DNA from: Calothrix sp. CSU_2_0
Lineage (GTDB): Bacteria; Cyanobacteriota; Cyanobacteriia; Cyanobacteriales; Nostocaceae
Assembly: GCA_012034595.1 (NCBI GenBank)
Contig: JAAUPE010000001.1
Span: 1 to 64,000 of the forward strand
Direction: 5' to 3'
DNA: 64,000 bases
Shown: positions 1-64,000 of the stretch, one piece after another
Layout of the letters: the number at the start of each line of letters is the position of its first letter
Numbering within the stretch: position 1 is the first letter of the stretch
Program-made: the position numbers and the translations under genes
The notes under the pieces: generated by a model
Told to the model about the DNA's origin: nothing
Database searches by the model: none
What the model saw: only the letters and a program-made list of their open reading frames with translations

Positions 1-60
1 TAATGCCAATGCCCCATCCCAATGCCCAATGCCCAATGCCCAATGCCCCATCCCCAATTC
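1..60. repeat. Heptameric short tandem repeat (AATGCCC)
   Basis: Degenerate copies of the heptamer AATGCCC run directly into the trpC start. Such short tandemly repeated sequences are typical of heterocystous cyanobacteria. Read in the trpC frame the repeat adds a meaningless Pro/Asn/Met-rich N-terminus, which argues for the downstream start. Confidence 0.8.
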
Positions 61-69
61 CCAACAAAA

Positions 70-981
70 ATGCAAATCCGTCGTCGTAATCCCAACCCAA
101 ACATTGATGTCTCTATTGTCCGCTACCAAAGTACTATCAAGGATAGCGAACCTAATAGTATTTTAGAAGAAATTGTTTGGCATAAAGAAGTTGAAGTCGA
201 ACAAATGCGGCAGAAAGTGCCTTTAAACGAACTACAAAAACAAGCGATCGCATTACCCCCAACCCGCGATTTTATTGCCGCACTTCGCAATGGTAAAACG
301 AACCCCGCATTAATTGCTGAAGTTAAAAAAGCTTCCCCCAGTAAAGGTGTTATTCGCGCAGATTTTGACCCTGTAGAAATTGCCCAAGCTTACGAACGTG
401 CAGGTGCTTCTTGTTTATCAGTACTGACAGACCAAAAGTTTTTTCAAGGCAGTTTTGATAACCTTGCAAAGATACGTAATGCCGTAGATTTGCCCTTGTT
501 GTGTAAGGAGTTTGTCATCTATCCTTACCAAATGTACCTAGCACGAGTTCAAGGAGCAGATGCAGTATTACTAATTGCGGCAATTCTCAGCGACCAAGAC
601 TTACAATACTTCATAAAAATTGCTAATTCTTTAAAAATGGCTGCATTAATTGAAGTTCATAGTTTAGATGAATTAGACAGGGTATTACGATTAAATGAAG
701 TTTCGTTAGTAGGAATCAACAATCGCAATCTAGAGGACTTTTCTGTAGACTTACAAACTACCTGCAAGTTACTTTCTCAACGGAGAAAACAATTGCTAGA
801 ACGTGACATTTTAATAGTTAGCGAATCGGGTTTGCACATACCCGAAGATTTAGCGATCGTGACTGCATCCGGAGCATCTGCTGTACTTATCGGTGAATCT
901 ATCGTCAAACAACCTAATATTGAAGTTGCCGTTGCTAGTCTCTTTGCCAAAACTTCATTGCCATCCAGCTCTGGACTTTAA
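70..981 (+). CDS. trpC: Indole-3-glycerol phosphate synthase
   Basis: TrpC closes the indole ring of CdRP to give indole-3-glycerol phosphate in cytosolic tryptophan synthesis. The TIM-barrel signatures are all visible: [13 protein letters not shown] (first strand, catalytic Lys), [14 protein letters not shown] (second catalytic Lys), [22 protein letters not shown] (substrate Asn/Arg) and VSESGLH followed by AVLIGES for phosphate binding. From the ATG at 70 the protein is 303 aa, normal for cyanobacterial TrpC with its extra N-terminal segment. An in-frame ATG at 22 lies inside a tandem repeat and is unlikely to be used. No other trp gene is adjacent, which fits the scattered trp genes of cyanobacteria. 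Confidence 0.95.
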
Positions 982-1105
982 CCAAAGCTTTGTTTCCTGT
1001 GTCACAATTCTAAATAGAAAGCAACTTGCTCTCACTCGCGATACTCCGTAGGAGTGGTCTATCGACCATCGCAAACCATTCACATCCAAATATTACGAGT
1101 TATTC

Positions 1106-1354
1106 ATGGAGCAAATTCCTCTGCCTTCTCCCATCCACTACGAACTACTGCTGCAAATGTTAGAACGACAAACAATGTCAGCAGTCGTTCAAAACCCAGC
1201 GCTGCGGCAGCAGGTTAACCAGCTTATTATCACTCTTCGCAAAGCTGCTGTGCAACAAAAACACCTCGAAGAAGCCTGCCAATTTTCAGCAGTCGAAATC
1301 GATCATCGTTGGTCACTCAATCACCACGTGGGAAAAGTCGTGACTCCCGATTGA
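1106..1354 (+). CDS. Small conserved cyanobacterial protein (DUF5340-like)
   Basis: An 82-aa soluble protein, predicted mostly helical, with a conserved-looking start (MEQIPLPSPIHYELLLQ) followed by LERQTM and a Gln-rich helix. It resembles from memory the small DUF5340 family confined to cyanobacteria, whose function is unknown. It lies 125 bases after trpC on the same strand, separated by a short interspersed repeat (around 1036-1075) containing an imperfect palindrome. No signal peptide or membrane segment is visible. The family name is recalled and could not be checked; that it is a real gene is well supported by its length and composition. Confidence 0.65.
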   Translation: MEQIPLPSPIHYELLLQMLERQTMSAVVQNPALRQQVNQLIITLRKAAVQQKHLEEACQFSAVEIDHRWSLNHHVGKVVTPD

Positions 1355-1515
1355 GACGAAATGAATGATTTTGTTTCAACTACCAAGTTTGCGGAATAAT
1401 TGTAGGTGCAGGTGCTTCTGTAGAGCGAATAAATATCGAGAATTAGCTTGACTTTAGTAACTAGTTACACTTAACTGGCTGAGATATACACTGCCAATTT
1501 CAAGGAAGAGAAGTT

Positions 1516-2883
1516 ATGGTGGCAATTTTAAGCAAAGGAGTGACAGTATCGGGAGTACAAGCATTTCAGGATAGCGATCGCTCTACACAATTCGTCTATT
1601 ATCCGACGACGGTTAGATGTATTCCTGGGGAAACACTGCAAGATTTCAAAGTATCCTATTGGGGAATTGGCAAACCGTTTTTTGTTCAGAAGAATAACCG
1701 AATTGAAAGTGTTGTTGGGGCAGTTTTGGCAGGTAGAGCCACAATTGATATATCATCTGCACAGCGCAAAGCTTTAATTGAACAAATTCGTAAAGTTTAC
1801 GGTGTAAGAAATCCGGCTTTAATTCCTTTATCTTTACAAAATGTTCGAGTTCAACCTGTTATTGCTGAAAATACTTTGAGTATCGATCGAGATTCAGATA
1901 TTAAGTTTCCTGATACGATTCAATTGGGAACTGCATTTAGTTATCAAGTGGGAACGGGAAGCAGTTTATTTGCTCAATTTGTAGCTACTCAAGGGCAAGG
2001 AAACAAGTTTATTCCTAATCCTGCATTTGGAATTAATCTGATTGGTGAATCGGAATTTTTAGGTGATTCTTGGACAGTGGAAGTTGAGGCAAATTTGAGT
2101 CAAGTTTGGTCTTATGTTCGTCGTCGAGTTGGGCTAGGAATTTCGTTAGGATGGTTTCGGTTTAAGTTGGGAGATTATGAGGGGATTATTCAAGGTTTAC
2201 AGCGCGATAAAATCATTAAGGTAAAAGTTATTGAAGGTTCTTTAGATAATGAGAAGTATGGTCAGTATTTTTTGGAAATGGGTAAGGAAATATTTGAAGT
2301 AATTAATCAACAAGTAAATTCTGAAGTCGGTTTTTTTAAGTTTGAGCCTAGTCATGATATTACACCTACAGCTTCACTGACAAATACTTTATGGAATTGG
2401 GATGTGTCACTAAATTTGGCATATGGTGAACAGTCATTAAAGTATTCACAGTCATTAAGTTATAAAAATATAATTAGTTATTCTGGCAGAATTAAGCGAT
2501 TAATTCCAGCATCAATGACATTAGCAGTAACTTGTAATCAAGCAAGTCAAAATCTATTTCAAGACTTGAGTAATCCGAATGAACCTTGTATTACAATGGC
2601 AAAAGTCGAAGAATTTCAAAAACGATTAATAGCAGAAGTTAGTAAAAAACAGCCTTTACTCGATAGAATTTATAATCGCTATATTCTGGGTGAAATTTCC
2701 CAAGAGCAATATGACAGAGCAATGAAAATTCTCAATGGTTTATCGTTTAAAGAAACAATTATGTCAGTTTCGACAGTGCAAGGTTTAATTGCTGTAAATA
2801 TTGCAGATAGTTTTCAGCAAAGTTTGACCTTGGGATTGAGTGATGATGAAATCGATTGGATATTAGTAGAAGCGATGAAATAG
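1516..2883 (+). CDS. Hypothetical protein, 455 aa, C-terminal SHOCT-like helix
   Basis: I do not recognise this family. The ATG at 1516 follows a purine-rich ribosome site (GGAAGAG). The first 70 residues look like a beta-rich domain (TQFVYYPTTVRCIPGE). Residues about 130-300 are rich in Gly, Phe and short beta strands, and residues 370-420 contain LDRIYNRYILGEISQEQYDR, which resembles the short SHOCT-type pair of helices. There is no signal peptide or transmembrane segment, so it is probably cytosolic. It is convergent with the DUF202 gene, only 34 bases away. Codon use and AT content match the neighbours. Confidence 0.6.
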   Translation: MVAILSKGVTVSGVQAFQDSDRSTQFVYYPTTVRCIPGETLQDFKVSYWGIGKPFFVQKNNRIESVVGAVLAGRATIDISSAQRKALIEQIRKVYGVRNPALIPLSLQNVRVQPVIAENTLSIDRDSDIKFPDTIQLGTAFSYQVGTGSSLFAQFVATQGQGNKFIPNPAFGINLIGESEFLGDSWTVEVEANLSQVWSYVRRRVGLGISLGWFRFKLGDYEGIIQGLQRDKIIKVKVIEGSLDNEKYGQYFLEMGKEIFEVINQQVNSEVGFFKFEPSHDITPTASLTNTLWNWDVSLNLAYGEQSLKYSQSLSYKNIISYSGRIKRLIPASMTLAVTCNQASQNLFQDLSNPNEPCITMAKVEEFQKRLIAEVSKKQPLLDRIYNRYILGEISQEQYDRAMKILNGLSFKETIMSVSTVQGLIAVNIADSFQQSLTLGLSDDEIDWILVEAMK

Positions 2884-2917
2884 GGAAAATTGAAGATAAA
2901 AAAATTGCTGATAAAAT

Positions 2918-3340
2918 TTAAGGTAAATTGCGCGATCGCGGTTGATTATTGATACGGTAATCGGAATTATTTCGTAATATTAATAAAGGGATACTCAAAA
3001 TACCCAAAGTAATTACCATTCCAGTCATTATCCAAACTAGAGAACGATTTGGCTGATAATCTCCGCGTTCAATTTGCCCATAAACTTGATTATATCGCCA
3101 TGCAGCCATTGCAATAGTAATAATACCAAATAAGACTAAAACTAAACCCAAATTTTCCGAATTGAAAAAGATATTTCTGACTGGTTCTTGTTGAGCAATA
3201 GTCATATTTAACTGACTTAGAAATAACCCAAAACGAGCAATCGCAAACCCAAAACCAATTAATGCGATTGCAGTTCGTAACCAAGCTAAAAAAGTACGTT
3301 CATTTGCTTGATGTTCTCGTTGACGGTCAATTTTTGGCAT
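2918..3340 (-). CDS. DUF202 (YidH-type) inner-membrane protein
   Basis: The 140-aa product carries the DUF202 hallmark near its start (NERTFLAWLRTAIALIGFG), three predicted membrane helices (about residues 22-42, 60-80 and 103-122) and short loops. Members of this family are small inner-membrane proteins of unknown function. The N-terminus is basic and hydrophilic, consistent with a cytosolic N-terminal tail. The gene is monocistronic here, convergent with the 455-aa gene and divergent from the HugZ-like gene. Confidence 0.85.
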   Translation of the reverse strand: MPKIDRQREHQANERTFLAWLRTAIALIGFGFAIARFGLFLSQLNMTIAQQEPVRNIFFNSENLGLVLVLFGIITIAMAAWRYNQVYGQIERGDYQPNRSLVWIMTGMVITLGILSIPLLILRNNSDYRINNQPRSRNLP

Positions 3341-3518
3341 TATGTTGAGATATTATTAATAATCAATCTGTAAATTACTATACTCCCATTAGCAAATGTG
3401 CGATACACTTTTAGCATTAAGCTATACTTATCTATGTTGCACAAAATAGACTTGTGGAATTTAGATAATCTAAAATTTCTGATTCCCTTTTTCCACCCAA
3501 TTTTTACCCATTAAATTC

Positions 3519-4016
3519 ATGTCACAATTTGAAGAAATCCAAACCATATATCAAACCTTTACCGAACAATTTGAAAGCGTTGTCATTAGCACTGTTAGCA
3601 AAGATGGTATTCCCAATGCTAGCTATGCACCTTTCGTTACTGATGATTTAAAAAATATTTATATTTATGTTAGTGGACTTTCAATACATACACAAAACTT
3701 GAATGTTGTACCCAAAGCTAACATTTTATTTCTCGAAGATGAATCAAAAACTCAGCAAATATTTGCCCGTCGTCGTTTAAATTATGAATGTGATGCCAGT
3801 TTATTAAAACGCGATACGGCAACATGGATGATAGTCAACTCAGATTTTGAAGCTAGATTCGGCAATATAATCAAGCTTTTTCGCGATTTACCAGATTTTC
3901 GCATTTTTAAACTCACACCAACTGGAGGTAGGTTTGTGATTGGTTTTGGTGCTGCATATGAAGTCGATCCAACTAATTTGAATAAGCTAATTCACATTAC
4001 CGAAGAATCGCAATAA
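3519..4016 (+). CDS. HugZ/HutZ-like pyridoxamine 5'-phosphate oxidase-fold protein
   Basis: A 165-aa single-domain split-barrel protein of the PNPOx-like superfamily. The first strands (ESVVISTVSKDGIPNASYAP) are typical of HugZ/HutZ heme-utilisation proteins, as is the segment ANILFLEDESKTQQIFARRR. Members bind flavin or heme; HugZ/HutZ degrade heme in other bacteria. The C-terminal GRFVIGFGAAYEVD also fits the family. Whether this one degrades heme or only binds a cofactor cannot be told from sequence. It stands alone, with no heme transport gene beside it. Confidence 0.8.
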   Translation: MSQFEEIQTIYQTFTEQFESVVISTVSKDGIPNASYAPFVTDDLKNIYIYVSGLSIHTQNLNVVPKANILFLEDESKTQQIFARRRLNYECDASLLKRDTATWMIVNSDFEARFGNIIKLFRDLPDFRIFKLTPTGGRFVIGFGAAYEVDPTNLNKLIHITEESQ

Positions 4017-4264
4017 TAACTTAGAGGAAAATTCAGGAGTACAGGAGTCAAAATGTTTGTAATGCAAATCTAGCGCGATCGCACACCATATTTAATGATA
4101 ATTAAATTTCTCACAAAGGTTCCCCTTTTCCAACACTTAGAGGAATGGGAAAATTGTTTCTCTCAGGTTAGAAGCATCTAATTATTAACTGTACTTATAA
4201 CACAACAGACTTTGATGATTGAATCTATATTTAGTAATTAAATTCACGTTCGATAGAACCGTAT

Positions 4265-4284
4265 GGGCAAACAGTTGTTTGCCC
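4265..4284. terminator. Hairpin downstream of the invertase gene
   Basis: Perfect 8-bp inverted repeat GGGCAAAC / GTTTGCCC with a 4-base loop, just past the invertase stop codon. It lacks a clear U-run on the minus strand, so it may be an interspersed palindrome serving as a weak terminator. Confidence 0.45.
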
Positions 4285-4296
4285 TAATTTATGTTG

Positions 4297-5793
4297 CTAC
4301 AAATACAGCGATGAATCAACAGTATTAATCTCAAACTCACACGCACGGGAAACCAATTCTTGGGGTAACTCCTCAAAACTAACTAAAGGTAAATGTTGAG
4401 GATTTTCCAACAATTCTTTAGCAAGTAAAAAACCTGCGATCGTCCAAGTTTGATATTTCCTAGATTGCTTACCAATCAACCTTCCTTTCTTCCCATCGTA
4501 ATACTCAATCCATTCATCTTTTCGCAAACGATGTTGAGCAACAGCTAATGCTTTCCTCGCTAAATCAATCCGATTTGTTTTCACCGCAGCAGCAGCCAAC
4601 ATCCATAATAGAACAGGCCAGCTACCACCATTATGATAAGACCAAGGAATATTTTTGGGGTCGCATCCCGTGACAATTCTATATTCTTCACCTTCCAAAG
4701 CTGGGAAACAAATCTTCATTGGCATATCTCCAATAAGATTTTCCCATCTTTCATCAATCAAATTCATGATTGCCTGGGATTGTTCTTCAGTGGCTAATTC
4801 GGAAATAATAGCCATTAAGTTACCGAGTGAAAAGAAGCGAGTATCAAGTTGCGATGGTCCCACATTTCCAGCAAGATAACCACCTTTAACAGGTAACCAT
4901 TTATCTAATTCATAATAAGGCAAAGAATCAGCATAAATATTAAATAAATTCACCGCCATTCTGCCATATTCTTCACCTTTAAAACGGTAAATATCATTGA
5001 GACGATTAATATCAATCCAGTAATGCTGACGAATATGAGCGCACAAAAGCGGCAAACGATTATCAATAGCTGCAACAATATCTTGGTTGCCTGGATTGCC
5101 TTCACAAATCAACAGTTCGCGAGCTGCTCGCAATGCTGCATAAAATAATGCTTGGATTTCCAGAGGATGCCCATAAATTCCCATCCGACGGTCAATCATG
5201 CAAGCACCATCCGGTACTAACAATGTCGGATACATATCAAAACGGTTTGCCAAACACAATTCCAAAATTAATTTGATTCCTGTTTGAAATTCTGGACGAT
5301 AGGCAAAACAAAAGTCTTTTGTAGCAACTACATAAGCCCGTAATAATATTATCCACCATAAACAAGAATCTACTGGTGTTACCCGTGCGATCGCATGTTC
5401 ACCAAAATCCGCATCAAGATATTCTTTTCCATCAATAGACACAACTTTAAAACTAGCAGGCATCAATCCTCGCGCTGGTTTATAAGCATCAAGTTGTCGC
5501 TCTTTCGGCTGTAATTTCAAAGTTTCTTCTAAAAAATTGCGAACAATTTCTGTTCTACCTTTAGCAAGAAAAATTAGAGCCGAAGATACAAAGTCGCGTA
5601 CAAATACCTGGTCGTAATTCAGGGCTTCTGATGAATTATCAACAGCCGCAACCGTGCCAATTGGTCGCCCATGATAATATACAATTGACTTTTCTAATGC
5701 TTCCCAGGCTTCCGCTTCAATATCTTTTTCTATTACTAAATTCTCTAATTGCATCGCCAGAATAACTCCAGTATTATTGTACTTTTTGAGCAA
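4297..5793 (-). CDS. Alkaline/neutral invertase (GH100)
   Basis: GH100 enzymes hydrolyse sucrose to glucose and fructose in the cytosol. Diagnostic segments are [58 protein letters not shown] and [16 protein letters not shown], spread over a full-length 498-aa alpha/alpha barrel. A second Met at residue 14 (coordinate 5754) is an equally good start; the first 13 residues look less conserved. Heterocystous cyanobacteria use such invertases to break down sucrose delivered between vegetative cells and heterocysts. No sucrose synthase or phosphate synthase gene is adjacent. A 1.7-kb non-coding region lies upstream and may hold its control sites. Confidence 0.93.
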
Positions 5794-7498
5794 ATGCGTC
5801 TTAAATTTTTATTTTGCTATCTTTAATTATAAACAATGGAGTTTTACTTACTAAATAACAGCAAAGTTATTTAACTTGATAAATAAAAAATAAAACAAAT
5901 AAAAAATACTTTACAATTCTAGTCAGTTTTTAAACTTTAAAGTTACTGATACTTATACTTATACGTTTAGATGTAATGTTAATTGACTGTAATTTACACT
6001 CCATCGTCTATTACATCATGTGTCACTTATTAGAGAAAGAGCATATTATTCTATTTCAGCTACTAAACCCATAAGCGACACTTCGCTAAATACATACTTT
6101 TAAGTATATTCACTTATTTACAAACCTAAATAAGCAGATGATTACATAATTATCATTCTTCTACATATTAATCATAATTTATAACCTTTTTTTGCAATAT
6201 GCAATATTATTTTCAGACTTCATGCATTACACCGATGCTTAAGCAACATAATTGACGTACAAAAAAGTTTTTTAAAAAAGTTGACATAACTGCAAACAAT
6301 CTGAAAGTGATTAAATCAGAGCTTTTGACAGCCATAGTCAGTGCCAACAATTACATTATTATAAAAGTATAAAATTTTCTTTTTCACATCGATAAGCGGT
6401 TGACATCACGTATGATAATCATCAAGCATTTTTCATAAAAATTAGTAGTTTATCAGGGTTCATATACATTTTTGATAAAGTAGCGCTTATCACAATTATA
6501 TATTCTTGTTTGAATAATAAAATATAAAAATGTTATGTTGATTTAATTAAGTTGTTTTGTTAGTACCGCGTCAAGTAACGCACCATTTTACATCCTATCG
6601 CGATTACAAGTCAGAAACCCCATTTTTAAGGATTTGACATGTTAAATGCAAATACTAAATTTTTGATATTAGATTTTGGATATTAAATTTTGAACCCTAA
6701 ATTTTGAACCCTAAATTTTGAACTTTAAATGAATCGTCTCGAACAATGTATAATGAGAGTCTATAAATTGCAATGAATTATTAGCTTAACCATGATATTG
6801 CTATAATTTACGCAACTAACATATTTTTTAGGTGTATGACGCTAGGACTGTATATCTAGTAGTAATGGACTAGCTTCAAAATAAAGTACCAGGCAAAAAC
6901 TCTCAATCCAGCATAAAACAGTAAAATCTGATTGGTATATCGGTATATTATTTAATTGCAAGTCCCTAAGTTAGTATTTATAACATCATACCTGATGGTA
7001 ATTATGACCTAACGTCTAAGTTGCGACTGGTAATGATACTGCCATACAAGACAAACTTGACTCAATTGTTAACTGAAACTTTACATATTCTTGTATTTAA
7101 ATAGGTAAAATACTTGTAAACTGTTATACAAACTTTTGATTACACTTCACATTTTATTAACTATGCTAATTTATCAGTTGATTTCATCCTAATAATCCGA
7201 TATATATAGGAACCCGGTTTGAGTTCTGAATGAGTTTTTAGGCTTTAAGTTTATACCGTAAGCTTTTGAGACTCAGCATACGTTCAAAATTCAAATAGGA
7301 ATCCGATAGTGTCAAATACATGTATAAAATAAATGTAGTATATTTTGATTACTAGAAAGGTAATATTACAAATTAAATAGTTTGATTATAAATAGACAAT
7401 TTAGCTGAGTAATTAAACTTAATTTTTATGTGTAGCCTTGACCATAAATTGTTTTATATTCATTCTCTGACGTTAATCTTAAAAACCAAGAAAATCTA
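5794..7498. other. 1.7-kb AT-rich non-coding region
   Basis: No open reading frame of coding quality is visible on either strand over 1.7 kb between the divergently transcribed invertase and 371-aa genes. The sequence is strongly AT-rich with several short poly-T and poly-A tracts, and contains a 14-base tandem repeat at about 6655-6730. No tRNA or recognisable riboswitch is seen. It may hold two long leaders or an unannotated small RNA. Confidence 0.5.
6655..6730. repeat. 14-base tandem repeat
   Basis: About three near-identical tandem units of AAATTTTGAACCCT are preceded by degenerate copies (TTTTGATATTAGATTTTGGAT). It lies mid-way in the long spacer and is non-coding. Confidence 0.65.
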
Positions 7499-8614
7499 AT
7501 GTTAAAAACTGTTGAAATTGCCAAAAATCCATCCGTAGAAACCTTACTTAATCTTTGGGCACAACGCTATACAATCAACCTATCCTCTGAAGACTTACAA
7601 AGCATATTATCAAATAATAGGTTGTTAGAAGTAGCATCATCTCAAGGTCGTTCTGTAACGGCTAAAAAGTTAAAAGAGAATGTTTTAAATGTGAATTGCC
7701 AAATGGCTTGGATTCAAACAAAAACTTTTTATGCTTATATCTCTAATATATTAGATTTAAGCGAAGCTAGACGAATTACTCAATTTGCCTTTCGTGTTTA
7801 CAAAAAACTGATTGAAGTCTATCAAAAATATCCTTTAGAAGAGCTTGTAATTAGCATAGGACAACAATCACTGAATGATTTTGAAAAATCGATTGGAATA
7901 CCTAATATTGCCGAGCTTGCATATGCACTCGAACCAACATTGCTTTTATTTCAAGAGCAGCATATGGTATCTAAAGATTGGCGCTCTTTGGGGTTTATGA
8001 CGACACAATTAAACTTTTGTAATCAGCTAATTTTGAAAAAGCTTGAACCATCCGAACAAATTTTACTTGCTCCTTATTTAAAATTTGTTGAAGAGCAGGT
8101 AGCAATGCCTTGGCAAAGAGTTTGTGTTGCTGCCAGCAAGTATGAAATTGGTGCGTCGAAGCTAAAAATAGTAGAAGAAATGCTACCCAAGTCACAAGAA
8201 ATTGCGCGTTCAACTTATGAGAGACTGTTGGGATTATTTCCTAATCAACGCAGTCGTCGTGGACTGTTAAGTGATACAGGAATTGGACATTCTTGTATTC
8301 GCGATTTGAACATGTTTCAAGCTTATTTTTGGTTATGTTTTTTGGAGGAAAATATTGTACCGATTGAACAGGAGTTATTACCTTTGTGTGCGATGGTGGT
8401 TGAGGGTGTAGATATTAAATGGGAATTGACTGAGAAGTGGTGTGAAGTTTTGAATATGGAAATTCTGAATCGTGTCACTTCGGAAAATAAAGAGATATTG
8501 CAACCTCACTTGCAACAAGTTAAAGAACTTTTTTGGCAGCAACGTTATAGTTTGGGTTTTAGGGAAGAAACTCAATTAGGGGAAGTAATTTCTAATTCAT
8601 CTGCGATAGTCTGA
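7499..8614 (+). CDS. Hypothetical alpha-helical protein, 371 aa
   Basis: I do not recognise this protein. The 371 residues are predicted almost wholly helical, with no signal peptide or membrane segment and no obvious nucleotide-binding or catalytic motif. Segments such as EARRITQFAFRVYKKLIEVYQ and AMPWQRVCVAASKYEIGA look like conserved helical cores. The ATG at 7499 is the first in frame and opens a region with coding composition; about 1.7 kb of non-coding sequence lies upstream. It is probably a cytosolic scaffold or regulatory protein, but nothing in the context supports a role. Confidence 0.6.
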   Translation: MLKTVEIAKNPSVETLLNLWAQRYTINLSSEDLQSILSNNRLLEVASSQGRSVTAKKLKENVLNVNCQMAWIQTKTFYAYISNILDLSEARRITQFAFRVYKKLIEVYQKYPLEELVISIGQQSLNDFEKSIGIPNIAELAYALEPTLLLFQEQHMVSKDWRSLGFMTTQLNFCNQLILKKLEPSEQILLAPYLKFVEEQVAMPWQRVCVAASKYEIGASKLKIVEEMLPKSQEIARSTYERLLGLFPNQRSRRGLLSDTGIGHSCIRDLNMFQAYFWLCFLEENIVPIEQELLPLCAMVVEGVDIKWELTEKWCEVLNMEILNRVTSENKEILQPHLQQVKELFWQQRYSLGFREETQLGEVISNSSAIV

Positions 8615-8823
8615 ACTGACAAACGACTTATATCCATCTGGGATTTTTACAGCAGAAGTCAGAAGTAAAACAGTTTTATATATGGCTTTTAGATTGTGTG
8701 ACTCTACCTCATATAATTGCAATCTGCTGTATATTTAGATTTTTTTTATAACCTAAAATTCCGCTTGAACTTAGAATGGTACGTTACGCTTTGAAAACAC
8801 ACCTAATTCTCCACTTCTTTAAT

Positions 8824-9626
8824 CTAGGATTCTGAGTTATTAAAATTTGAATTTGAATACTGGTGTACAGCAGTGATTAAATCATTGGGTGTACCGATAT
8901 CTAGGTAGCTTCCGTCTGCAAATATTTCCGCTTGCACATGCATACCTTTTTTAATTGCTGCTTGGATGACATTACCTATCGGTAATTCTGGAAGTTTTGA
9001 TAAATCTTTTTTGCCTTTAAAGTCAAAATATGCTGGTGGAGAAACTCAGTAAATGTGGGTTTCCAGACTGCGATCGCCCACATGTATTGTAAGTTTGAAT
9101 ATTCTGGTTTCTCAATGATTAAATTAACTTTTCCAGTTGCATCAAAATCAACCATACCAGCTTTTTCCGGGGTAGAAGTGGGAAATAAACCCAAAACAAC
9201 ATCTGCATCTGTTGCTGTTTGACGTGCAAAAATTTTTGTAAAGGCATCCTCTGGCTGAAATAAAATATCGGGGAAACCTAGTGCGACAATTGCATCCTCT
9301 ACAAATGGATATGCTTGATCTAAGGTAAAGGGAACACCATAGGACAATCCCATGATTAAATATCCCAAATTCATCGATAGCATTGTACCGTCACCAAAAT
9401 ATGCAGGAATATCCCATTTACCCGATCGCAGAATAAAATACGCTTGTTCGATTCCTGCTAGTTGCATTTTTTCCAATAGGTAATGGGAAACAACCTTTGG
9501 ACAAGCTTGATTATTTTCTGGCTGATGGAAACCGATTGGATATAATTCTTTACTCAAAGGTAAGGGAGAAATACGTGTAGCTTGTCCACCAGCAGGTAAT
9601 AATCCGATTATTCTCCTTTGATTCAT
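8824..9626 (-). CDS. Sugar-phosphate nucleotidyltransferase, one frameshift near 9025
   Basis: A RfbA/GlmU-type nucleotidyltransferase, which activates a sugar 1-phosphate with a nucleoside triphosphate. The N-terminus has the signature LLPAGGQATRISPLPLSKEL, and YLIMGLSYGVPF and LGFPDILFQPEDAF fit the fold. The open frame stops at 8976, but the missing C-terminus (LPELPIGNVIQAAIKKGM, then FADGSYLDIGTPNDL) follows in the -1 frame to a TAG at 8824-8826. Adding one base to the A4 run at 9025-9028 (minus-strand T4) joins the two parts seamlessly to about 267 aa. A sequencing error is therefore more likely than decay. The sugar and nucleotide cannot be assigned. Confidence 0.8.
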
Positions 9627-9895
9627 CGATTGACTCGTATTGCTTTAAGAATTATTTAGTTATCAAGATACAGCACTTCCGGCTATTCTGAAGCACAGTT
9701 TTACAAGCAAAACACTATGCTTTTAGGTCAACTACATCCCTTTCCTATCCTAACTTTTGAGACTGTGTGCGTACCTCATAGGAGGTGGAAGGAAAATGCT
9801 ATATGTAGGACGAAGAATTCTTCGCCCTAATTCCAGTGTTTTAAACTATTTGGGTATTATGACCAGATATTGCATACGTAGATAGTGGCAGAAAA

Positions 9896-10132
9896 CTAGA
9901 GTTCACCAATAATTTCCGGTTGAGTCAACTCATCAGACATTTCAATAATTGCCCGTAGCACAGGTTTCATCAGCACATCATCCGTATTATCAAAATCTTC
10001 GTAACGACGACGTTTCGCACGATTTGCCACCTGAACCGTAATACGATAGCGATTTGAAGCTGCATGAATCAAATCTTCAGAACGGTGCATAATTTGAGAT
10101 TGTGTTGTCTCGAATTTAGAGCGCTTGAGCAT
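9896..10132 (-). CDS. rpoZ: RNA polymerase omega subunit
   Basis: The 78-aa product (from the ATG at 10132; another ATG two codons upstream is possible) matches the cyanobacterial omega subunit: [19 protein letters not shown] is the conserved core that clamps the C-terminus of beta-prime, and RAKRRRYED with [18 protein letters not shown] is the lineage-specific tail. It assists assembly of core RNA polymerase. The gene is monocistronic here, with about 270 bases of non-coding sequence to the nucleotidyltransferase gene, including a short palindromic interspersed repeat near 9805-9835. Confidence 0.9.
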
Positions 10133-10330
10133 AATCACTTGTTCTTGAGGTCAACTTTTAGTGTAACAGTGGGGAGTTGGGAATAGGGAGAAGAAGGAGA
10201 ATTATAGTAATTTTATTGTTCCATATCCAATACCCAATATCGATTAACCACCTCTCTTGATAGAGGAAAACTTTGCTAAGAAAAATTTATAAGTAATTGA
10301 TAACACTATTACAATTTCTCGATACAAGTT

Positions 10331-10766
10331 ATGACTAATTTATTGGAAACTGCCACGAAAGCAGGCAATTTTAGTACTCTAATTAAAGCTGCTGAAGCTG
10401 CTCAACTATTAGATATTATCAAAAATTCGGATTCTTTAACGATATTTGCACCAACTGACGAAGCATTTAGTAAGTTACCGAAATCAACTTTAGATGGACT
10501 TCTTGAAGATATTCCCAAACTTAAGAAAATAGTAACTTACCACCTTACCTTTGGGGATGTACGCTCCGATGATTTAATTCAAATTGACGAAGCTCCAACA
10601 GTTGAAGGTTCGATTTTAGCAATTGAAGAAGAGTGAAAGTGGAATTAAAGTTAATAATGCCAATGTGCTTAAGACCGATATTCTCGCCGATAATGGAGTA
10701 ATTCACGTAATCGATGAAGTCTTAATGCCTGCAATAATGGGAGGAAACATAACTCCTAATTCCTGA
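10331..10766 (+). CDS. Fasciclin (FAS1) domain protein with one frameshift near 10630
   Basis: A short single FAS1 domain. Residues 1-100 carry the first conserved region ([18 protein letters not shown]) and the Tyr-His motif ([13 protein letters not shown]). The frame stops at 10634, but the last strand continues in the +1 frame as [20 protein letters not shown] and [11 protein letters not shown], ending at the TGA at 10764. Together they give about 143 aa, the normal length for a cytosolic cyanobacterial FAS1 protein without signal peptide. Unlike the other frameshifts in this window it needs removal of one base (or addition of two) in the GAAGAAGAG stretch. The family mediates adhesion or protein-protein contacts; the role here is unknown. 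Confidence 0.8.
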
Positions 10767-10769
10767 ATT

Positions 10770-12296
10770 CTAATTTTTAACACCAAAAATACAACCACTA
10801 CGAGGAGGGACATTTAAACTAATATTTTTAATTTCCCCTTCTTGATTCCATTCAATTTCACCATCTCCATAAACTAATTTCTCCAGTTGACAATCCAAGC
10901 TATCTATATCAAAAGTTGCTTTTGCAAATGCTGTACCTGCATTAACAGCAATCAATAACTCTTCATTCCCCAAGTCATTTTTTAGAGTGCGGGCAAAAAC
11001 ATATAATTCACCTTGCGCGTACAATGTTCTATAATTACCAATACGCAAACATAGGTATTGATGGCGCAGGGTAATTAACTTATTATGTGTATCAAGTATT
11101 TCCTTATCCCAAGCCGATTCTAATGGAAATCCCCGTCGCGAATCTGGGTCAATTCCTCCCGGCAATCCTACCTCATCACCATAATAGACACTTGGCGCAC
11201 CTGGAAATGTCATCAACAGCAATGTCGCTAATTTAACACTTTCCTTATCCCCACCAGCTATTGTCATCAACCTTGCAGTGTCATGACTGGCAAGTAAATT
11301 TAATTGAGTAAGCTGAATTTCCCAAGGATAAAGTGCAAGCAAATCTTGAATTTTAGCAGCATATTCGGCAGCAAATAATGGTGGATATGGCTGATAATCG
11401 CGGGATTGAACCTGTTCTAAAACAACCCTATCTCCTGCGGCAAATGCGATCGCAGCACCTGCAAATAGATAATTCATCACACCATCAAACTGGGTTCCAT
11501 CTAGCCACTCTCTAGAATCACCCCATACTTCTCCCACAATATAGGCTTCAGGATTAATTGCTTTAACGCGATCGCGAAATTCTTGCCAAAAACCTGGTGT
11601 CTTAATTTCAAATGGTACATCCAATCGCCAGCCATCAATGCCAAATTCAATCCAATATTCGGCTATTTCCATGATATATTCCCGCACTTCTGGGTTATCG
11701 TGGTTAAATTCTGGCAAAGCGCGATTTCCTGCCCAACTTCCATAATTTGCAGGTACATCACCAGTATAAGGTGCGAGGGGCCAGCCTTCGATTTTGAACC
11801 AATTTACCCACGGGGAATAGGGACCATTTTCTAATACATCATGGAAAAAGAAAAAACCACGACTCGAATGATTAAAAACCCCATCTAAGACAATTTTAAT
11901 ATTACGAGAATGTGCTGCATCCAATAATTCTTTAAATGCTTGATTCCCTCCCAGCATCGGGTCTACTTGGTAATAATCATGTGTATGATAGCGGTGATTA
12001 CAAGCTGATTGAAAAATTGGAGTAAAGTAAATTGCATTAATTCCCAAAGATTCAATGTAATCCAACTGTTCGATAATTCCCCACAAATCTCCTCCTTTAT
12101 ATCCTTGTAAAGTTGGCATTGCTTCCCAATCTTCCCAGTTGACGTTCTGAACTAATCTTTTGCGGGGTTGCTTATTCTTCGCATCCGATATTTGTTTGCT
12201 CCTAGCATCCGATATTTGTTTGCTCCTAGCAAAACGGTCTGGGAAAATTTGATAGAAAACAGCGTGCTTTACCCAATCTGGTGTTTGAATTTGCAT
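10770..12296 (-). CDS. GH13 alpha-amylase family glycosidase (cyclomaltodextrinase/neopullulanase-like)
   Basis: A cytosolic GH13 enzyme acting on alpha-glucans. The four GH13 regions are visible: LDGVFNHSS (region I), GWRLDVPFEI with the nucleophile Asp (II), VGEVWGDSREW with the acid/base Glu (III) and LASHDTARL with the stabilising Asp (IV). YKGGDLWGIIEQLDYI and MLGGNQAFKELLDAAH resemble neopullulanase/cyclomaltodextrinase members. There is no N-terminal CBM34 domain and no signal peptide. Residues about 24-42 carry a perfect tandem duplication of RSKQISDA (24 bases at 12181-12230), probably a recent slip. The stop lies only a few bases from the convergent fasciclin gene. Confidence 0.9.
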   Translation of the reverse strand: MQIQTPDWVKHAVFYQIFPDRFARSKQISDARSKQISDAKNKQPRKRLVQNVNWEDWEAMPTLQGYKGGDLWGIIEQLDYIESLGINAIYFTPIFQSACNHRYHTHDYYQVDPMLGGNQAFKELLDAAHSRNIKIVLDGVFNHSSRGFFFFHDVLENGPYSPWVNWFKIEGWPLAPYTGDVPANYGSWAGNRALPEFNHDNPEVREYIMEIAEYWIEFGIDGWRLDVPFEIKTPGFWQEFRDRVKAINPEAYIVGEVWGDSREWLDGTQFDGVMNYLFAGAAIAFAAGDRVVLEQVQSRDYQPYPPLFAAEYAAKIQDLLALYPWEIQLTQLNLLASHDTARLMTIAGGDKESVKLATLLLMTFPGAPSVYYGDEVGLPGGIDPDSRRGFPLESAWDKEILDTHNKLITLRHQYLCLRIGNYRTLYAQGELYVFARTLKNDLGNEELLIAVNAGTAFAKATFDIDSLDCQLEKLVYGDGEIEWNQEGEIKNISLNVPPRSGCIFGVKN

Positions 12297-12484
12297 GTAT
12301 GAGTAGTGATAACTTCATCGTCATAATTACAGATTAATTATGTTTTGCGATCGCACTTCTGGTAGAAATTTTTTAGTATTGAATAATTGCACTGAATAAT
12401 TACAAGATAAAACTCTGGCTTGCTGCGCGAAGTAAATTCATATTGGCAGCAATACATCAATTTTTATTTCTTGATTTAATAGCT

Positions 12485-13156
12485 TTAGGATAATGTTATA
12501 TTTTGGACAAAATTGAGATGTTCTTGACTAGTTAAACCCTGTTGCAAAACAACTAAAACTTTTGCAATATCACCCGCAAGCAATGCCATAACATCCAACC
12601 ATAAACCAGGAAAAATAGTACTTTGGATTACACCATTTACATCAGGTTTTAGTAATATATATTCACCATTTTCTAAAACAAACCAATCTAATTTACTTTC
12701 TAAAACTTGCCAAACAATATATTCCTTAACCCCATTGCGACGATATACCTTTTTCTTATCATGTAAATCATTTGCCGCACTACTAGCAGCAACCTCCACA
12801 ATTAATTCTGGGACACCTTCAATATAATCATCTTCGCTCACAATCGAACTACCACCAGACTCAAAACGCAGTAAAGCATCCGGTTGAGGTTCATTATCAG
12901 CATCTAACCTTACTGTTGCATTGTCCCCCATACCAACCCCTGGAGTTGCAGCTTCATAAACTCCTAACCAAGTCATTAAGCGTCCGTGAGGTTTACCATG
13001 ACTTACATAGCGTACTGGAGATGCCATATATACAATTCCTTCAATTAGTTCTGCTTTTTTAATATGTGGCATTGCAGTATATCGACGCTCAAATTCGTCA
13101 CGAGTTAGTCTGTCACCGCTTTCGAGGGGAAAAATACGATTTGCAAAAGTAGTCAT
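12485..13156 (-). CDS. Uma2 family protein (DUF820, PD-(D/E)XK fold)
   Basis: Uma2 proteins are greatly expanded in cyanobacteria and have a restriction-endonuclease-like fold; their biological role is unknown. This copy shows RLTRDEFERRY, KAELIEGIVYMASPV, QPDALLRFESGG (metal-site Asp), EGVPELIVEVAASS (Glu of the active site), VYRRNGVKEYIVW and STIFPGLWLDV. The start at 13156 (MTTFANRIF) is preferred over the ATG five codons upstream because the family begins near there. Full length, about 223 aa. No partner gene is evident. Confidence 0.85.
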   Translation of the reverse strand: MTTFANRIFPLESGDRLTRDEFERRYTAMPHIKKAELIEGIVYMASPVRYVSHGKPHGRLMTWLGVYEAATPGVGMGDNATVRLDADNEPQPDALLRFESGGSSIVSEDDYIEGVPELIVEVAASSAANDLHDKKKVYRRNGVKEYIVWQVLESKLDWFVLENGEYILLKPDVNGVIQSTIFPGLWLDVMALLAGDIAKVLVVLQQGLTSQEHLNFVQNITLS

Positions 13157-13242
13157 GACAGCTGATTCCAAATAGCAAGTGTACTACTGCATCCAGTATA
13201 TCGAAGATTAAGTTGCGAATAAAATTTAAATTTATAGCTGTA

Positions 13243-13896
13243 TCAAGTGCGATGTGGAAACCACTTCAACCAAGCATCCCAATTTTGGACGATATCAGCT
13301 AATGCTTGATAACCCTGACTACGAGGATGAGCTTTATCATTCGCATATACTTCATCAAACCAAATAGTTGATTTTTTTAAAACCGGAAAAACATCAAGAT
13401 AAGGAATATCTAATTCACGACAAATCCTGGCAAAATAACTTGATAATTCAGCTATGCGAGTATTTTGGTCGTTGTCCAACATTGGTGATGGTCCAACCAT
13501 TAAAACTGGATATAATTTTTTTGCTTCCCTCAATATTTGTCGCACATTAAATATAGAATTTAACAGCGATAGTCGCGTTTTTCCATTGAGAATAACGGTA
13601 TCATTTACCCCAAAGGAAAATACAACTCTACCCTCATCATTCGATGGTAAACGATAGGTAACTTCATTTCTCCAGCGATGCTTCAGTTCTTCGGTTGTTT
13701 CACCACGAACTCCCAAATTGTAATACGTTAGGTCATAACCTTTTTTGTTAGCATCGACGCAAACTCTACCAGTCCAACCAAGACATTCAGTATCACCAGT
13801 GCCATTCACAAAAGACTCGCCAACAAAGCAAATTCTAACCGATGGTAGATGTTCAGATTTCACTTTATTATATTTTATCAGAACGTTAAGAAGCAC
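13243..13896 (-). CDS. SGNH/GDSL-family hydrolase
   Basis: A 217-aa esterase/lipase-type protein. Block I is GESFVNGTGD (the nucleophile Ser in a GES variant of GDS), block II the Gly in YYNLGVRGETT, block III FSFGVNDT (Asn) and block V DKAHPRSQGY (Asp-x-x-His). All four catalytic positions are therefore present. There is no signal peptide, so it probably acts in the cytosol. Substrate cannot be inferred. It sits alone between the Uma2 gene and the RuBisCO operon, on the same strand as both. Confidence 0.85.
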   Translation of the reverse strand: MLLNVLIKYNKVKSEHLPSVRICFVGESFVNGTGDTECLGWTGRVCVDANKKGYDLTYYNLGVRGETTEELKHRWRNEVTYRLPSNDEGRVVFSFGVNDTVILNGKTRLSLLNSIFNVRQILREAKKLYPVLMVGPSPMLDNDQNTRIAELSSYFARICRELDIPYLDVFPVLKKSTIWFDEVYANDKAHPRSQGYQALADIVQNWDAWLKWFPHRT

Positions 13897-14004
13897 ATTT
13901 TAACTGATGAAATTATAATTGCAAATTGTAATTGTAAGTTTTGAGACTTGAAAAATAGTTAAATTATATTAAGCCTATTTTTAAATTTGAAGATTGATAA
14001 AACA

Positions 14005-14045
14005 AGCCAAAAATAAATAAGAGAGGCAGAAATTCTACCTCTCCG
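14005..14045 (-). terminator. Terminator of the rbc operon
   Basis: On the minus strand the hairpin GAGAGGTAG / CTGCCTCTC (14021-14043, one mismatch at the stem top) is followed by TTATTTATTTTT, about 70 bases past the rbcS stop. It is a good intrinsic terminator. Confidence 0.7.
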
Positions 14046-14113
14046 GTACATGGGAATAAAAAGCTAAATTAAAACCCTAATTGCTTAACCAGACTCAAAT
14101 TTGGGAACCAAAC

Positions 14114-14464
14114 TTAGTAGCGATAACCACCAGTGCCACCTTGGCTTGGTTTGTGAACAATGAAGCTAAGTACTTGACATTGTTTGATATTATCAAAACC
14201 AACAACACGGATGTAGCAATTGCCATACTGAGAACGGCACTGTTGTACTTCACCGAGTACTTCTTGGGTGCTGCGTGCGTTGAACAAAGGCAACTTCCAC
14301 AATGTCCAGTAAAATTCAGTTGGTTCAGACTGTTCGTTAAATTCAACCGCAGGAATATAACCTTGGTTCAAAATGTACTGAACTTGTTTTTGAATTTGAG
14401 CGTCAGAGAGAGGAGGAAGATAAGAGAGAGTCTCAAAACGACGCTCTTTTGGTAAAGTTTGCAT
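14114..14464 (-). CDS. rbcS: RuBisCO small subunit
   Basis: Form IB small subunit, 116 aa. The N-terminus [20 protein letters not shown] and [20 protein letters not shown] are diagnostic, as is GYIPAVEF. Four tetrads of this subunit cap the large-subunit octamer in the carboxysome. The C-terminus has an extra [10 protein letters not shown] tail. It is the last gene of rbcL-rbcX-rbcS and is followed by an intrinsic terminator. The spacer to rbcX is made mostly of heptameric tandem repeats. Confidence 0.97.
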
Positions 14465-14489
14465 AGCTTAATAGTGTGATGGGTTGCAA

Positions 14490-14639
14490 GTAATTGATTA
14501 TTTGATAGTTATTAGTTATCAGCTAGTTAGTATCGGTTAATTTAGTTATTGGTTATTAGTCTATTGATTTTTGGCTTTTGCCTTGACCATTATCCATATA
14601 ACAATTACCTATTACCCATTACCCATTAGCAATTATCTA
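14490..14639. repeat. Heptameric repeats between rbcX and rbcS
   Basis: Degenerate heptamers (TACCCAT, TAGTTAT types) fill the rbcX-rbcS spacer. This is a common site for short tandem repeats in heterocystous cyanobacteria. No gene or clear internal promoter is visible. Confidence 0.6.
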
Positions 14640-15032
14640 TTAACTACCATCGTGTAATTCGGTGTCCAATTCACTCTTTGAACTAGGGTGAGACACGCTA
14701 AACTGCGTGATACGTTCGAGATGCTGCTTGCGATGTTCCATATTGGCTTGCTGAATTCCCATGCGAACCATTTCAGGTAAAAATTCGGCAACTTCTTCGG
14801 CAATGTGTTCGCGAACAGTCATGATTCGCATTGCTAAATCTGGTTTTTCATAGAACAAGCTTTCGATAAACTTTTCCCCATCTTGAACCTTACCAGAGGA
14901 AAAGTTATGCAACCAATGCTGTAAGGGAGGATTGGTTTCATCAAGCTGTAATAATACCGTTCGCAATGCCTGATATGTCAAGTAGCTTTGCAGCGTCTTT
15001 GCTGTATCTTTCGCAATTTGCTTTATATTCAT
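14640..15032 (-). CDS. rbcX: RuBisCO assembly chaperone RbcX
   Basis: RbcX is a helical homodimer that holds the C-terminal tail of the large subunit during L8 assembly. This 130-aa protein has the family N-terminus MNIKQIAKDTAKTLQSYLTY, the groove helix QALRTVLLQLDETNPP (the Tyr and Gln positions that bind the large-subunit tail peptide), and HIAEEVAEFLPEMVRMGIQQ. The C-terminal 25 residues are polar and probably disordered. It lies between rbcL and rbcS in the standard cyanobacterial order. Confidence 0.96.
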   Translation of the reverse strand: MNIKQIAKDTAKTLQSYLTYQALRTVLLQLDETNPPLQHWLHNFSSGKVQDGEKFIESLFYEKPDLAMRIMTVREHIAEEVAEFLPEMVRMGIQQANMEHRKQHLERITQFSVSHPSSKSELDTELHDGS

Positions 15033-15054
15033 GCCTGACCCCAGCTTTAGGAGT

Positions 15055-15190
15055 TATGAGTACGAGTTATGAGTTATGAGTTATGAATTATAAGTGTTAA
15101 GTTCTGAATCATGAAGTTAGCAAAAATACCAACTTCTAATCCTAAGTTCCTAAATCTCAACTCCTAACTCTCAACTCTCAACTCCTAACT
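15055..15190. repeat. Heptameric repeats between rbcL and rbcX
   Basis: Two blocks of tandem heptamers, TATGAGT (15055-15105) and CTCAACT/CCTAACT (15130-15188), fill the rbcL-rbcX spacer. Confidence 0.75.
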
Positions 15191-15195
15191 ATGTA

Positions 15196-16626
15196 TCAGA
15201 CTGTATCCATTGCCTCGAACTCGAACTTGATTTCTTTCCATAGTTCGCAAGCAGCAGCAAGTTCAGGAGACCATTTACAAGCTTCGCGGATAACGTCGTT
15301 ACCTTCGCGAGCTAGGTTGCGTCCTTCGTTACGTGCTTGGATACATGCTTCAAGAGCAACGCGGTTTGCGGTTGCACCGGGAGCATTACCCCAAGGGTGT
15401 CCCAATGTACCACCACCGAATTGCAGTACGGAGTCATCACCGAAGATTTCGACGAGTGCGGGCATGTGCCATACGTGGATACCACCCGAAGCAACTGCCA
15501 TCACACCAGGCATGGAAGCCCAGTCTTGGGTAAAGTAAATACCACGAGACTTGTCTTGCTCGACGTAGTTTTCGCGCAATAGGTCAACGAAGCCCATTGT
15601 GATGCCTTTTTCGCCTTCGAGCTTACCAACAACGGTTCCGGTGTGGATGTGGTCTCCACCAGACATACGTAGGGTTTTAGCTAAAACGCGGAAGTGAATA
15701 CCGTGGTTTTTTTGACGGTCGATTACTGCGTGCATCGCACGGTGGATGTGTAGTAATAAACCGTTATCGCGACACCAACGAGATAAGGTGGTGTTAGCGG
15801 TAAAACCTGCTGTCAAGTAGTCATGCATGATGATGGGCATTTTGAGTTCTTTGGCGAACTCAGCCCGTTTCATCATTTCTTCGCAGGTAGGAGCGGTAAC
15901 GTTGAGGTAGTGACCTTTGATTTCTCCTGTTTCTGCTTGCGATTTGTGGATGGCATCAGCTACAAACAAGAAGCGATCGCGCCAACGTTGGAAAGGCTGA
16001 GAGTTAATGTTTTCGTCGTCTTTGGTGAAGTCCAAACCACCACGCAAACACTCGTAAACAGCGCGTCCGTAGTTTTTAGCCGATAAACCTAGTTTGGGTT
16101 TGATTGTACAACCCAACAAAGGACGACCATACTTGTTTAATTTGTCACGCTCTACTTGGATACCGTGGGGAGGACCTTGGAAGGTCTTGAGGTATGCAAC
16201 AGGAATACGTAAGTCTTCCAAACGTAATGCACGTAACGCTTTGAAACCAAACACGTTCCCTACAATCGAGGTCAACATGTTGGTTACAGAGCCTTCCTCA
16301 AACAAATCGAGAGGATAAGCTACGTAAGCAATGTATTGATTATCTTCGCCAGCAACTGGCTCGATATCATAACAACGACCTTTGTAGCGGTCTAGGTCGG
16401 TGAGCAAGTCAGTCCATACAGTAGTCCAAGTACCTGTGGAAGACTCAGCCGCAACAGCAGCACCAGCTTCTTCGGGTGGTACTCCTGGTTGGGGAGTCAT
16501 CCGGAATGCTGCCAGAATATCTGTATCTTTAGGTGTGTAATCTGGGGTGTAATAAGTAAGTCTGTAATCTTTGACCCCTGCCTGATACCCTGTTTTAGCC
16601 TGGGTCTTCGTTTGAGCGTAAGACAT
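15196..16626 (-). CDS. rbcL: RuBisCO large subunit (form IB)
   Basis: The catalytic subunit fixes CO2 onto ribulose bisphosphate. From the ATG at 16626 (preceded by GGAAGGG) it is 476 aa, the standard form IB length; an upstream in-frame ATG at 16650 would add eight odd residues. Visible are [33 protein letters not shown] with the carbamylated Lys, the loop 6 segment [10 protein letters not shown], and the C-terminal tail segment [10 protein letters not shown] that RbcX recognises. It leads the rbcL-rbcX-rbcS operon and has about 800 bases of upstream non-coding sequence. Confidence 0.99.
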
Positions 16627-16813
16627 ATTTCCCTTCCAACAAGATGTCACTTATCGACGTTTCGACGCGATCGCAATTTGCACAATATGCAATTTCACTC
16701 TCTATCAAGCATTTCTTCCACAAATATCGAGTATAAATTTCCCTGATAAAAATATCAGAGCCAACTCACCTTTTAAAACCAAAGGTTTATTTACTTGTTT
16801 ACTTTCAACCTCT

Positions 16814-16838
16814 GTACTTAAGTATTTAACATAAGTAC
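16814..16838. promoter_or_regulatory. Candidate LysR-type operator upstream of rbcL
   Basis: Perfect inverted repeat GTACTTA-11-TAAGTAC about 190 bases before the rbcL start. Its size and spacing suit a LysR-type regulator such as RbcR/CmpR, which control cyanobacterial carbon-fixation genes. The T-n11-A core geometry is right, but binding is inferred only from the symmetry. Confidence 0.4.
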
Positions 16839-17279
16839 ATGATTTTTCTCTTCTTTTCTGCTATCCAAAAAGAGCCTCTTTATCTCTTTGCCCACAATCC
16901 AACTAAATTGTCTCGACCTGATTAACGACTTTGTTCAAAGAAGCAATCTTTATATCTCTTTCCCTCTGTCATACTCTCTGGAATCAATGAGCGCGACTTC
17001 GCCGAAAGTCTTTTCGGCTCTCGATTGCGATTCGACTTGACTCTTAACTGGGCACAAACACAGACAAAAATTTCCTTGATGGAGACTTTAGATGAATGAA
17101 CGGCAAAAGACAAAAATTGCACATTGCGTAAATTGTGATTCGTTAATCACTATACCAACAATACGATAAGTTAATCTTTGAATATTCTTAACTTTCTTAT
17201 TTAGATTTGTTATTACATATTTATTTAAACTTTTTGTAACAAACTATTTACAAAGTGCATTAAATATGGGTTTGAGAAT

Positions 17280-17430
17280 TGGGCATGGGGAATTGGGCAT
17301 GGGGATAGAAAAGAAAAAAGAACTGCTTTAGAAGACCGATAGAACTACGGAGAGTGCAGGTCGTTTATCTATAATTGCCCAATCCCCATTGCCCATTGCC
17401 CATTGCCCAATCCCCATTGTCCATTGCCCA
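17280..17430. repeat. Heptameric short tandem repeats
   Basis: Repeated units of GGGCATGGGGAATT and, further on, CCCATTG/CCCAATC, separated by about 60 bases of unique sequence. The two blocks are roughly reverse complementary and could fold on each other. Confidence 0.65.
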
Positions 17431-17456
17431 CTTAGTCAAAAAAAGCTCATAAAGTA

Positions 17457-18613
17457 TTGAAAATTGCAAATTTTGGGAACACTGATAATAATCCTGAGCT
17501 TTTCGCAAAGGCGATGGGGAGTGTCTCCAAAGGAAACTTAACAGTGGTATTTTTTCGTAAGCATACTAATTTATTAATTACATCTGCTTTAACAGGGTTG
17601 ATGGTTTTAGCTGGGGCAAATCGGGTGACATTTGCTCAAAACACACTAGATATCGATCCATCCGAGTTAACTCCAGCTTATCCGGCATCTGCACCTCCTC
17701 CGGAGAAGGAAGAATCAGCCGACGATGATAGAAGGCAGGAAGTTGATTACCGGGTTAACGCTTTACAAAGGGATTTTACGGGGAACCTCTGGGTTGGTGC
17801 GTGGCGAGGGTTGTCGCGGATTGACCCAAATACAGGTAAAATTTTGGCGAGAGTGAGTTTACCCAATACTGCGATTGGCGCGATCGCACAAGATAAAGTG
17901 GGGCGTTTGTGGGTGGGAACTTATGAAGGATTAAAGCGAGTAGATTTACGTACAAGTGAAGTGACCGCTCAGAATTTATTTTACCTTCTAAGCGCGTCCT
18001 CTCGTTGTTATTAGATAAACGGGGCTACTTGTGGACGGGTACTGACAACGGTTTAGCGTTAGTTAGTCCCGACCAAGGTTTAATTATGACCACAGTCAAA
18101 AATTTACCTGGTGTTAGTGCAAATGCCATGACATTAGACGCAGAAGGGCAACTTTGGGTGGGAACCCTGGATGGTTTGGTGCGAGTAAACTCAGCTAATG
18201 CCTTCATTCTCAAAAAAATTCAGAATTTACCAGGGGGAACAGTACAAACCCTGGCAATTAGTCCCCAAGGTTTAATTTGGGCTGGGATGCCAAATAACTT
18301 ACTTGTGGTTAATCCCAAGAATGGCATGGTGTTACGTTCTGTAACAAAATTGCGCGGTAAAAATGTCACATCAATTCGTTTTGCCAAGGATGGTAGCGTT
18401 TGGGTGGGTACAAATAATGGTTTAATGCGTTTAAATCCGAGTACAGGAGCTATTTTAGACCAAGTGGCTGGTTTACCATCAAGCCGAGTTTTGGCATTAG
18501 AACCTGATACTGGAAACAAATTGTGGGTTGGTACTAGCCAGGGTTTAGCCTGGTTGATGCCAAAAATGCCCAAAGCAAAAACCCATTTAGCATTCAGTAG
18601 GGAAGTAAAATAA
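17457..18613 (+). CDS. Exported beta-propeller protein (two-component regulator propeller repeats), one frameshift near 17980
   Basis: The N-terminus (TTG start at 17457 or ATG at 17514) has a signal peptide, LLITSALTGLMVLAGANRVT ending near FAQ, followed by a Pro-rich spacer. About eight repeats of the Reg_prop kind follow, each with LWVGTxxGLxR-type cores (NLWVGAWRGLSRID, LWVGTYEGLKRVD, YLWTGTDNGLALV, QLWVGTLDGLVRV, VWVGTNNGLMRL, LWVGTSQGLAWL). The reading frame stops at 18014, while the propeller resumes one frame over as LPSKRVLSLLLDKRGYLW. Adding a T to the T4 run at 17979-17982 restores about 385 aa. No kinase domain follows, so this is a free periplasmic propeller, possibly a ligand or peptidoglycan-side sensor. 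Confidence 0.8.
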
Positions 18614-18617
18614 TTGT

Positions 18618-18688
18618 TATGGGCAATGGGCAATGGGCATTGCGAATTGCACCATGCCCTATCCCCGATGTCCCATCCCCAATTTATT
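18618..18688. repeat. Heptameric repeat before panB
   Basis: GGGCAAT heptamers followed by CCCATCC/CCCCGAT types fill the spacer and would encode a spurious N-terminal extension of PanB. Confidence 0.65.
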
Positions 18689-19462
18689 ATGCCTGTCACC
18701 ATTCAGCAACTAATTCAATGGAAACAACAAGGTCGTTCGATTGTATCTTTAACGGCATGGGATTATATAACTGCCCAAATTTTGGATGCGGCTGGTGTCG
18801 ATTTAATCCTGGTTGGTGATTCGATGGCGGCGATACTTGGGTATGAAACAACACTACCAATTACATTAGATGAAATGATTTATCATGCCAAAGCGGTGCG
18901 GCGTGGGACAAAAAGAGGATTAACTGTAGTAGATTTACCATTTTTGACGTATCAAGAAAGTATTCAGCAGGCGATACATTCGGCTGGACGAGTATTAAAA
19001 GAAACCGGGGTACAAGCCGTAAAGTTAGAAGGTGGATATCCAACGATGGTGGAAACAGTTTCGCGTTTAGTGCAAGCTGGGATTCCGGTGATGGGACATG
19101 TGGGATTAACTCCGCAGTCGGTACATCAATTGGGTTTGCGACAGCAGGGGAAAACTCAGGAAGCTGGGGAAAGAATTTTACAAGAAGCGATCGCATTGGA
19201 ACAAGCTGGAGCATTTGCGATCGTTTTGGAGCATATACCCGCAGATTTGGCTTTAGAAATTACCCAGAAATTAAGTATTCCCACAATTGGTATTGGTGCG
19301 GGGAAGGATTGTGATGGGCAAGTTTTGGTGACTTCTGATTTATTAGGACTAACGGAAAAACAACCACCTTTTGCCAAGGTTTATACTAATTTACGCGAGA
19401 TGATAAATAGTGCAGTTCAGGAATTTAGCACGGAAGTCAGAGAAAAGAAGTTTCCCCAATAA
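18689..19462 (+). CDS. panB: 3-methyl-2-oxobutanoate hydroxymethyltransferase
   Basis: PanB makes ketopantoate from ketoisovalerate and methylene-tetrahydrofolate, the first step of pantothenate/CoA synthesis. The start at 18689 ([16 protein letters not shown]) is chosen because residues before it are encoded by tandem repeats. Signatures are [27 protein letters not shown] (metal Asp/Ser), [34 protein letters not shown] and [18 protein letters not shown]. The protein is 257 aa, a normal length. Stop codon is close to the next small gene on the same strand. The substrate ketoisovalerate comes from the pathway started by IlvB, also encoded in this window but 37 kb away. Confidence 0.96.
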
Positions 19463-19512
19463 ATTTGATAGTTATTTTGCTGGGAATAGAAAATAAACAA
19501 ACGATTAAAATA

Positions 19513-20087
19513 ATGGAAAAGAAAAATATTTCAAGTATTCCAAGTTTTATTTTTAGCCGAATCAATGAAACGAGATATTTAAGGCTCAAATCAACCCGCA
19601 GATTTTTTTACCTGGCACTATTAATCATAGTCATGACTGCCGTTTTTTTAGTGCTGAACCAAGTCATATTCATCCAACTTTAGGCTCAAGCTTGTTGGGA
19701 ACTCAGCCAGTTATGGCACAACAGCGAATTACTGTTGGTGATGCTTGGCGACAAGTTTATCAGCAATTACCCAATTTTCCCAAGGAAAATAATTACACAA
19801 GTAAGGAAGGTGGGAAAATTGCCGAAAATAACACTTTAGTCGGAAGAATTATTCAATATCATTTTTATGTTAAAGGACGTGCGCCAAATTATCGCTTCGA
19901 TTGGAAATTAACATTAGCTGATTATTTAGGTGCAAACGAAGTTATATATGATACGAGTTATCCAGGACATGAATTGTTGAAAAAAAATCCCTTGGATGGA
20001 GATAAAGCCGCGATCGCAAAACTTTCTCGCGGTCAACGTGATACATTAGTTCAAACTTTGGTTAATGTGTTTAGTCCCAAATCGTAA
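19513..20087 (+). CDS. Hypothetical exported protein, about 190 aa, one frameshift at 19643-19649
   Basis: I do not recognise the family. The N-terminal part (MEKKNISSIPSFIF) leads to a hydrophobic stretch RRFFYLALLIIVMTAVF that looks like a signal anchor. It then runs out of frame at a T7 run. Adding one T continues as FSAEPSHIHPTLGSSLLG and PVMAQQRITVGDAWRQVYQ. The rest (SKEGGKIAENNTLVGRIIQY, NYRFDWKLTLADYLGANE) looks like a compact periplasmic domain of about 120 aa. An alternative reading is a short membrane ORF (19465-19683) followed by a separate gene starting at 19692; the continuous homopolymer repair makes one gene more likely. It follows panB closely and may be cotranscribed. Confidence 0.6.
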
Positions 20088-20138
20088 ATTCCCCCAATTC
20101 CCAATCCCCAATGCCCAATCCCCAATGCCCAATACTAA
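20088..20138. repeat. Heptameric repeat before the DUF1818 gene
   Basis: CCCAATC/CCCAATG heptamers again lie immediately before a start codon. Confidence 0.65.
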
Positions 20139-20139
20139 A

Positions 20140-20505
20140 ATGAATCGTGTCGTTAAAACTGGAATTGGTTGGAGAATTGGTTGGAATCCTTCTGCACCTT
20201 TATTTAAAGGGTTGCTGGGGACTGAAAATTGGGCTGTGGAATTAACTGAAGCTGAATTGGATGATTTTTGTCGTTTATCCGCACAATTGGCAAATACGAT
20301 GCAGCAATTAGCATCTGAATTGATGGATGGGGAAAAAATTGCTTGTGAAGCTGAAAGTGATTTGGTTTGGATGGAGGTTGAAGGTTATCCCCATGATTAT
20401 GGTTTGCGGTTTATTCTCAATTCAGGACGCTCTGTAGAGGGTGAATTTGCGAGTGTTGCTGTGGGTGGTTTGCTGCAAGCTGCGAGTATGCTTAAGGTGT
20501 TTTAA
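20140..20505 (+). CDS. DUF1818 family protein
   Basis: A 121-aa cyanobacterial protein of unknown function. From the ATG at 20140 it begins MNRVVKTGIGWRIGWNP, the typical family N-terminus; WAVELTEAELDDFCRL, LVWMEVEGYPHDYGLRFIL and GLLQAASML complete the domain. Residues upstream of this start are repeat-encoded and rejected. No membrane segment. The same order panB-unknown-DUF1818-tRNA on one strand suggests a small cluster, but no functional link is known. Confidence 0.85.
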   Translation: MNRVVKTGIGWRIGWNPSAPLFKGLLGTENWAVELTEAELDDFCRLSAQLANTMQQLASELMDGEKIACEAESDLVWMEVEGYPHDYGLRFILNSGRSVEGEFASVAVGGLLQAASMLKVF

Positions 20506-20589
20506 TTTTCTGGCAATTTATGCTATTATATTTTGGTTGAACATTGCGAAGTTTAGATTTGTTATAAAAAGAATCTAAAATCGCTTTTA

Positions 20590-20663
20590 CGGGGCGTAGC
20601 GCAGCTTGGTAGCGCGCCACTTTGGGGTAGTGGAGGTCTTGGGTTCAAATCCCAACGTTCCGA
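20590..20663 (+). tRNA. tRNA-Pro (anticodon GGG)
   Basis: A complete cloverleaf: acceptor CGGGGCG pairs with CGTTCCG (two G-U pairs), the anticodon stem CCACT/AGTGG encloses the loop TTGGGGT with anticodon GGG, and the T loop is TTCAAAT between GGG/CCC. The discriminator is A and CCA is not encoded. No intron. Confidence 0.95.
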
Positions 20664-20882
20664 TTTTTGCTTTTTAAAAACCTTTTAACTGAAAAAAGCT
20701 TTGACCTGTTGGTGTTTGAGATGCTAGCAGGTTTTTAGATTTTAGGTATATTTGGGATGCGATAACTCCACAGGAGTCGCTTCGCGATCGCACCACAGCA
20801 TTCGCAAGTCTAAGGCAATCCTAAAAGCATACGCGATCGTATTTTCCAAGGCTGTTTTGATTCGCAGTGGAAAATTATTGCA

Positions 20883-21065
20883 TCATATCCCAAGTTTCGC
20901 TTTTACCTCTTCCCAACTGATGGTTTCTCCAAGTTCGGCTTGAGCTATACTTTCCTGTAACTTCTTGGAAAAATCGCGATCGCAAAAAATGAAAAACGTT
21001 TCTAACACAGCTTGAAAATAATCGAATATAGTCAAATTGACTAATAGATTTGTTTTGTCATACAT
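20883..21065 (-). CDS. Small antitoxin-like protein, probably a remnant
   Basis: A 60-aa product whose C-terminal half (KKLQESIAQAELGETISWEE then VKAKLGI) is the common tail of small RelB/Phd-like antitoxins in cyanobacteria. The N-terminal half (MYDKTNLLVNLTIFDYFQAV) does not resemble an antitoxin DNA-binding domain. No recognisable toxin gene follows on the minus strand; the sequence beyond 20880 holds a HIP1-rich interspersed repeat. I read it as an orphan or a truncated module. Confidence 0.4.
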   Translation of the reverse strand: MYDKTNLLVNLTIFDYFQAVLETFFIFCDRDFSKKLQESIAQAELGETISWEEVKAKLGI

Positions 21066-21193
21066 ACATCAATAAAAAATTTGAGACTTTCCAAGCTTTT
21101 CATTTGCATCTAGAGGATTCTGCACGAGATAAATAATATTATCTCCCCTTTACGATAAATTAACCTTAAAGAAGTGCATCCCAGGAGAAAGTC

Positions 21194-22192
21194 ATGAAGG
21201 CAGTATTAATGACAGCAGTAGGAAACCCAGAGGTATTACAACTACAGGAAGTAGCAAAACCTTCTCCCCAACCAACTGAACTATTAGTTAAACTAAAAGC
21301 CGCAGGTATCAATCCTATCGATATCAAACTCCGACAACGTGGCACTTTTTTCCCCGATAAAATGCCTGCAATTATTGGTTGTGATGGTGCGGGAATCGTC
21401 GAAGCGATCGGTGCAGAAGTGACGAAATTTCGTGTTGGTGATGAGGTCTATTTCTGTAATGGTGGATTGGGTGGACACCAAGGAAACTATGCTGAATACA
21501 CTACCATTGATGAAAAATTTGCCGCACAAAAACCGAATTCTGTCTCCTTTGCGGAAGCTGCTGCTGCTCCTTTGGTAATGATTACAGCTTGGGAAGCACT
21601 ATATGACAGAGGAAGACTCGAACCTGGGGAAAAAGTCTTAATTCATGCGGGTGCTGGTGGTGTGGGACATGTGGCGATACAATTAGCAAAGCTCAAAGGT
21701 GCGATGGTCGCTACAACTGTGCGATCGCTAGATAAAACTAGTTTTGTGCGACAGTTGGGAGCAGATGCAGTCATTAATTCCCTGCAAACCGATTTTGTTC
21801 AAGCTGCTTTAAATTGGACGCAGGATGAAGGTGTGGATTTGGTATTTGATACTATTGGTGGGGAAATATTTTCTCAATCGTTCCCAGCAGTACGGGTATA
21901 TGGAGATATTGTAACTATTTTGGAACCCGATCCAAGTACTGTGTGGAAGGTTGCACGTAATCGCAATCTCCGCATTAGTTTGGAACTAATGTTGACTCCA
22001 ATGTTGCAAGGAATGGTGCAAGTGCAACAATATCAGGCAGAAATTCTCGAACAATGTGGGAATTGGATGGAGCGAGGAGAGTTAAAAATTCATGTTAGTC
22101 ATGAGTTTCCGTTACAGGATGCAGCAAAAGCTCATAAATTACTTGAAGGTGGGTCAATGACGGGTAAGATTGTTCTACTAATTGATAATTAA
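21194..22192 (+). CDS. Zinc-independent NADPH:quinone oxidoreductase-like MDR protein
   Basis: A 332-aa medium-chain dehydrogenase/reductase. The N-terminal GroES-like domain (PTELLVKLKAAGINPIDIKL, IIGCDGAGIVEAIG) lacks zinc-binding cysteines, and the Rossmann domain has HAGAGGVGHVAIQLAKLKGA. This is the quinone oxidoreductase/zeta-crystallin subgroup, which reduces quinones or enals with NADPH. The start at 21194 follows GGAGAAAG. Its last codons overlap the start of the pentapeptide gene by 11 bases, though that start is uncertain. Confidence 0.9.
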   Translation: MKAVLMTAVGNPEVLQLQEVAKPSPQPTELLVKLKAAGINPIDIKLRQRGTFFPDKMPAIIGCDGAGIVEAIGAEVTKFRVGDEVYFCNGGLGGHQGNYAEYTTIDEKFAAQKPNSVSFAEAAAAPLVMITAWEALYDRGRLEPGEKVLIHAGAGGVGHVAIQLAKLKGAMVATTVRSLDKTSFVRQLGADAVINSLQTDFVQAALNWTQDEGVDLVFDTIGGEIFSQSFPAVRVYGDIVTILEPDPSTVWKVARNRNLRISLELMLTPMLQGMVQVQQYQAEILEQCGNWMERGELKIHVSHEFPLQDAAKAHKLLEGGSMTGKIVLLIDN

Positions 22193-24463
22193 TTCAGACA
22201 TAATCAAGTTGGACGAATCATTTTTTAAACGCAGAGTATCGCAGAGGAAAGCGCAGAGTCTCGCAGAGAAACTACTTTGTGTACCTCTGCGTTTAGCCTC
22301 TGCGTACCTTTGCGTTTTACTAATTTCTCTTTTTCTTTTCTTTTTCCCTCTTCCCGCACAAGCACAATCGCAACTCGAACGGATACCGCTAACATTGGAT
22401 TTATTGCAGGAACGACTGCACAATCCCATTTTACGTGAGGGAAATTTGACTTTAGATTTACGACAGATGACGATAGATTTACGACCAGAAAATGCAAGTT
22501 TTCGTGATGAGTTTTATCAGGTTTTGCGGAAGGAGTTACAAAAAGCTGGTGCAAAATCTTTGGGTTTAGATTTGAGTAATTCGCTGATTCAAGGTGATTT
22601 TGTGGGTAGTGATTTGGGTATCAGAACCACAATATATCCACAAGCAATTTCACCAACTTTTTCTCCCTCCGAACAGGAACAAATTGCCCAATTACGGGGT
22701 GTTTGTTTAGAATCATTAGCAATGGCTTTACCTAGTTCTAAGGATTGTCGTTCGCTATTAAGAAGTCAGGCAAATTTATCTAGTGATATTAGTGTTTTTC
22801 GGGGGATACTAACGCTACAAAAAACGCGATTTAATGGGGCTGTGCAGTTTGCTAATACTTTTTTTCTCCAACCTGTTGATGCACAGGGAGCTATTTTTAA
22901 TCAATCGGTAAATTTGATGGAGACGAGGTTTAGTCGTGCGGCTAATTTTACTGGTGTTGTTTTTCGTAGGGAAGTTCAGTTAGTTAATAGTATATTTTTT
23001 GATAAAACTGATTTTAAACAAGCACAATTTCAAGAAGGTGCTTATTTTCAAGATAGTAGCTTTCAAGAAGATGCTAATTTTACTCAAGCAATTTTTAAAC
23101 AGCTAGCTAAATTTAGTCGTTCTATTTGGTGGAAGAATGCTGATTTCTCCCAAGTTAGTTTTGCTGGACAGACACAATTTACTAGAAGTGATTTTAATCA
23201 GTCTTTATTGTTGACGGAAGCAACTTTTGAACAAGCTGTGACGTTTCGGGAAGCAAGTTTTAAGTTACCTGTGACTTTGCGAAGTGCAAGTATTTTGAAT
23301 TTGGCTGATTTTAGCGATACTAATTTTACTAAGTCTGCCGATTTAAATGTGTCGGGGTTGGGGTTTAACTCGAATCAAGCGAAGATTTTGGGAAATCCTG
23401 GTGAAATTGGGAAGGTACTTTCGGTTTCTGGGTTACAGGGGAATCAAAACGTGTTGCGGAATTTGGGACAAAATTTCCGTTCGCTACAGCAAATTGCCGA
23501 TGTCAATCAACTTGAATATACTAAGCAGCAGCTACGTTTGATTGAACTTGCACGAAAATTATTTGGTACTAATATTAATACAGCTTCCGCAGAAAAATTA
23601 ATTGAGTTGGGTTTTTCTATTGCCCAGGTAGAAGCGATTATTGAGTATCGTCGAGCAGAACTGTTTCGCGATCGCAGTGAATTACTAGCATTACCTAATA
23701 TTGATTTAGACACATATATCCAAGTTGGCGATCGCATTATCGTCAGTGAACCTTTATTATTGGGTGAATGGTTGTTAACTGCTTGGAGTTGGTTTGCTTT
23801 ATCTTTGCTTTTATTGCTATCGGGATACGGTACGCAGGTATGGTTGGTTTTTGGAGTGGGAATAATTGCGATCGCATTTTTTGGTTTGATCTACTGGTTA
23901 ATAGATAGGTTTCGTCGTCTGCATCCAGTGCCAATTCTCCCTAATTCTGATGAAACTTATTGGATTTTAGGAAGTTTCTGTATTTTTAATATTGTTGGGT
24001 TACTGGCAATTTTCCGGAATGCCGAACAACCTTGGTTAACTTTGGGATGTTTGCTATTAATTATTTTGCCAATTCCCATAACTTTAATTATTCGACTTTA
24101 TAAAATTGGACGTTTTCACAATCAAATGGATGTTTCCTATTTCACGGAGGATGGAACATTGCGACAGTTGCGTTTATTGATTGGACGTTTACCTGTAATT
24201 CCGAGAAATCAGGCATTTCGCGATAGATATATGCCAATATTATGGGATAGACGCTGGAATTGGTTAAATTATTTTGATTTTAGTTTGAATAATTTATTAC
24301 GTTTAGGTTTAATGATATTCGATTGCGGGATGAATATCTTCCTGGCATTATTTCCAGTTTGGCATGGTATCAATGGAGTTTGGGAGTTTTGTATATTACT
24401 TTGCTATTATGGACACTTTCCCGGACAATTCCCGGTTTGAATTTACTGATTTATTTGAAGTAG
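22182..24463 (+). CDS. Pentapeptide-repeat membrane protein with HhH domain, one frameshift near 24310
   Basis: An exported protein in four parts. A signal peptide (LLISLFLFFFPLPAQAQS) is followed by a domain to about residue 200, then a pentapeptide-repeat coil at about 205-395 (A/N-F-x-x units such as ANFTGVVF, DFKQAQF, ANFTQAIF). Next comes a helix-hairpin-helix segment (NINTASAEKLIELGFSIAQV, then YRRAELFRDRSELLALPNI) and four or five membrane helices from about 525. The open frame ends at 24440, but the natural C-terminus (RLRDEYLPGIISSLAWYQWS, SRTIPGLNLLIYLK) follows one frame over and stops at 24461-24463. One added base in TTTAA at 24308-24312 joins them. Codons 15-45 come from an interspersed CGCAGAGG repeat. 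No function can be assigned. Confidence 0.8.
22225..22320. repeat. Interspersed CGCAGAG palindromic repeat inside the pentapeptide gene
   Basis: Tandem and inverted copies of the units AACGCAGAG, TCGCAGAG and the complement CTCTGCGTTT form a hairpin-capable repeat. It lies in coding sequence and supplies the first basic part of the signal peptide. A related copy disrupts the MazF-like gene near 55757-55800. Confidence 0.7.
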
Positions 24464-24573
24464 AAAAGTGCGAATCTTTGTATTATCTATAACTTGTTCT
24501 GTACTGTTTTTCTGCGGGAAAATAACATGTATAAATAAAGTAAAACTATAAAAAAAATCCCGAAATCACCGGG

Positions 24574-25065
24574 TTGAAAAATAACAGTATGCTTCAAAGT
24601 CTGTTTTCCAGCAAACTGAGTTCGCGTACCTCCAACTTAATTTTTTTAGCATTGGGAGTCAGCGCTACATTAACAGCCACATTGACAATGACATCTCCCG
24701 CATCTGCCCAAAGTTCAACGATTATCTATCAACGCACCACAACTTACGATAATTACCATAAACCTTACGTAACTAACTTTATCTATGGTAGTCCGATTTC
24801 TACACCCGTTCCAGTTAACCCATATACTGGACGAGTAATTCAAGGAAACGATAATTTCTATCATAATTCCTATCCGCAACGTAGGGTAATTGTCCAACCT
24901 CGCGTGAGAAGATATATCAAAAATTCAACTTTGGTAAATCCAATTTTAGTAAATCCAAATATCCGCAACTCTACTATTATCAACCCTAGAATTTTAAATC
25001 CCCATCGTCATTATTACGGCAATCCCATCCATCGTAATTCTGGAACTATTTTTATCAGACCATAA
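24574..25065 (+). CDS. Hypothetical secreted low-complexity protein
   Basis: A 163-aa exported protein with a signal peptide, LGVSATLTATLTMTSPASAQ, cut at about residue 46 (or 41 from the ATG at 24589; the TTG at 24574 is a weaker start). The mature part is rich in Asn, Tyr, Pro and Ile, with approximate repeats VNPILVNPNIRNSTIINPRI. There are no known domains. Similar small Asn/Tyr-rich secreted proteins are frequent in cyanobacteria and have no assigned function. It is convergent with argB. Confidence 0.65.
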   Translation: MKNNSMLQSLFSSKLSSRTSNLIFLALGVSATLTATLTMTSPASAQSSTIIYQRTTTYDNYHKPYVTNFIYGSPISTPVPVNPYTGRVIQGNDNFYHNSYPQRRVIVQPRVRRYIKNSTLVNPILVNPNIRNSTIINPRILNPHRHYYGNPIHRNSGTIFIRP

Positions 25066-25098
25066 ATCACAAAAATTTCCTGTAAATTTTATTGTAGG

Positions 25099-25115
25099 GG
25101 CGGGGTTTTCCCGCC
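25099..25115. terminator. Hairpin between convergent genes
   Basis: Perfect stem GGCGGG/CCCGCC with a GTTTT loop, between the secreted protein gene and argB, which converge. It may terminate both. The same unit (GGGTGGGTTTTCCCGCCC) recurs at 58505. Confidence 0.45.
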
Positions 25116-25192
25116 TCGTACTATGGTGTAATTAATAAACTTACGGCTAGGATATTTTATTTACGTAAATCCCCACAGCGAACATAATTAAA

Positions 25193-26086
25193 TCACATCA
25201 TAAAATTAGAACCAACAAGCATAGTTCCAATCCCCACATCGGTAAATATTTCCAACAATAGGGAATGAGGTATGCGACCATCAAGAATATGCGCTGCTTT
25301 TACACCTTGAGCAAGCGATCGCACACAGCAATTCACTTTCGGTATCATTCCCCCCGCAACAACCCCTGTAGCAATCAAATCTCGTGCTTCTTGGATATCA
25401 AGTTTGGGAATCAGGGTTGAAGGATTTTTATAATCTTTCAAAATACCTCTGGTATCGGTGAGTAAAATTAGCTTTTCCGCACCTAAAGCAGCAGCAATCT
25501 CCCCCGCGATCGTATCAGCGTTGATATTATATGCTTGTCCCGTTTCGTCAGCAGCGACACTCGAAACTACCGGGATATAACCATTTTCTGCTAACGTATT
25601 CAAAATACTCACATCAACACTGCTAACATCCCCAACAAAACCGATTCCTTCCTGTCCTTGGGGACGAGCTGTAATCAAGTTACCATCTTTGCCGCACAAT
25701 CCAACAGCTTTACCCCCAGCTTGATGAATTAACGAAACGATTTCTTTATTAACACGACCGACTAACACCATTTCCACCACATCCATTGTCGCAGCATCGG
25801 TAACGCGCAAACCATTTTTGAACTGCGCTTCAATGCCCAATTTATCCAACCAACTATTAATTTCTGGTCCACCACCGTGGACAACGATTGGACGTAAACC
25901 AACGCAGGAGAGGAAAACAATATCCCGAATCACCGTATCTTTGAGTTGGGAGTCTTTCATTGCCGCACCACCATATTTTACCACCACAGTGCGACCAGCG
26001 AACTGTTGAATGTAGGGTAATGCTTCGCTGAGAACACGAACACGGGTTGCTTCGGCTTGTTTGATGTATTCTGTATCGTTAACCAT
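25193..26086 (-). CDS. argB: Acetylglutamate kinase
   Basis: ArgB phosphorylates N-acetylglutamate, the controlled step of arginine synthesis. Motifs are [10 protein letters not shown] (phosphate-binding Lys/Gly), [40 protein letters not shown] and [13 protein letters not shown]. The N-terminal helix [20 protein letters not shown] marks the hexameric, arginine-inhibited type which in cyanobacteria is relieved by the PII protein. The start at 26086 ([10 protein letters not shown]) gives 297 aa; upstream in-frame codons encode an unrelated tail that runs through a hairpin. Monocistronic. Confidence 0.97.
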
Positions 26087-26127
26087 GATGAGGAGTTGTA
26101 GATTGTGGAAGTATTTTTGACCTAAAC

Positions 26128-26156
26128 TTTGCCACGGGGATTCTCCCCTGTGGCAA
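26128..26156. repeat. Perfect palindrome in the argB leader
   Basis: Long hairpin with arms TTGCCACGGGGA / TCCCCTGTGGCAA (one mismatch), between argB and the divergent kinase. It could be an interspersed repeat or an attenuator of the argB leader. Confidence 0.5.
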
Positions 26157-26304
26157 GATTTACAATTTAAAAGAGTTTTGCGCTTAAAACAATCTCCCAC
26201 AGAAAAACTGCAACATTAGATATAATTTGTAAAACAATATTTTTTCACTCAGTGAAGATTGAAAACTGTTATAAAAGTTAATATTATTTTGCGATCGCAT
26301 TGCG

Positions 26305-27647
26305 ATGTTACAAGCACAAGAAATTTTAGTCGAACGATATCAACTTCAACGAATTTTGGGTGAAAGTGCCAGTCGTCAAACTTGGTTAGCGCTGGATTTG
26401 ACGAATCAAGAACCAGTTGTGGTGAAATTGCTGTTAGTGAGCGATAATTTACAGTGGGATAATTTGCGGCTATTTGAGCGGGAAGCTAAAGTACTGCGAC
26501 AATTAGACCATTTTTATATACCCCAATATCGCGATAGTTTTGTTCTCGATCGCAACATTGTATCGTTTGCTTTGGTTCAGGAATATATTCCCGCAAAATC
26601 CCTCAAGGAAGTATTAGGGGAAGGGAAAATTTTTAACGAAACCGAAGCTAGAGAAATTGCGATCGCGGTTCTCAAAATTCTCATTTACCTCCACAAACTT
26701 AGCCCTCCCGTTTTACATCGGGATATTAAACCTAGCAATTTATTAATTGAACTATCAAGAAATCAAAAAGCTCAAATTTACTTAGTTGATTTTGGTGCTG
26801 TGCAAGACAAAGCCGCAGCCGAAGGGGCAACTTTTACGGTGGTGGGAACCTATGGGTATGCTCCTCTAGAACAGTTTGGGGGACGAGCCACATCTGCTTC
26901 TGATATATACGCACTGGGAGCTACTTTAGTTAATTTAGTGACAGGCATTGTACCCGCAGATTTGCCGCAGTTTGATTCCAAAATGCAATTTGCGAATCTG
27001 GTTCAACTCAATCCAGGGTTTGTGAGGTGGTTACAAAAAATGACCGAACCTAATTTAGAATATCGCTTTGAAAGTGCATCGGCAGCTTTGGAAGCTTTGG
27101 AAATAAATCAAGAAGCAATTACTGCAACTCGTGTGAGTAGAGATATTCCCCTGACTCCCATATCCATAAGCAAATCAGCAAATAAATTAGTAGTTCATAT
27201 CCCTGGAAAAAAAATATCTTAGGATTAGCAATTGGAAGTATTGGATTAATTCTCTGGGTATTGTTTTGGTTGCCGACTTTAAGCATAAATCTTCTTCCTT
27301 TCAACCCTGGTGTTATCTGGATTTTTACATGGTTAATATTAGGGTTTTTATTTACAGCTTGGTGGACATTACCCAGTCATGTAGAGAGTTATATTTGTTT
27401 GGATAATCGCAATTTTGAAATTAAATGGAAGCTATTTGGATTCACTCTGAGAACCCAGCGTGGTAGTGTCTCAGATATTGATAAGGTTTATAGTTCTAAA
27501 ACTGGTAATTCAGATATGAAAAATTTGTATGAGATAGTTTTATCTTTGGGGGTAAATGAATACTATTTTGGTCGGGTTAAAGGTAATCTGAGCTTGGAAG
27601 AAAGTCGTCATATTGCTTCAGAAATTAGAGATTGGTTAGGGATTTAG
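26305..27647 (+). CDS. Ser/Thr protein kinase with C-terminal membrane and PH-like segment; one frameshift at 27207-27214
   Basis: A Hanks-type kinase of about 447 aa. Seen: GESASRQTWLAL (Gly loop), VVVKLL (Lys), LHRDIKPSNLLI (catalytic loop), YLVDFGAVQD (DFG) and GTYGYAPLEQFGG for the activation segment. The kinase domain ends near residue 270. The open frame ends at 27222 in an A8 run; one extra A continues as GKKNILGLAIGSIGLILW, two membrane helices, and a cytosolic C-terminal domain (CLDNRNFEIKWKLFGF) that closes at 27647. The downstream kinase has the same plan and is intact, which supports the repair. Start ATG follows a HIP1 site; substrates unknown. Confidence 0.85.
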
Positions 27648-27788
27648 GTGCTTTTTTTTATTTTTTCAGTATCATCTTAATTAATGTTGGGTTACGCAAA
27701 GCCTTCACCCAACCGACAAAGCTACAAAACTATAAAATTACATTTTAAATTAATTATCTAATTTTTAAGACAAGGAACTGAGAGTAAA

Positions 27789-29135
27789 ATGTTAGAATCA
27801 GGACAGATATTAGAAAACAAAAATCGCTACAAATTAGAAAAAAAATTAGGGCAAGATAGCAGTCGTCAAACTTGGTTAGCTACATCATTAGATTCGCAAG
27901 CATCGCAAACAGAAAAAGTAGTTCTCAAATTACTAACCCTCAGTCCACAAATTCAGTGGGATGAACAAAAATTATTTGAACGGGAAGCTCAAGTTTTAAA
28001 AAACCTCAATCATCCCCGCATTCCCCAATACCGCGATTATTTCGTAATAGAGAATTTACCAGGTTCAAAATTTGCTTGGTTTGTCTTAGTCCAAAACTAT
28101 ATCCCCGGTATATCCCTCCAAGAAGCACTCAACCAAGGACAGCGTTTTTCTGAATCTCAAGTCGAAAAAATTGCCGTTGAGATATTAAGTATTTTAGTTT
28201 ATTTACACGAACTCAATCCACCCTTATTACATCGCGATATTAAACCGAGTAATTTGATTTTGGGAACAGATGAACGGGTTTATTTAGTTGATTTTGGTGC
28301 TGTGCAAGATAAAGCTGTTACCGAAGGTGTAACTTTCACAGTAGTCGGAACTTACGGTTATGTACCGATGGAACAATTTGCTGGACGTGCTGAACCTGCA
28401 TCCGATTTATATGCATTAGGTGCGACATTAATTCATTTACTAACGGGAACAAGTCCAGCCGATTTACCCTATGAAAATTCTCGCATTAAATTTACCAATC
28501 TAGTTAGTATTGATTTGGGACTAGTGAATTGGATTAGTAAGCTTACCGAACCAAATATACGCGATCGCATTCCTACAGCAAGGGAAGCAATTACAGCACT
28601 GGAAAACAAACACAATCTCAGTTCTCCCATTACTAACCGCAAACCAACGGGTAGTAAAATTAAACTGCAAAAATCAGCGAACTGTCTGGAAATTAAGCTG
28701 CCGAGACGGGGAGGTAAATCATTACGAGCTTTTTATCTAATTGGTTTATTTACACCTTTTATCTGGCAAATTTTCCAAGTCATTAATTGGTCAATGAATC
28801 CTAATGGAATTCCTGGATTGTATCTAATATTTGTTTTACTATTGGTTTTCACAATTATTCCAACAATTCTACTACCAGTATTTGGACATACAGATTTATC
28901 TTTTGACCGGGAAAAATGGGAAATTAAATGGAAAATATTTGGATTTTGTTACAAGCGATCGCACGGGAAAACCCAATTAATTGAAAAGATTTATCAAGAG
29001 AAAACAAAAAAACCTTTAGCTCCTATGGGTATAACTATCGAATTAATCAAAGGTAAAAAAATCACGACTACTCCCCTATCAATAGTCGAACGTCATTGGT
29101 TGCTGGATGAAATTGCAGATTGGTTAAAATTTTAG
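27789..29135 (+). CDS. Ser/Thr protein kinase with C-terminal membrane and PH-like segment
   Basis: A 448-aa paralogue of the preceding kinase, intact. Catalytic parts are LGQDSSRQTWLAT, VVLKLL, LHRDIKPSNLILG, YLVDFGAVQD and GTYGYVPMEQFAGR; the APE motif is replaced as in other cyanobacterial kinases of this group. After residue 290 come two membrane helices (LIGLFTPFIWQIFQVI and LYLIFVLLLVFTIIPTILLP) and a tail domain (FDREKWEIKWKIFGFCYKR) shared with the neighbour. The pair is a tandem duplication with strong divergence. The stop is 9 bases from the convergent aroK gene. Confidence 0.92.
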   Translation: MLESGQILENKNRYKLEKKLGQDSSRQTWLATSLDSQASQTEKVVLKLLTLSPQIQWDEQKLFEREAQVLKNLNHPRIPQYRDYFVIENLPGSKFAWFVLVQNYIPGISLQEALNQGQRFSESQVEKIAVEILSILVYLHELNPPLLHRDIKPSNLILGTDERVYLVDFGAVQDKAVTEGVTFTVVGTYGYVPMEQFAGRAEPASDLYALGATLIHLLTGTSPADLPYENSRIKFTNLVSIDLGLVNWISKLTEPNIRDRIPTAREAITALENKHNLSSPITNRKPTGSKIKLQKSANCLEIKLPRRGGKSLRAFYLIGLFTPFIWQIFQVINWSMNPNGIPGLYLIFVLLLVFTIIPTILLPVFGHTDLSFDREKWEIKWKIFGFCYKRSHGKTQLIEKIYQEKTKKPLAPMGITIELIKGKKITTTPLSIVERHWLLDEIADWLKF

Positions 29136-29144
29136 GCTGAAATT

Positions 29145-29702
29145 CTAATTTTGCGAATTATGCGAATTATCATTTTTCAAAACACTAGGCATCTGATTTA
29201 TAATTCGCTCTGCAATACTTTTAGGAGTTTCACCATCAGAAATAGTGATATGCAAATCAGCTTGAGAATAAAGTGGTGTACGCTGTTCCAAGAGCGATCG
29301 CAATTTTGCCTTAAGGTCAGCATCCTGCAACAATGGTCTAGTCATATCTTCAGTTAAACGACTGCAAAGTATATCTATGGGAACATCCAACCAAACCACC
29401 AAACCGTGACGCAAATAACCCCAATTTTCACGACGTATGATGATACCTCCACCAGTTGCGATCGCAAGTTTTGTATAAGCACAAATCTGCTGCAAAATAT
29501 CGCTTTCAATCTGTCGAAATCCAGCTTCACCAACCGATGCAAATATCTCATTAATACTTTTACCAGCAGCTTTTGTAATCACCTCATCAGTGTCCAAAAA
29601 GCCATATTCTAAATGTTGTGCTAGAAAACGTCCTACAGTCGTTTTTCCAACACCCATCATCCCGATTAAATATACATTAATACCTTGTAATATATTATTC
29701 AT
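29145..29702 (-). CDS. aroK: Shikimate kinase
   Basis: AroK phosphorylates shikimate on the way to chorismate. The 185-aa protein has the Walker [16 protein letters not shown], the shikimate site [41 protein letters not shown] and the lid region [12 protein letters not shown]. Start at 29702 gives a normal length. It converges with the kinase pair; upstream lies a large heptameric-repeat block. Confidence 0.96.
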
Positions 29703-29714
29703 TGGTTAATAGTT

Positions 29715-29965
29715 ATAAATTGGGGATTGGGAATTGGGGATTGGGAATTGGGAACTAAAAGTTGGAAGTTGGGAGTTAGTAATTAGGAATTAGGAATTAG
29801 GAGTTAGGAGTTAGGAGTTAGGAGTTAGGAGTTAGGAATTAGAAGTTAGGAATTAGAAGTTAGGAATTAGGAGTTAGGAGTTAGGAGTTAGGAATTAGAA
29901 GTTAGGAATTAGGAGTTAGGAGTTAGTAATTATTAATCACCCCTTGCCCCTTGCCCCTTGCCCCT
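29715..29965. repeat. Large block of heptameric short tandem repeats
   Basis: Three heptamer types follow one another: GGATTGG-type, a long run of AGTTAGG/AATTAGG (about 24 units) and CCCCTTG (4 units). This is the longest short-tandem-repeat block of the window and fills the spacer between aroK and the STAND gene. Confidence 0.85.
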
Positions 29966-29971
29966 TGCCCA

Positions 29972-31603
29972 TCACATATCAGCATTCAACCTCAGTTCAC
30001 GAACATAATTCTTCAACTGAGTTTCAAAAATTGTATGGTTAATCAACAGCGACGACGCTTGTGTACCAGCCAAACACATATTCTCCTCAATTAATCGCTC
30101 CACTATATATTCCATTAAAACAGGAGTTTGAGCAAAACTAGTTCCCTGACGTTCAATTAGCGATCGCCTTTGTAATAGCTCAATTGCTTCTAAAATTAAT
30201 CTCTGGGAAACTCTAGGCACAATATCCCTCTGTAACTTCCGCAGGGACAAAAAATCCTGATTCAGCGCTAACCAATACATCACCTGTTTTTCTAACTGCG
30301 ATAAACGCTGAAATTGCCTGTCTAAAACGACACGAATTTCACCAAAAACCACCGTACCCTGCTCGATAAATTCGTATATACTACCTCCAAATAACTCCTG
30401 AATAGCTGTCCCTACCAACTTTAAAAATAACGGATTTCCTGCATACCAATCAACCAAAAGCTTAGATTCTTCATCTTTGATATTACTAAAACCCTTAGCT
30501 TTGAGAACTTCTAAACCATGAACATAGCTCAATCCCGTCAACTTTAAAGCACGTACAGGCAAAGACTCACCCGAAAGTGCTGCGATCGCTTGCGGTTTCT
30601 CTCGACTTGTGAGTAACACGCAACTTTGATGTCGTGATTCTCCCAAACGTCGAATCAATTCACCATAACCCTCATAACCAGGAAGATAATTGATTTGGGG
30701 GAGAACATGACCCATTATTATCTCATTCGCAGAGAAATCACTGGCTAAAACAGCATCAACAGCATCCAAAACAATCAAACAGCGTGAAGAACGCATATAC
30801 TCAATCAGTTGAGAAATACTTCCCTCCACGGTGTCTGCAATCTCAATCTCTGGATTCCCAGAGAAAAATCTAATCAACTGACTAACCAGAATTTCTAATG
30901 ATGGCGCTAACTGTAAAGAACGCCAAATGATAAAATCGAATTCTAAATGAATTTGCTGCGCTAACTTCACCGAAAGGGCTGTTTTCCCAATTCCACCCAT
31001 TCCTAAAAGTACTACTAAGCGACAACGCTCTTTAATAATCCAATCTTGAATCTGTAAAACTTCATTTTCTCTACCGTAAAACATAGAGACATCAATCGCT
31101 TCCCCCCAATCTTGTTGCTGGGCTATCTGCATAGTTACTAATTCCGCAGCGTCTTGTTCATCATTATTCGCATATATCAATGCGCTGGAGTTTAAACCCA
31201 CATCACTAATTGATTCACCAGTTGTTATTACTGAATTTCTTGTTACTTCGAGTTGCAAGCAATTTTTTTTATAACCAGCTTTCTCTAATAAATGTGTAAC
31301 ACGACTCCAGTTTTTGACTTTAATGCTAGTACCAGTTGCGATACTTAGCATCTCTTCTATATATTTATATAAACCATTTGATAAATAAACTCTAACTGTA
31401 CTACTGCTTTTACTTTTATAAACAGTACTTGCTATTTCAGCCGGACTAAAACCGCAAAGTAACCCGCGTAAAAACTTTTTTTCCACAGGTGTTAGTGCTT
31501 TACCTTTTGCGGAAGCTAAATCAATATATAACTTTTCTAATTCCCAGCTATTTTTAGCTTCTACAAATTCTTCTTCAACTAGATGCGGTTCGCTGACAGC
31601 CAT
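29972..31603 (-). CDS. NB-ARC (STAND) ATPase with N-terminal helical domain
   Basis: A 543-aa signalling ATPase. Residues about 35-90 (LTPVEKKFLRGLLCGFSPAE, then KSSSTVRVYLSNGLYKYIEE) form the HTH-like N-terminal domain common to cyanobacterial NB-ARC and WD40 proteins. NB-ARC follows, with YGRENEVLQIQDWI, Walker A LLGMGGIGKTALS, Walker B CLIVLDAVDAVL, sensor SCVLLTSREKP, and a winged-helix region to the end. Usual partners at the C-terminus (WD40, TPR) are absent; translation stops soon after the winged helix. It may be a short STAND protein whose sensor is a separate protein, or a truncated one. No adjacent effector gene is seen. Confidence 0.88.
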   Translation of the reverse strand: MAVSEPHLVEEEFVEAKNSWELEKLYIDLASAKGKALTPVEKKFLRGLLCGFSPAEIASTVYKSKSSSTVRVYLSNGLYKYIEEMLSIATGTSIKVKNWSRVTHLLEKAGYKKNCLQLEVTRNSVITTGESISDVGLNSSALIYANNDEQDAAELVTMQIAQQQDWGEAIDVSMFYGRENEVLQIQDWIIKERCRLVVLLGMGGIGKTALSVKLAQQIHLEFDFIIWRSLQLAPSLEILVSQLIRFFSGNPEIEIADTVEGSISQLIEYMRSSRCLIVLDAVDAVLASDFSANEIIMGHVLPQINYLPGYEGYGELIRRLGESRHQSCVLLTSREKPQAIAALSGESLPVRALKLTGLSYVHGLEVLKAKGFSNIKDEESKLLVDWYAGNPLFLKLVGTAIQELFGGSIYEFIEQGTVVFGEIRVVLDRQFQRLSQLEKQVMYWLALNQDFLSLRKLQRDIVPRVSQRLILEAIELLQRRSLIERQGTSFAQTPVLMEYIVERLIEENMCLAGTQASSLLINHTIFETQLKNYVRELRLNADM

Positions 31604-32082
31604 TATATTTGTTATTTTATCCTTGATTTAGGCAACATATTAACTATTTTTCGATGAAGTCAGAATAAATTAAAAGTAAAACTCTAACGAATTTAATAAC
31701 ATTCGTTAGGTGACTTGGTAATTCTGACTTCGGTATCTTAAGACTTAATGGAACTTTAAAATAGTTTGGTTAAAACTTTATTGAATTTATGCCTACAACC
31801 AAAAAAGGAAAAAGCAATTACCTGGAGGGGTAAATGATGACATTTTGGCATAACCAATGTTGCTATCAGAACACTAGTGATACCGCAATAATTCCCATAA
31901 AACAATACTCAGGCAATAAAAATCAATAAGTTCTCTTTCATTGAGGTGTTAAACATGACAAATTTGATGAAATTGCCCAAAAAAAAGCTTTGCAGTTCCT
32001 TACGGTTGAACCACTAAATTCACTGCATATCTAATCTGAGTAGTCCGAATAAATAAGTGTGGTATGAATTGAGGTTCCAACT
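31604..32082. other. Non-coding region with nested palindrome
   Basis: About 480 bases between the divergent STAND gene and the 64-aa gene. Apart from a nested inverted repeat at 31656-31731 and a purine-rich tract, nothing recognisable is seen. Confidence 0.5.
31656..31731. repeat. Nested perfect inverted repeats
   Basis: An outer pair GAAGTCAGAAT (31656-31666) / ATTCTGACTTC (31721-31731) encloses an inner pair CTAACGAAT (31684-31692) / ATTCGTTAG (31701-31709). Both are perfect and co-centred, giving a long interrupted hairpin. It has the shape of a small MITE or a bidirectional structural element. Confidence 0.75.
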
Positions 32083-32277
32083 ATGACTCGGATTCGTGAT
32101 GTTGTTCAAGAAGCATTAACGACTGGATATTTAACCCTTGAAGCCGAAAACAAACTTCGACGACTATTAACCACTCGCTACGATATAGATGACTTGAATG
32201 CGTTTATGAAGCTACAAGAAGCTGCAATGATGGGTGAGGTCAAACAAGAAGCCCGTGAGCGTTGTGGGATTAAGTAG
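32083..32277 (+). CDS. Small conserved cyanobacterial protein, 64 aa
   Basis: A short protein, helical throughout (MTRIRDVVQEALTTGYLTLE, NKLRRLLTTRYDIDDLNAF). It is basic at the start and acidic in the middle with no membrane segment. I recall similar 60-70 aa proteins of unknown function in many filamentous cyanobacteria, but cannot name a family. The ATG at 32083 is preceded by GAGGTTCC. It converges with the LapA-like gene 28 bases downstream. Confidence 0.65.
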   Translation: MTRIRDVVQEALTTGYLTLEAENKLRRLLTTRYDIDDLNAFMKLQEAAMMGEVKQEARERCGIK

Positions 32278-32304
32278 AATCATTTCAGGAGATGAAAAAT
32301 CGTC

Positions 32305-33072
32305 TTATTTACGGGAGTTACGCGACTCATCGCCAAAATCCTCATCTTCATCTTCTTCAAAAAAGCTCCAATCATCATCTTCACTTTCATTATTAGCTTT
32401 GGATGTTGCAGCTGGAGATGTTGAAGGTTGGGTTGGGGTTGAATTTTCGGGAGATGGTGGTTGATATGGGGGAACGATAACTCGGTAGTCAGCATCGTAA
32501 ACCGATTCAGTTTTGCCAACTCCGGTATTTTTGGGTTCGCGGTAACTAATTGAGTAGGAGGAACCTGATTTATCGCTACGAATTGGTTGTTGTTCGCGCT
32601 CGTAATTCTTGGAATTGCTGCTAACTTGTTTATCTCTAGGCTCTTCTTGAGGACGATAATTCGGTTTTTGCTGTTGCTCGAAATCCCAATCTTCATTGTC
32701 TTCCAGATTCCAATCATCCTCAGCGTTGCTTCTATATTCGCTTTTCTCCCTCGACTCTGGACTACTTGTTGAGCGGGATGTGTTTTCTGGTTGACGATAT
32801 GAGGAATTTCTGTTGGAGGAAGAAACTGTTGATTGGGGACGGGTTTGTTTGCTCGATCCCCCGAAATAGTTTGTGAGTTCGTACAAACTGCTAATCAGCA
32901 GTTCGGTGATACCACCCGCAACAACACTTAACAAAATCCACATCGCTAATGGTAGGGGTTGCGATCGCACTCCCAAAAACACTAACGGTAAAGCTGGGGA
33001 AAAATTTTGTACTAACAGTAGTGTTAGTCCCCCCAGTACTGCAACTAGTAAAATTAAGCGAATGACAGCCAT
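32305..33072 (-). CDS. LapA-like membrane protein with long disordered tail
   Basis: Two membrane helices at the N-terminus (VIRLILLVAVLGGLTLLLVQ and AMWILLSVVAGGITELLIS) separated by a short loop make a hairpin of the LapA/DUF1049 type. Residues 85-255 are charged, Ser/Asn/Pro/Glu-rich and without domains, ending in a strongly acidic segment (NESEDDDWSFFEEDEDEDFG). The family is membrane-bound; its role in cyanobacteria is not established. The gene lies downstream of ubiX on the same strand with a 132-base gap. Confidence 0.7.
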   Translation of the reverse strand: MAVIRLILLVAVLGGLTLLLVQNFSPALPLVFLGVRSQPLPLAMWILLSVVAGGITELLISSLYELTNYFGGSSKQTRPQSTVSSSNRNSSYRQPENTSRSTSSPESREKSEYRSNAEDDWNLEDNEDWDFEQQQKPNYRPQEEPRDKQVSSNSKNYEREQQPIRSDKSGSSYSISYREPKNTGVGKTESVYDADYRVIVPPYQPPSPENSTPTQPSTSPAATSKANNESEDDDWSFFEEDEDEDFGDESRNSRK

Positions 33073-33204
33073 AGAAGTTTAAATAAGGTTTATTTAAATA
33101 AGGTTAAACGGTAAGAATATAAAGAATAAAATATAGTCACCAAGTATCACCTTTATCTGACTAGAAATAAGCTTTTTTGGAAAACTACAACAATGGATGG
33201 GTTT

Positions 33205-33822
33205 TTATTGCCTTCCTCTTCCTTCCCACCTTTTCAAGGGAATGCAATCAATCTCAAATTGATCCAAAGCACGAGCAACTACAAAATCGACTAAATCCTC
33301 GATAGTTTGGGGATTGTGATACCAAGCTGGAATCGCTGGCACAATCCTCACACCAACTTCTGCAAGGGCAGTTAAATTTCGTAAATGAATTAAACTAAAA
33401 GGTGTTTCGCGGGGAACTAATACTAATTTGCGTCCTTCCTTGAGTTGGACATCGGCAGCACGTTCTAGTAAATCCCCACTCAAACCACCCGCAAGTTTAC
33501 CCACTGTACTCATGCTACAGGGAATAATCATCATCCCTAAAGTGCGAAATGAACCGCTAGCAATATTAGCTCCCACATCACCCCAAGGATGACAATTTAG
33601 TTTACCTCCGCTTTCTACTTGGGCTTGTTGTCGCCAAAACATTTCTTGCTGTAGTGGTTCCGAAGGCATGCGAATATCTTGTTCGGCTTGCCACACCATA
33701 TATGTTGATTTTGATGCAACTAATTCGATTGCATAGTCAGCAGCTAGTAAGTATTTAATCGTGCGAACGGCGTATATTAAACCAGAAGCACCAGATACGC
33801 CAATAATCAAGGGTTTTGACAC
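33205..33822 (-). CDS. ubiX: Flavin prenyltransferase UbiX
   Basis: UbiX makes prenylated FMN, the cofactor of UbiD-type decarboxylases. Seen: IIGVSGASGLIYAVRTI (FMN site), ELVASKSTYMVW, ANIASGSFRTLGMMIIPCSM (FMN/dimethylallyl phosphate site), LVLVPRETPFSLIHLRNL and IVPAIPAWYHNPQTIEDLV. The 205-aa length is standard. It lies 206 bases downstream of the RNase gene on the same strand, with heptameric and palindromic repeats between. No ubiD in the window. Confidence 0.95.
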   Translation of the reverse strand: MSKPLIIGVSGASGLIYAVRTIKYLLAADYAIELVASKSTYMVWQAEQDIRMPSEPLQQEMFWRQQAQVESGGKLNCHPWGDVGANIASGSFRTLGMMIIPCSMSTVGKLAGGLSGDLLERAADVQLKEGRKLVLVPRETPFSLIHLRNLTALAEVGVRIVPAIPAWYHNPQTIEDLVDFVVARALDQFEIDCIPLKRWEGRGRQ

Positions 33823-33834
33823 AGTAATAAATGG

Positions 33835-33960
33835 AATTGGGTAAGGGGCATTGGGAATTGGGCAAGGGGCATTGGGAATTGGGCAAGGGGCATTGTGAGT
33901 CCACTTGACGGTGTCGGCTTCCGTCCCGTCAAAGTGGCGAAGCCGAAGGGGGCAAGGAGA
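33835..33960. repeat. Heptameric and palindromic interspersed repeats
   Basis: GGGCAAG/GGCATTG repeats are followed by a palindromic unit CTTGACGG ... CCGTCAAG with GGCTTCCG/CGAAGCC inside. Non-coding, in the spacer between the RNase gene and ubiX. Confidence 0.6.
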
Positions 33961-34028
33961 ATTAATCTGGTATCAAGTGTCTAATAATCTATTCCCCATC
34001 CCCTATCCCCCATTCCCCAATTGATAAT

Positions 34029-36416
<2,388 letters not shown>

Positions 36417-37252
36417 GCAGTGAACCGACCTTTGGTCAAAACATCATTTGTTGTTGTGTGTTGAAACGGGTTCTTTGCCATATACCCTCACTATCGACTG
36501 ACACGCTTGTTTCGATTTCCCCTAATTAATTTAAGAGCAATCGAAATTTGACAAGAAGCAGAAACGACTTTATTCAAACGAATAAGCTCAGGCGAATAAG
36601 CCGATTTTCCTATTTGCTCCTTCCCACTACACGACAATCGTTCTGAGTTTGGTTCGTCAAAGTCCCCTAGTTGATGAGCCAATCTTACAAAGCAAGAGCG
36701 ATGCCAGCTGCCACTCCCTGCGAGAGTATCGTGAATTCTCCCCTCTGGCGGTAATTACGCAACTTTCTGTTAGAGAGGATTGATTTGGATAACTCTCCAA
36801 AAACAACCCGTACACCGAGAAAGAGAGGAATTGCAGGTGTCAGATTGTCAAGCATTGAAGGTACTTTTACGCCATTCAACTCCGAATTTTAACTAGGAGA
36901 AACTGTCGGTAAACCAAACTTTCCTACATGTAGAATCGGTAACACTTAGGGTAACAGCTGAACTAACAGTGAGGGCGAACCTTACCTTCATTATTGTAGA
37001 TTTAGAGGGTACTTCCAGAAAATACTTCTGGATATCAAATCAGGTAATTAGTATAGCATTGCGGCTTTGTATTACCTAGACTAACCCACTGTAACCAAAA
37101 ATTCTCTTACCTAACACCGTGCTACAATCGGGACGCTATATTAGGGGTAATGGGTAATGGAAAAATACTTGATACTCATCACTGGTTGTTTAGCATAGAA
37201 TGAAAGCAAGCCGCCCCTAAGCACTCAGCACTTAATTAGATTCCTAAAGATT
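36417..37252. other. 836-base leader region upstream of the RNase gene
   Basis: Two overlapping minus-strand open frames of about 64 codons are present but have no coding signature. I looked for rpsR and rpmG, which often lie upstream of this RNase in cyanobacteria, and did not find them in any frame. The 36690-36900 portion is GC-richer and holds complementary blocks (CTCTCT / AGAGAG), so a structured leader RNA or small RNA is possible. Confidence 0.4.
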
Positions 37253-38529
37253 GTGGTGACTACATTTATGTTGGGTTCGTTTCAAAACTTATATCCCACA
37301 AGCTGCCTTTTAACTGAACTGGTTCAAATTTATCATGGCAAGTATATTGTTAAAGCCAGTTTGCAAATTGAAGGTGTTACCCGCACTACTGGGATGGCAG
37401 CAGCAGAAATTCTTGAAGAAGCTGAAGATCGTGCTAGGGAAAGAGCATTAGAAGTTTTTGCGATTGCTGATGGTTCCAGACAACAACCAGTTACACAAGC
37501 AAATACGAGGAAGATCGCAACTCCATCTGTAAATATTTCTCCCATTAATGATTCAGCTTCAAAAAATGACGCTTTAGTAAATGATGCAATCGATGCGATA
37601 CCATCCGAGATGGTCGCCAAGGGCATCGCAACACCAACCACCATTCCTGTAACTGCAAAAACTGCAACAACCCCACAAGTAATTCCAGAAATTCCAGTTA
37701 CAACCACTTCAACAGCTAGTTCAATAAATAATTCAACAAATATTCAAGCCAATACAGTAGAGACTGAAGAAAAATTAGAAGAACAATTAGACCCAAAATC
37801 TCATGTCACATCTACTGATAAGCTACAGGAGCCTGATGCACCTGAACCTGAAGTAAAACCTGAAATAAAACCTGGATTAGTATCCTCGCTTGAACTTGAA
37901 GAAGCGATTCCTGCGGATAGCGAAGCTAACCCACCAGCACCACAAAAATCAACCTCATCAACCAAAACTAAAACTGGTGCAACCAGTAAACAGCTAAATC
38001 AAGACTCACCGAATTTGCATCAAGATTTGAGTCAAGATAAACATGAAATTTCTACACCAGTAACTCAATCCGAACCATTATTCGATATATCGATCGAATC
38101 TTCTGCTGTTATCAATGAACAAAGCTTAACCCCAACTGGTAATAGCACAACCGAACCTGAATTACCATTCTCAGGAAGTAATGCAGCAACAACTAATGTG
38201 ATGCCATTTACTCCTCGCGATTACAATCCACCCCAAGAAATCGAAATTCCACTACCCCCAGTACCAGAACCAACACCGACAACAACCACAAGCAAACGCA
38301 AAAAGACAAGCGAACCCGAAGATAATTCCGACGACATCGCCAAAATTGGTGTGGAAATGCAGCGTTTGCGCTGGACAGTCGAACAAGGCAAAGATTACTT
38401 ATTCCAGACTTATGGCAAAAATCACGCCACTTACTCAAACCCGACGAGTTACGCAGTTTTCGCCAATACCTAGAATATCAGCCTACACCCGAAGACCCAT
38501 TAGCAATTGACCCTGTTGCCGGATTTTAA
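37253..38529 (+). CDS. Low-complexity hypothetical protein, about 425 aa, one frameshift at 38417-38421
   Basis: The first 75 residues form a conserved-looking folded domain (LVQIYHGKYIVKASLQIEGV, GMAAAEILEEAEDRARERAL). Residues 80-370 are a Pro/Thr/Glu/Ser-rich linker with no domain. The C-terminus (IGVEMQRLRWTVEQGKDYLF) begins a second small domain that is cut off at 38473. Adding one A to the A5 run at 38417-38421 continues it as SRHLLKPDELRSFRQYLEYQ and LAIDPVAGF, stopping at 38529. I do not recognise the family, though the two terminal domains joined by a variable linker look like a conserved cyanobacterial protein. Confidence 0.65.
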
Positions 38530-38645
38530 TTTAGTTAGTGGTTAATGGTTAATGGATATTGGTTAGATGGAAAATATGTATGGTGGTGACATGCTCCACA
38601 CACTGACCTGATTACAGGTACAGTGTGGGCTTCTCAGTGACTCTT

Positions 38646-39871
38646 CTATGAAGACATTAACTGAGCTTTAAGACCGTGTGCCCCACGGTTCTTTATGTTT
38701 ATAGCCGCGTTTAAATCCCTACACAAACTCGTATAACAAACAGGACAATTGTGCGTTCTTTTAGATAGCGGCTTTTTGACTTTATGACCACAGCTAGAAC
38801 ATTCTTGGCTAGTACCGTTTGGGTTTACAGCTATTAGTTTTAAACCAGCATTTTCGGCTTTGTTTGAAAGTATTGATATAAACTGCCCCCATCCAGCATC
38901 ATTTACACTTTTTGCCAATCTTGTTCTAGCAAGTCCTTTGATATTTAATTTTTCTACAGCCACTACATCGTATTTATCAAGTAGTAGTTTTGCTGTTTTG
39001 AAGTGAAAATCTTTTCTAGTGTTAGCAACCTTTTTGTGTTGCTTGCCTAGTTTTTTAATTGCTTTTTTATGTCGATTAGACCCTTTTTTGCGTCTTGATA
39101 CTTTTCTTTGCGCTGATTTTAATTTACATTCAGCTTTTCGTAAAAACTTTGGTGCTGAGATTCTTTCGCTATCAGAAGTAACAAAGAAATCAATCAATCC
39201 AACATCAATACCAACAATATTCTCAGCATCAAAATCAGGTTTAATCACTGGGACTGTTTTGTCATCAAGGCTTAAGGTGACATAATATCCATCTGCTTTT
39301 TTGGTTACAGATACAGTTTTAATATCAAACCCGTCAGGTATTTGACGATGGGCAATTACTTTTACATCACCAATTTTTGAAAGTGTGATTCTATCACCAG
39401 AGAAGTGATGACGTTTAAACTGAGGGAACGTAAATGTTTTATATTGACCAATTCCTTTAATTCTAGGTCTGCCTGATTTTTTGCCCTTCGGGTTCGCAGT
39501 CGCTCTACTTGGGGAGACCCCAAGACCGCGCTGCTCACCATTACTATCACCTTTTAACCATCTTTCAAAAGTTATTTCAACCTTTTTAGGGACTTCTTGC
39601 AAAACCTGAGAGTGAATATTCTTGTACCAAGGTCTGTCTAGTTTAAGTTGAGTTAAAGATGCTTTCTGACTGTAATAGTTAGGTTTATCTTTTAACTCTG
39701 GTAATGACAGATTAAAGGACATCTATCTATTGGGCATCGGTTTCTTTCATACCAATCAAATCTTTGACCAAGCAGATAATTATACTGATGTCTCAGCATG
39801 TCAAGCGTGTTATCAATTTTTTCAGCTTGTTCTCTATTTGGTTTAATTCGATACTGGTATGATATTCGCAT
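38646..39871 (-). CDS. tnpB: IS605 OrfB/TnpB RNA-guided nuclease, one frameshift near 39713
   Basis: TnpB is the RNA-guided nuclease of IS200/605 elements. Catalytic RuvC parts are present: [10 protein letters not shown] (Asp), [11 protein letters not shown] (Glu) and [10 protein letters not shown] (Asp), and the zinc ribbon CSSCGHKV ... CPVC. The N-terminus [20 protein letters not shown] is in another frame up to about 39713, where CPLICH should lead to [17 protein letters not shown]; adding a T (A on the plus strand at 39713-39714) repairs it. A 20-residue stretch ([19 protein letters not shown]) is encoded by an inserted interspersed repeat at 39480-39545. With the repair the length is about 408 aa. 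Possibly active. Confidence 0.85.
39480..39545. repeat. Interspersed repeat inserted in frame in tnpB
   Basis: A GC-richer unit (TTCGCAGTCGCTC ... GGGGAGACCCCAAGACCGCG) with the palindrome TTGGGGAGACCCCAA. It is in frame and adds about 20 residues to TnpB at a surface position. Confidence 0.65.
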
Positions 39872-39928
39872 TTGTTTTAACTCCTTACAAAACATGATAA
39901 CATAAATGTAACGCCAATGGGAGACGAA

Positions 39929-40072
39929 ATGAAAATAAAAAGATTAAATGTTAGACTTTCTGATAGAAGATATTTAAAACTTCAGTCTTATGCTGCCACT
40001 ACAGACAAAACTATTACAAAGCTGTTAGAAGATTGGATTGATAGTTTACCAGTGGTCAAAGAAATAAAATAA
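39929..40072 (+). CDS. Small ribbon-helix-helix-like protein of the IS element, 47 aa
   Basis: A 47-aa ORF transcribed divergently from tnpB. MKIKRLNVRLSDRRYLKLQS followed by YAATTDKTITKLLEDWIDSL has the strand-helix-helix pattern of CopG/MetJ-type DNA-binding proteins (alternating polar/apolar N-terminal strand, then two helices). The ATG at 39929 follows GGGAGACGAA, a good ribosome site. Its position within the element ends suggests an accessory regulator of the transposon. The function is inferred from fold pattern only. Confidence 0.6.
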   Translation: MKIKRLNVRLSDRRYLKLQSYAATTDKTITKLLEDWIDSLPVVKEIK

Positions 40073-40892
40073 ATATTGTGGCAACCTCTCAACTATTGTC
40101 TTTATTTGTTCCTGCGACGCAGAAAGTCAATAAAGACAATGTTACCCTACGGGAAGCAAGCTACGATTTTGCCTCGCATACCCTACGGGTAGACGCGCAA
40201 GCGGCTTCTGATAAGTAGCAAGCTACATCTCACACTGACTGAGTACAGTACAGGTGTGAGGCTTCTGCTGTTTCAGCTAAAAGTCTCTATTCGCTGACGG
40301 AGATAGAATTATTAGACTTTAATAGATATTTAGATTCTCTAACCCCACCAAATCCCTAGAAAATATCATTTAGATATTCAGGTTGAGATTAAGATCGAAA
40401 CTTTAAGCTGAAGAGATTCTAATTTTGCTCGGTTACAAAAAAAGTAAAGCTACCCCACATCACCCACACATTAAGGTTAGTAAAATGTTACCATTTTTTT
40501 TGCTATTGTCAAAGGCTTAGATTGCGTTAAATAATTGAGAATTAATTTTATTAGAGTAATATAACTTTACACAGAAAGTGATTTTTATGTATTTAAATTA
40601 CAGAAATTGCGTATTTAAATAAACTGAAAGTGATACAGATAACTAAATAACAAAAATAATTAATTGATATTACTAATTGACAAAAAGTTGCATATTTGTA
40701 TGTGGAGAATTATGCGATCGCGATTAAGACGAGGTTTTGGAAATCAAAAAAATAACAAACCCATTTTGTAACCAATAAAAAGTAAGCTAGGTTGGATTGC
40801 ATTAAACCCCATCTTTCTGCGAATATCAAATATAGAAATTTAGACGAACAACATAAATAAACCTTTAGGAAACATCCAAGGAAGCTTAAATT
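40073..40892. other. Left end of the IS element and unannotated AT-rich spacer
   Basis: The first 220 bases belong to the IS left end, including the terminal hairpin at 40228-40270. From 40290 to 40892 the sequence is AT-rich, without an open frame of coding quality or visible RNA gene. Confidence 0.5.
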
Positions 40893-41120
40893 ATGACTAA
40901 CGATGTACAACCCTCACCAACAGCCCAGGAAATCGCAGAACTGATTGCTGAATTTGAGGAATATCGCGAAAGACTAGTCAGCGAAACAATGCAAACTGCT
41001 CAAAAAGCCAAGCTGATGAAAAAAACTGTGATGTCGCAACTCGAACCGGAACTTGCCAAAATCGATGCTGCATTGGAAGCATTGCGGGAACAACAAGCTG
41101 GGTTAAGTGTAGGTAATTAA
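40893..41120 (+). CDS. Small helical protein upstream of the HEAT-repeat gene
   Basis: A 75-aa acidic protein, a probable coiled coil (SPTAQEIAELIAEFEEYRER, QLEPELAKIDAALEALREQQ). ATG at 40893. It precedes the HEAT-repeat gene by 97 bases on the same strand, so the two may be cotranscribed. I do not recognise it; a role with phycobiliproteins is only suggested by the neighbour. Confidence 0.6.
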   Translation: MTNDVQPSPTAQEIAELIAEFEEYRERLVSETMQTAQKAKLMKKTVMSQLEPELAKIDAALEALREQQAGLSVGN

Positions 41121-41217
41121 GCGATCGCAATTCATCTGGGGTTATTTAAGTCCAAAATTAGCCGCAGATGGATTACCTCAATCCAGTTATAAAAATTAAT
41201 TTAATTTAGAATAAATT

Positions 41218-42120
41218 ATGTTGAATTCCCAGACTCAAACCTCGAAAAATATTCTTGATGTTGCTGAAACTGATGCATTACTCGAAGCTGTCAGCAAGCG
41301 ACTAGATGATGAGATATTTGACAGTAATGATAAACAAACTTTGCGGCAAATGGTGGAAAGTTTGGGAGATAAGCGAGGTATGGTGAGATTGAGCTTTGCT
41401 GAAGCTTTGAGCGATATTGGTAAACCCGCAACTCCGTTTTTAATCGATGCACTTTCAAATCATCCTAATGTAGTTGTACGTCGAGCAAGTGCTAAAACCT
41501 TAACATTAATAGCAGACCCCGCAGCCGTACCCACCTTGGTTAATTCACTTTTAAATGATGAAGATACCGTAGTTAAAGGTTCCGTAGTCGGTGCAATGGC
41601 ACGAACAGGAGCAGCATCCGTACCTGCCCTGTTAAAAATTATTGCCTCCGATGCGTATCCCGAAAGTTCAAAAGGTTTGGCGACATGGGCTTTAGCGTTT
41701 GTTGGTGTTGATGCTCAGAGTTACGTGTATAAAGAAATTAATTCTAATTCCCCCGAAGTTCGTGCTGCTGTGATTGGTGCGATCGCATCTATTGCTCAAC
41801 AGCAACCGGAAGCAAGTGCATTAAATATTTTAATGGATGCTGTTGATGATTCGGTTTCATTTGTACGCTGCGAAGCGACGACAGCATTAAGTAATTTGAA
41901 GCATAAACCAGCAGTTCCTAAGTTAATCGAGTTGTTGCAAAATCATGCAGATTGGGAAACTCGAAAAGCATCAGCATTGGCTTTAATGAAAATTGGTGAT
42001 ATGGCAGCTTTGGAACCATTACAAACAGCATTAAATCAGGAAATTGAAGCACCAGTACAAGCTGTGATTAAATTAGCAATTTCTCAACTTGAGCGACAAT
42101 CGCAACAGGATGATTGGTAG
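41218..42120 (+). CDS. HEAT-repeat protein of the bilin lyase/NblB type
   Basis: A 300-aa protein almost wholly built of HEAT repeats of the CpcE/NblB kind: GDKRGMVRLSFAEALSDIG, NHPNVVVRRASAKTLTLIAD, DTVVKGSVVGAMARTG, SPEVRAAVIGAIASIA, DSVSFVRCEATTALSNL and ADWETRKASALALMKIGD. Members of this group attach or detach bilins or act in phycobilisome breakdown. No catalytic residue can be named. The ATG at 41218 sits after an AT-rich leader. No phycobiliprotein gene is nearby, so the target is open. Confidence 0.8.
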   Translation: MLNSQTQTSKNILDVAETDALLEAVSKRLDDEIFDSNDKQTLRQMVESLGDKRGMVRLSFAEALSDIGKPATPFLIDALSNHPNVVVRRASAKTLTLIADPAAVPTLVNSLLNDEDTVVKGSVVGAMARTGAASVPALLKIIASDAYPESSKGLATWALAFVGVDAQSYVYKEINSNSPEVRAAVIGAIASIAQQQPEASALNILMDAVDDSVSFVRCEATTALSNLKHKPAVPKLIELLQNHADWETRKASALALMKIGDMAALEPLQTALNQEIEAPVQAVIKLAISQLERQSQQDDW

Positions 42121-42205
42121 AAATTTAAATTAGTAGCAACACCAATAGAAACCCGGTTTCTCCCATCTCGATCGTGTTTGATGCAACTAATGGTGATTCA
42201 TTGAG

Positions 42206-42787
42206 TTAATGATTTTCCTTCGTAACTCTAATGAGAAAACGTAGAGCTTCATTTACTGCTTGAGAATTGGGAAAAATTTCTGCAACATCGGCTTCTAAAT
42301 AAACCTTTAACTTTTGAATATTAGTGCGATATGCCCTTGGCATTAAGCTACGCTTATCGCATTGAATTTCTTTTCTATCATTACTTTCTAAAATCTGATT
42401 TGATAAAGGGTTATTATCAGGTATCAATTTTTGGGGAAATAAATTATTTAGTTTGTTTACAAGAGATTCCCAGCTAGTTGCTTTTAGTTGAAAATGTTCC
42501 TTGGCTTCACGTAATTTTTTAAATTTTTGCTTGAGAATTTCAACTGTATAAATATCTTGCTGATATGTCTGGTTTTGTTTCTCAAGGTCTTCCTCAACCA
42601 TCTCAACAACCTCATTAATTAGTTTGTCATGATTTTCGGAAATTTGAGCGGCAGCACCTAAAATACGAGAGGTTGCTTTTATCTGTACCTCAGTCTCTTG
42701 TTTTAAGCGATCGGCAATATTACGAATTTTATCTCCTAATTTTGTTTTACTTTTATTCTCCGCAGTTGATGCAGCTTTTTTTCTCAT
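42206..42787 (-). CDS. Hypothetical coiled-coil protein B (193 aa)
   Basis: A helical, charged protein. Residues 1-110 form a long amphipathic helix (KTKLGDKIRNIADRLKQETE, ENHDKLINEVVEMVEEDLEK); the C-terminal 40 residues (LKVYLEADVAEIFPNSQAVN, EALRFLI) end like small RHH-type regulators. Residues around 140-152 (CDKRSLMPRAYRTN) are an in-frame insertion of an interspersed repeat at 42330-42370. It starts 15 bases after the upstream 384-aa gene, so the two are one operon. I do not recognise either family. Confidence 0.6.
   Translation of the reverse strand: MRKKAASTAENKSKTKLGDKIRNIADRLKQETEVQIKATSRILGAAAQISENHDKLINEVVEMVEEDLEKQNQTYQQDIYTVEILKQKFKKLREAKEHFQLKATSWESLVNKLNNLFPQKLIPDNNPLSNQILESNDRKEIQCDKRSLMPRAYRTNIQKLKVYLEADVAEIFPNSQAVNEALRFLIRVTKENH
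42330..42370. repeat. Interspersed repeat (GCATTAAGC type) in coding sequence
   Basis: The unit GATATGCCCTTGGCATTAAGCTACGCTTATCGCA has a related copy at 44197-44277 and a degenerate one near 3400-3435. Here it is read in frame as part of the 193-aa protein. Confidence 0.6.
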
Positions 42788-42801
42788 AATAGTGCTTTTA
42801 T

Positions 42802-43956
42802 TTATTCTGAAAGTATCTCTTTAATTGCAAGCCAAATACGTTTAAATTTTTGTACCATACCCACAGGATTACTTGTTGTTTCCTCGTCTACCAAATCCAC
42901 CAAAGATTGAATTCGATCCATCCGCTCTGCAACAATGTAGAGATTATTTATCGCTTCATCTTTACTTGTTAGCGATTCTCGCAATAGCACAACCATATCG
43001 GAAATTTCTTTTTTTAACCTTTCATTTTCAGCCTTACGACGAGTTTCCCATCCTTTAATACTAGCTTTAGAACGTCGTTCAAATTTAAGTTCTGATTTTG
43101 CTTCGTTATATAGAATCACATAGTTGTCTCGTTCAGAACTGACTTCCTCATATTTCACAAGTAATTCTGTAGCTTTTGCTTTTTCTTCGTTGTAGAGAGA
43201 TAAAGTCTGTTGATAATTTTGTTGCTCATGGGCTACACTTTCTTTTAATTGATTAATCTCAATTTCATAAGTTTGAATATTTTGATGAGCTTTACTTAAT
43301 AGGTATGCAGCCTCTTCATTTTTCTTGGCATCTATTTCAGCTTTGGTTATTAATTCAGTTATTTTTGCTTTTTCTTGTAGATATAACTGATAATATTCAT
43401 TTGATTTTGTGAATGTATAGGTATTTCTTAAATAATGTAAATCATTTTCCCAATCTTTAATAGCTTGCTTGTAGTTTCCCCAATCTTTACGCCGTTGTGT
43501 ATTACGTATAAATGTAGCAATTGAATCAAGCATTTTTTTGAATCTTTTTTCCGTCTCTGGTTCACCCCAATCATTCATATATTCAGGACTATTTATAGAT
43601 GGCAAAGTCTCCATAAAAATTTGCTTGAGAATCTGCCGACGTTGATTTTCAGATACACCACTGAAACCAACTTTATAGCCAAAGTATCCTAAAATTCCTT
43701 CGGGATATTTGATAATATTAATTAATGAATTATCAGCAATATTTTTTACAGTATAATCTACCGATATCTCTTTTTGTTTTTCTAACTCTTTTAAGTGTAC
43801 AGATACCCTTGTAAATAATGCTTGAGCCTTTCGTCGAGAACGAAATTCCAACTCGAAGGAAATTACCTTTAGTATATTTAGATTATTCCAATTTGAATTA
43901 ATAATTATTTCGAGTTCGTCTGTAGACTTATCAATATATGGACGTTCCTGTGACAT
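42802..43956 (-). CDS. Hypothetical coiled-coil protein A (384 aa)
   Basis: The N-terminal part is folded: LEFRSRRKAQALFTRVSVHL and then a domain with GYFGYKVGFSGVSENQRRQI, LKQIFMETLPSIN, YMNDWGEPETEKRFKKMLDS and RRKDWGNYKQAIKDWENDLH. The WG.P.S..R pattern recurs in uncharacterised cyanobacterial proteins. Residues 200-350 form a long coiled coil (Gln/Glu/Lys-rich), followed by a helical end. It is the first gene of the two-gene unit and is not related to structural maintenance ATPases (no Walker motifs). Function unknown. Confidence 0.65.
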   Translation of the reverse strand: MSQERPYIDKSTDELEIIINSNWNNLNILKVISFELEFRSRRKAQALFTRVSVHLKELEKQKEISVDYTVKNIADNSLINIIKYPEGILGYFGYKVGFSGVSENQRRQILKQIFMETLPSINSPEYMNDWGEPETEKRFKKMLDSIATFIRNTQRRKDWGNYKQAIKDWENDLHYLRNTYTFTKSNEYYQLYLQEKAKITELITKAEIDAKKNEEAAYLLSKAHQNIQTYEIEINQLKESVAHEQQNYQQTLSLYNEEKAKATELLVKYEEVSSERDNYVILYNEAKSELKFERRSKASIKGWETRRKAENERLKKEISDMVVLLRESLTSKDEAINNLYIVAERMDRIQSLVDLVDEETTSNPVGMVQKFKRIWLAIKEILSE

Positions 43957-44273
43957 ACTTTTGACCTAATGTCTTTTTCAAAACATATCTGTATTTTATA
44001 CGTAAATATTTTCAGTATATCCGGAATAATCAAGAAACTATGCTTACTGCAACTTCTGAGACAAGTCACTCCGTGTCTACGCACTTCATCGTGTAGTTCT
44101 TCGCGAAATTCTAATGCGATGGTCAAAGACTACTCTTGCTGAGTATCGCACTAGCAAGAAGATGAATGTGATATTTCTGGAAGGATTTGTGAATGGGATA
44201 TGCCTTTGGCATTAAGCTCGCGAAACTTTGTTGGGGGATACATCTCCCAGCAAGATTTCGCCGCTTATCGCGT

Positions 44274-44363
44274 TATGATTATAAAGAATTAGCACCTGGT
44301 TTGCTGAGAAGTTTGATTGCAAAAGCAGGTTTGACAGTCGAGGAGTTTTTAGAAAATAAATAA
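44274..44363 (+). pseudogene. C-terminal gene fragment
   Basis: The 29 codons YDYKELAPGLLRSLIAKAGL and TVEEFLENK read like the end of a small protein and stop at TAA 44361-44363. The 5' part is replaced by an interspersed repeat. Origin not identified. Confidence 0.35.
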
Positions 44364-44481
44364 GTTATCAAATAGATATCGACCGAATTTAATTATGCGT
44401 TGCCTAGCAACCCTTGTAGAAACGTAGCACTGCTACGTCTCTACATTAATTTTCACTCCTATGTCTAAATATTTGCTAAAT

Positions 44482-44516
44482 TGTAGCGACTGTCTTAGTT
44501 GTCAAGTGCGATCGCA
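44482..44516. repeat. 35-base direct repeat, copy 1
   Basis: TGTAGCGACTGTCTTAGTTG followed by TCAAGTGCGATCGCA is identical to 47047-47081. The two copies bracket the nuclease-like gene, two toxin-antitoxin modules and the 100-aa gene. Confidence 0.85.
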
Positions 44517-44584
44517 CATTCATTTAGTTGACCTATAATGGCGGAAGGGCACAAATAATGTCCTTCAGGACGATCGCTAAACCT

Positions 44585-45190
44585 ATGGCTTATAGTGATT
44601 TCAAAACTGTTGGCTCCGTAAAATCTGCCTTCGGACTGAGCATGGTTGAAGATGTGCAGTTTTTAACAAATGTGGTTCCGGTAAACCCAAGCGAAATCCT
44701 GACGGCGATTTTGGCGGAGAATCTGCCATTAGCGACGGCTAGTGGTAGTGAGAAAGCGCGATCAGAGTTAATAATTAGCCCGGTTTTGGTGGAAGTCAGA
44801 CGACAGCTCGATCGAAAAATTGGGCTGTTTTCCGGTGAAGATTTTACGGTAGATGTAGAAGCGAAACTCAGTGGACGCTGTGATTTTTTGATTAGCCGAT
44901 CGCCGGAACAACTCGAAATCGAAGCACCAGTTATCGTGTTGATTGAAGCAAAACAAGCAGATTTGAAGTTGGGATTGGGGCAGTGCATGGCTGAAATGGT
45001 TGCTGCTCAGAGGTTTAATCAATTGAAGGAAAAGCCGCTCCCCGTGATTTATGGCTGTGTTTCTAGTGGGATACTGTGGCGGTTTCTGAAGTTGGAAGGG
45101 GCGGTAGTGACGATCGATCTCACCGATTATGCGATTACCCCGGTCGATAGGATTTTGGGTTACTTGGTGTGGATGGCGGAAAAAGGTTGA
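44585..45190 (+). CDS. PD-(D/E)XK nuclease-like protein
   Basis: A protein of 201 aa from the ATG at 44585 (other starts at 44528 and 44558). The sequence GRCDFLISRSPEQ, then VIVLIEAKQADLKLGLGQCM gives the order Asp ... Glu-x-Lys plus a following Gln helix, the core of a restriction-endonuclease-like fold. AAQRFNQLKEKPLPVIYGCV closes the domain. Similar small proteins are frequent in cyanobacteria and are not tied to a defined restriction system. It lies within the direct-repeat-bracketed accessory block. Confidence 0.65.
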   Translation: MAYSDFKTVGSVKSAFGLSMVEDVQFLTNVVPVNPSEILTAILAENLPLATASGSEKARSELIISPVLVEVRRQLDRKIGLFSGEDFTVDVEAKLSGRCDFLISRSPEQLEIEAPVIVLIEAKQADLKLGLGQCMAEMVAAQRFNQLKEKPLPVIYGCVSSGILWRFLKLEGAVVTIDLTDYAITPVDRILGYLVWMAEKG

Positions 45191-45197
45191 TTTTGGG

Positions 45198-45545
45198 TTA
45201 AGCTCCGCTACTGACTACCGTAGCTTGCCCTTTAACCGCTTCGCCTAAAATCGCCAAAATCTTCGGTACCAAAGGTTTAAGATCGGCTAACCGATTAGAT
45301 GAAGCTTGTAGAACAATTACCGCAATATCAAACTGAAGTAGGTTTTGTTGAAACGACAAGTTACGATCGACAGTGATAAAAACATCAAAATCTGCTTCTG
45401 CGAGGACAAGAAGTTGACCATCTTTTATTCCTGCCCACCCCACTTGAGGCACTGTTTTTACTTCATGGGCAACAAATTCCCTTGCCAGTCTGCGATCGAT
45501 GCACTCATCCAACAAAATCTTCACGCTATGCCACCATGCTGACAA
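45198..45545 (-). CDS. DUF5615 PIN-like toxin
   Basis: A 115-aa (108 from the GTG at 45524) PIN-like protein. VKILLDECIDRRLAREFVA carries the first acidic Asp/Glu pair, and FDVFITVDRNLSFQQNL the second, as in DUF5615/Mut7-C-type PIN domains that serve as RNase toxins. The ATG at 45545 overlaps the antitoxin stop, whereas the GTG start lies just past it; coupling is expected either way. It is the downstream gene of a DUF433/DUF5615 pair. Confidence 0.85.
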   Translation of the reverse strand: MSAWWHSVKILLDECIDRRLAREFVAHEVKTVPQVGWAGIKDGQLLVLAEADFDVFITVDRNLSFQQNLLQFDIAVIVLQASSNRLADLKPLVPKILAILGEAVKGQATVVSSGA

Positions 45546-45744
45546 GCTGTTTTCCCGCTTCCTCTAGGAAAGCAACCACTTGCTCTCTATTCACAGTTGG
45601 GAATCCATCTAGGAAGTCGTCGATCGACTCGCCTGCCTTAAGGTAGTCTAAAAGTGTTTGAATGGGAACCCTAGTCCCAGCGAAAACTGGAGTACCACCC
45701 ATAACATCAGGAGACACGCTAATGATTGGAGTGTTATTAGGCAT
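45526..45744 (-). CDS. DUF433 antitoxin
   Basis: A 72-aa protein with the DUF433 winged-helix core: IISVSPDVMGGTPVFAGTRV, PIQTLLDYLKAGESIDDFLD and FPTVNREQVVAFLEEAG. This is the usual first gene of DUF433/DUF5615 (VapBC-like) modules, here 20 bases overlapping the toxin. It probably represses its own promoter. Confidence 0.9.
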   Translation of the reverse strand: MPNNTPIISVSPDVMGGTPVFAGTRVPIQTLLDYLKAGESIDDFLDGFPTVNREQVVAFLEEAGKQLVSMVA

Positions 45745-45837
45745 AGTTATTGTTTCTCAAGTGCTGTTCTCATCAGTTTATCAATTCTCTAAACAAATAG
45801 CGCGGTATAACGGGAACGTTAAATCTTCCCGAGACAA

Positions 45838-45907
45838 GCGATCGCATTTGGGATCAAACGACAAGATAACAACCAATAAAAAATCCCTCTCCTAACTGGA
45901 AAGGGAC
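45838..45907. repeat. 70-base direct repeat with terminator, copy 1
   Basis: It matches 47073-47142 at all but a few positions: GCGATCGCATTTGGGATCAA, then the tract AACCAATAAAAAATCCCTCT and the stem partner GGAAAGGGAC. The latter part corresponds to the ileS terminator at 47921-47957. Confidence 0.85.
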
Positions 45908-45909
45908 AT
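45881..45909 (-). terminator. Duplicated ileS-type terminator, copy 1
   Basis: On the minus strand TCCCTTTCC/ GGAGAGGGA forms the stem followed by a T-run (complement of AAAAAA at 45878-45883). Confidence 0.6.
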
Positions 45910-45962
45910 TCCCATTTTGTCTCAACAGGTAGACACAAATGAGTAGCGATACGCTTCCAAGG

Positions 45963-46265
45963 TTAAGCTTTGCTTCTGGCGATTGTTTTAAACTTTTCTG
46001 CGTCTTTAGGAGTTCCAGCGTCGGGTATCGAATTTGCACAGTAGGCACCTGAAATTCCTTGAGGATTAAACCATGTACACTGGATACCTTTTAGTAAAGT
46101 TCTTCCAGATATTTCATTAATTATCAAAAATCCTGGAATACCTATAATTACTGCAATACAGATCAATTTTGTAGTTGGAAGCTTGATTAGATTCATAATG
46201 TCTTTGAAAATTGCATTACGTACGGAATCATACACTGAGTGTTTTTTTGACAACACTCTCCACAT
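45963..46265 (-). CDS. Hypothetical single-pass membrane protein, 100 aa (77 from internal ATG)
   Basis: A short protein with one hydrophobic helix (LICIAVIIGIPGFLII) and a Cys-containing outer domain (GIQCTWFNPQGISGAYCANS). The second Met at residue 24 (46196) is the better start, because residues 1-4 are the edge of a duplicated ileS fragment (46259-46293). Function unknown. It interrupts an ileS 3'-end copy, which suggests that it arrived by insertion. Confidence 0.45.
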   Translation of the reverse strand: MWRVLSKKHSVYDSVRNAIFKDIMNLIKLPTTKLICIAVIIGIPGFLIINEISGRTLLKGIQCTWFNPQGISGAYCANSIPDAGTPKDAEKFKTIARSKA

Positions 46266-46293
46266 GGGTAGAATAATTCCAACAGCGATCGCA
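46259..46293. repeat. Duplicated ileS zinc-finger fragment, copy 1
   Basis: CCACATGGGTAGAATAATTC plus CAACAGCGATCGCA matches the ileS region at about 48029-48063 (one base different) that encodes CWNYSTYV. It is read on the minus strand. Together with 45838-45907 it appears to be the two halves of one copy split by about 350 bases. Confidence 0.8.
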
Positions 46294-46340
46294 CTTCGTT
46301 AGTTATAATTATTTTGAACTGGATCAAGGAAAATTACTCT

Positions 46341-46670
46341 ATGAGCCTCGTTTTGGAACGTGAGACACCACCTCTGCGAAAAGATGAAACCGGAGCAATT
46401 CGAGTTGGAAATTCAAGGGTTTTGCTGGAGACTGTGATTCGAGCATTTCAAGATGGAGCATCTCCTGAGTCTATTGTTCATAGGTACTCCACACTATCTT
46501 TGTCCGATGTCTACAACACAATTGGTTATTATCTTCGACATCAAGATGCTGTAGAAGGATACTTGAATCAGAGAGAGCAGTTAGTTGAATCAGTACAGCA
46601 ACGTTTGTCTAGTATTCAACCTGATCTCAGCTTAATTCGTACTCGTTTACTCTCTCAGCGAAATCGTTAG
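46341..46670 (+). CDS. DUF433 antitoxin-like protein
   Basis: A 109-aa protein from the ATG at 46341 (MSLVLERETPPLRKDETGAI). VGNSRVLLETVIRAFQDGAS and PESIVHRYSTLSLSDVYNTI form the DUF433 winged-helix fold; a helical C-terminal extension follows (LNQREQLVESVQQRLSS). Ends 8 bases before the toxin gene. It is longer than the other DUF433 copy and clearly a separate lineage, so the two modules did not arise by local duplication. Confidence 0.88.
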   Translation: MSLVLERETPPLRKDETGAIRVGNSRVLLETVIRAFQDGASPESIVHRYSTLSLSDVYNTIGYYLRHQDAVEGYLNQREQLVESVQQRLSSIQPDLSLIRTRLLSQRNR

Positions 46671-46678
46671 CAACGGTT

Positions 46679-47029
46679 ATGTTGAATTTGTTAAGCGATG
46701 AGAATTTTAATGGTGATATTGTTCGAGGGCTGTTTTTGCATCAGCCTAATCTTGATCTAATTCGGGTTCAAGATGTTGGCTTACAAGAAGTAGATGATCC
46801 AGCGATTTTAGCTTGGGCAGCAATTAACGATCGTATCCTCCTCACTCACGATCGTGCAACAATGCCAGATTTTGCTTACAACCGCTTGGTCGCAGGGGAA
46901 CCGATGGTAGGGATATTTGTGGTTAATGATCGAATGCCAATTCGACAGGCAATTGATGAGCTGTTGTTACTGATTGATTGTAGTAAACAAGTGGAATGGA
47001 AAGGAGTCGTGCTGTATTTGCCTTTGTAA
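46679..47029 (+). CDS. DUF5615 PIN-like toxin
   Basis: A 116-aa PIN-like protein: LNLLSDENFNGDIVRGLFLH (acidic pair), DDPAILAWAAINDRILLTHD (acidic pair followed by Arg) and AGEPMVGIFVVNDRMPIRQA. Partner of the preceding DUF433 gene, on the plus strand, opposite to the first module. Expected to be an RNase toxin. Confidence 0.88.
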   Translation: MLNLLSDENFNGDIVRGLFLHQPNLDLIRVQDVGLQEVDDPAILAWAAINDRILLTHDRATMPDFAYNRLVAGEPMVGIFVVNDRMPIRQAIDELLLLIDCSKQVEWKGVVLYLPL

Positions 47030-47046
47030 GTGCGATCGCAATTTTC

Positions 47047-47081
47047 TGTAGCGACTGTCTTAGTTGTCAAGTGCGATCGCA
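47047..47081. repeat. 35-base direct repeat, copy 2
   Basis: Identical to 44482-44516. It overlaps the first bases of the second 70-base repeat. Confidence 0.85.
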
Positions 47082-47142
47082 TTTGGGATCAAACCACAAA
47101 ATAACAACCAATAAAAAATCCCTCTCCGGGGTGGAAAGGGAC
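47073..47142. repeat. 70-base direct repeat with terminator, copy 2
   Basis: Nearly identical to 45838-45907, and continuous with the ileS fragment at 47162-47253. Confidence 0.85.
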
Positions 47143-47161
47143 AGGTTTCGCTATCAATAGC

Positions 47162-47253
47162 TTAAAATTCCCCAGCGATCGCATCAACACATCGCTCGCA
47201 TAATAATGGATCATCTTTTGATTCCCCCACATGGGTAGAATAATTCCAACAGC
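47162..47253 (-). pseudogene. Duplicated 3' end of ileS with stop codon
   Basis: Read on the minus strand it encodes CWNYSTHVGESKDDPLLCER and CVDAIAGEF then stop, against CWNYSTYVGESKDDPLLCER and CVDALAREF in the true IleS. It carries its own terminator (about 47112-47142) beyond the stop, like the original gene. A 30-codon fragment without the rest of the gene; evidently a duplicate of the ileS terminus. Confidence 0.9.
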
Positions 47254-47286
47254 AAAGCGTTGATTGTCTTATTGACATTAACATAA

Positions 47287-47502
47287 TTAAATTACAGCTT
47301 TTTCTGTGACTGGTTGATGATATAAGACTAATAACTGCTGCGATGTTAAGGTTTCAATTGCGTAAGCACGTCCGTTTAAATCACTAAATTCAACCTCAAA
47401 AATTCCCGGTTCATATTCTTCGACAATTGTTCCTACTTGACCACGAAAGAGACCAATTTCCGGTAAATTTTCCAGTAGTGCAACAACATCTAATAATTTC
47501 AT
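47287..47502 (-). CDS. DUF4926 protein (putative antitoxin/immunity)
   Basis: A 71-aa protein with the DUF4926 features KLLDVVALLENLPEIGLFRG, GTIVEEYEPGIFEVEFSD and GRAYAIETLTSQQL. The family forms a small beta-barrel and accompanies DUF6883-type proteins in cyanobacteria. It follows the DUF6883 gene by 17 bases on the same strand. An antitoxin role is an inference from this pairing. Confidence 0.85.
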   Translation of the reverse strand: MKLLDVVALLENLPEIGLFRGQVGTIVEEYEPGIFEVEFSDLNGRAYAIETLTSQQLLVLYHQPVTEKAVI

Positions 47503-47519
47503 GAATACATCTCCCTATT

Positions 47520-47852
47520 TTATAAAATGTAACAAGTAACTAAGCGAGGAAAATCTTCATCATTTCTTACTATCCAGACACTATGAATGATTGCTGTTTT
47601 CTCGAAGCGACTCATCGGAAAATCTACAATATATTTTTGACCGTATGGATTACTCTTTGCTAGAACTGCATCCCAATTAGTCACTGCTTGCAAAAGCGCT
47701 ATTTGTAATTCCTCAGCATTCTCAAGATTCAGGTTTAGGGCTGATTTAAAAACGCGAGCTTTATGTTTTCCTTGCGGATGTTCTGGATTGAGACAGTAAC
47801 CACTGATCTTGTCCATTTCGACTATAGCGCGTTCGGGATTAGGTAATTTCAT
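47520..47852 (-). CDS. DUF6883 protein (putative nuclease toxin)
   Basis: A 110-aa protein. KLPNPERAIVEMDKISGYCL, then PEHPQGKHKARVFKSALNL and HSVWIVRNDEDFPRLVTCYI are DUF6883 features; the domain is also seen as the toxic tip of polymorphic toxins. The conserved His/Lys/Arg and the GKHKARVF motif suggest a nuclease-type active site. As a free protein next to DUF4926 it is probably a toxin-antitoxin module. It ends the accessory block beside the ileS terminator. Confidence 0.8.
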   Translation of the reverse strand: MKLPNPERAIVEMDKISGYCLNPEHPQGKHKARVFKSALNLNLENAEELQIALLQAVTNWDAVLAKSNPYGQKYIVDFPMSRFEKTAIIHSVWIVRNDEDFPRLVTCYIL

Positions 47853-47920
47853 TCCCTGTTGAGTTTCTCATCATTGTTTAAAATTGAGTTCAAAATATAA
47901 TTAAGCAAAAGCTAAAAACA

Positions 47921-47957
47921 AAAAAATCCCTCTCCGGATGGGAAAGGGATAATTTTT
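47921..47957 (-). terminator. Terminator of ileS
   Basis: Minus-strand hairpin ATCCCTTTCCC-ATCC-GGAGAGGGAT followed by TTTTTTG, 17 bases past the ileS stop. Two further copies of this terminator lie in the adjacent block (45881-45909 and 47112-47142). Confidence 0.85.
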
Positions 47958-47973
47958 AAAATTCAAAGAAAGG

Positions 47974-50862
47974 TCAAAACTCTCGCGCTAAAGCATCAAC
48001 ACACCTTTCACATAACAACGGATCATCCTTTGATTCCCCCACATAGGTAGAATAATTCCAACAGCGATCGCATTTCTTTCCTTCCGCATCAACTACCCCA
48101 ATTCCCCAATTTTCGCTCAATGAATTGTATTTCAATCCGTCAATTTTTTGCGCTGAATCTAATAGTTCAACTTGGGAAGTAATAAACAAATATCGCAATT
48201 CATCGATACCATTACTATTTCCTTCCATTGTTTTTAAGGAATTTCGTAACGATTCATCAGCTACATACAACAAAACCTTCGCTTCCAAAGACGAACCGAT
48301 CGCTTTATCAACCCGTGCTTGTTCCAACACCTTGTTGACATCGTTACGAAGTTCCCGCAATTTCTCCCAGAAGCTGGCGATTTCGGGATTTTGCCATTTT
48401 GCATCCAAATTCACCCAACCAGCCTCAAAAACCGATTTATAGGGGGTTTCGTAGGGTAAAAACTGCCAGATATCCTCAGCTAAATGACACAAAACAGGTG
48501 CGATCGCTCTCGTCAAATTCTCCAATGCTAAATACAACACCGTTTGAGTGCTGCGACGACGGAAACCATCGGGGGTACTGATGTACAATCTATCTTTGGC
48601 GATGTCGATATAGAAGCTGGATAAATCCACCACACAGAAATTTTGGACTGTTTGGAAAAATCTGAAAAATTGAAAGCTTTCAAATGCGTCTGTAACTTCG
48701 TTGAATACCTCCGTCATTCGATGCAGCATATATTTATCGACTGCGGGTAATTTGTCGTAGGGAACTGCATGTTTTTCCGGGTCAAAATCGTGTAAATTCC
48801 CCAATAAAACCCGTGCTGTATTCCGGATTTTCCCACGAATATCTCCCAATTGCTTGAGGACATTTTTACCGATACGTTGGTCATTGGTATAGTCCACCGA
48901 AGATACCCACAACCGCAACACATCTGCACCGTAGGGAGGTTCTTCTTTTTGATTTTTCCCACCTTCAATTACGGAATTTGGATCGAGGACATTCCCCAAG
49001 GATTTACTCATTTTGAACCCTTTTTCGTCGAGGGTAAATCCATGAGTCAACACCGTTTTATATGGCGCACAATCGTTTACAGCTACACTGGTAAGTAAAC
49101 TCGATTGGAACCATCCCCGATGTTGATCTGAACCTTCCAAATAGATATCTACTGGGTACTTTTCTAACTCGGAACGCTGTTGTACCACTGAAGCCCACGA
49201 CGAACCGGAATCAAACCACACATCCATCGTATCAAAACCTTGGCGATACTTGCGTCCATTATTGCGGTACTGTTCCGGTAGCAATTCCTCCACCGACATT
49301 TCCCACCAAGCATCGGAACCTTTTTCCGCAAAGATATCCCGAATCCGGTTGATGGTTTCCTCCGTCATCAAGGGTTCGTTGGTTTCCTCATCGTAAAATA
49401 CGGGAATCGGTACACCCCAACTACGCTGACGGGAGATACACCAATCCGAGCGATCGCTTACCATTGGGGTAATGCGATTTACCCCCTGTGTGGGTATCCA
49501 ACGCACCTCAGAGATGGCATTAAGAGCGCGATCGCGGAATCCTTCAACCGAGGCAAACCACTGTTCGGTAGCTCTAAAAATCGTCGGTTTTTTGGTTCTC
49601 CAATCGTAAGGGTATTTGTGTTGATAGGGTTCCTCTTTCAATAAAGCACCAACTTCTGCGATCGCATCAATCACCGCTTTATTACCATCACCCAACACAT
49701 TCAAACCCGCAAATTTTCCCGCTTCCTCAGTAAAATTCCCCCCATCATCCACAGGAGACAGAATCGGCAAACCATACTTCTGCCCAGTGATGTAGTCTTC
49801 TTGACCATGACCAGGAGCAGTATGTACCAAGCCTGTACCGCTCTCAGTCGTAATATAATCACCACCAATCACGATTTTACTTTCACGGTCAAATAAAGGA
49901 TGTCTGTAAGTAGAATGTTCTAAATCTTTCCCCTTCAATGTGGTTTTTACTTGCATAACCACATCAAATTTTTCAGCTAGAGATTCCACCAAATCCCTTG
50001 CTACAATCAGATATTTAAACTTAATTCCACTTTGCGTCTCTGCATCTTTACCCAAGACTTCCACCACACTATAATCCAACTCAGGATTCACCGCCACAGC
50101 CAAATTTGCCGGAATCGTCCAAGGAGTCGTCGTCCAAATCGCCACACCCAAATCGGGCAGATATTCCCCCACAGCAGATTTTGCAGCATCCACCAAACTT
50201 ACCATTGGAAAAGCCGCATACATACTCCGGGAAGTATGACCTTCTGGATATTCTAACTCAGCTTCAGCCAAAGCAGTGCGCGAACTTGGACTCCAGTTAA
50301 CAGGTTTCAAACCGCGATAAATATATCCTTTCAAAAACATTTGCCCAAAAACTTCGATTTGAGCAGCTTCATATTCCGGTGTCATGGTTAAATAGGGATG
50401 TTCCCAATCACCCCAAACACCATATCGTTTAAAACTTGTGCGCTGCCCGTCAACCGCTTCCAATGCAAAACTCTTTGCCTTTTGCCGCAACTTAATCGAT
50501 GTCAAATCTTGCCGTTCTGCCTGCTTCATATTTTGCAGAACCTTCAACTCGATCGGCAAACCGTGGCAATCCCAACCCGGTACATAGCGAACCTTCCTAC
50601 CTTGCAAAAGTTGGTAACGGTTAATAATATCTTTGAGGATTTTATTTAAAGCATGACCAATATGCAGTGAACCATTTGCGTAGGGTGGTCCATCATGTAG
50701 TATAAATATATCGCCAGGATTTTCTTGAGAAAGGCGATCGTATATCTTATTTTCTTCCCAAAAGCTTTGTATTTCTGGCTCACGCTTGACTGCGTTAGCT
50801 CGCATGTCGAATTTCGTCTGGGGAAGATTGACTGTATCTTTGTAAGTTTTAGCTTCTGTCAC
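47974..50862 (-). CDS. ileS: Isoleucyl-tRNA synthetase
   Basis: Class I synthetase charging tRNA-Ile. The 962-aa protein has HIGHALNKILKD, the editing domain with WTTTPWTIPAN and GTGLVHTAPGHGQEDY, VNWSPSSRTALAEAELEY, KMSKSLGNV for ATP binding, an anticodon-binding helical region and the C-terminal zinc ribbon CDRCWNYSTYV ... CERC. Length is standard. Its last 30 codons, stop and terminator are duplicated in the adjacent accessory region. The start at 50862 is the first Met and is followed by the typical KFDMRANAVKREPEIQ segment. Confidence 0.98.
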   Translation of the reverse strand: MTEAKTYKDTVNLPQTKFDMRANAVKREPEIQSFWEENKIYDRLSQENPGDIFILHDGPPYANGSLHIGHALNKILKDIINRYQLLQGRKVRYVPGWDCHGLPIELKVLQNMKQAERQDLTSIKLRQKAKSFALEAVDGQRTSFKRYGVWGDWEHPYLTMTPEYEAAQIEVFGQMFLKGYIYRGLKPVNWSPSSRTALAEAELEYPEGHTSRSMYAAFPMVSLVDAAKSAVGEYLPDLGVAIWTTTPWTIPANLAVAVNPELDYSVVEVLGKDAETQSGIKFKYLIVARDLVESLAEKFDVVMQVKTTLKGKDLEHSTYRHPLFDRESKIVIGGDYITTESGTGLVHTAPGHGQEDYITGQKYGLPILSPVDDGGNFTEEAGKFAGLNVLGDGNKAVIDAIAEVGALLKEEPYQHKYPYDWRTKKPTIFRATEQWFASVEGFRDRALNAISEVRWIPTQGVNRITPMVSDRSDWCISRQRSWGVPIPVFYDEETNEPLMTEETINRIRDIFAEKGSDAWWEMSVEELLPEQYRNNGRKYRQGFDTMDVWFDSGSSWASVVQQRSELEKYPVDIYLEGSDQHRGWFQSSLLTSVAVNDCAPYKTVLTHGFTLDEKGFKMSKSLGNVLDPNSVIEGGKNQKEEPPYGADVLRLWVSSVDYTNDQRIGKNVLKQLGDIRGKIRNTARVLLGNLHDFDPEKHAVPYDKLPAVDKYMLHRMTEVFNEVTDAFESFQFFRFFQTVQNFCVVDLSSFYIDIAKDRLYISTPDGFRRRSTQTVLYLALENLTRAIAPVLCHLAEDIWQFLPYETPYKSVFEAGWVNLDAKWQNPEIASFWEKLRELRNDVNKVLEQARVDKAIGSSLEAKVLLYVADESLRNSLKTMEGNSNGIDELRYLFITSQVELLDSAQKIDGLKYNSLSENWGIGVVDAEGKKCDRCWNYSTYVGESKDDPLLCERCVDALAREF

Positions 50863-51027
50863 AGCACTGATTGGTTAAGGAATATAAGGTCAGATTTTCA
50901 CTATTATCCGTGAGAAGTTGAGCAGTGGGGAATATTGTTATGGAAATCATAATAGTCATGGTAGTTTCCTCGTGTATGTCTTTTGTATTATTAGTGTAGC
51001 ATCAGATTGAAGTTAGGCAAACCTGCG

Positions 51028-51054
51028 ATATCCCCGACTTCTAGTCGGGGATAT
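51028..51054 (-). terminator. Terminator-like hairpin after the kinase-WD40 gene
   Basis: Perfect 11-bp stem ATATCCCCGAC/GTCGGGGATAT with a 5-base loop about 50 bases past the stop of the kinase-WD40 gene. No strong T-run follows. Confidence 0.55.
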
Positions 51055-51103
51055 TGAACCCATGCATGCGATCGCTCCAAATAACTTGATATTTTCAGCA
51101 ATA

Positions 51104-52951
51104 CTAACTTCCAAATTCTAGCTTGCAAATTTTAATTGTTTTATCTTGACTACCGCTAGCAATAATTGGCATGTCAGATTGGGTATTAAAGTTAGCCGCA
51201 ATAGCCATCACCGAATCTTCATGCTCACAAACTATGATGATTTCTTCATGATTACTAACTCGCCAAATTTTAATGGTTTTATCTTTACTGCTACTTATCA
51301 AAAATTCCCCTGTCAAATCAAATATTAACCCAGTTACAGACCAAGAATGTCCTGAAAGTGTAGCAATTTCTCGACCTGTTTTTACTTCCCACAATTTAAT
51401 TGTATTATCATCGCTACCTGTCGCCAAAATTTCACCATTTGGGCTAAATGCTACCGTTAAAACTGCCCATGTATGTCCTGATAGGATTGATGCTGGATTG
51501 TAGTGAATTTCTGCTTCACTTGATAATGCTTGTTCTAATTTCCATATACAAACTGTCTTATCAAAACTTGCACTCGCGACATACAAACCATCTGGACTCA
51601 AAGCCACTGCACTTACTTGTTGTTTATGTCCAGTTAAAGTGTTAATCTCTTTACCATTTTCCACATCCCAAATCTTAACTGTTTTATCCCAACTTCCACT
51701 CACAAGATATTTTGTATCAGGGCTAAATACAACAGATTTTACAGCTTTTGTATGTCCAATAAGTGTAATTACTTCCTGATAATTATGAGCATCCCATAAT
51801 TTAATTGTTTTATCATTACTTGCCGATGCTAATATTTTTCCATCTTGACTATAACAGATAGATTCGACCGCTTGTAAATGTCCGGGGATAGTTTTTAAAA
51901 CCTGATTTGTTTGTAAATCCCAGAGATAAATATTTTTATTATTATGACCGCTAGCTAATATCTGATTATGGGGATGAATAGCAACTGTATTTACTTCCGA
52001 GGCAAGACTAATTTGTGATGTGAGAGTATGTAAACTAGCTAATTTAGGATATTCATTATTTTGGGTTTGAGATTTAAATTTAAACTTTGATTTAACACTT
52101 ACAGAAGAAATTCCCATTGCTTCCATAACATCCTGTGCTGAATGAAAACGGTAATTTATATCTTTGTCAATTAATCGATCGAGAATATTCCCTATGCGTT
52201 CGCCAATCTGAGTTTGTAAATAATCACGCCAAACCCATTTATTGTTAGCAGAATCAAATAAATAAAATGGTGATACTTGAGTTAATAAATAAATACAACT
52301 AACCCCTAAGCTATAAAGGTCACTACTAAATATCGGCTGAGTATTTAATTGTTCTGGTGCAATATATTCGGGATTACCTGTAATAACTTTATTACCTATA
52401 AACAAATGATTCTTATCATAAATACGAGCCGATGCAAAATCAACTAAAATAAATTTTTGCTGCGGAGAATTAGGATTATAGATAATATTACTAGGCTTAA
52501 TATCGCAATGAATTAAATTGTAGCTATGCAGTAAATTAATCGCAGGTAAAATATCAGTTAATAACTGCCATACTTGAATCTCAGTTAATTTTCCATGCTC
52601 TGATAATAGTTTATTTAAATTTTTCCCTTCAACATATTCAAATATCAAGTAAATATAATTCTCTTCCAAATGAGAACTCAGCAACTTTGGAAATAAAGAA
52701 TATTTTTCTAATTGCTGCAATAAAATTATTTTTCGATCTAAATTTTGACTTTCCCCTAACTGCGATGCATCAAGGATGCCGCTTTGCGATCGCAATCTTA
52801 TTTTCTGAACTACGCAAGCTACAAAAGGGTAGTCTTTTTCATCGACAGCTATAAATGTTTGCGTAAATTCACTATTACCAATTAATTGTATTAGTCTATA
52901 AGCAGGTTCTAGAAACATAGGCAAGACGACTTCACGATTGATTATTTGCAT
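51104..52951 (-). CDS. Ser/Thr kinase fused to WD40 repeats
   Basis: A 615-aa signalling protein. The N-terminal 280 residues are a Hanks-type kinase with changed catalytic elements: HCDIKPSNIIY instead of HRD, VDFASARIYD in place of DFG, and GNPEYIAPEQL. The Gly loop is poorly kept (LIGNSEFTQTFIAV). The C-terminal part has seven WD40 repeats, each with the GH ... SPDG ... D-TIKLWD pattern (LWDLQTNQVLKTIPGHLQAV, KLWDAHNYQEVITLIGHTKA, KIWDVENGKEINTLTGHKQQ). The Met at 12 (52918) could be the real start. Possibly a pseudokinase or weak kinase on a beta-propeller scaffold. Confidence 0.9.
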   Translation of the reverse strand: MQIINREVVLPMFLEPAYRLIQLIGNSEFTQTFIAVDEKDYPFVACVVQKIRLRSQSGILDASQLGESQNLDRKIILLQQLEKYSLFPKLLSSHLEENYIYLIFEYVEGKNLNKLLSEHGKLTEIQVWQLLTDILPAINLLHSYNLIHCDIKPSNIIYNPNSPQQKFILVDFASARIYDKNHLFIGNKVITGNPEYIAPEQLNTQPIFSSDLYSLGVSCIYLLTQVSPFYLFDSANNKWVWRDYLQTQIGERIGNILDRLIDKDINYRFHSAQDVMEAMGISSVSVKSKFKFKSQTQNNEYPKLASLHTLTSQISLASEVNTVAIHPHNQILASGHNNKNIYLWDLQTNQVLKTIPGHLQAVESICYSQDGKILASASNDKTIKLWDAHNYQEVITLIGHTKAVKSVVFSPDTKYLVSGSWDKTVKIWDVENGKEINTLTGHKQQVSAVALSPDGLYVASASFDKTVCIWKLEQALSSEAEIHYNPASILSGHTWAVLTVAFSPNGEILATGSDDNTIKLWEVKTGREIATLSGHSWSVTGLIFDLTGEFLISSSKDKTIKIWRVSNHEEIIIVCEHEDSVMAIAANFNTQSDMPIIASGSQDKTIKICKLEFGS

Positions 52952-53116
52952 TTTCTGGCTCGGTGTAATTAGCTGGATATTGCTTTGTTCTATTATTCTC
53001 CTGCAAAATAAATTTTAATTGGGGAATGTTAGAAAAAATTGATATTAAATATGGGAAGACACGCGAAATATAAAGAGAGACGCGATATATCGCGTCTCTA
53101 CATAAAAATGCTAAAT

Positions 53117-55258
53117 TTATTGTTCTGGTTTATCTGTTGGTGACTCAATATTTATCTGTGCATGACCATTTTGTTTTGGTAAAGCCATATTTACCGGAAC
53201 CCTGGGATATATGGGTTGATTAACACCATTTGTCGTGCCATTTTGTTTGCTGCTGGTTTGGTTCCACAAAATCATCGATAGCAACCCATCAACCAACCCA
53301 TTGGCATTACCACCACTACCACCACCAACAAGAATATCAGGGATGAGACGCACATTGCGATCGCCCACAATTTGCATCATCTGCATGGCAGTGTAACCAT
53401 TTTCTCCCAAAGCTTGGACACCAGCGAGGTAGGTTTCAGCTTTCGCATTACCCATCGCTCGAATACCTTCCGCTTCCCCAATCGCTTTTAACTTGATTGA
53501 TTCCGCTTCCCCAGTTGCTTCTTGAATGCGAGAATTAGCATCTAACTCGGCAATTTTTACACCTTGCTCCGATTTCACTAACTCCTGTTGAATCTCAGCT
53601 AACGCAGTTTCCCGTACCAACTGCTGACGCTGGGTTTGAGCCATTTGCTGAACTTCGTAGGTTTTCTTTTGCTCCTCAGCAATTTTACGGTCAGTCAAGG
53701 TATGCATTAATTCTTCAGGTGGAGTAATCAAGCCAATCAAAGAATCCACAGCTTGGACATCGTAAGCACGTAACGCAGACTTAACATATTCCGACGCTTC
53801 CACTTGGCGATCGCTTCTGGCAGTCAAAAAGTCTAAAATAGTATATTCCTGTGCTGAGTTGCGGAAATAATTACCCACAATTGGACGCAAAACTTGGTCT
53901 ATGACATTTTGCATCGAACCCAAACGGGAAATAACCTTTGGTGCATCCAATGCACCGATATGGATAATTTGAAATATTTCTAAATCAAAGCTAAAACCAT
54001 CAAACGACAGCAACTTCAAAGCCTTCAGATTGCTATCATAACCATGTTGACCAGTAATTCTGTCGGTAAAATTCAAAACAATGTTAGTCGTCGGTACTAA
54101 TTCAACCTTCATCACCTCAGTATTCAGGGGGTGTTTACCTGGGTACAAAGGTTCTACCCACACACCCTTATGTCCCTGATTTACCAAACTACCGTGGGTA
54201 AAAGCCGCACCACTGACATCTTCCTGTTCTTTCCCCACAAACGAAATTACCACACCCACATAACCAATGGGGATTTCCGTCATCGGTACTTGTTGAATAT
54301 TCACCAACCACGGGTTCAAGTTCCAAGAACCCGATAACAACACTTGTTCTTGTAAACCTCTTTGCCCTCCAGCATCAAGGAATTTTTGACCATTTTGGAA
54401 ATTATCATGTCCCCCAGTACTACGTCCAGCAATTTCACCCGCAGCAATCGGAGAACCATCCAAAGTGGTAATAATACCAACCTTATCCGCAGCAATTTGA
54501 TGTACCTGTAACTGTTCGTGAGTCATCCCATGCTGACTAGCGGTAGCTGCTGTAATTACCTTAAACAAAGCCGTATTAATCCGGTAAGTACCTGCGGTAA
54601 GAAAACCAATTTGTCGTCCCTTTTCTCCACCGTTGGTTAAAAACTTCCGAGCATCTTGGTAATTATCGCACTCGACAATTTTACCCAAAATCCGCTCTGG
54701 GGGAATCGACGCACCATCCGCAGCGACAATCAAGGCAATTTCACCTTGAGGAACCATTACCACAGGTTCTTTTTTAACAGCAAACTGCCAAGGGAAATAA
54801 CCCCAATACCAACCAGGAGCCAGGGTATCAGCTTGCAGTCCAGCTTCTCCATTCAGAGCAATTAATCGGCTTGCGGGTAAACCCTTACCCGACAAAGCAA
54901 ACTTTTTAACAATAATTCCAACTTCCCGCTCTCCAATGACCACCAATCCACCAAAAAAGAGGGGGACGAAGATAACAAAACCACCGATTATAACAATGGG
55001 AATCAAACCCCAAGGTTGGGTTTGTGCTGTAATTGCGGAAATATGGGTGGGTACTTGGGCAATTACAGCTTTAGTTTGCAAAACTTGAGCAGAACTTGCT
55101 AGCTGAGTATAGTTAGTTTTGATGGGACTAGCATTCGCTGACGACTGTACGTTTCCTGCTAATGCTAAACTGGCAAAAGCCGATGCAGCTAAAATAAAAA
55201 TCTTATTTGATGACTGATTAAATTTGCGACGAATTGAAGGAATCTTCACAGCTTTCAT
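53117..55258 (-). CDS. SPFH/Band 7 (flotillin-like) membrane protein
   Basis: A large flotillin-type scaffold. From the ATG at 55258 (MKAVKIPSIRRKFNQSS) it has a signal-anchor-like helix (ILAASAFASLALAGNVQ), a second membrane helix (GLIPIVIIGGFVIFVPLF) at about residue 87, followed by GGLVVIGEREVGIIVKKFAL and the SPFH domain to about 500. A long coiled-coil region rich in Gln/Glu follows (KIAEEQKKTYEVQQMAQTQR, AEAESIKLKAIGEAEGIRA-type repeats). The C-terminus is Gly/Asn/Pro-rich. SPFH proteins organise membrane microdomains; the long extra segment between helices and SPFH is unusual. Confidence 0.88.
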   Translation of the reverse strand: MKAVKIPSIRRKFNQSSNKIFILAASAFASLALAGNVQSSANASPIKTNYTQLASSAQVLQTKAVIAQVPTHISAITAQTQPWGLIPIVIIGGFVIFVPLFFGGLVVIGEREVGIIVKKFALSGKGLPASRLIALNGEAGLQADTLAPGWYWGYFPWQFAVKKEPVVMVPQGEIALIVAADGASIPPERILGKIVECDNYQDARKFLTNGGEKGRQIGFLTAGTYRINTALFKVITAATASQHGMTHEQLQVHQIAADKVGIITTLDGSPIAAGEIAGRSTGGHDNFQNGQKFLDAGGQRGLQEQVLLSGSWNLNPWLVNIQQVPMTEIPIGYVGVVISFVGKEQEDVSGAAFTHGSLVNQGHKGVWVEPLYPGKHPLNTEVMKVELVPTTNIVLNFTDRITGQHGYDSNLKALKLLSFDGFSFDLEIFQIIHIGALDAPKVISRLGSMQNVIDQVLRPIVGNYFRNSAQEYTILDFLTARSDRQVEASEYVKSALRAYDVQAVDSLIGLITPPEELMHTLTDRKIAEEQKKTYEVQQMAQTQRQQLVRETALAEIQQELVKSEQGVKIAELDANSRIQEATGEAESIKLKAIGEAEGIRAMGNAKAETYLAGVQALGENGYTAMQMMQIVGDRNVRLIPDILVGGGSGGNANGLVDGLLSMILWNQTSSKQNGTTNGVNQPIYPRVPVNMALPKQNGHAQINIESPTDKPEQ

Positions 55259-55438
55259 AGATTTTGCCTCTCCAGGCAAGAATTTCAAGCCTAATTTAAC
55301 CTATGACTTCATTTCCTCCCGGAAGGATTTCGGAAAACTGTTGTAATTTAATTTTTTCCACAGATTTCTAGATGTTCCTGTTGCACTTGAGCGATCGCAC
55401 AGCAACCCAAATCCTCAAAAAACTCTCTTTCTGCCACG

Positions 55439-55660
55439 ATGGTACAAAGCAGATGCCATTCCCGCAATGCATGTCATCATCAGTACTTGCTAGTTCATAC
55501 TTTCGATCGCTTAACAGAATCCGAACAACAAGAAATTGCCCTAGAAATTCTGAAGCGAGTATCTAATTTGAATCTGCCACCATTATCTGATGACAAGTTA
55601 GTATTAAGTGCTGAAGTGCTTTTTATAGAACTGGATCGACAAGAAGTCAATTATGAGTAG
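55439..55660 (+). pseudogene. MazE-type antitoxin gene, N-terminus altered
   Basis: Codons from about 22 onward (FDRLTESEQQEIALEILKRV and SDDKLVLSAEVLFIELDRQE) match antitoxins that accompany MazF/PemK toxins in cyanobacteria. The first 20 codons (MVQSRCHSRNACHHQYLL) do not match and follow a HIP1-rich stretch, so the original 5' end seems lost. It overlaps the toxin start by 8 bases, the usual arrangement. Confidence 0.5.
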
Positions 55661-55904
55661 TCCAGAACGTGGTGAGATTTGGCTCGTGGATTTAGGTTAT
55701 GTCGCAAAAGTCAGACCTTGCTTAGTTATACTAAAAACGGCTTGGAGTTTGGCTTTTAAACGCGGAGGTTCACAGAGTGAAACGCTTTCGTTACGCAGAG
55801 AGAATAAAATATTATTCAGGTTTTCCCGTTTAGGGAGAAAGCGGGTTTCTATGATTAGCCATACTAATTGGAGATTTTCTGTGGGGGAGAAACCCACTTT
55901 CTGA
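55653..55904 (+). pseudogene. MazF/PemK toxin gene, disrupted
   Basis: Only the first 27 codons (MSSPERGEIWLVDLGYVAKV, RPCLVI) belong to the MazF RNase fold. From about 55735 the sequence changes into an interspersed repeat (AACGCGGAGGTTCACAGAG type) and non-coding sequence, and the frame ends without the rest of the toxin. The toxin is certainly inactive. Confidence 0.7.
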
Positions 55905-56050
55905 GGATTCTCATGCTAATTGGAGATTTAGTAAAACGATAATTTGCAATGCATTATACTCACTTTTACATTAAAATGAAATCTCATATACAGAAATAAA
56001 GCGTTAATTTAGTTATCGCGTGAGGTTTATCTGTGCGATCGCGTTCCCCC

Positions 56051-57931
56051 ATGAGTCCCACCCAAATCCAAGATTTATCCAAGTCGAGCATTGTTTCCAT
56101 TCCTAAAGGTGTAAAACCACAACGTGCATCCGGTGGTTTTGCATTGATTGATAGTTTGCAACGTCATGGTGTCGATTGTATTTTCGGCTATCCTGGTGGT
56201 GCTATTTTACCTATTTATGATGATTTATATAAAGTTGAAGCATCTGGAAGTCTAATTCAGCACATCCTCGTTCGGCACGAACAAGGCGCTGCCCATGCTG
56301 CTGACGGTTATGCCCGTGCAACTGGTAAAGTAGGTGTGTGTTTTGGAACTTCGGGACCAGGAGCGACGAATTTGGTCACAGGTATTGCTACCGCTTACAT
56401 GGATTCGATTCCGATGATTATAGTCACCGGACAAGTTCCTCGACCAGCAATTGGTACTGATGCGTTTCAGGAAACCGATATTTACGGCATTACTTTACCA
56501 ATAGTCAAACATTCCTACCTGATTCGCGATACAGCAGACATTGCTCGGATAGTCGCAGAAGCATTTTACATTGCTAGCACGGGCAGACCAGGACCTGTGT
56601 TAATTGATGTTCCCAAAGATGTAGCATTGGAAGAATTTGATTATATCCCTATAGAACCGGGGACAGTGAAATTACCCGGATATCGTCCCACAGTCAAGGG
56701 AAATCCCCGGCAAATCAACGCCGCAATTAACTTGATTCGCGAGAGTCGCCGTCCATTATTATACGTTGGTGGTGGCGCGATCGCATCTGGTTCCCACGAA
56801 GAAGTTCGACAATTAGCGGAATTATTCAATATTCCTGTAACTACCACTTTGATGGGTATTGGAGCTTTTGACGAGCATCATCCCCTTGCTGTCGGAATGT
56901 TAGGAATGCACGGTACTGCTTACGCAAACTTCGCTGTCACCGATTGCGATTTATTAATTTGCGTTGGGGCTAGATTCGACGATCGCGTTACCGGGAAACT
57001 CGATGAATTCGCAAACCGTGCTAAAGTCATCCACATCGATATTGACCCCGCAGAAGTCGGCAAAAATCGCGTTCCTGATGTCCCCATCGTTGGTGATGTC
57101 CGCAAAGTCCTAAAAGACTTGTTGAAACGATGTAAGGAAGAAGGAGTCAAAGAATCGAACAAACAAACCCACGAATGGTTAAGCTTAATTAATCGTTGGA
57201 AAGAAGATTACCCCCTAGAAGTTCCCCACCATCCCGACAGCATTTCCCCCCAAGAAACCATAGTCGAAGTCAGTCATCAAGCACCAAACGCTTTCTACAC
57301 AACCGATGTCGGACAACATCAAATGTGGGCAGCACAATTCCTCAAAAATGGTCCCCGTCGTTGGATTTCCAGCGCTGGTTTGGGAACAATGGGTTTTGGT
57401 GTACCCGCAGCAATGGGAGTACAAGCAGCATTCCCCGACGAACAAGTAATTTGTATCAGTGGTGATGCCAGCTTCCAAATGTGTCTGCAAGAGTTGGGAA
57501 CATTATCACAGTACGGTTTAAAAGTCAAGACAATGATTTTAAACAACGGCTGGCAAGGAATGGTGCGACAATGGCAGCAAGCATTTTACGGTGAACGCTA
57601 TTCCTCCTCGAATATGGAAGTAGGAATGCCCGATATTAAATTGCTGTGTCAGGCATATGGGATTAAGGGTATGGTAGTTGAGAAGAGGGAAGAATTAGCC
57701 GATGCGATCGCAGAAATGCTTGCTCATGATGGTCCCGTTGTCATGGATATTCGTGTCACCAAGGATGAGAATTGCTATCCGATGGTTGCACCAGGAAAGA
57801 ACAATTCCCAAATGATTGGTTTACCCAAGCAATTACCAAAAGCTGATATTCAGCCAGTTTTTTGTAGTAATTGCGGTGCAAAAAATTTAATGACCAATAA
57901 TTTCTGTCCAGAATGTGGGACGAAATTGTAG
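56051..57931 (+). CDS. ilvB: Acetolactate synthase large subunit with C-terminal zinc ribbon
   Basis: IlvB condenses pyruvate in valine/leucine synthesis (and 2-ketobutyrate for isoleucine). ThDP signatures: [90 protein letters not shown] and [12 protein letters not shown]. The ATG at 56051 ([11 protein letters not shown]) is preferred over a GTG at 56033. The last 30 residues [20 protein letters not shown] are a four-cysteine zinc ribbon added to the normal enzyme end. The small subunit gene ilvN is not adjacent. Confidence 0.95.
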
Positions 57932-57974
57932 TTGATTATTTGCAACTGTGAGTAAGGAAAGAAATTTGTTGTAG

Positions 57975-57993
57975 GGATGGGGTATCCCCATCC
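57975..57993 (+). terminator. Hairpin after ilvB
   Basis: Perfect stem GGATGGGG/CCCCATCC with a 3-base loop, about 45 bases past the ilvB stop. A T-run is missing, so it may be an interspersed repeat acting as a weak terminator. Confidence 0.5.
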
Positions 57994-58306
57994 TTACGAA
58001 TAATCCAAACGAATAATCCAATTTCTCACTATCAAAAAAGCTAATAATTAACTTTTATCTCAGCAGCATCAAACTACGTCAGTTGATGGTAAAATAATAA
58101 TTAAAACAAATATACACCTAAATCTGCGTTTAAAATCAAAACCTCAAGCCATTTTTAGTTTTAACAATTTTTAGTTTTAACAACAATAAAACAGCGATCG
58201 CGAAGCGGTATCCTTGATAAATCGCGAAGCGGCATCCTTGATGCATCGCAACCTCAACTGCATTCTTGTCTGTGCGAACATAGAAAATAGTCCAGAGGCA
58301 AAGCCG
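57994..58306. other. Non-coding spacer with CGAAGCGG repeats
   Basis: About 310 bases without a gene. The part at 58195-58250 is a tandem of GCGATCGCGAAGCGGTATCC and ATCGCGAAGCGGCATCC units ending ATCCTTGAT, an interspersed repeat that would extend the next gene spuriously. Confidence 0.55.
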
Positions 58307-58480
58307 ATGAATATTGAAACAGCCACAAAGAACTACATTGAAAACAAGCAAGTAAGGCATAAAAGTCTGGGACTGATGCTCATTGTCGATTTATATCCAT
58401 CCCGAATTGACAGCGTGCGAGTTAAACTTCCCAATGGAGTAGAGATGGATTGTCAATTAAATTTTCTAGACTCGGTGTAG
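58307..58480 (+). CDS. Small hypothetical protein, 57 aa
   Basis: From the ATG at 58307 (MNIETATKNYIENKQVRHKS) the product is 57 aa, with a strand-rich second half (LGLMLIVDLYPSRIDSVRVK). Upstream in-frame codons are repeat-derived. No family recognised. It is followed by a hairpin at 58505-58523 that could end transcription. Confidence 0.5.
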   Translation: MNIETATKNYIENKQVRHKSLGLMLIVDLYPSRIDSVRVKLPNGVEMDCQLNFLDSV

Positions 58481-58504
58481 TTAATTAAATAATATCATTC
58501 GTCG

Positions 58505-58523
58505 GGGTGGGTTTTCCCGCCCT
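58505..58523. terminator. Hairpin after the 57-aa gene
   Basis: GGGTGGG-TTTTC-CCGCCC, one G-U pair, resembling the unit at 25099-25115. It lies about 25 bases past the stop. Confidence 0.4.
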
Positions 58524-58560
58524 TGATATTGCGATCGGATAATTTATTTTTTGGCATTCC

Positions 58561-58690
58561 CTAAACTGTATCTGGATCGATACCTAACTCCCGTAATTTA
58601 GCTGCCATGCGATCGCTTTTTTGTTTCTCCCATTCAGCTAATTCTTCAGGAGTGGGAACTAAATTACCTTCATAGCAACTACTCTCTCAG
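58561..58690 (-). pseudogene. 3' remnant of a Uma2 gene
   Basis: On the minus strand the codons GNLVPTPEELAEWEKQKSDR and MAAKLRELGIDPDTV then stop are the typical Uma2 C-terminal tail and closely parallel the end of the intact gene at 60177. The body of the gene is gone; immediately upstream is a sequence like the 5' flank of the intact gene (CTATTAGTTTAACGCAG), so an internal deletion is likely. Confidence 0.75.
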
Positions 58691-58749
58691 TGCTATTAGT
58701 TTAACGCAGCAGATTGTTTTTCTACCCACCGATTCGTACTTTAGAATAA

Positions 58750-60165
58750 ATGGTGGAAACCAGAGAAACAAGTATCAAATACATGAATAATATAAATTCG
58801 ATTGCCGAACAAGCACTTTTAGAAAGGCAAAGATTACCAGAAGCGATCGCATCAGGAATGTACAAACCCAGTTATGACGGGTTAGGTTTAGGGAATATTG
58901 CAGCTTTAGCTTTGGATTGGTTATGTCCAGAAGCACCAACATTAAGCTCACAAAAAGCTTTACCGAGATTCAATCCAGAGTTATTAGGTGTGAAATCGGT
59001 TACAGATGCTTGGAAGGATTGGCAACAGCAAGCACCGATTAAACATGTGGTGTTGTTAATCTTGGATGCTTTGGGTTATGACCAATTACAGACATTGATG
59101 AATGAAGGTGATACACCAAGATTAGCTGAAGCTTGCCAGAAACAGCAAGCTTTTTTTATGCCTGCAACTTCCGTATTTCCCACCACCACTGTAACCGCAT
59201 TAACCTCTGCTGCAACTGCATATGCACCTGCTCAACATGGTTTAATTGGAACTCACGTTTACTTTCAAGAAATTGGTGGTGCGGTAAATCTGATTGGTTT
59301 TCGTCCTAGCGTTTCTCCCACTTCCACACCCTACTTAGACAATCAACTCAATCCCGATACTTTAATACCAGTACCAAACATATATACACGAATGGAGAAA
59401 GCTGGTGTAAATGTGGAAATTATCAATTACCACTACTTTAAAAATTCAAGTATCAGTCGCTTTACTAGTGCCGGAAGTAGTGCGGGTACAGATGGGTTCG
59501 TCGGATATTTGACAGCACCAGATGCTTTTAGTCAATTGCGATCGCGTTTGTTATTAAAATATGAATCCAACAATAATAATCCCAGTTTCACATACCTTTA
59601 TATCCCCAATATCGATACTTTAGCCCATCGCTATCAACCCTTAAGTCCCAATTATCGAGCAGAAGTAGCAGCAATTGACTTTTCCCTGCATCGCGAATTG
59701 TTCGCACCATTAGCAGGACGTAGCGATACCGTATTATTATTAGTAGCAGACCACGGTCAAATTCCCGTTCATCCAGAAAAAATTATTTGGTTAGAGAAAC
59801 ATCCAATTTTGACGGAAAATCTGTTTCTGCAAACCGGAGGTTCCCGCTATCAATATTTACATATTCGCAAAGGTAAAGAAGCAATAATTGCCGATTACGT
59901 GCGGGAAAATCTCGCAGAACAAATATTATTCTTATGGAAAGATAAAGCGATGTCTACGACAGACTGCGTCTACGCACTTGGTTTGTTGGGATTGCCAGAG
60001 GAAAATCTTAGTGATGTCAACGATGAACGGATTGGTGATGCTATATTACTTCCTAAAGATGGTTGGGTTTGTTTTGATGAAGAGGGAGGAAAGCATCCTG
60101 TGGGAATTCACGGTGGTTTGAGTCGTGAGGAAATGCTAATTCCATTTTTGGCTTATCGGTTTTGA
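58750..60165 (+). CDS. Alkaline phosphatase-superfamily phosphodiesterase (nucleotide pyrophosphatase-like)
   Basis: A 471-aa metal-dependent phosphatase/phosphodiesterase. VVLLILDALGYDQL (Asp ligand), TSVFPTTTVTALTSAATAYA (nucleophilic Thr), TYLYIPNIDTLAHRYQP (Asp/His ligands), LLLVADHGQIPVHPEK (Asp/His) and VGIHGGLSREEM (His) are the two-metal site residues. No signal peptide, so cytosolic. Starts possible at 58750 or 58783. Codons around 59945-59975 (DKAMSTTDCVYALG) carry an in-frame interspersed repeat (GATGTCTACGACAGACTGCG). Substrate not predictable. Confidence 0.85.
   Translation: MVETRETSIKYMNNINSIAEQALLERQRLPEAIASGMYKPSYDGLGLGNIAALALDWLCPEAPTLSSQKALPRFNPELLGVKSVTDAWKDWQQQAPIKHVVLLILDALGYDQLQTLMNEGDTPRLAEACQKQQAFFMPATSVFPTTTVTALTSAATAYAPAQHGLIGTHVYFQEIGGAVNLIGFRPSVSPTSTPYLDNQLNPDTLIPVPNIYTRMEKAGVNVEIINYHYFKNSSISRFTSAGSSAGTDGFVGYLTAPDAFSQLRSRLLLKYESNNNNPSFTYLYIPNIDTLAHRYQPLSPNYRAEVAAIDFSLHRELFAPLAGRSDTVLLLVADHGQIPVHPEKIIWLEKHPILTENLFLQTGGSRYQYLHIRKGKEAIIADYVRENLAEQILFLWKDKAMSTTDCVYALGLLGLPEENLSDVNDERIGDAILLPKDGWVCFDEEGGKHPVGIHGGLSREEMLIPFLAYRF
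59945..59975. repeat. Interspersed GATGTCTACGAC repeat in frame
   Basis: GCGATGTCTACGACAGACTG followed by CGTCTACGCA has the look of a common cyanobacterial mobile repeat. It lies inside the phosphodiesterase gene and is read through. Confidence 0.5.
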
Positions 60166-60176
60166 TTTAGATTTGA

Positions 60177-60953
60177 TTAAATATCATCTGCGTTAATACC
60201 TAACTCCCGTAGTTTAGCTGAAAGGCGATCGTTTTTTTGTTTTTCCTGCTCTGCACGTTGCATTTCTTGCTCTGCACGTTGTTTTTCCTGCTCTGCACGT
60301 TGTTTTTCCTGTTCTGCACGTTGCATTTCCTGTTCTGCAACTTCCTCTGGTGTTGGTACTAATTCTCCTTCAGATGTAAAAAATCGTAATTTATCTTCAT
60401 ACACTCCCAAATACAAATTTAACTGCTGACTCCATAACAACCCCTGAGAAGTGGGTTGGAGTGGTTCATACTGCCCATCCACTAAATGAAAACCAGCAAA
60501 CTCCAAATTATCTGGATCGAACCAGAAATAATCTGGTGTACGGAAGACATTTTGATAAATCTTCTTTTTCAAATCCTTGTCAACATTCCTGGTAGAACTT
60601 GACAAAATTTCAATGATGAGATTTGGGTACTTCCCATCTTCTTCCCAAACAACCCAGCTTTTGCGAGGTTTGCGTTCGGTATCGAGTACCACAAAAAAAT
60701 CTGGTCCGCGAAACTTTTCCGACTTAAGCTTGCGGGAACTATAGTAGATTGTAAGGTTTCCCGCAGCGAAAAAGTCATTGCGATCGCGCCACAACCAATC
60801 TAGACATTTGATAAATAGCAGCATTTGCTGCAAATGTAAATATGTTTCCAAGGGTGGTTCATCGCTATAGAAATCACCTGAAGGAAATATTACACCATCT
60901 GAGACATCATCTAGGGTGTCATCTGAAATTTCAAAATTTTGAACGACAGACAT
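60177..60953 (-). CDS. Uma2 family protein with Glu/Gln/Arg coiled-coil repeat
   Basis: A 258-aa Uma2 protein: FRGPDFFVVLDTERKPRKSW (Asp), YPNLIIEILSSSTRNVDKDL (Glu), FRTPDYFWFDPDNLEFAGFH and GLLWSQQLNLYLGVYEDKLR. Near the end, five tandem copies of the 7-residue unit EQEKQRA/EQEMQRA, encoded by a 21-base minisatellite (60240-60340), form a charged helix before LSAKLRELGINADDI. The repeat number is likely variable. The C-terminus matches the Uma2 remnant at 58561. Confidence 0.85.
   Translation of the reverse strand: MSVVQNFEISDDTLDDVSDGVIFPSGDFYSDEPPLETYLHLQQMLLFIKCLDWLWRDRNDFFAAGNLTIYYSSRKLKSEKFRGPDFFVVLDTERKPRKSWVVWEEDGKYPNLIIEILSSSTRNVDKDLKKKIYQNVFRTPDYFWFDPDNLEFAGFHLVDGQYEPLQPTSQGLLWSQQLNLYLGVYEDKLRFFTSEGELVPTPEEVAEQEMQRAEQEKQRAEQEKQRAEQEMQRAEQEKQKNDRLSAKLRELGINADDI
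60240..60340. repeat. 21-base coding minisatellite
   Basis: Five near-perfect units of TGCTCTGCACGTTGTTTTTCC (minus strand reading EQEKQRA) inside the Uma2 gene. Confidence 0.8.
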
Positions 60954-61053
60954 AGCTGTTATGCAATCCTAAGTACTATTAGTCTAGCGCAGTGATTTTA
61001 TGAGAATAAGTCAGAGGTTATAATACCTGTTAAAAGAATGAAGAAATAAATAT

Positions 61054-63152
61054 TTATGCTAAACAGTCTTGCAATTTTGAGATAATAAAATCTGCATCTA
61101 AATTTTGCCCAATAAACACTAATAAATTTTGTCGTTCTCTTTCATTCTGCCAATCCACATCATCAAGCATATACCGTTTCCCACTCACTGACAAAACATG
61201 TTTTTGGGGCTTTCCTCAAACCACATAATGCCAATGCATCGATATATATTAATTGGGTATATATTATTTAAAAAATTTTTAAATTTCTTTACAGAGAAGG
61301 GACGATAACTTTGGAAATTAACTAAAGAAAGAGAACCATCTTTGAACTCACTACTATAAGAATAAATATTATCCAGTTCTAAGTTTGAGACAAAGGGCAG
61401 CAATACTTCTGCATTACGAGAGCGAATTATTCTTGCTCCTTCTTTTATATTATTTACTTCTGATTCTAACAAATCTAACTTTGCTATACCAACTAAATCA
61501 GTTTTATTTAGCAGAATAATATCACCGTAAGTAATTTGTCGGAGAGCAGCTTCTGAATTAAATGAATCTAAATTAGATTCTGAATCAATTACTGTGATGA
61601 TAGATTCTAAATAAGTCAAGTCTTGCAATTCTGTACCAAAAAATTGTAAAGCTATTGGTAATGGGTCAGCCAACCCACTAGCTTCAATAATTAAATAATC
61701 AAAAGATACTTCTCTTTCTAAGATTTTACAAACCGAATCAATTAAATCTGAATTTTCGTTAATAGAATTATCACGAGTTTGACAAGGGTTATATGGAAAA
61801 TCTTCCACAACAACGTTATCATTAATGCCATCAATGTTTATATATCCAAATTCAGAAATTAATATTGCAAACTTTAAATCTGGCTTCTGGTTAATAATTC
61901 TGTTAATTAATGTGGATTTACCACTGCTTAAAAAACCAGTAACAATAATTACCTTGAGTTTTTTAGGAAAATCTTGTAGAATTTTTTTAAGATTGCGATC
62001 ATAACTTTGAATTAAATCATCAGAATTAATATAGCTATCGATCACTCTAGCTTCAATTAACTTTACATCCTCATCCCTCAAACTCAAGTCATACTGAATA
62101 GTCTGCAAATGTTTGCGGATACGTTCATTCGGAGGATACCCCTTTTTCAAAGATTTTTCAAAAGCTTGGGCATATCTCTGCCTTTTCGCTGCCCGAATTT
62201 TATAAGGCAATAACATCTCCGTCTCAATTTCTTGTGCTTTTTCTGGCGAAATATTCAGCGTTTCGATTTTGATATCTAAATATTCCCTTTCAAAAGAATC
62301 TGGCTCAAGTTCACCCTCAAATTCTTGTTCCCTATCCAGTTCTTGGAAAAATTGATCTACCGCTTGACGGTACTCTACACAAGGATCAGCTTGTGGTGCT
62401 TTCGCAATAGGCAGTTTATAACCCTGCTCATCAAAAATAATTATCTGAGGCTGAGTTGCAGTTTGGGATTCAATTTCGATTTTGCGGCAAGCATAATCAT
62501 GTAAATCTTGCACCAGAATCCATTCATTTTTTCCTTTTTTGATTGCACCTTCAATACCCTCTATCAAATAATGAGTGTATATAGAAAGGTGAGGACGTTG
62601 TTGCTCATCAGTACCAGGTAGCTGATAAGAAACTTGTGTGGAACTAGAAGATGCAAGAACTACCCTACCTTGGGCTTTTAAACTTTCAAAATCAACAGTT
62701 TCTTCTCCTTTCTTCAAAAGAAAAGCAAATTTGCCACTAAAACAACAGTCAAGTATAACTATTATTCGCTTTGATTTGCTTATGTTCATCTGGCGATGTA
62801 AAAATGAAGCTGCAACCGCACTACTTTCAACTAAACGTTCTTTTTCTTTTCGTGTTCCCCTAGCAGAAAGATGTAGTTCTCTGCTAGCATCGTTCCCTAA
62901 CGCTCCATGACCTGAGAAATACAACAGCAACAAATCGTCTTTGCTGCGTCTACTAAAAAAACGCTCGATTGACTCTTCCATTGGTAAACGTTGAGGATTC
63001 AATAACGTATCTACCTGGAAATTACCCTTGTTTAAATCTTCTAGGACACGCTGCATCTCCTCAACATCCCTTACACTTCCAGGAAGAAGTTCAAAGCCAT
63101 CCCCATACTCACTCACACCAATTAAAAGAGCATATCTACTACTTGTTGTCAT
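61054..63152 (-). CDS. Caspase (C14) - helical linker - CobW/G3E GTPase fusion, one frameshift at 61201-61205
   Basis: The start at 63152 (MTTSSRYALLIGVSEYG) opens a caspase domain (1-250): YFSGHGALG with catalytic His82 and VILDCCFSGKF with Cys137. Residues 260-375 form a helical TerB/GUN4-N-like linker (NISPEKAQEIETEMLLPYKI, KKGYPPNERIRKHLQTIQYD). Residues 400-655 form a G3E GTPase with Walker A TGFLSSGKSTLIN, Walker B/switch EASGLADP and G4 NKTD, but no CxCC metal motif (one Cys in NPCQTRDN). The frame stops at 61185. One A added to the A5 run (61201-61205) continues it as VLSVSGKRYMLDDVDWQNER up to the TAA at 61054, giving about 700 aa. It overlaps the upstream gene by 14 bases. Confidence 0.85.
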
Positions 63153-63552
63153 CTGAAGATTGCAATGCTGTGATAGAAGCAATGAATTTTTCCATATTTT
63201 GCATTGTTAGTGCTAAATCTTTTTGATTTTTACCTTTAAACTCAAATTCTAAATCTTTATATTTAATTTTTGCTTCTGTGGAAGTTCCAATTAAGCGTTC
63301 CCACAACCATTGCGCCATACCTTTAATACTATCTAAATTAATCTTTATGTCTAAGATGCCCGGTTCTGTCTTATCTCCCTTTGATGTTAGGTTAATAGTC
63401 TCTGGTAGTTCTGCTAATGGGATGCGATTGACATCCTCTACTAATCCTCCAATCTCGCCCGTAATATTTTGTAACAGCAGTTCCAACTCTTCTTCATCCG
63501 CCTCACTATCCTGTAAAATCAAGAGAATTTCAATATTAGGTAGTTTGCTCAT
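63139..63552 (-). CDS. EACC1-like effector-associated component
   Basis: A 137-aa protein, the first gene of the caspase operon (14-base overlap). Its layout, with an acidic ELELLLQNITGEIGGLVEDV helix, a beta segment, a short hydrophobic helix (IKGMAQWLWERL), a strand pair (KIKYKDLEFEFKGKN) and a final helix (ALTMQNMEKFIASITAL), matches the EACC1 (effector-associated constant component) proteins that accompany caspases, trypsins and other effectors in bacterial conflict systems. The identification is by pattern and context, not by search. The role would be to hold or gate the effector. Confidence 0.65.
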   Translation of the reverse strand: MSKLPNIEILLILQDSEADEEELELLLQNITGEIGGLVEDVNRIPLAELPETINLTSKGDKTEPGILDIKINLDSIKGMAQWLWERLIGTSTEAKIKYKDLEFEFKGKNQKDLALTMQNMEKFIASITALQSSDDNK

Positions 63553-63766
63553 AATAAATTATTGCTACAGAACACTAAACTAAATTATAACCTTAAGTGA
63601 TTTAAGTAGCTCAGTGTGATTAAAGCGAACTATGTGAATGATTTAGGACTGCTATACATGGTGATAGGTCAAAGCTCAAATGGCACATAAACTTTTCTAT
63701 TAGTTCCGCTAATTGAGCTTTATATATATCTAACAATAAGACTCGAACGCTAAAATTATCTAAATC

Positions 63767-64000
63767 TTAAACATCCAACCCAACTACATTTAACTGCGGT
63801 GGATGCTCGACTGTAAACTGATAATAAACCTCTTGCTTTGCTTGCGGAGCTAACTTTAATACCCACTCCAATATACCCATTTCCCCAAGCTGAATTTGTG
63901 GATTGCTGCGATTCAAATTCACCTTGATTTGTTCGTGACGACTCTTAGGTATCTGCTCAGTTAATGTTAACTTAGCTTCTTGATTAAGCAAATTAGTAAC
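63767..64000 (-). CDS. DUF4139/MuiA-type protein, C-terminal part (runs off the window)
   Basis: The last 77 codons of a larger gene extending past the window edge. KLTLTEQIPKSRHEQIKVNL and LEWVLKLAPQAKQEVYYQFT followed by VEHPPQLNVVGLDV match the C-terminal DUF4139 beta domain of mucoidy-inhibitor (MuiA) family proteins. The upstream codons in frame (VTNLLNQE) also fit, so the gene continues. It stands upstream of the EACC1-like gene on the same strand with a 214-base gap, so a joint operon is possible but not clear. Confidence 0.75.
   Translation of the reverse strand, partial: VTNLLNQEAKLTLTEQIPKSRHEQIKVNLNRSNPQIQLGEMGILEWVLKLAPQAKQEVYYQFTVEHPPQLNVVGLDV

Follow-up and report, generated by a model that had tools for sequence, protein, structure and literature searches.

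The P1-P2 locus and its parts

The window, a stretch of 64,000 nucleotides from Calothrix sp. CSU_2_0, carries two co-directional genes, here termed P1 and P2, separated by an intergenic gap of 14 nt. Both open reading frames exist, on the minus strand, with the coordinates and spacing given by the first-pass annotation. They and their parts are delineated as follows:

42802..43956, minus strand: P1, 384 aa, made up of an exchanged head, a coiled-coil rod and a conserved C-terminal core
42206..42787, minus strand: P2, 193 aa, made up of a helical core, a variable linker and a tail
43762..43956, minus strand: P1 residues 1-65, N-terminal part of the head, in which AlphaFold2 predicts three helices
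43414..43752, minus strand: P1 residues 69-181, the "WGEP" domain, second part of the head (tblastn and alignment)
43087..43404, minus strand: P1 residues 185-290, coiled-coil rod (hydrophobic periodicity)
42805..43143, minus strand: P1 residues 272-384, conserved core, ERRSKASIKGWETRRK ... KEILSE (family alignment)
42437..42787, minus strand: P2 residues 1-117, conserved helical core (alignment, model and dN/dS)
42212..42316, minus strand: P2 residues 158-192, tail, with homology to short proteins that in some cases adjoin BrnT genes; putatively of the ribbon-helix-helix (RHH) type
43957..44061, minus strand: region upstream of P1, of which 43994-44061 is also present in the sister genome G001

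The adjoining DNA had been described as decayed and of the toxin-antitoxin type. Two DUF433/DUF5615 gene pairs lie there in opposite orientation at 45198-45744 and 46314-47029, presumably of the kind seen in toxin-antitoxin loci. Nearby there is also a TnpB-type gene of the OrfB_IS605/Cas12f1-like kind (38646-39722) with an upstream fragment (39692-39895).

The coiled coil originally proposed for P1 is borne out by a hydrophobic period of 3.50 over residues 185-354, a signal as high as which arose in none of 1000 shuffles. It is carried by residues 185-290, which are likewise significant when taken alone; residues 291-354, which lie in the core, show no significant heptad signal by themselves (88 of 1000 shuffles as high), and the periodicity of head residues 1-63 is not significant (302 of 1000). 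For P2 the same proposal requires revision. Its residues 16-75 and 82-116 are periodic at 3.60 (0 of 1000 shuffles as high) and 3.50 (2 of 1000), respectively, and because it has no 28-residue window with hydrophobic residues at seven of the eight a/d positions, we consider it helical rather than a classical coiled coil.

Both proteins were modelled with AlphaFold2 as single chains. P1 (mean pLDDT 69.5, pTM 0.30) is predicted to have a small helical head, with pLDDT of 83-93 in the blocks spanning residues 11-60, a low-confidence region that includes the WGEP domain, a single helix over residues 185-354 and a last helix over 364-383. P2 (mean pLDDT 71.9, pTM 0.31) is predicted to have a long helix (residues 16-75), a helical hairpin, a disordered stretch (120-155) and tail helices at 166-171 and 175-192. 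Foldseek comparisons of both models against the PDB gave no match at an E-value of 0.001 or below, and VIA-align returned mainly long helices and bundles with Z under 8 for P1 and no rows for P2.

A conserved cyanobacterial two-gene family

P1 and P2 constitute a conserved cyanobacterial two-gene family, which is nameless in the libraries we searched. Scans of the window proteins against Pfam, PHROGs, PADLOC and NCBIfam yielded scattered weak matches, none of them convincing: the lowest E-value for P1, 0.0044, is to a peptidase model (15.9 bits, where the cut-off is 354), and that for P2 is 0.057. When family members were compared with Pfam one by one, the best match of P2 was ORC1_wHTH (E = 0.00067; among the hits at E up to 1 for 7 of 36 members), and that of P1 was INO80F (E = 0.00039; 1 of 24 members). 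As the families matched vary from member to member, we read these as chance matches of helical proteins. Scans of the relatives and of the WGEP proteins likewise gave nothing useful. The scans thus agree with the first-pass annotation in finding no nuclease or ATPase family in either protein. Sequence searches of the PDB returned nothing with the P1 and P2 profiles, three chance-level rows with P2 alone and two with the WGEP domain. In the openly licensed literature we found no mention of the pair, and no paper under the names LfiA/LfiB; as the pair lacks a name by which to look for it, this does not prove it unpublished.

We scanned one genome from each of 84,980 species with the P1 profile after prefiltering with two short peptide patterns. 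Of 134 pattern matches, 37 proved to be relatives. Every one of these is in a record with a cyanobacterial name; most are from Nostocales, with the addition of Hydrococcus rivularis, an Oscillatoriales MAG and the MAG UBA8156. Because the scan relied on those patterns, it missed relatives whose letters differ at those peptides; G370, G507 and G519 were found only by profile searches of phylum genomes. In 36 of the 37 loci P2 lies directly behind P1, and the remaining locus (L093) retains just a remnant of the P2 tail. In a sample of 386 phylum genomes, from which any picocyanobacteria had not been removed, the P1 profile (E up to 1e-8) and the P2 profile (E up to 1e-18) match the same 10 genomes. 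Thus, the pair is accessory in its distribution. Within the family to which the window belongs, P2 (E up to 1e-15) is found in 53 of 217 genomes; two of these matches (G001 and G474) are to the tail only, and the other 51 include the P2 core.

The spacing of the genes is also conserved. Among 31 pairs measured the gap is 5-31 nt in 29 and exactly 12 nt in 21, and the two apparent overlaps stem from open reading frames called at upstream start codons. In G519 the gap is 447 nt. In genome G031 a P2 gene without P1 (L042, 6465-7339) has, at the place expected for P1, what we take to be a RelE/ParE-like gene. In Calothrix sp. PCC 7103 (L075) a second P2-like gene of 158 aa (19753-20229) lies about 9 kb from the pair.

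Conservation is concentrated where the two proteins are encoded next to each other: near-invariance is seen over the ~113 C-terminal residues of P1 and the ~117 N-terminal residues of P2. Compared with the nearest relative, L062, the P1 core has dN 0.050 and dS 0.491 (dN/dS ~0.10) and the P2 core dN 0.081 and dS 0.534 (dN/dS ~0.15); against four other relatives dN/dS is 0.09-0.13 and 0.16-0.22, respectively. Both genes, therefore, evolve as proteins under purifying selection. Identities of the two cores are correlated (r = 0.66 over 378 comparisons of 28 pairs), a value that common descent might produce by itself. The length of the P1 rod differs among relatives, many of which have repeats of 73 or 53 aa in it, with P1 as a whole ranging from 203 to 588 aa, some starts being uncertain; the rod of the window's own P1 has no clear repeat.

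Genomic position and decay

We compared 40 neighbourhoods (the 37 loci, L042, L054 and the window), with family names taken from one or two members per group and extended to the rest by clustering. An ileS gene lies near the pair in six of them (the window, L042, L073, L074, L075 and, on the other side, L071), and in the window and L073 a DUF4926-type gene also stands between ileS and the pair. In L063, L065, L069 and L092 an ndh gene, P1, P2, a GHMP kinase gene, another gene and a further ndh gene follow one another on one strand. A third group (L079, L085, L087, L089, L093 and L094) is flanked by a cytochrome-c gene on the upstream side and a TonB-receptor gene on the downstream side. G519 belongs to another family; there, 72 nt separate the end of P2 from an ndh gene. 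One common-head pair is situated ~1.5 kb from a cas operon on the Nostoc plasmid pNSMS101. By the first-pass annotation, core, syntenic positions of the pair would count against its reading. The result is divided: groups of relatives do share chromosomal places, and yet the pair occurs in only 10 of the 386 genomes.

Several loci are decayed. P1 is absent from L042, interrupted in L064 and truncated in L090 and L095, and in L093 P2 is reduced to its tail remnant with P1 still open. The presence of P2 without P1, together with the interrupted and truncated copies of P1, indicates that the pair is dispensable. The corresponding locus of the sister genome (L051; G001 contig 518, 2367-3014) is decayed by an insert, which by eye has short inverted ends, and by an internal deletion; what remains is the start of P1 and the tail of P2, both genes being broken in G001.

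The shared positions, the long rods and the tandem repeats of many relatives would fit a cytoskeletal or cell-organising role, in which P1 polymerises into filaments, P2 caps or anchors them and the head sets their localisation. PMC7002697 describes several filament-forming, coiled-coil-rich cyanobacterial proteins and places one of them, HmpF, in all cyanobacterial groups except picocyanobacteria. HmpF, Slr7083, All4981 and others have coiled-coil rods as P1 does; P1 differs in being rare and almost always paired, whereas HmpF is described as widespread. We considered whether P1 could be HmpF, as a fellow cyanobacterial coiled-coil protein, and set this identity aside on distribution only. 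P1, at 10 of 386 phylum genomes, and P2, at no more than 53 of 217 family genomes, do not attain the breadth of HmpF. Moreover, a filament role leaves the antitoxin-like tail of P2 (see below) unexplained, and in the genome from which the window comes the P1 profile, at E up to 10, matches P1 and no second P1-like gene. We regard this role as the main rival to the interpretation proposed below, albeit an unlikely one.

The P2 tail

The last 35-60 residues of P2 align with short open reading frames found across cyanobacteria, many of which encode about 90-110 aa. At one such locus (L026) the gene preceding the short protein is BrnT (Pfam E = 9e-31), and a pattern of our own choosing picks out a BrnT-like motif at 11 of 23 short-protein loci, among which L022 is in fact the decayed G001 copy of P2. 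From background knowledge and gene position, we take these short proteins to be BrnA antitoxins with an RHH fold; Pfam itself called BrnT only. No RHH or BrnA model in Pfam matched P2 or the two short proteins scanned, and a PDB sequence search with one BrnT-linked short protein returned designed helical proteins only. The "RHH-like" tail of the first-pass annotation is homologous to short proteins, some of them next to BrnT genes, but neither libraries nor PDB sequence searches called it RHH, and in the structure model it consists of two helices with no strand. We consider the tail a putative RHH element. As a separate observation, a single open reading frame in L114 (5469-5894) has the same antitoxin-like tail behind another small domain, which appears HicB-like by eye; this is a second protein of a different kind to bear the tail.

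Six relatives (L091, L096, L097, L110, L111 and L112) have instead a tail that we judged by eye to be coiled-coil-like; L070, L082 and L089 have, by their letters, the antitoxin-like tail. In the core tree described below, L110, L111, L112 and L091 lie outside the remaining pairs and L096 lies inside. On the simplest reading, the Nostocaceae line would have captured its antitoxin-like tail once. Since six pairs are without this tail, DNA binding cannot be the core function of the family.

These relationships raise the question of whether the pair is itself a toxin-antitoxin-like system, with P1 as the toxic partner and P2 as antitoxin and autorepressor. The tail homology, a gene order like that of L026, where BrnT comes first, and the two toxin-antitoxin-like pairs nearby would all be in line with this. 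However, P1 matches no toxin family, BrnT included, so that P2 has no BrnT beside it. In addition to the tail it has in common with the short proteins of BrnT loci, P2 possesses a 117-aa helical core of its own. The six pairs without the antitoxin-like tail also speak against such a system, and the open P1 of L093, which is accompanied only by a P2 tail remnant, would not be expected of a toxin, save where P1 has itself become inactive. We rank this explanation last and think it quite improbable.

Different heads on P1

The WGEP head and the stretch preceding it are present only in the window and in the P1 proteins of Calothrix sp. NIES-3974 (L061) and Calothrix sp. NIES-4105 (L073). Most other readable P1 proteins begin with a short basic segment resembling MRDADKDRRK or MRRADRR (the common head), and L086 and L096 have other starts. 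The comparison covers readable starts and so sets aside copies left incomplete by truncation or by a contig end, among them L076, L084, L090 and L095. A WGEP profile matched in 2 of 292 phylum genomes, both times within the P1 family.

At the same locus G001, a sister genome of the same genus, has a P1 with the common-head start that is decayed inside. Its contig is 93% identical to the window over 44499-45200, 81% over 43994-44061, just upstream of P1, and 88% over the P2 tail (42206-42331). Comparison of the window with L061 and L062 in blocks of 60 bases reveals a switch along the gene. Upstream, at 44060-44001, the window is somewhat nearer to L062 (39/60 against 31/59 for L061); from 44000 to 43521, through the head, it is nearer to L061; and from 43280 to 42441 it is again nearer to L062 in 12 of the 14 blocks, one of the other two being tied and one reversed.

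We built a core tree from 35 pairs and 224 columns, rooted on L096, L110 and L111 and leaving out L097. It unites the window with L061 and L062 (99/95) and L073 with L074 and L075 (96/91), and the AU test rejects a tree that groups the three WGEP heads as one clade (p = 0.003). At least three head changes are needed on this tree across all 35 rows. The tree has its limits: 16 of 32 inner branches are open, L096 has a very long branch and the joining of L110 with L111 is possibly a long-branch effect. In 20% of 200 bootstrap trees the WGEP rows lie on one side of a branch, as judged against the rows labelled coiled-coil tail only, a label set by a pattern that also wrongly took L070, L082 and L089. 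The two tree positions of the WGEP heads, the block switch and the common head of G001 together indicate that the head either moved between cores or was lost more than once. The head also evolves faster than the cores, with dN 0.305 and dS 0.931 against L061, and dN 0.373 and dS 1.007 against L073.

The WGEP domain outside cyanobacteria

The first-pass annotation had singled out the WGEP region as a domain, and rightly so, as it is common to other proteins and has invariant columns. Searches with tblastn matched eight proteobacterial records of a plasmid collection (three from Proteus, two from Rhizobium and one each from Aeromonas, Pseudomonas and Salinivibrio). The window's domain is 35-45% identical to the proteobacterial versions over ~95 aa, and an alignment of eight sequences has 11 invariant columns. 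In five of the six proteobacterial proteins read the domain is C-terminal, the Proteus protein having it internally, whereas in P1 it lies at the N-terminal end of the rod. These proteins have no convincing Pfam match.

Annotation was present for four neighbourhoods, which we read; it was missing from the Aeromonas stretch and from the Rhizobium leguminosarum record. PADLOC models run on hand-picked neighbours detected a CBASS cyclase and a 2TM effector in Rhizobium johnstonii, Hhe/PDC-S37 in Salinivibrio and PDC-S02 in Proteus. Defence matches thus occur in three of the four, these three being the regions covered by the PADLOC scan and the fourth that of Pseudomonas. As the sample is small and lacks a background rate for defence genes near any plasmid gene, we treat this association as a lead only.

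This lead bears upon anti-phage defence, in which the head would sense a phage product and the rod would relay the signal to P2. The exchange and faster evolution of the head, and the one pair near cas genes on pNSMS101, would point the same way. Against this, no effector family was found in the pair, and PADLOC-DB 2.0.0 gave no defence model for P1 (best DruC, E = 1.7) or P2 (none). No relative was found in viral contigs with the P1 profiles or the Proteus WGEP domain, or in phage records for P1 or that domain, and the positions shared by relatives adjoin housekeeping genes. In E. coli genomes a DNA-level search for the Proteus WGEP domain found none. Defence, which we rank next after a filament role, accordingly appears improbable to us.

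A possible two-protein adaptor

Alongside the observed anatomy and co-occurrence of the two genes, the different heads at one locus, the different tails and the purifying selection, there is a general pattern in which the outer ends vary and the middle is nearly fixed; this suggests an adaptor fitted with different recognition parts. Our preferred reading, to which we assign a probability of about 0.4, is that the pair works as a two-protein coiled-coil adaptor with an exchangeable recognition head and a dimerising P2 tail. The P1 rod would dimerise, and the fixed C-terminal core of P1 would dock on the N-terminal helical core of P2, the two cores being adjacent in the operon. The head would serve for recognition and be open to exchange, with rod length fixing the distance at which it is held. 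The P2 tail, antitoxin-like and probably RHH in most Nostocaceae, would dimerise and may also contact DNA, the promoter of the pair being the likeliest target. The binding of P1 to P2, the RHH fold, DNA binding, recognition of a ligand, the direction of head exchange and the biological role are all points that we infer. The "sensor-scaffold pair" of the first-pass annotation fits this anatomy well, with its exchangeable head, variable rod and fixed partner; the defence part of that proposal is weakly supported.

A bolder and rather doubtful extension is that the pair belongs to a new modular sensing class of cyanobacteria. Its fixed two-protein signalling core would take up different heads by recombination, one of them common to proteins of proteobacterial defence neighbourhoods, and would report through a latch captured from a toxin-antitoxin system. 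The combination of a fixed core with differing ends allows direct testing by head swaps. Through the WGEP domain, the cyanobacterial rods are connected with uncharacterised proteins encoded in defence neighbourhoods of proteobacteria, and knowledge of what the domain recognises would inform both.
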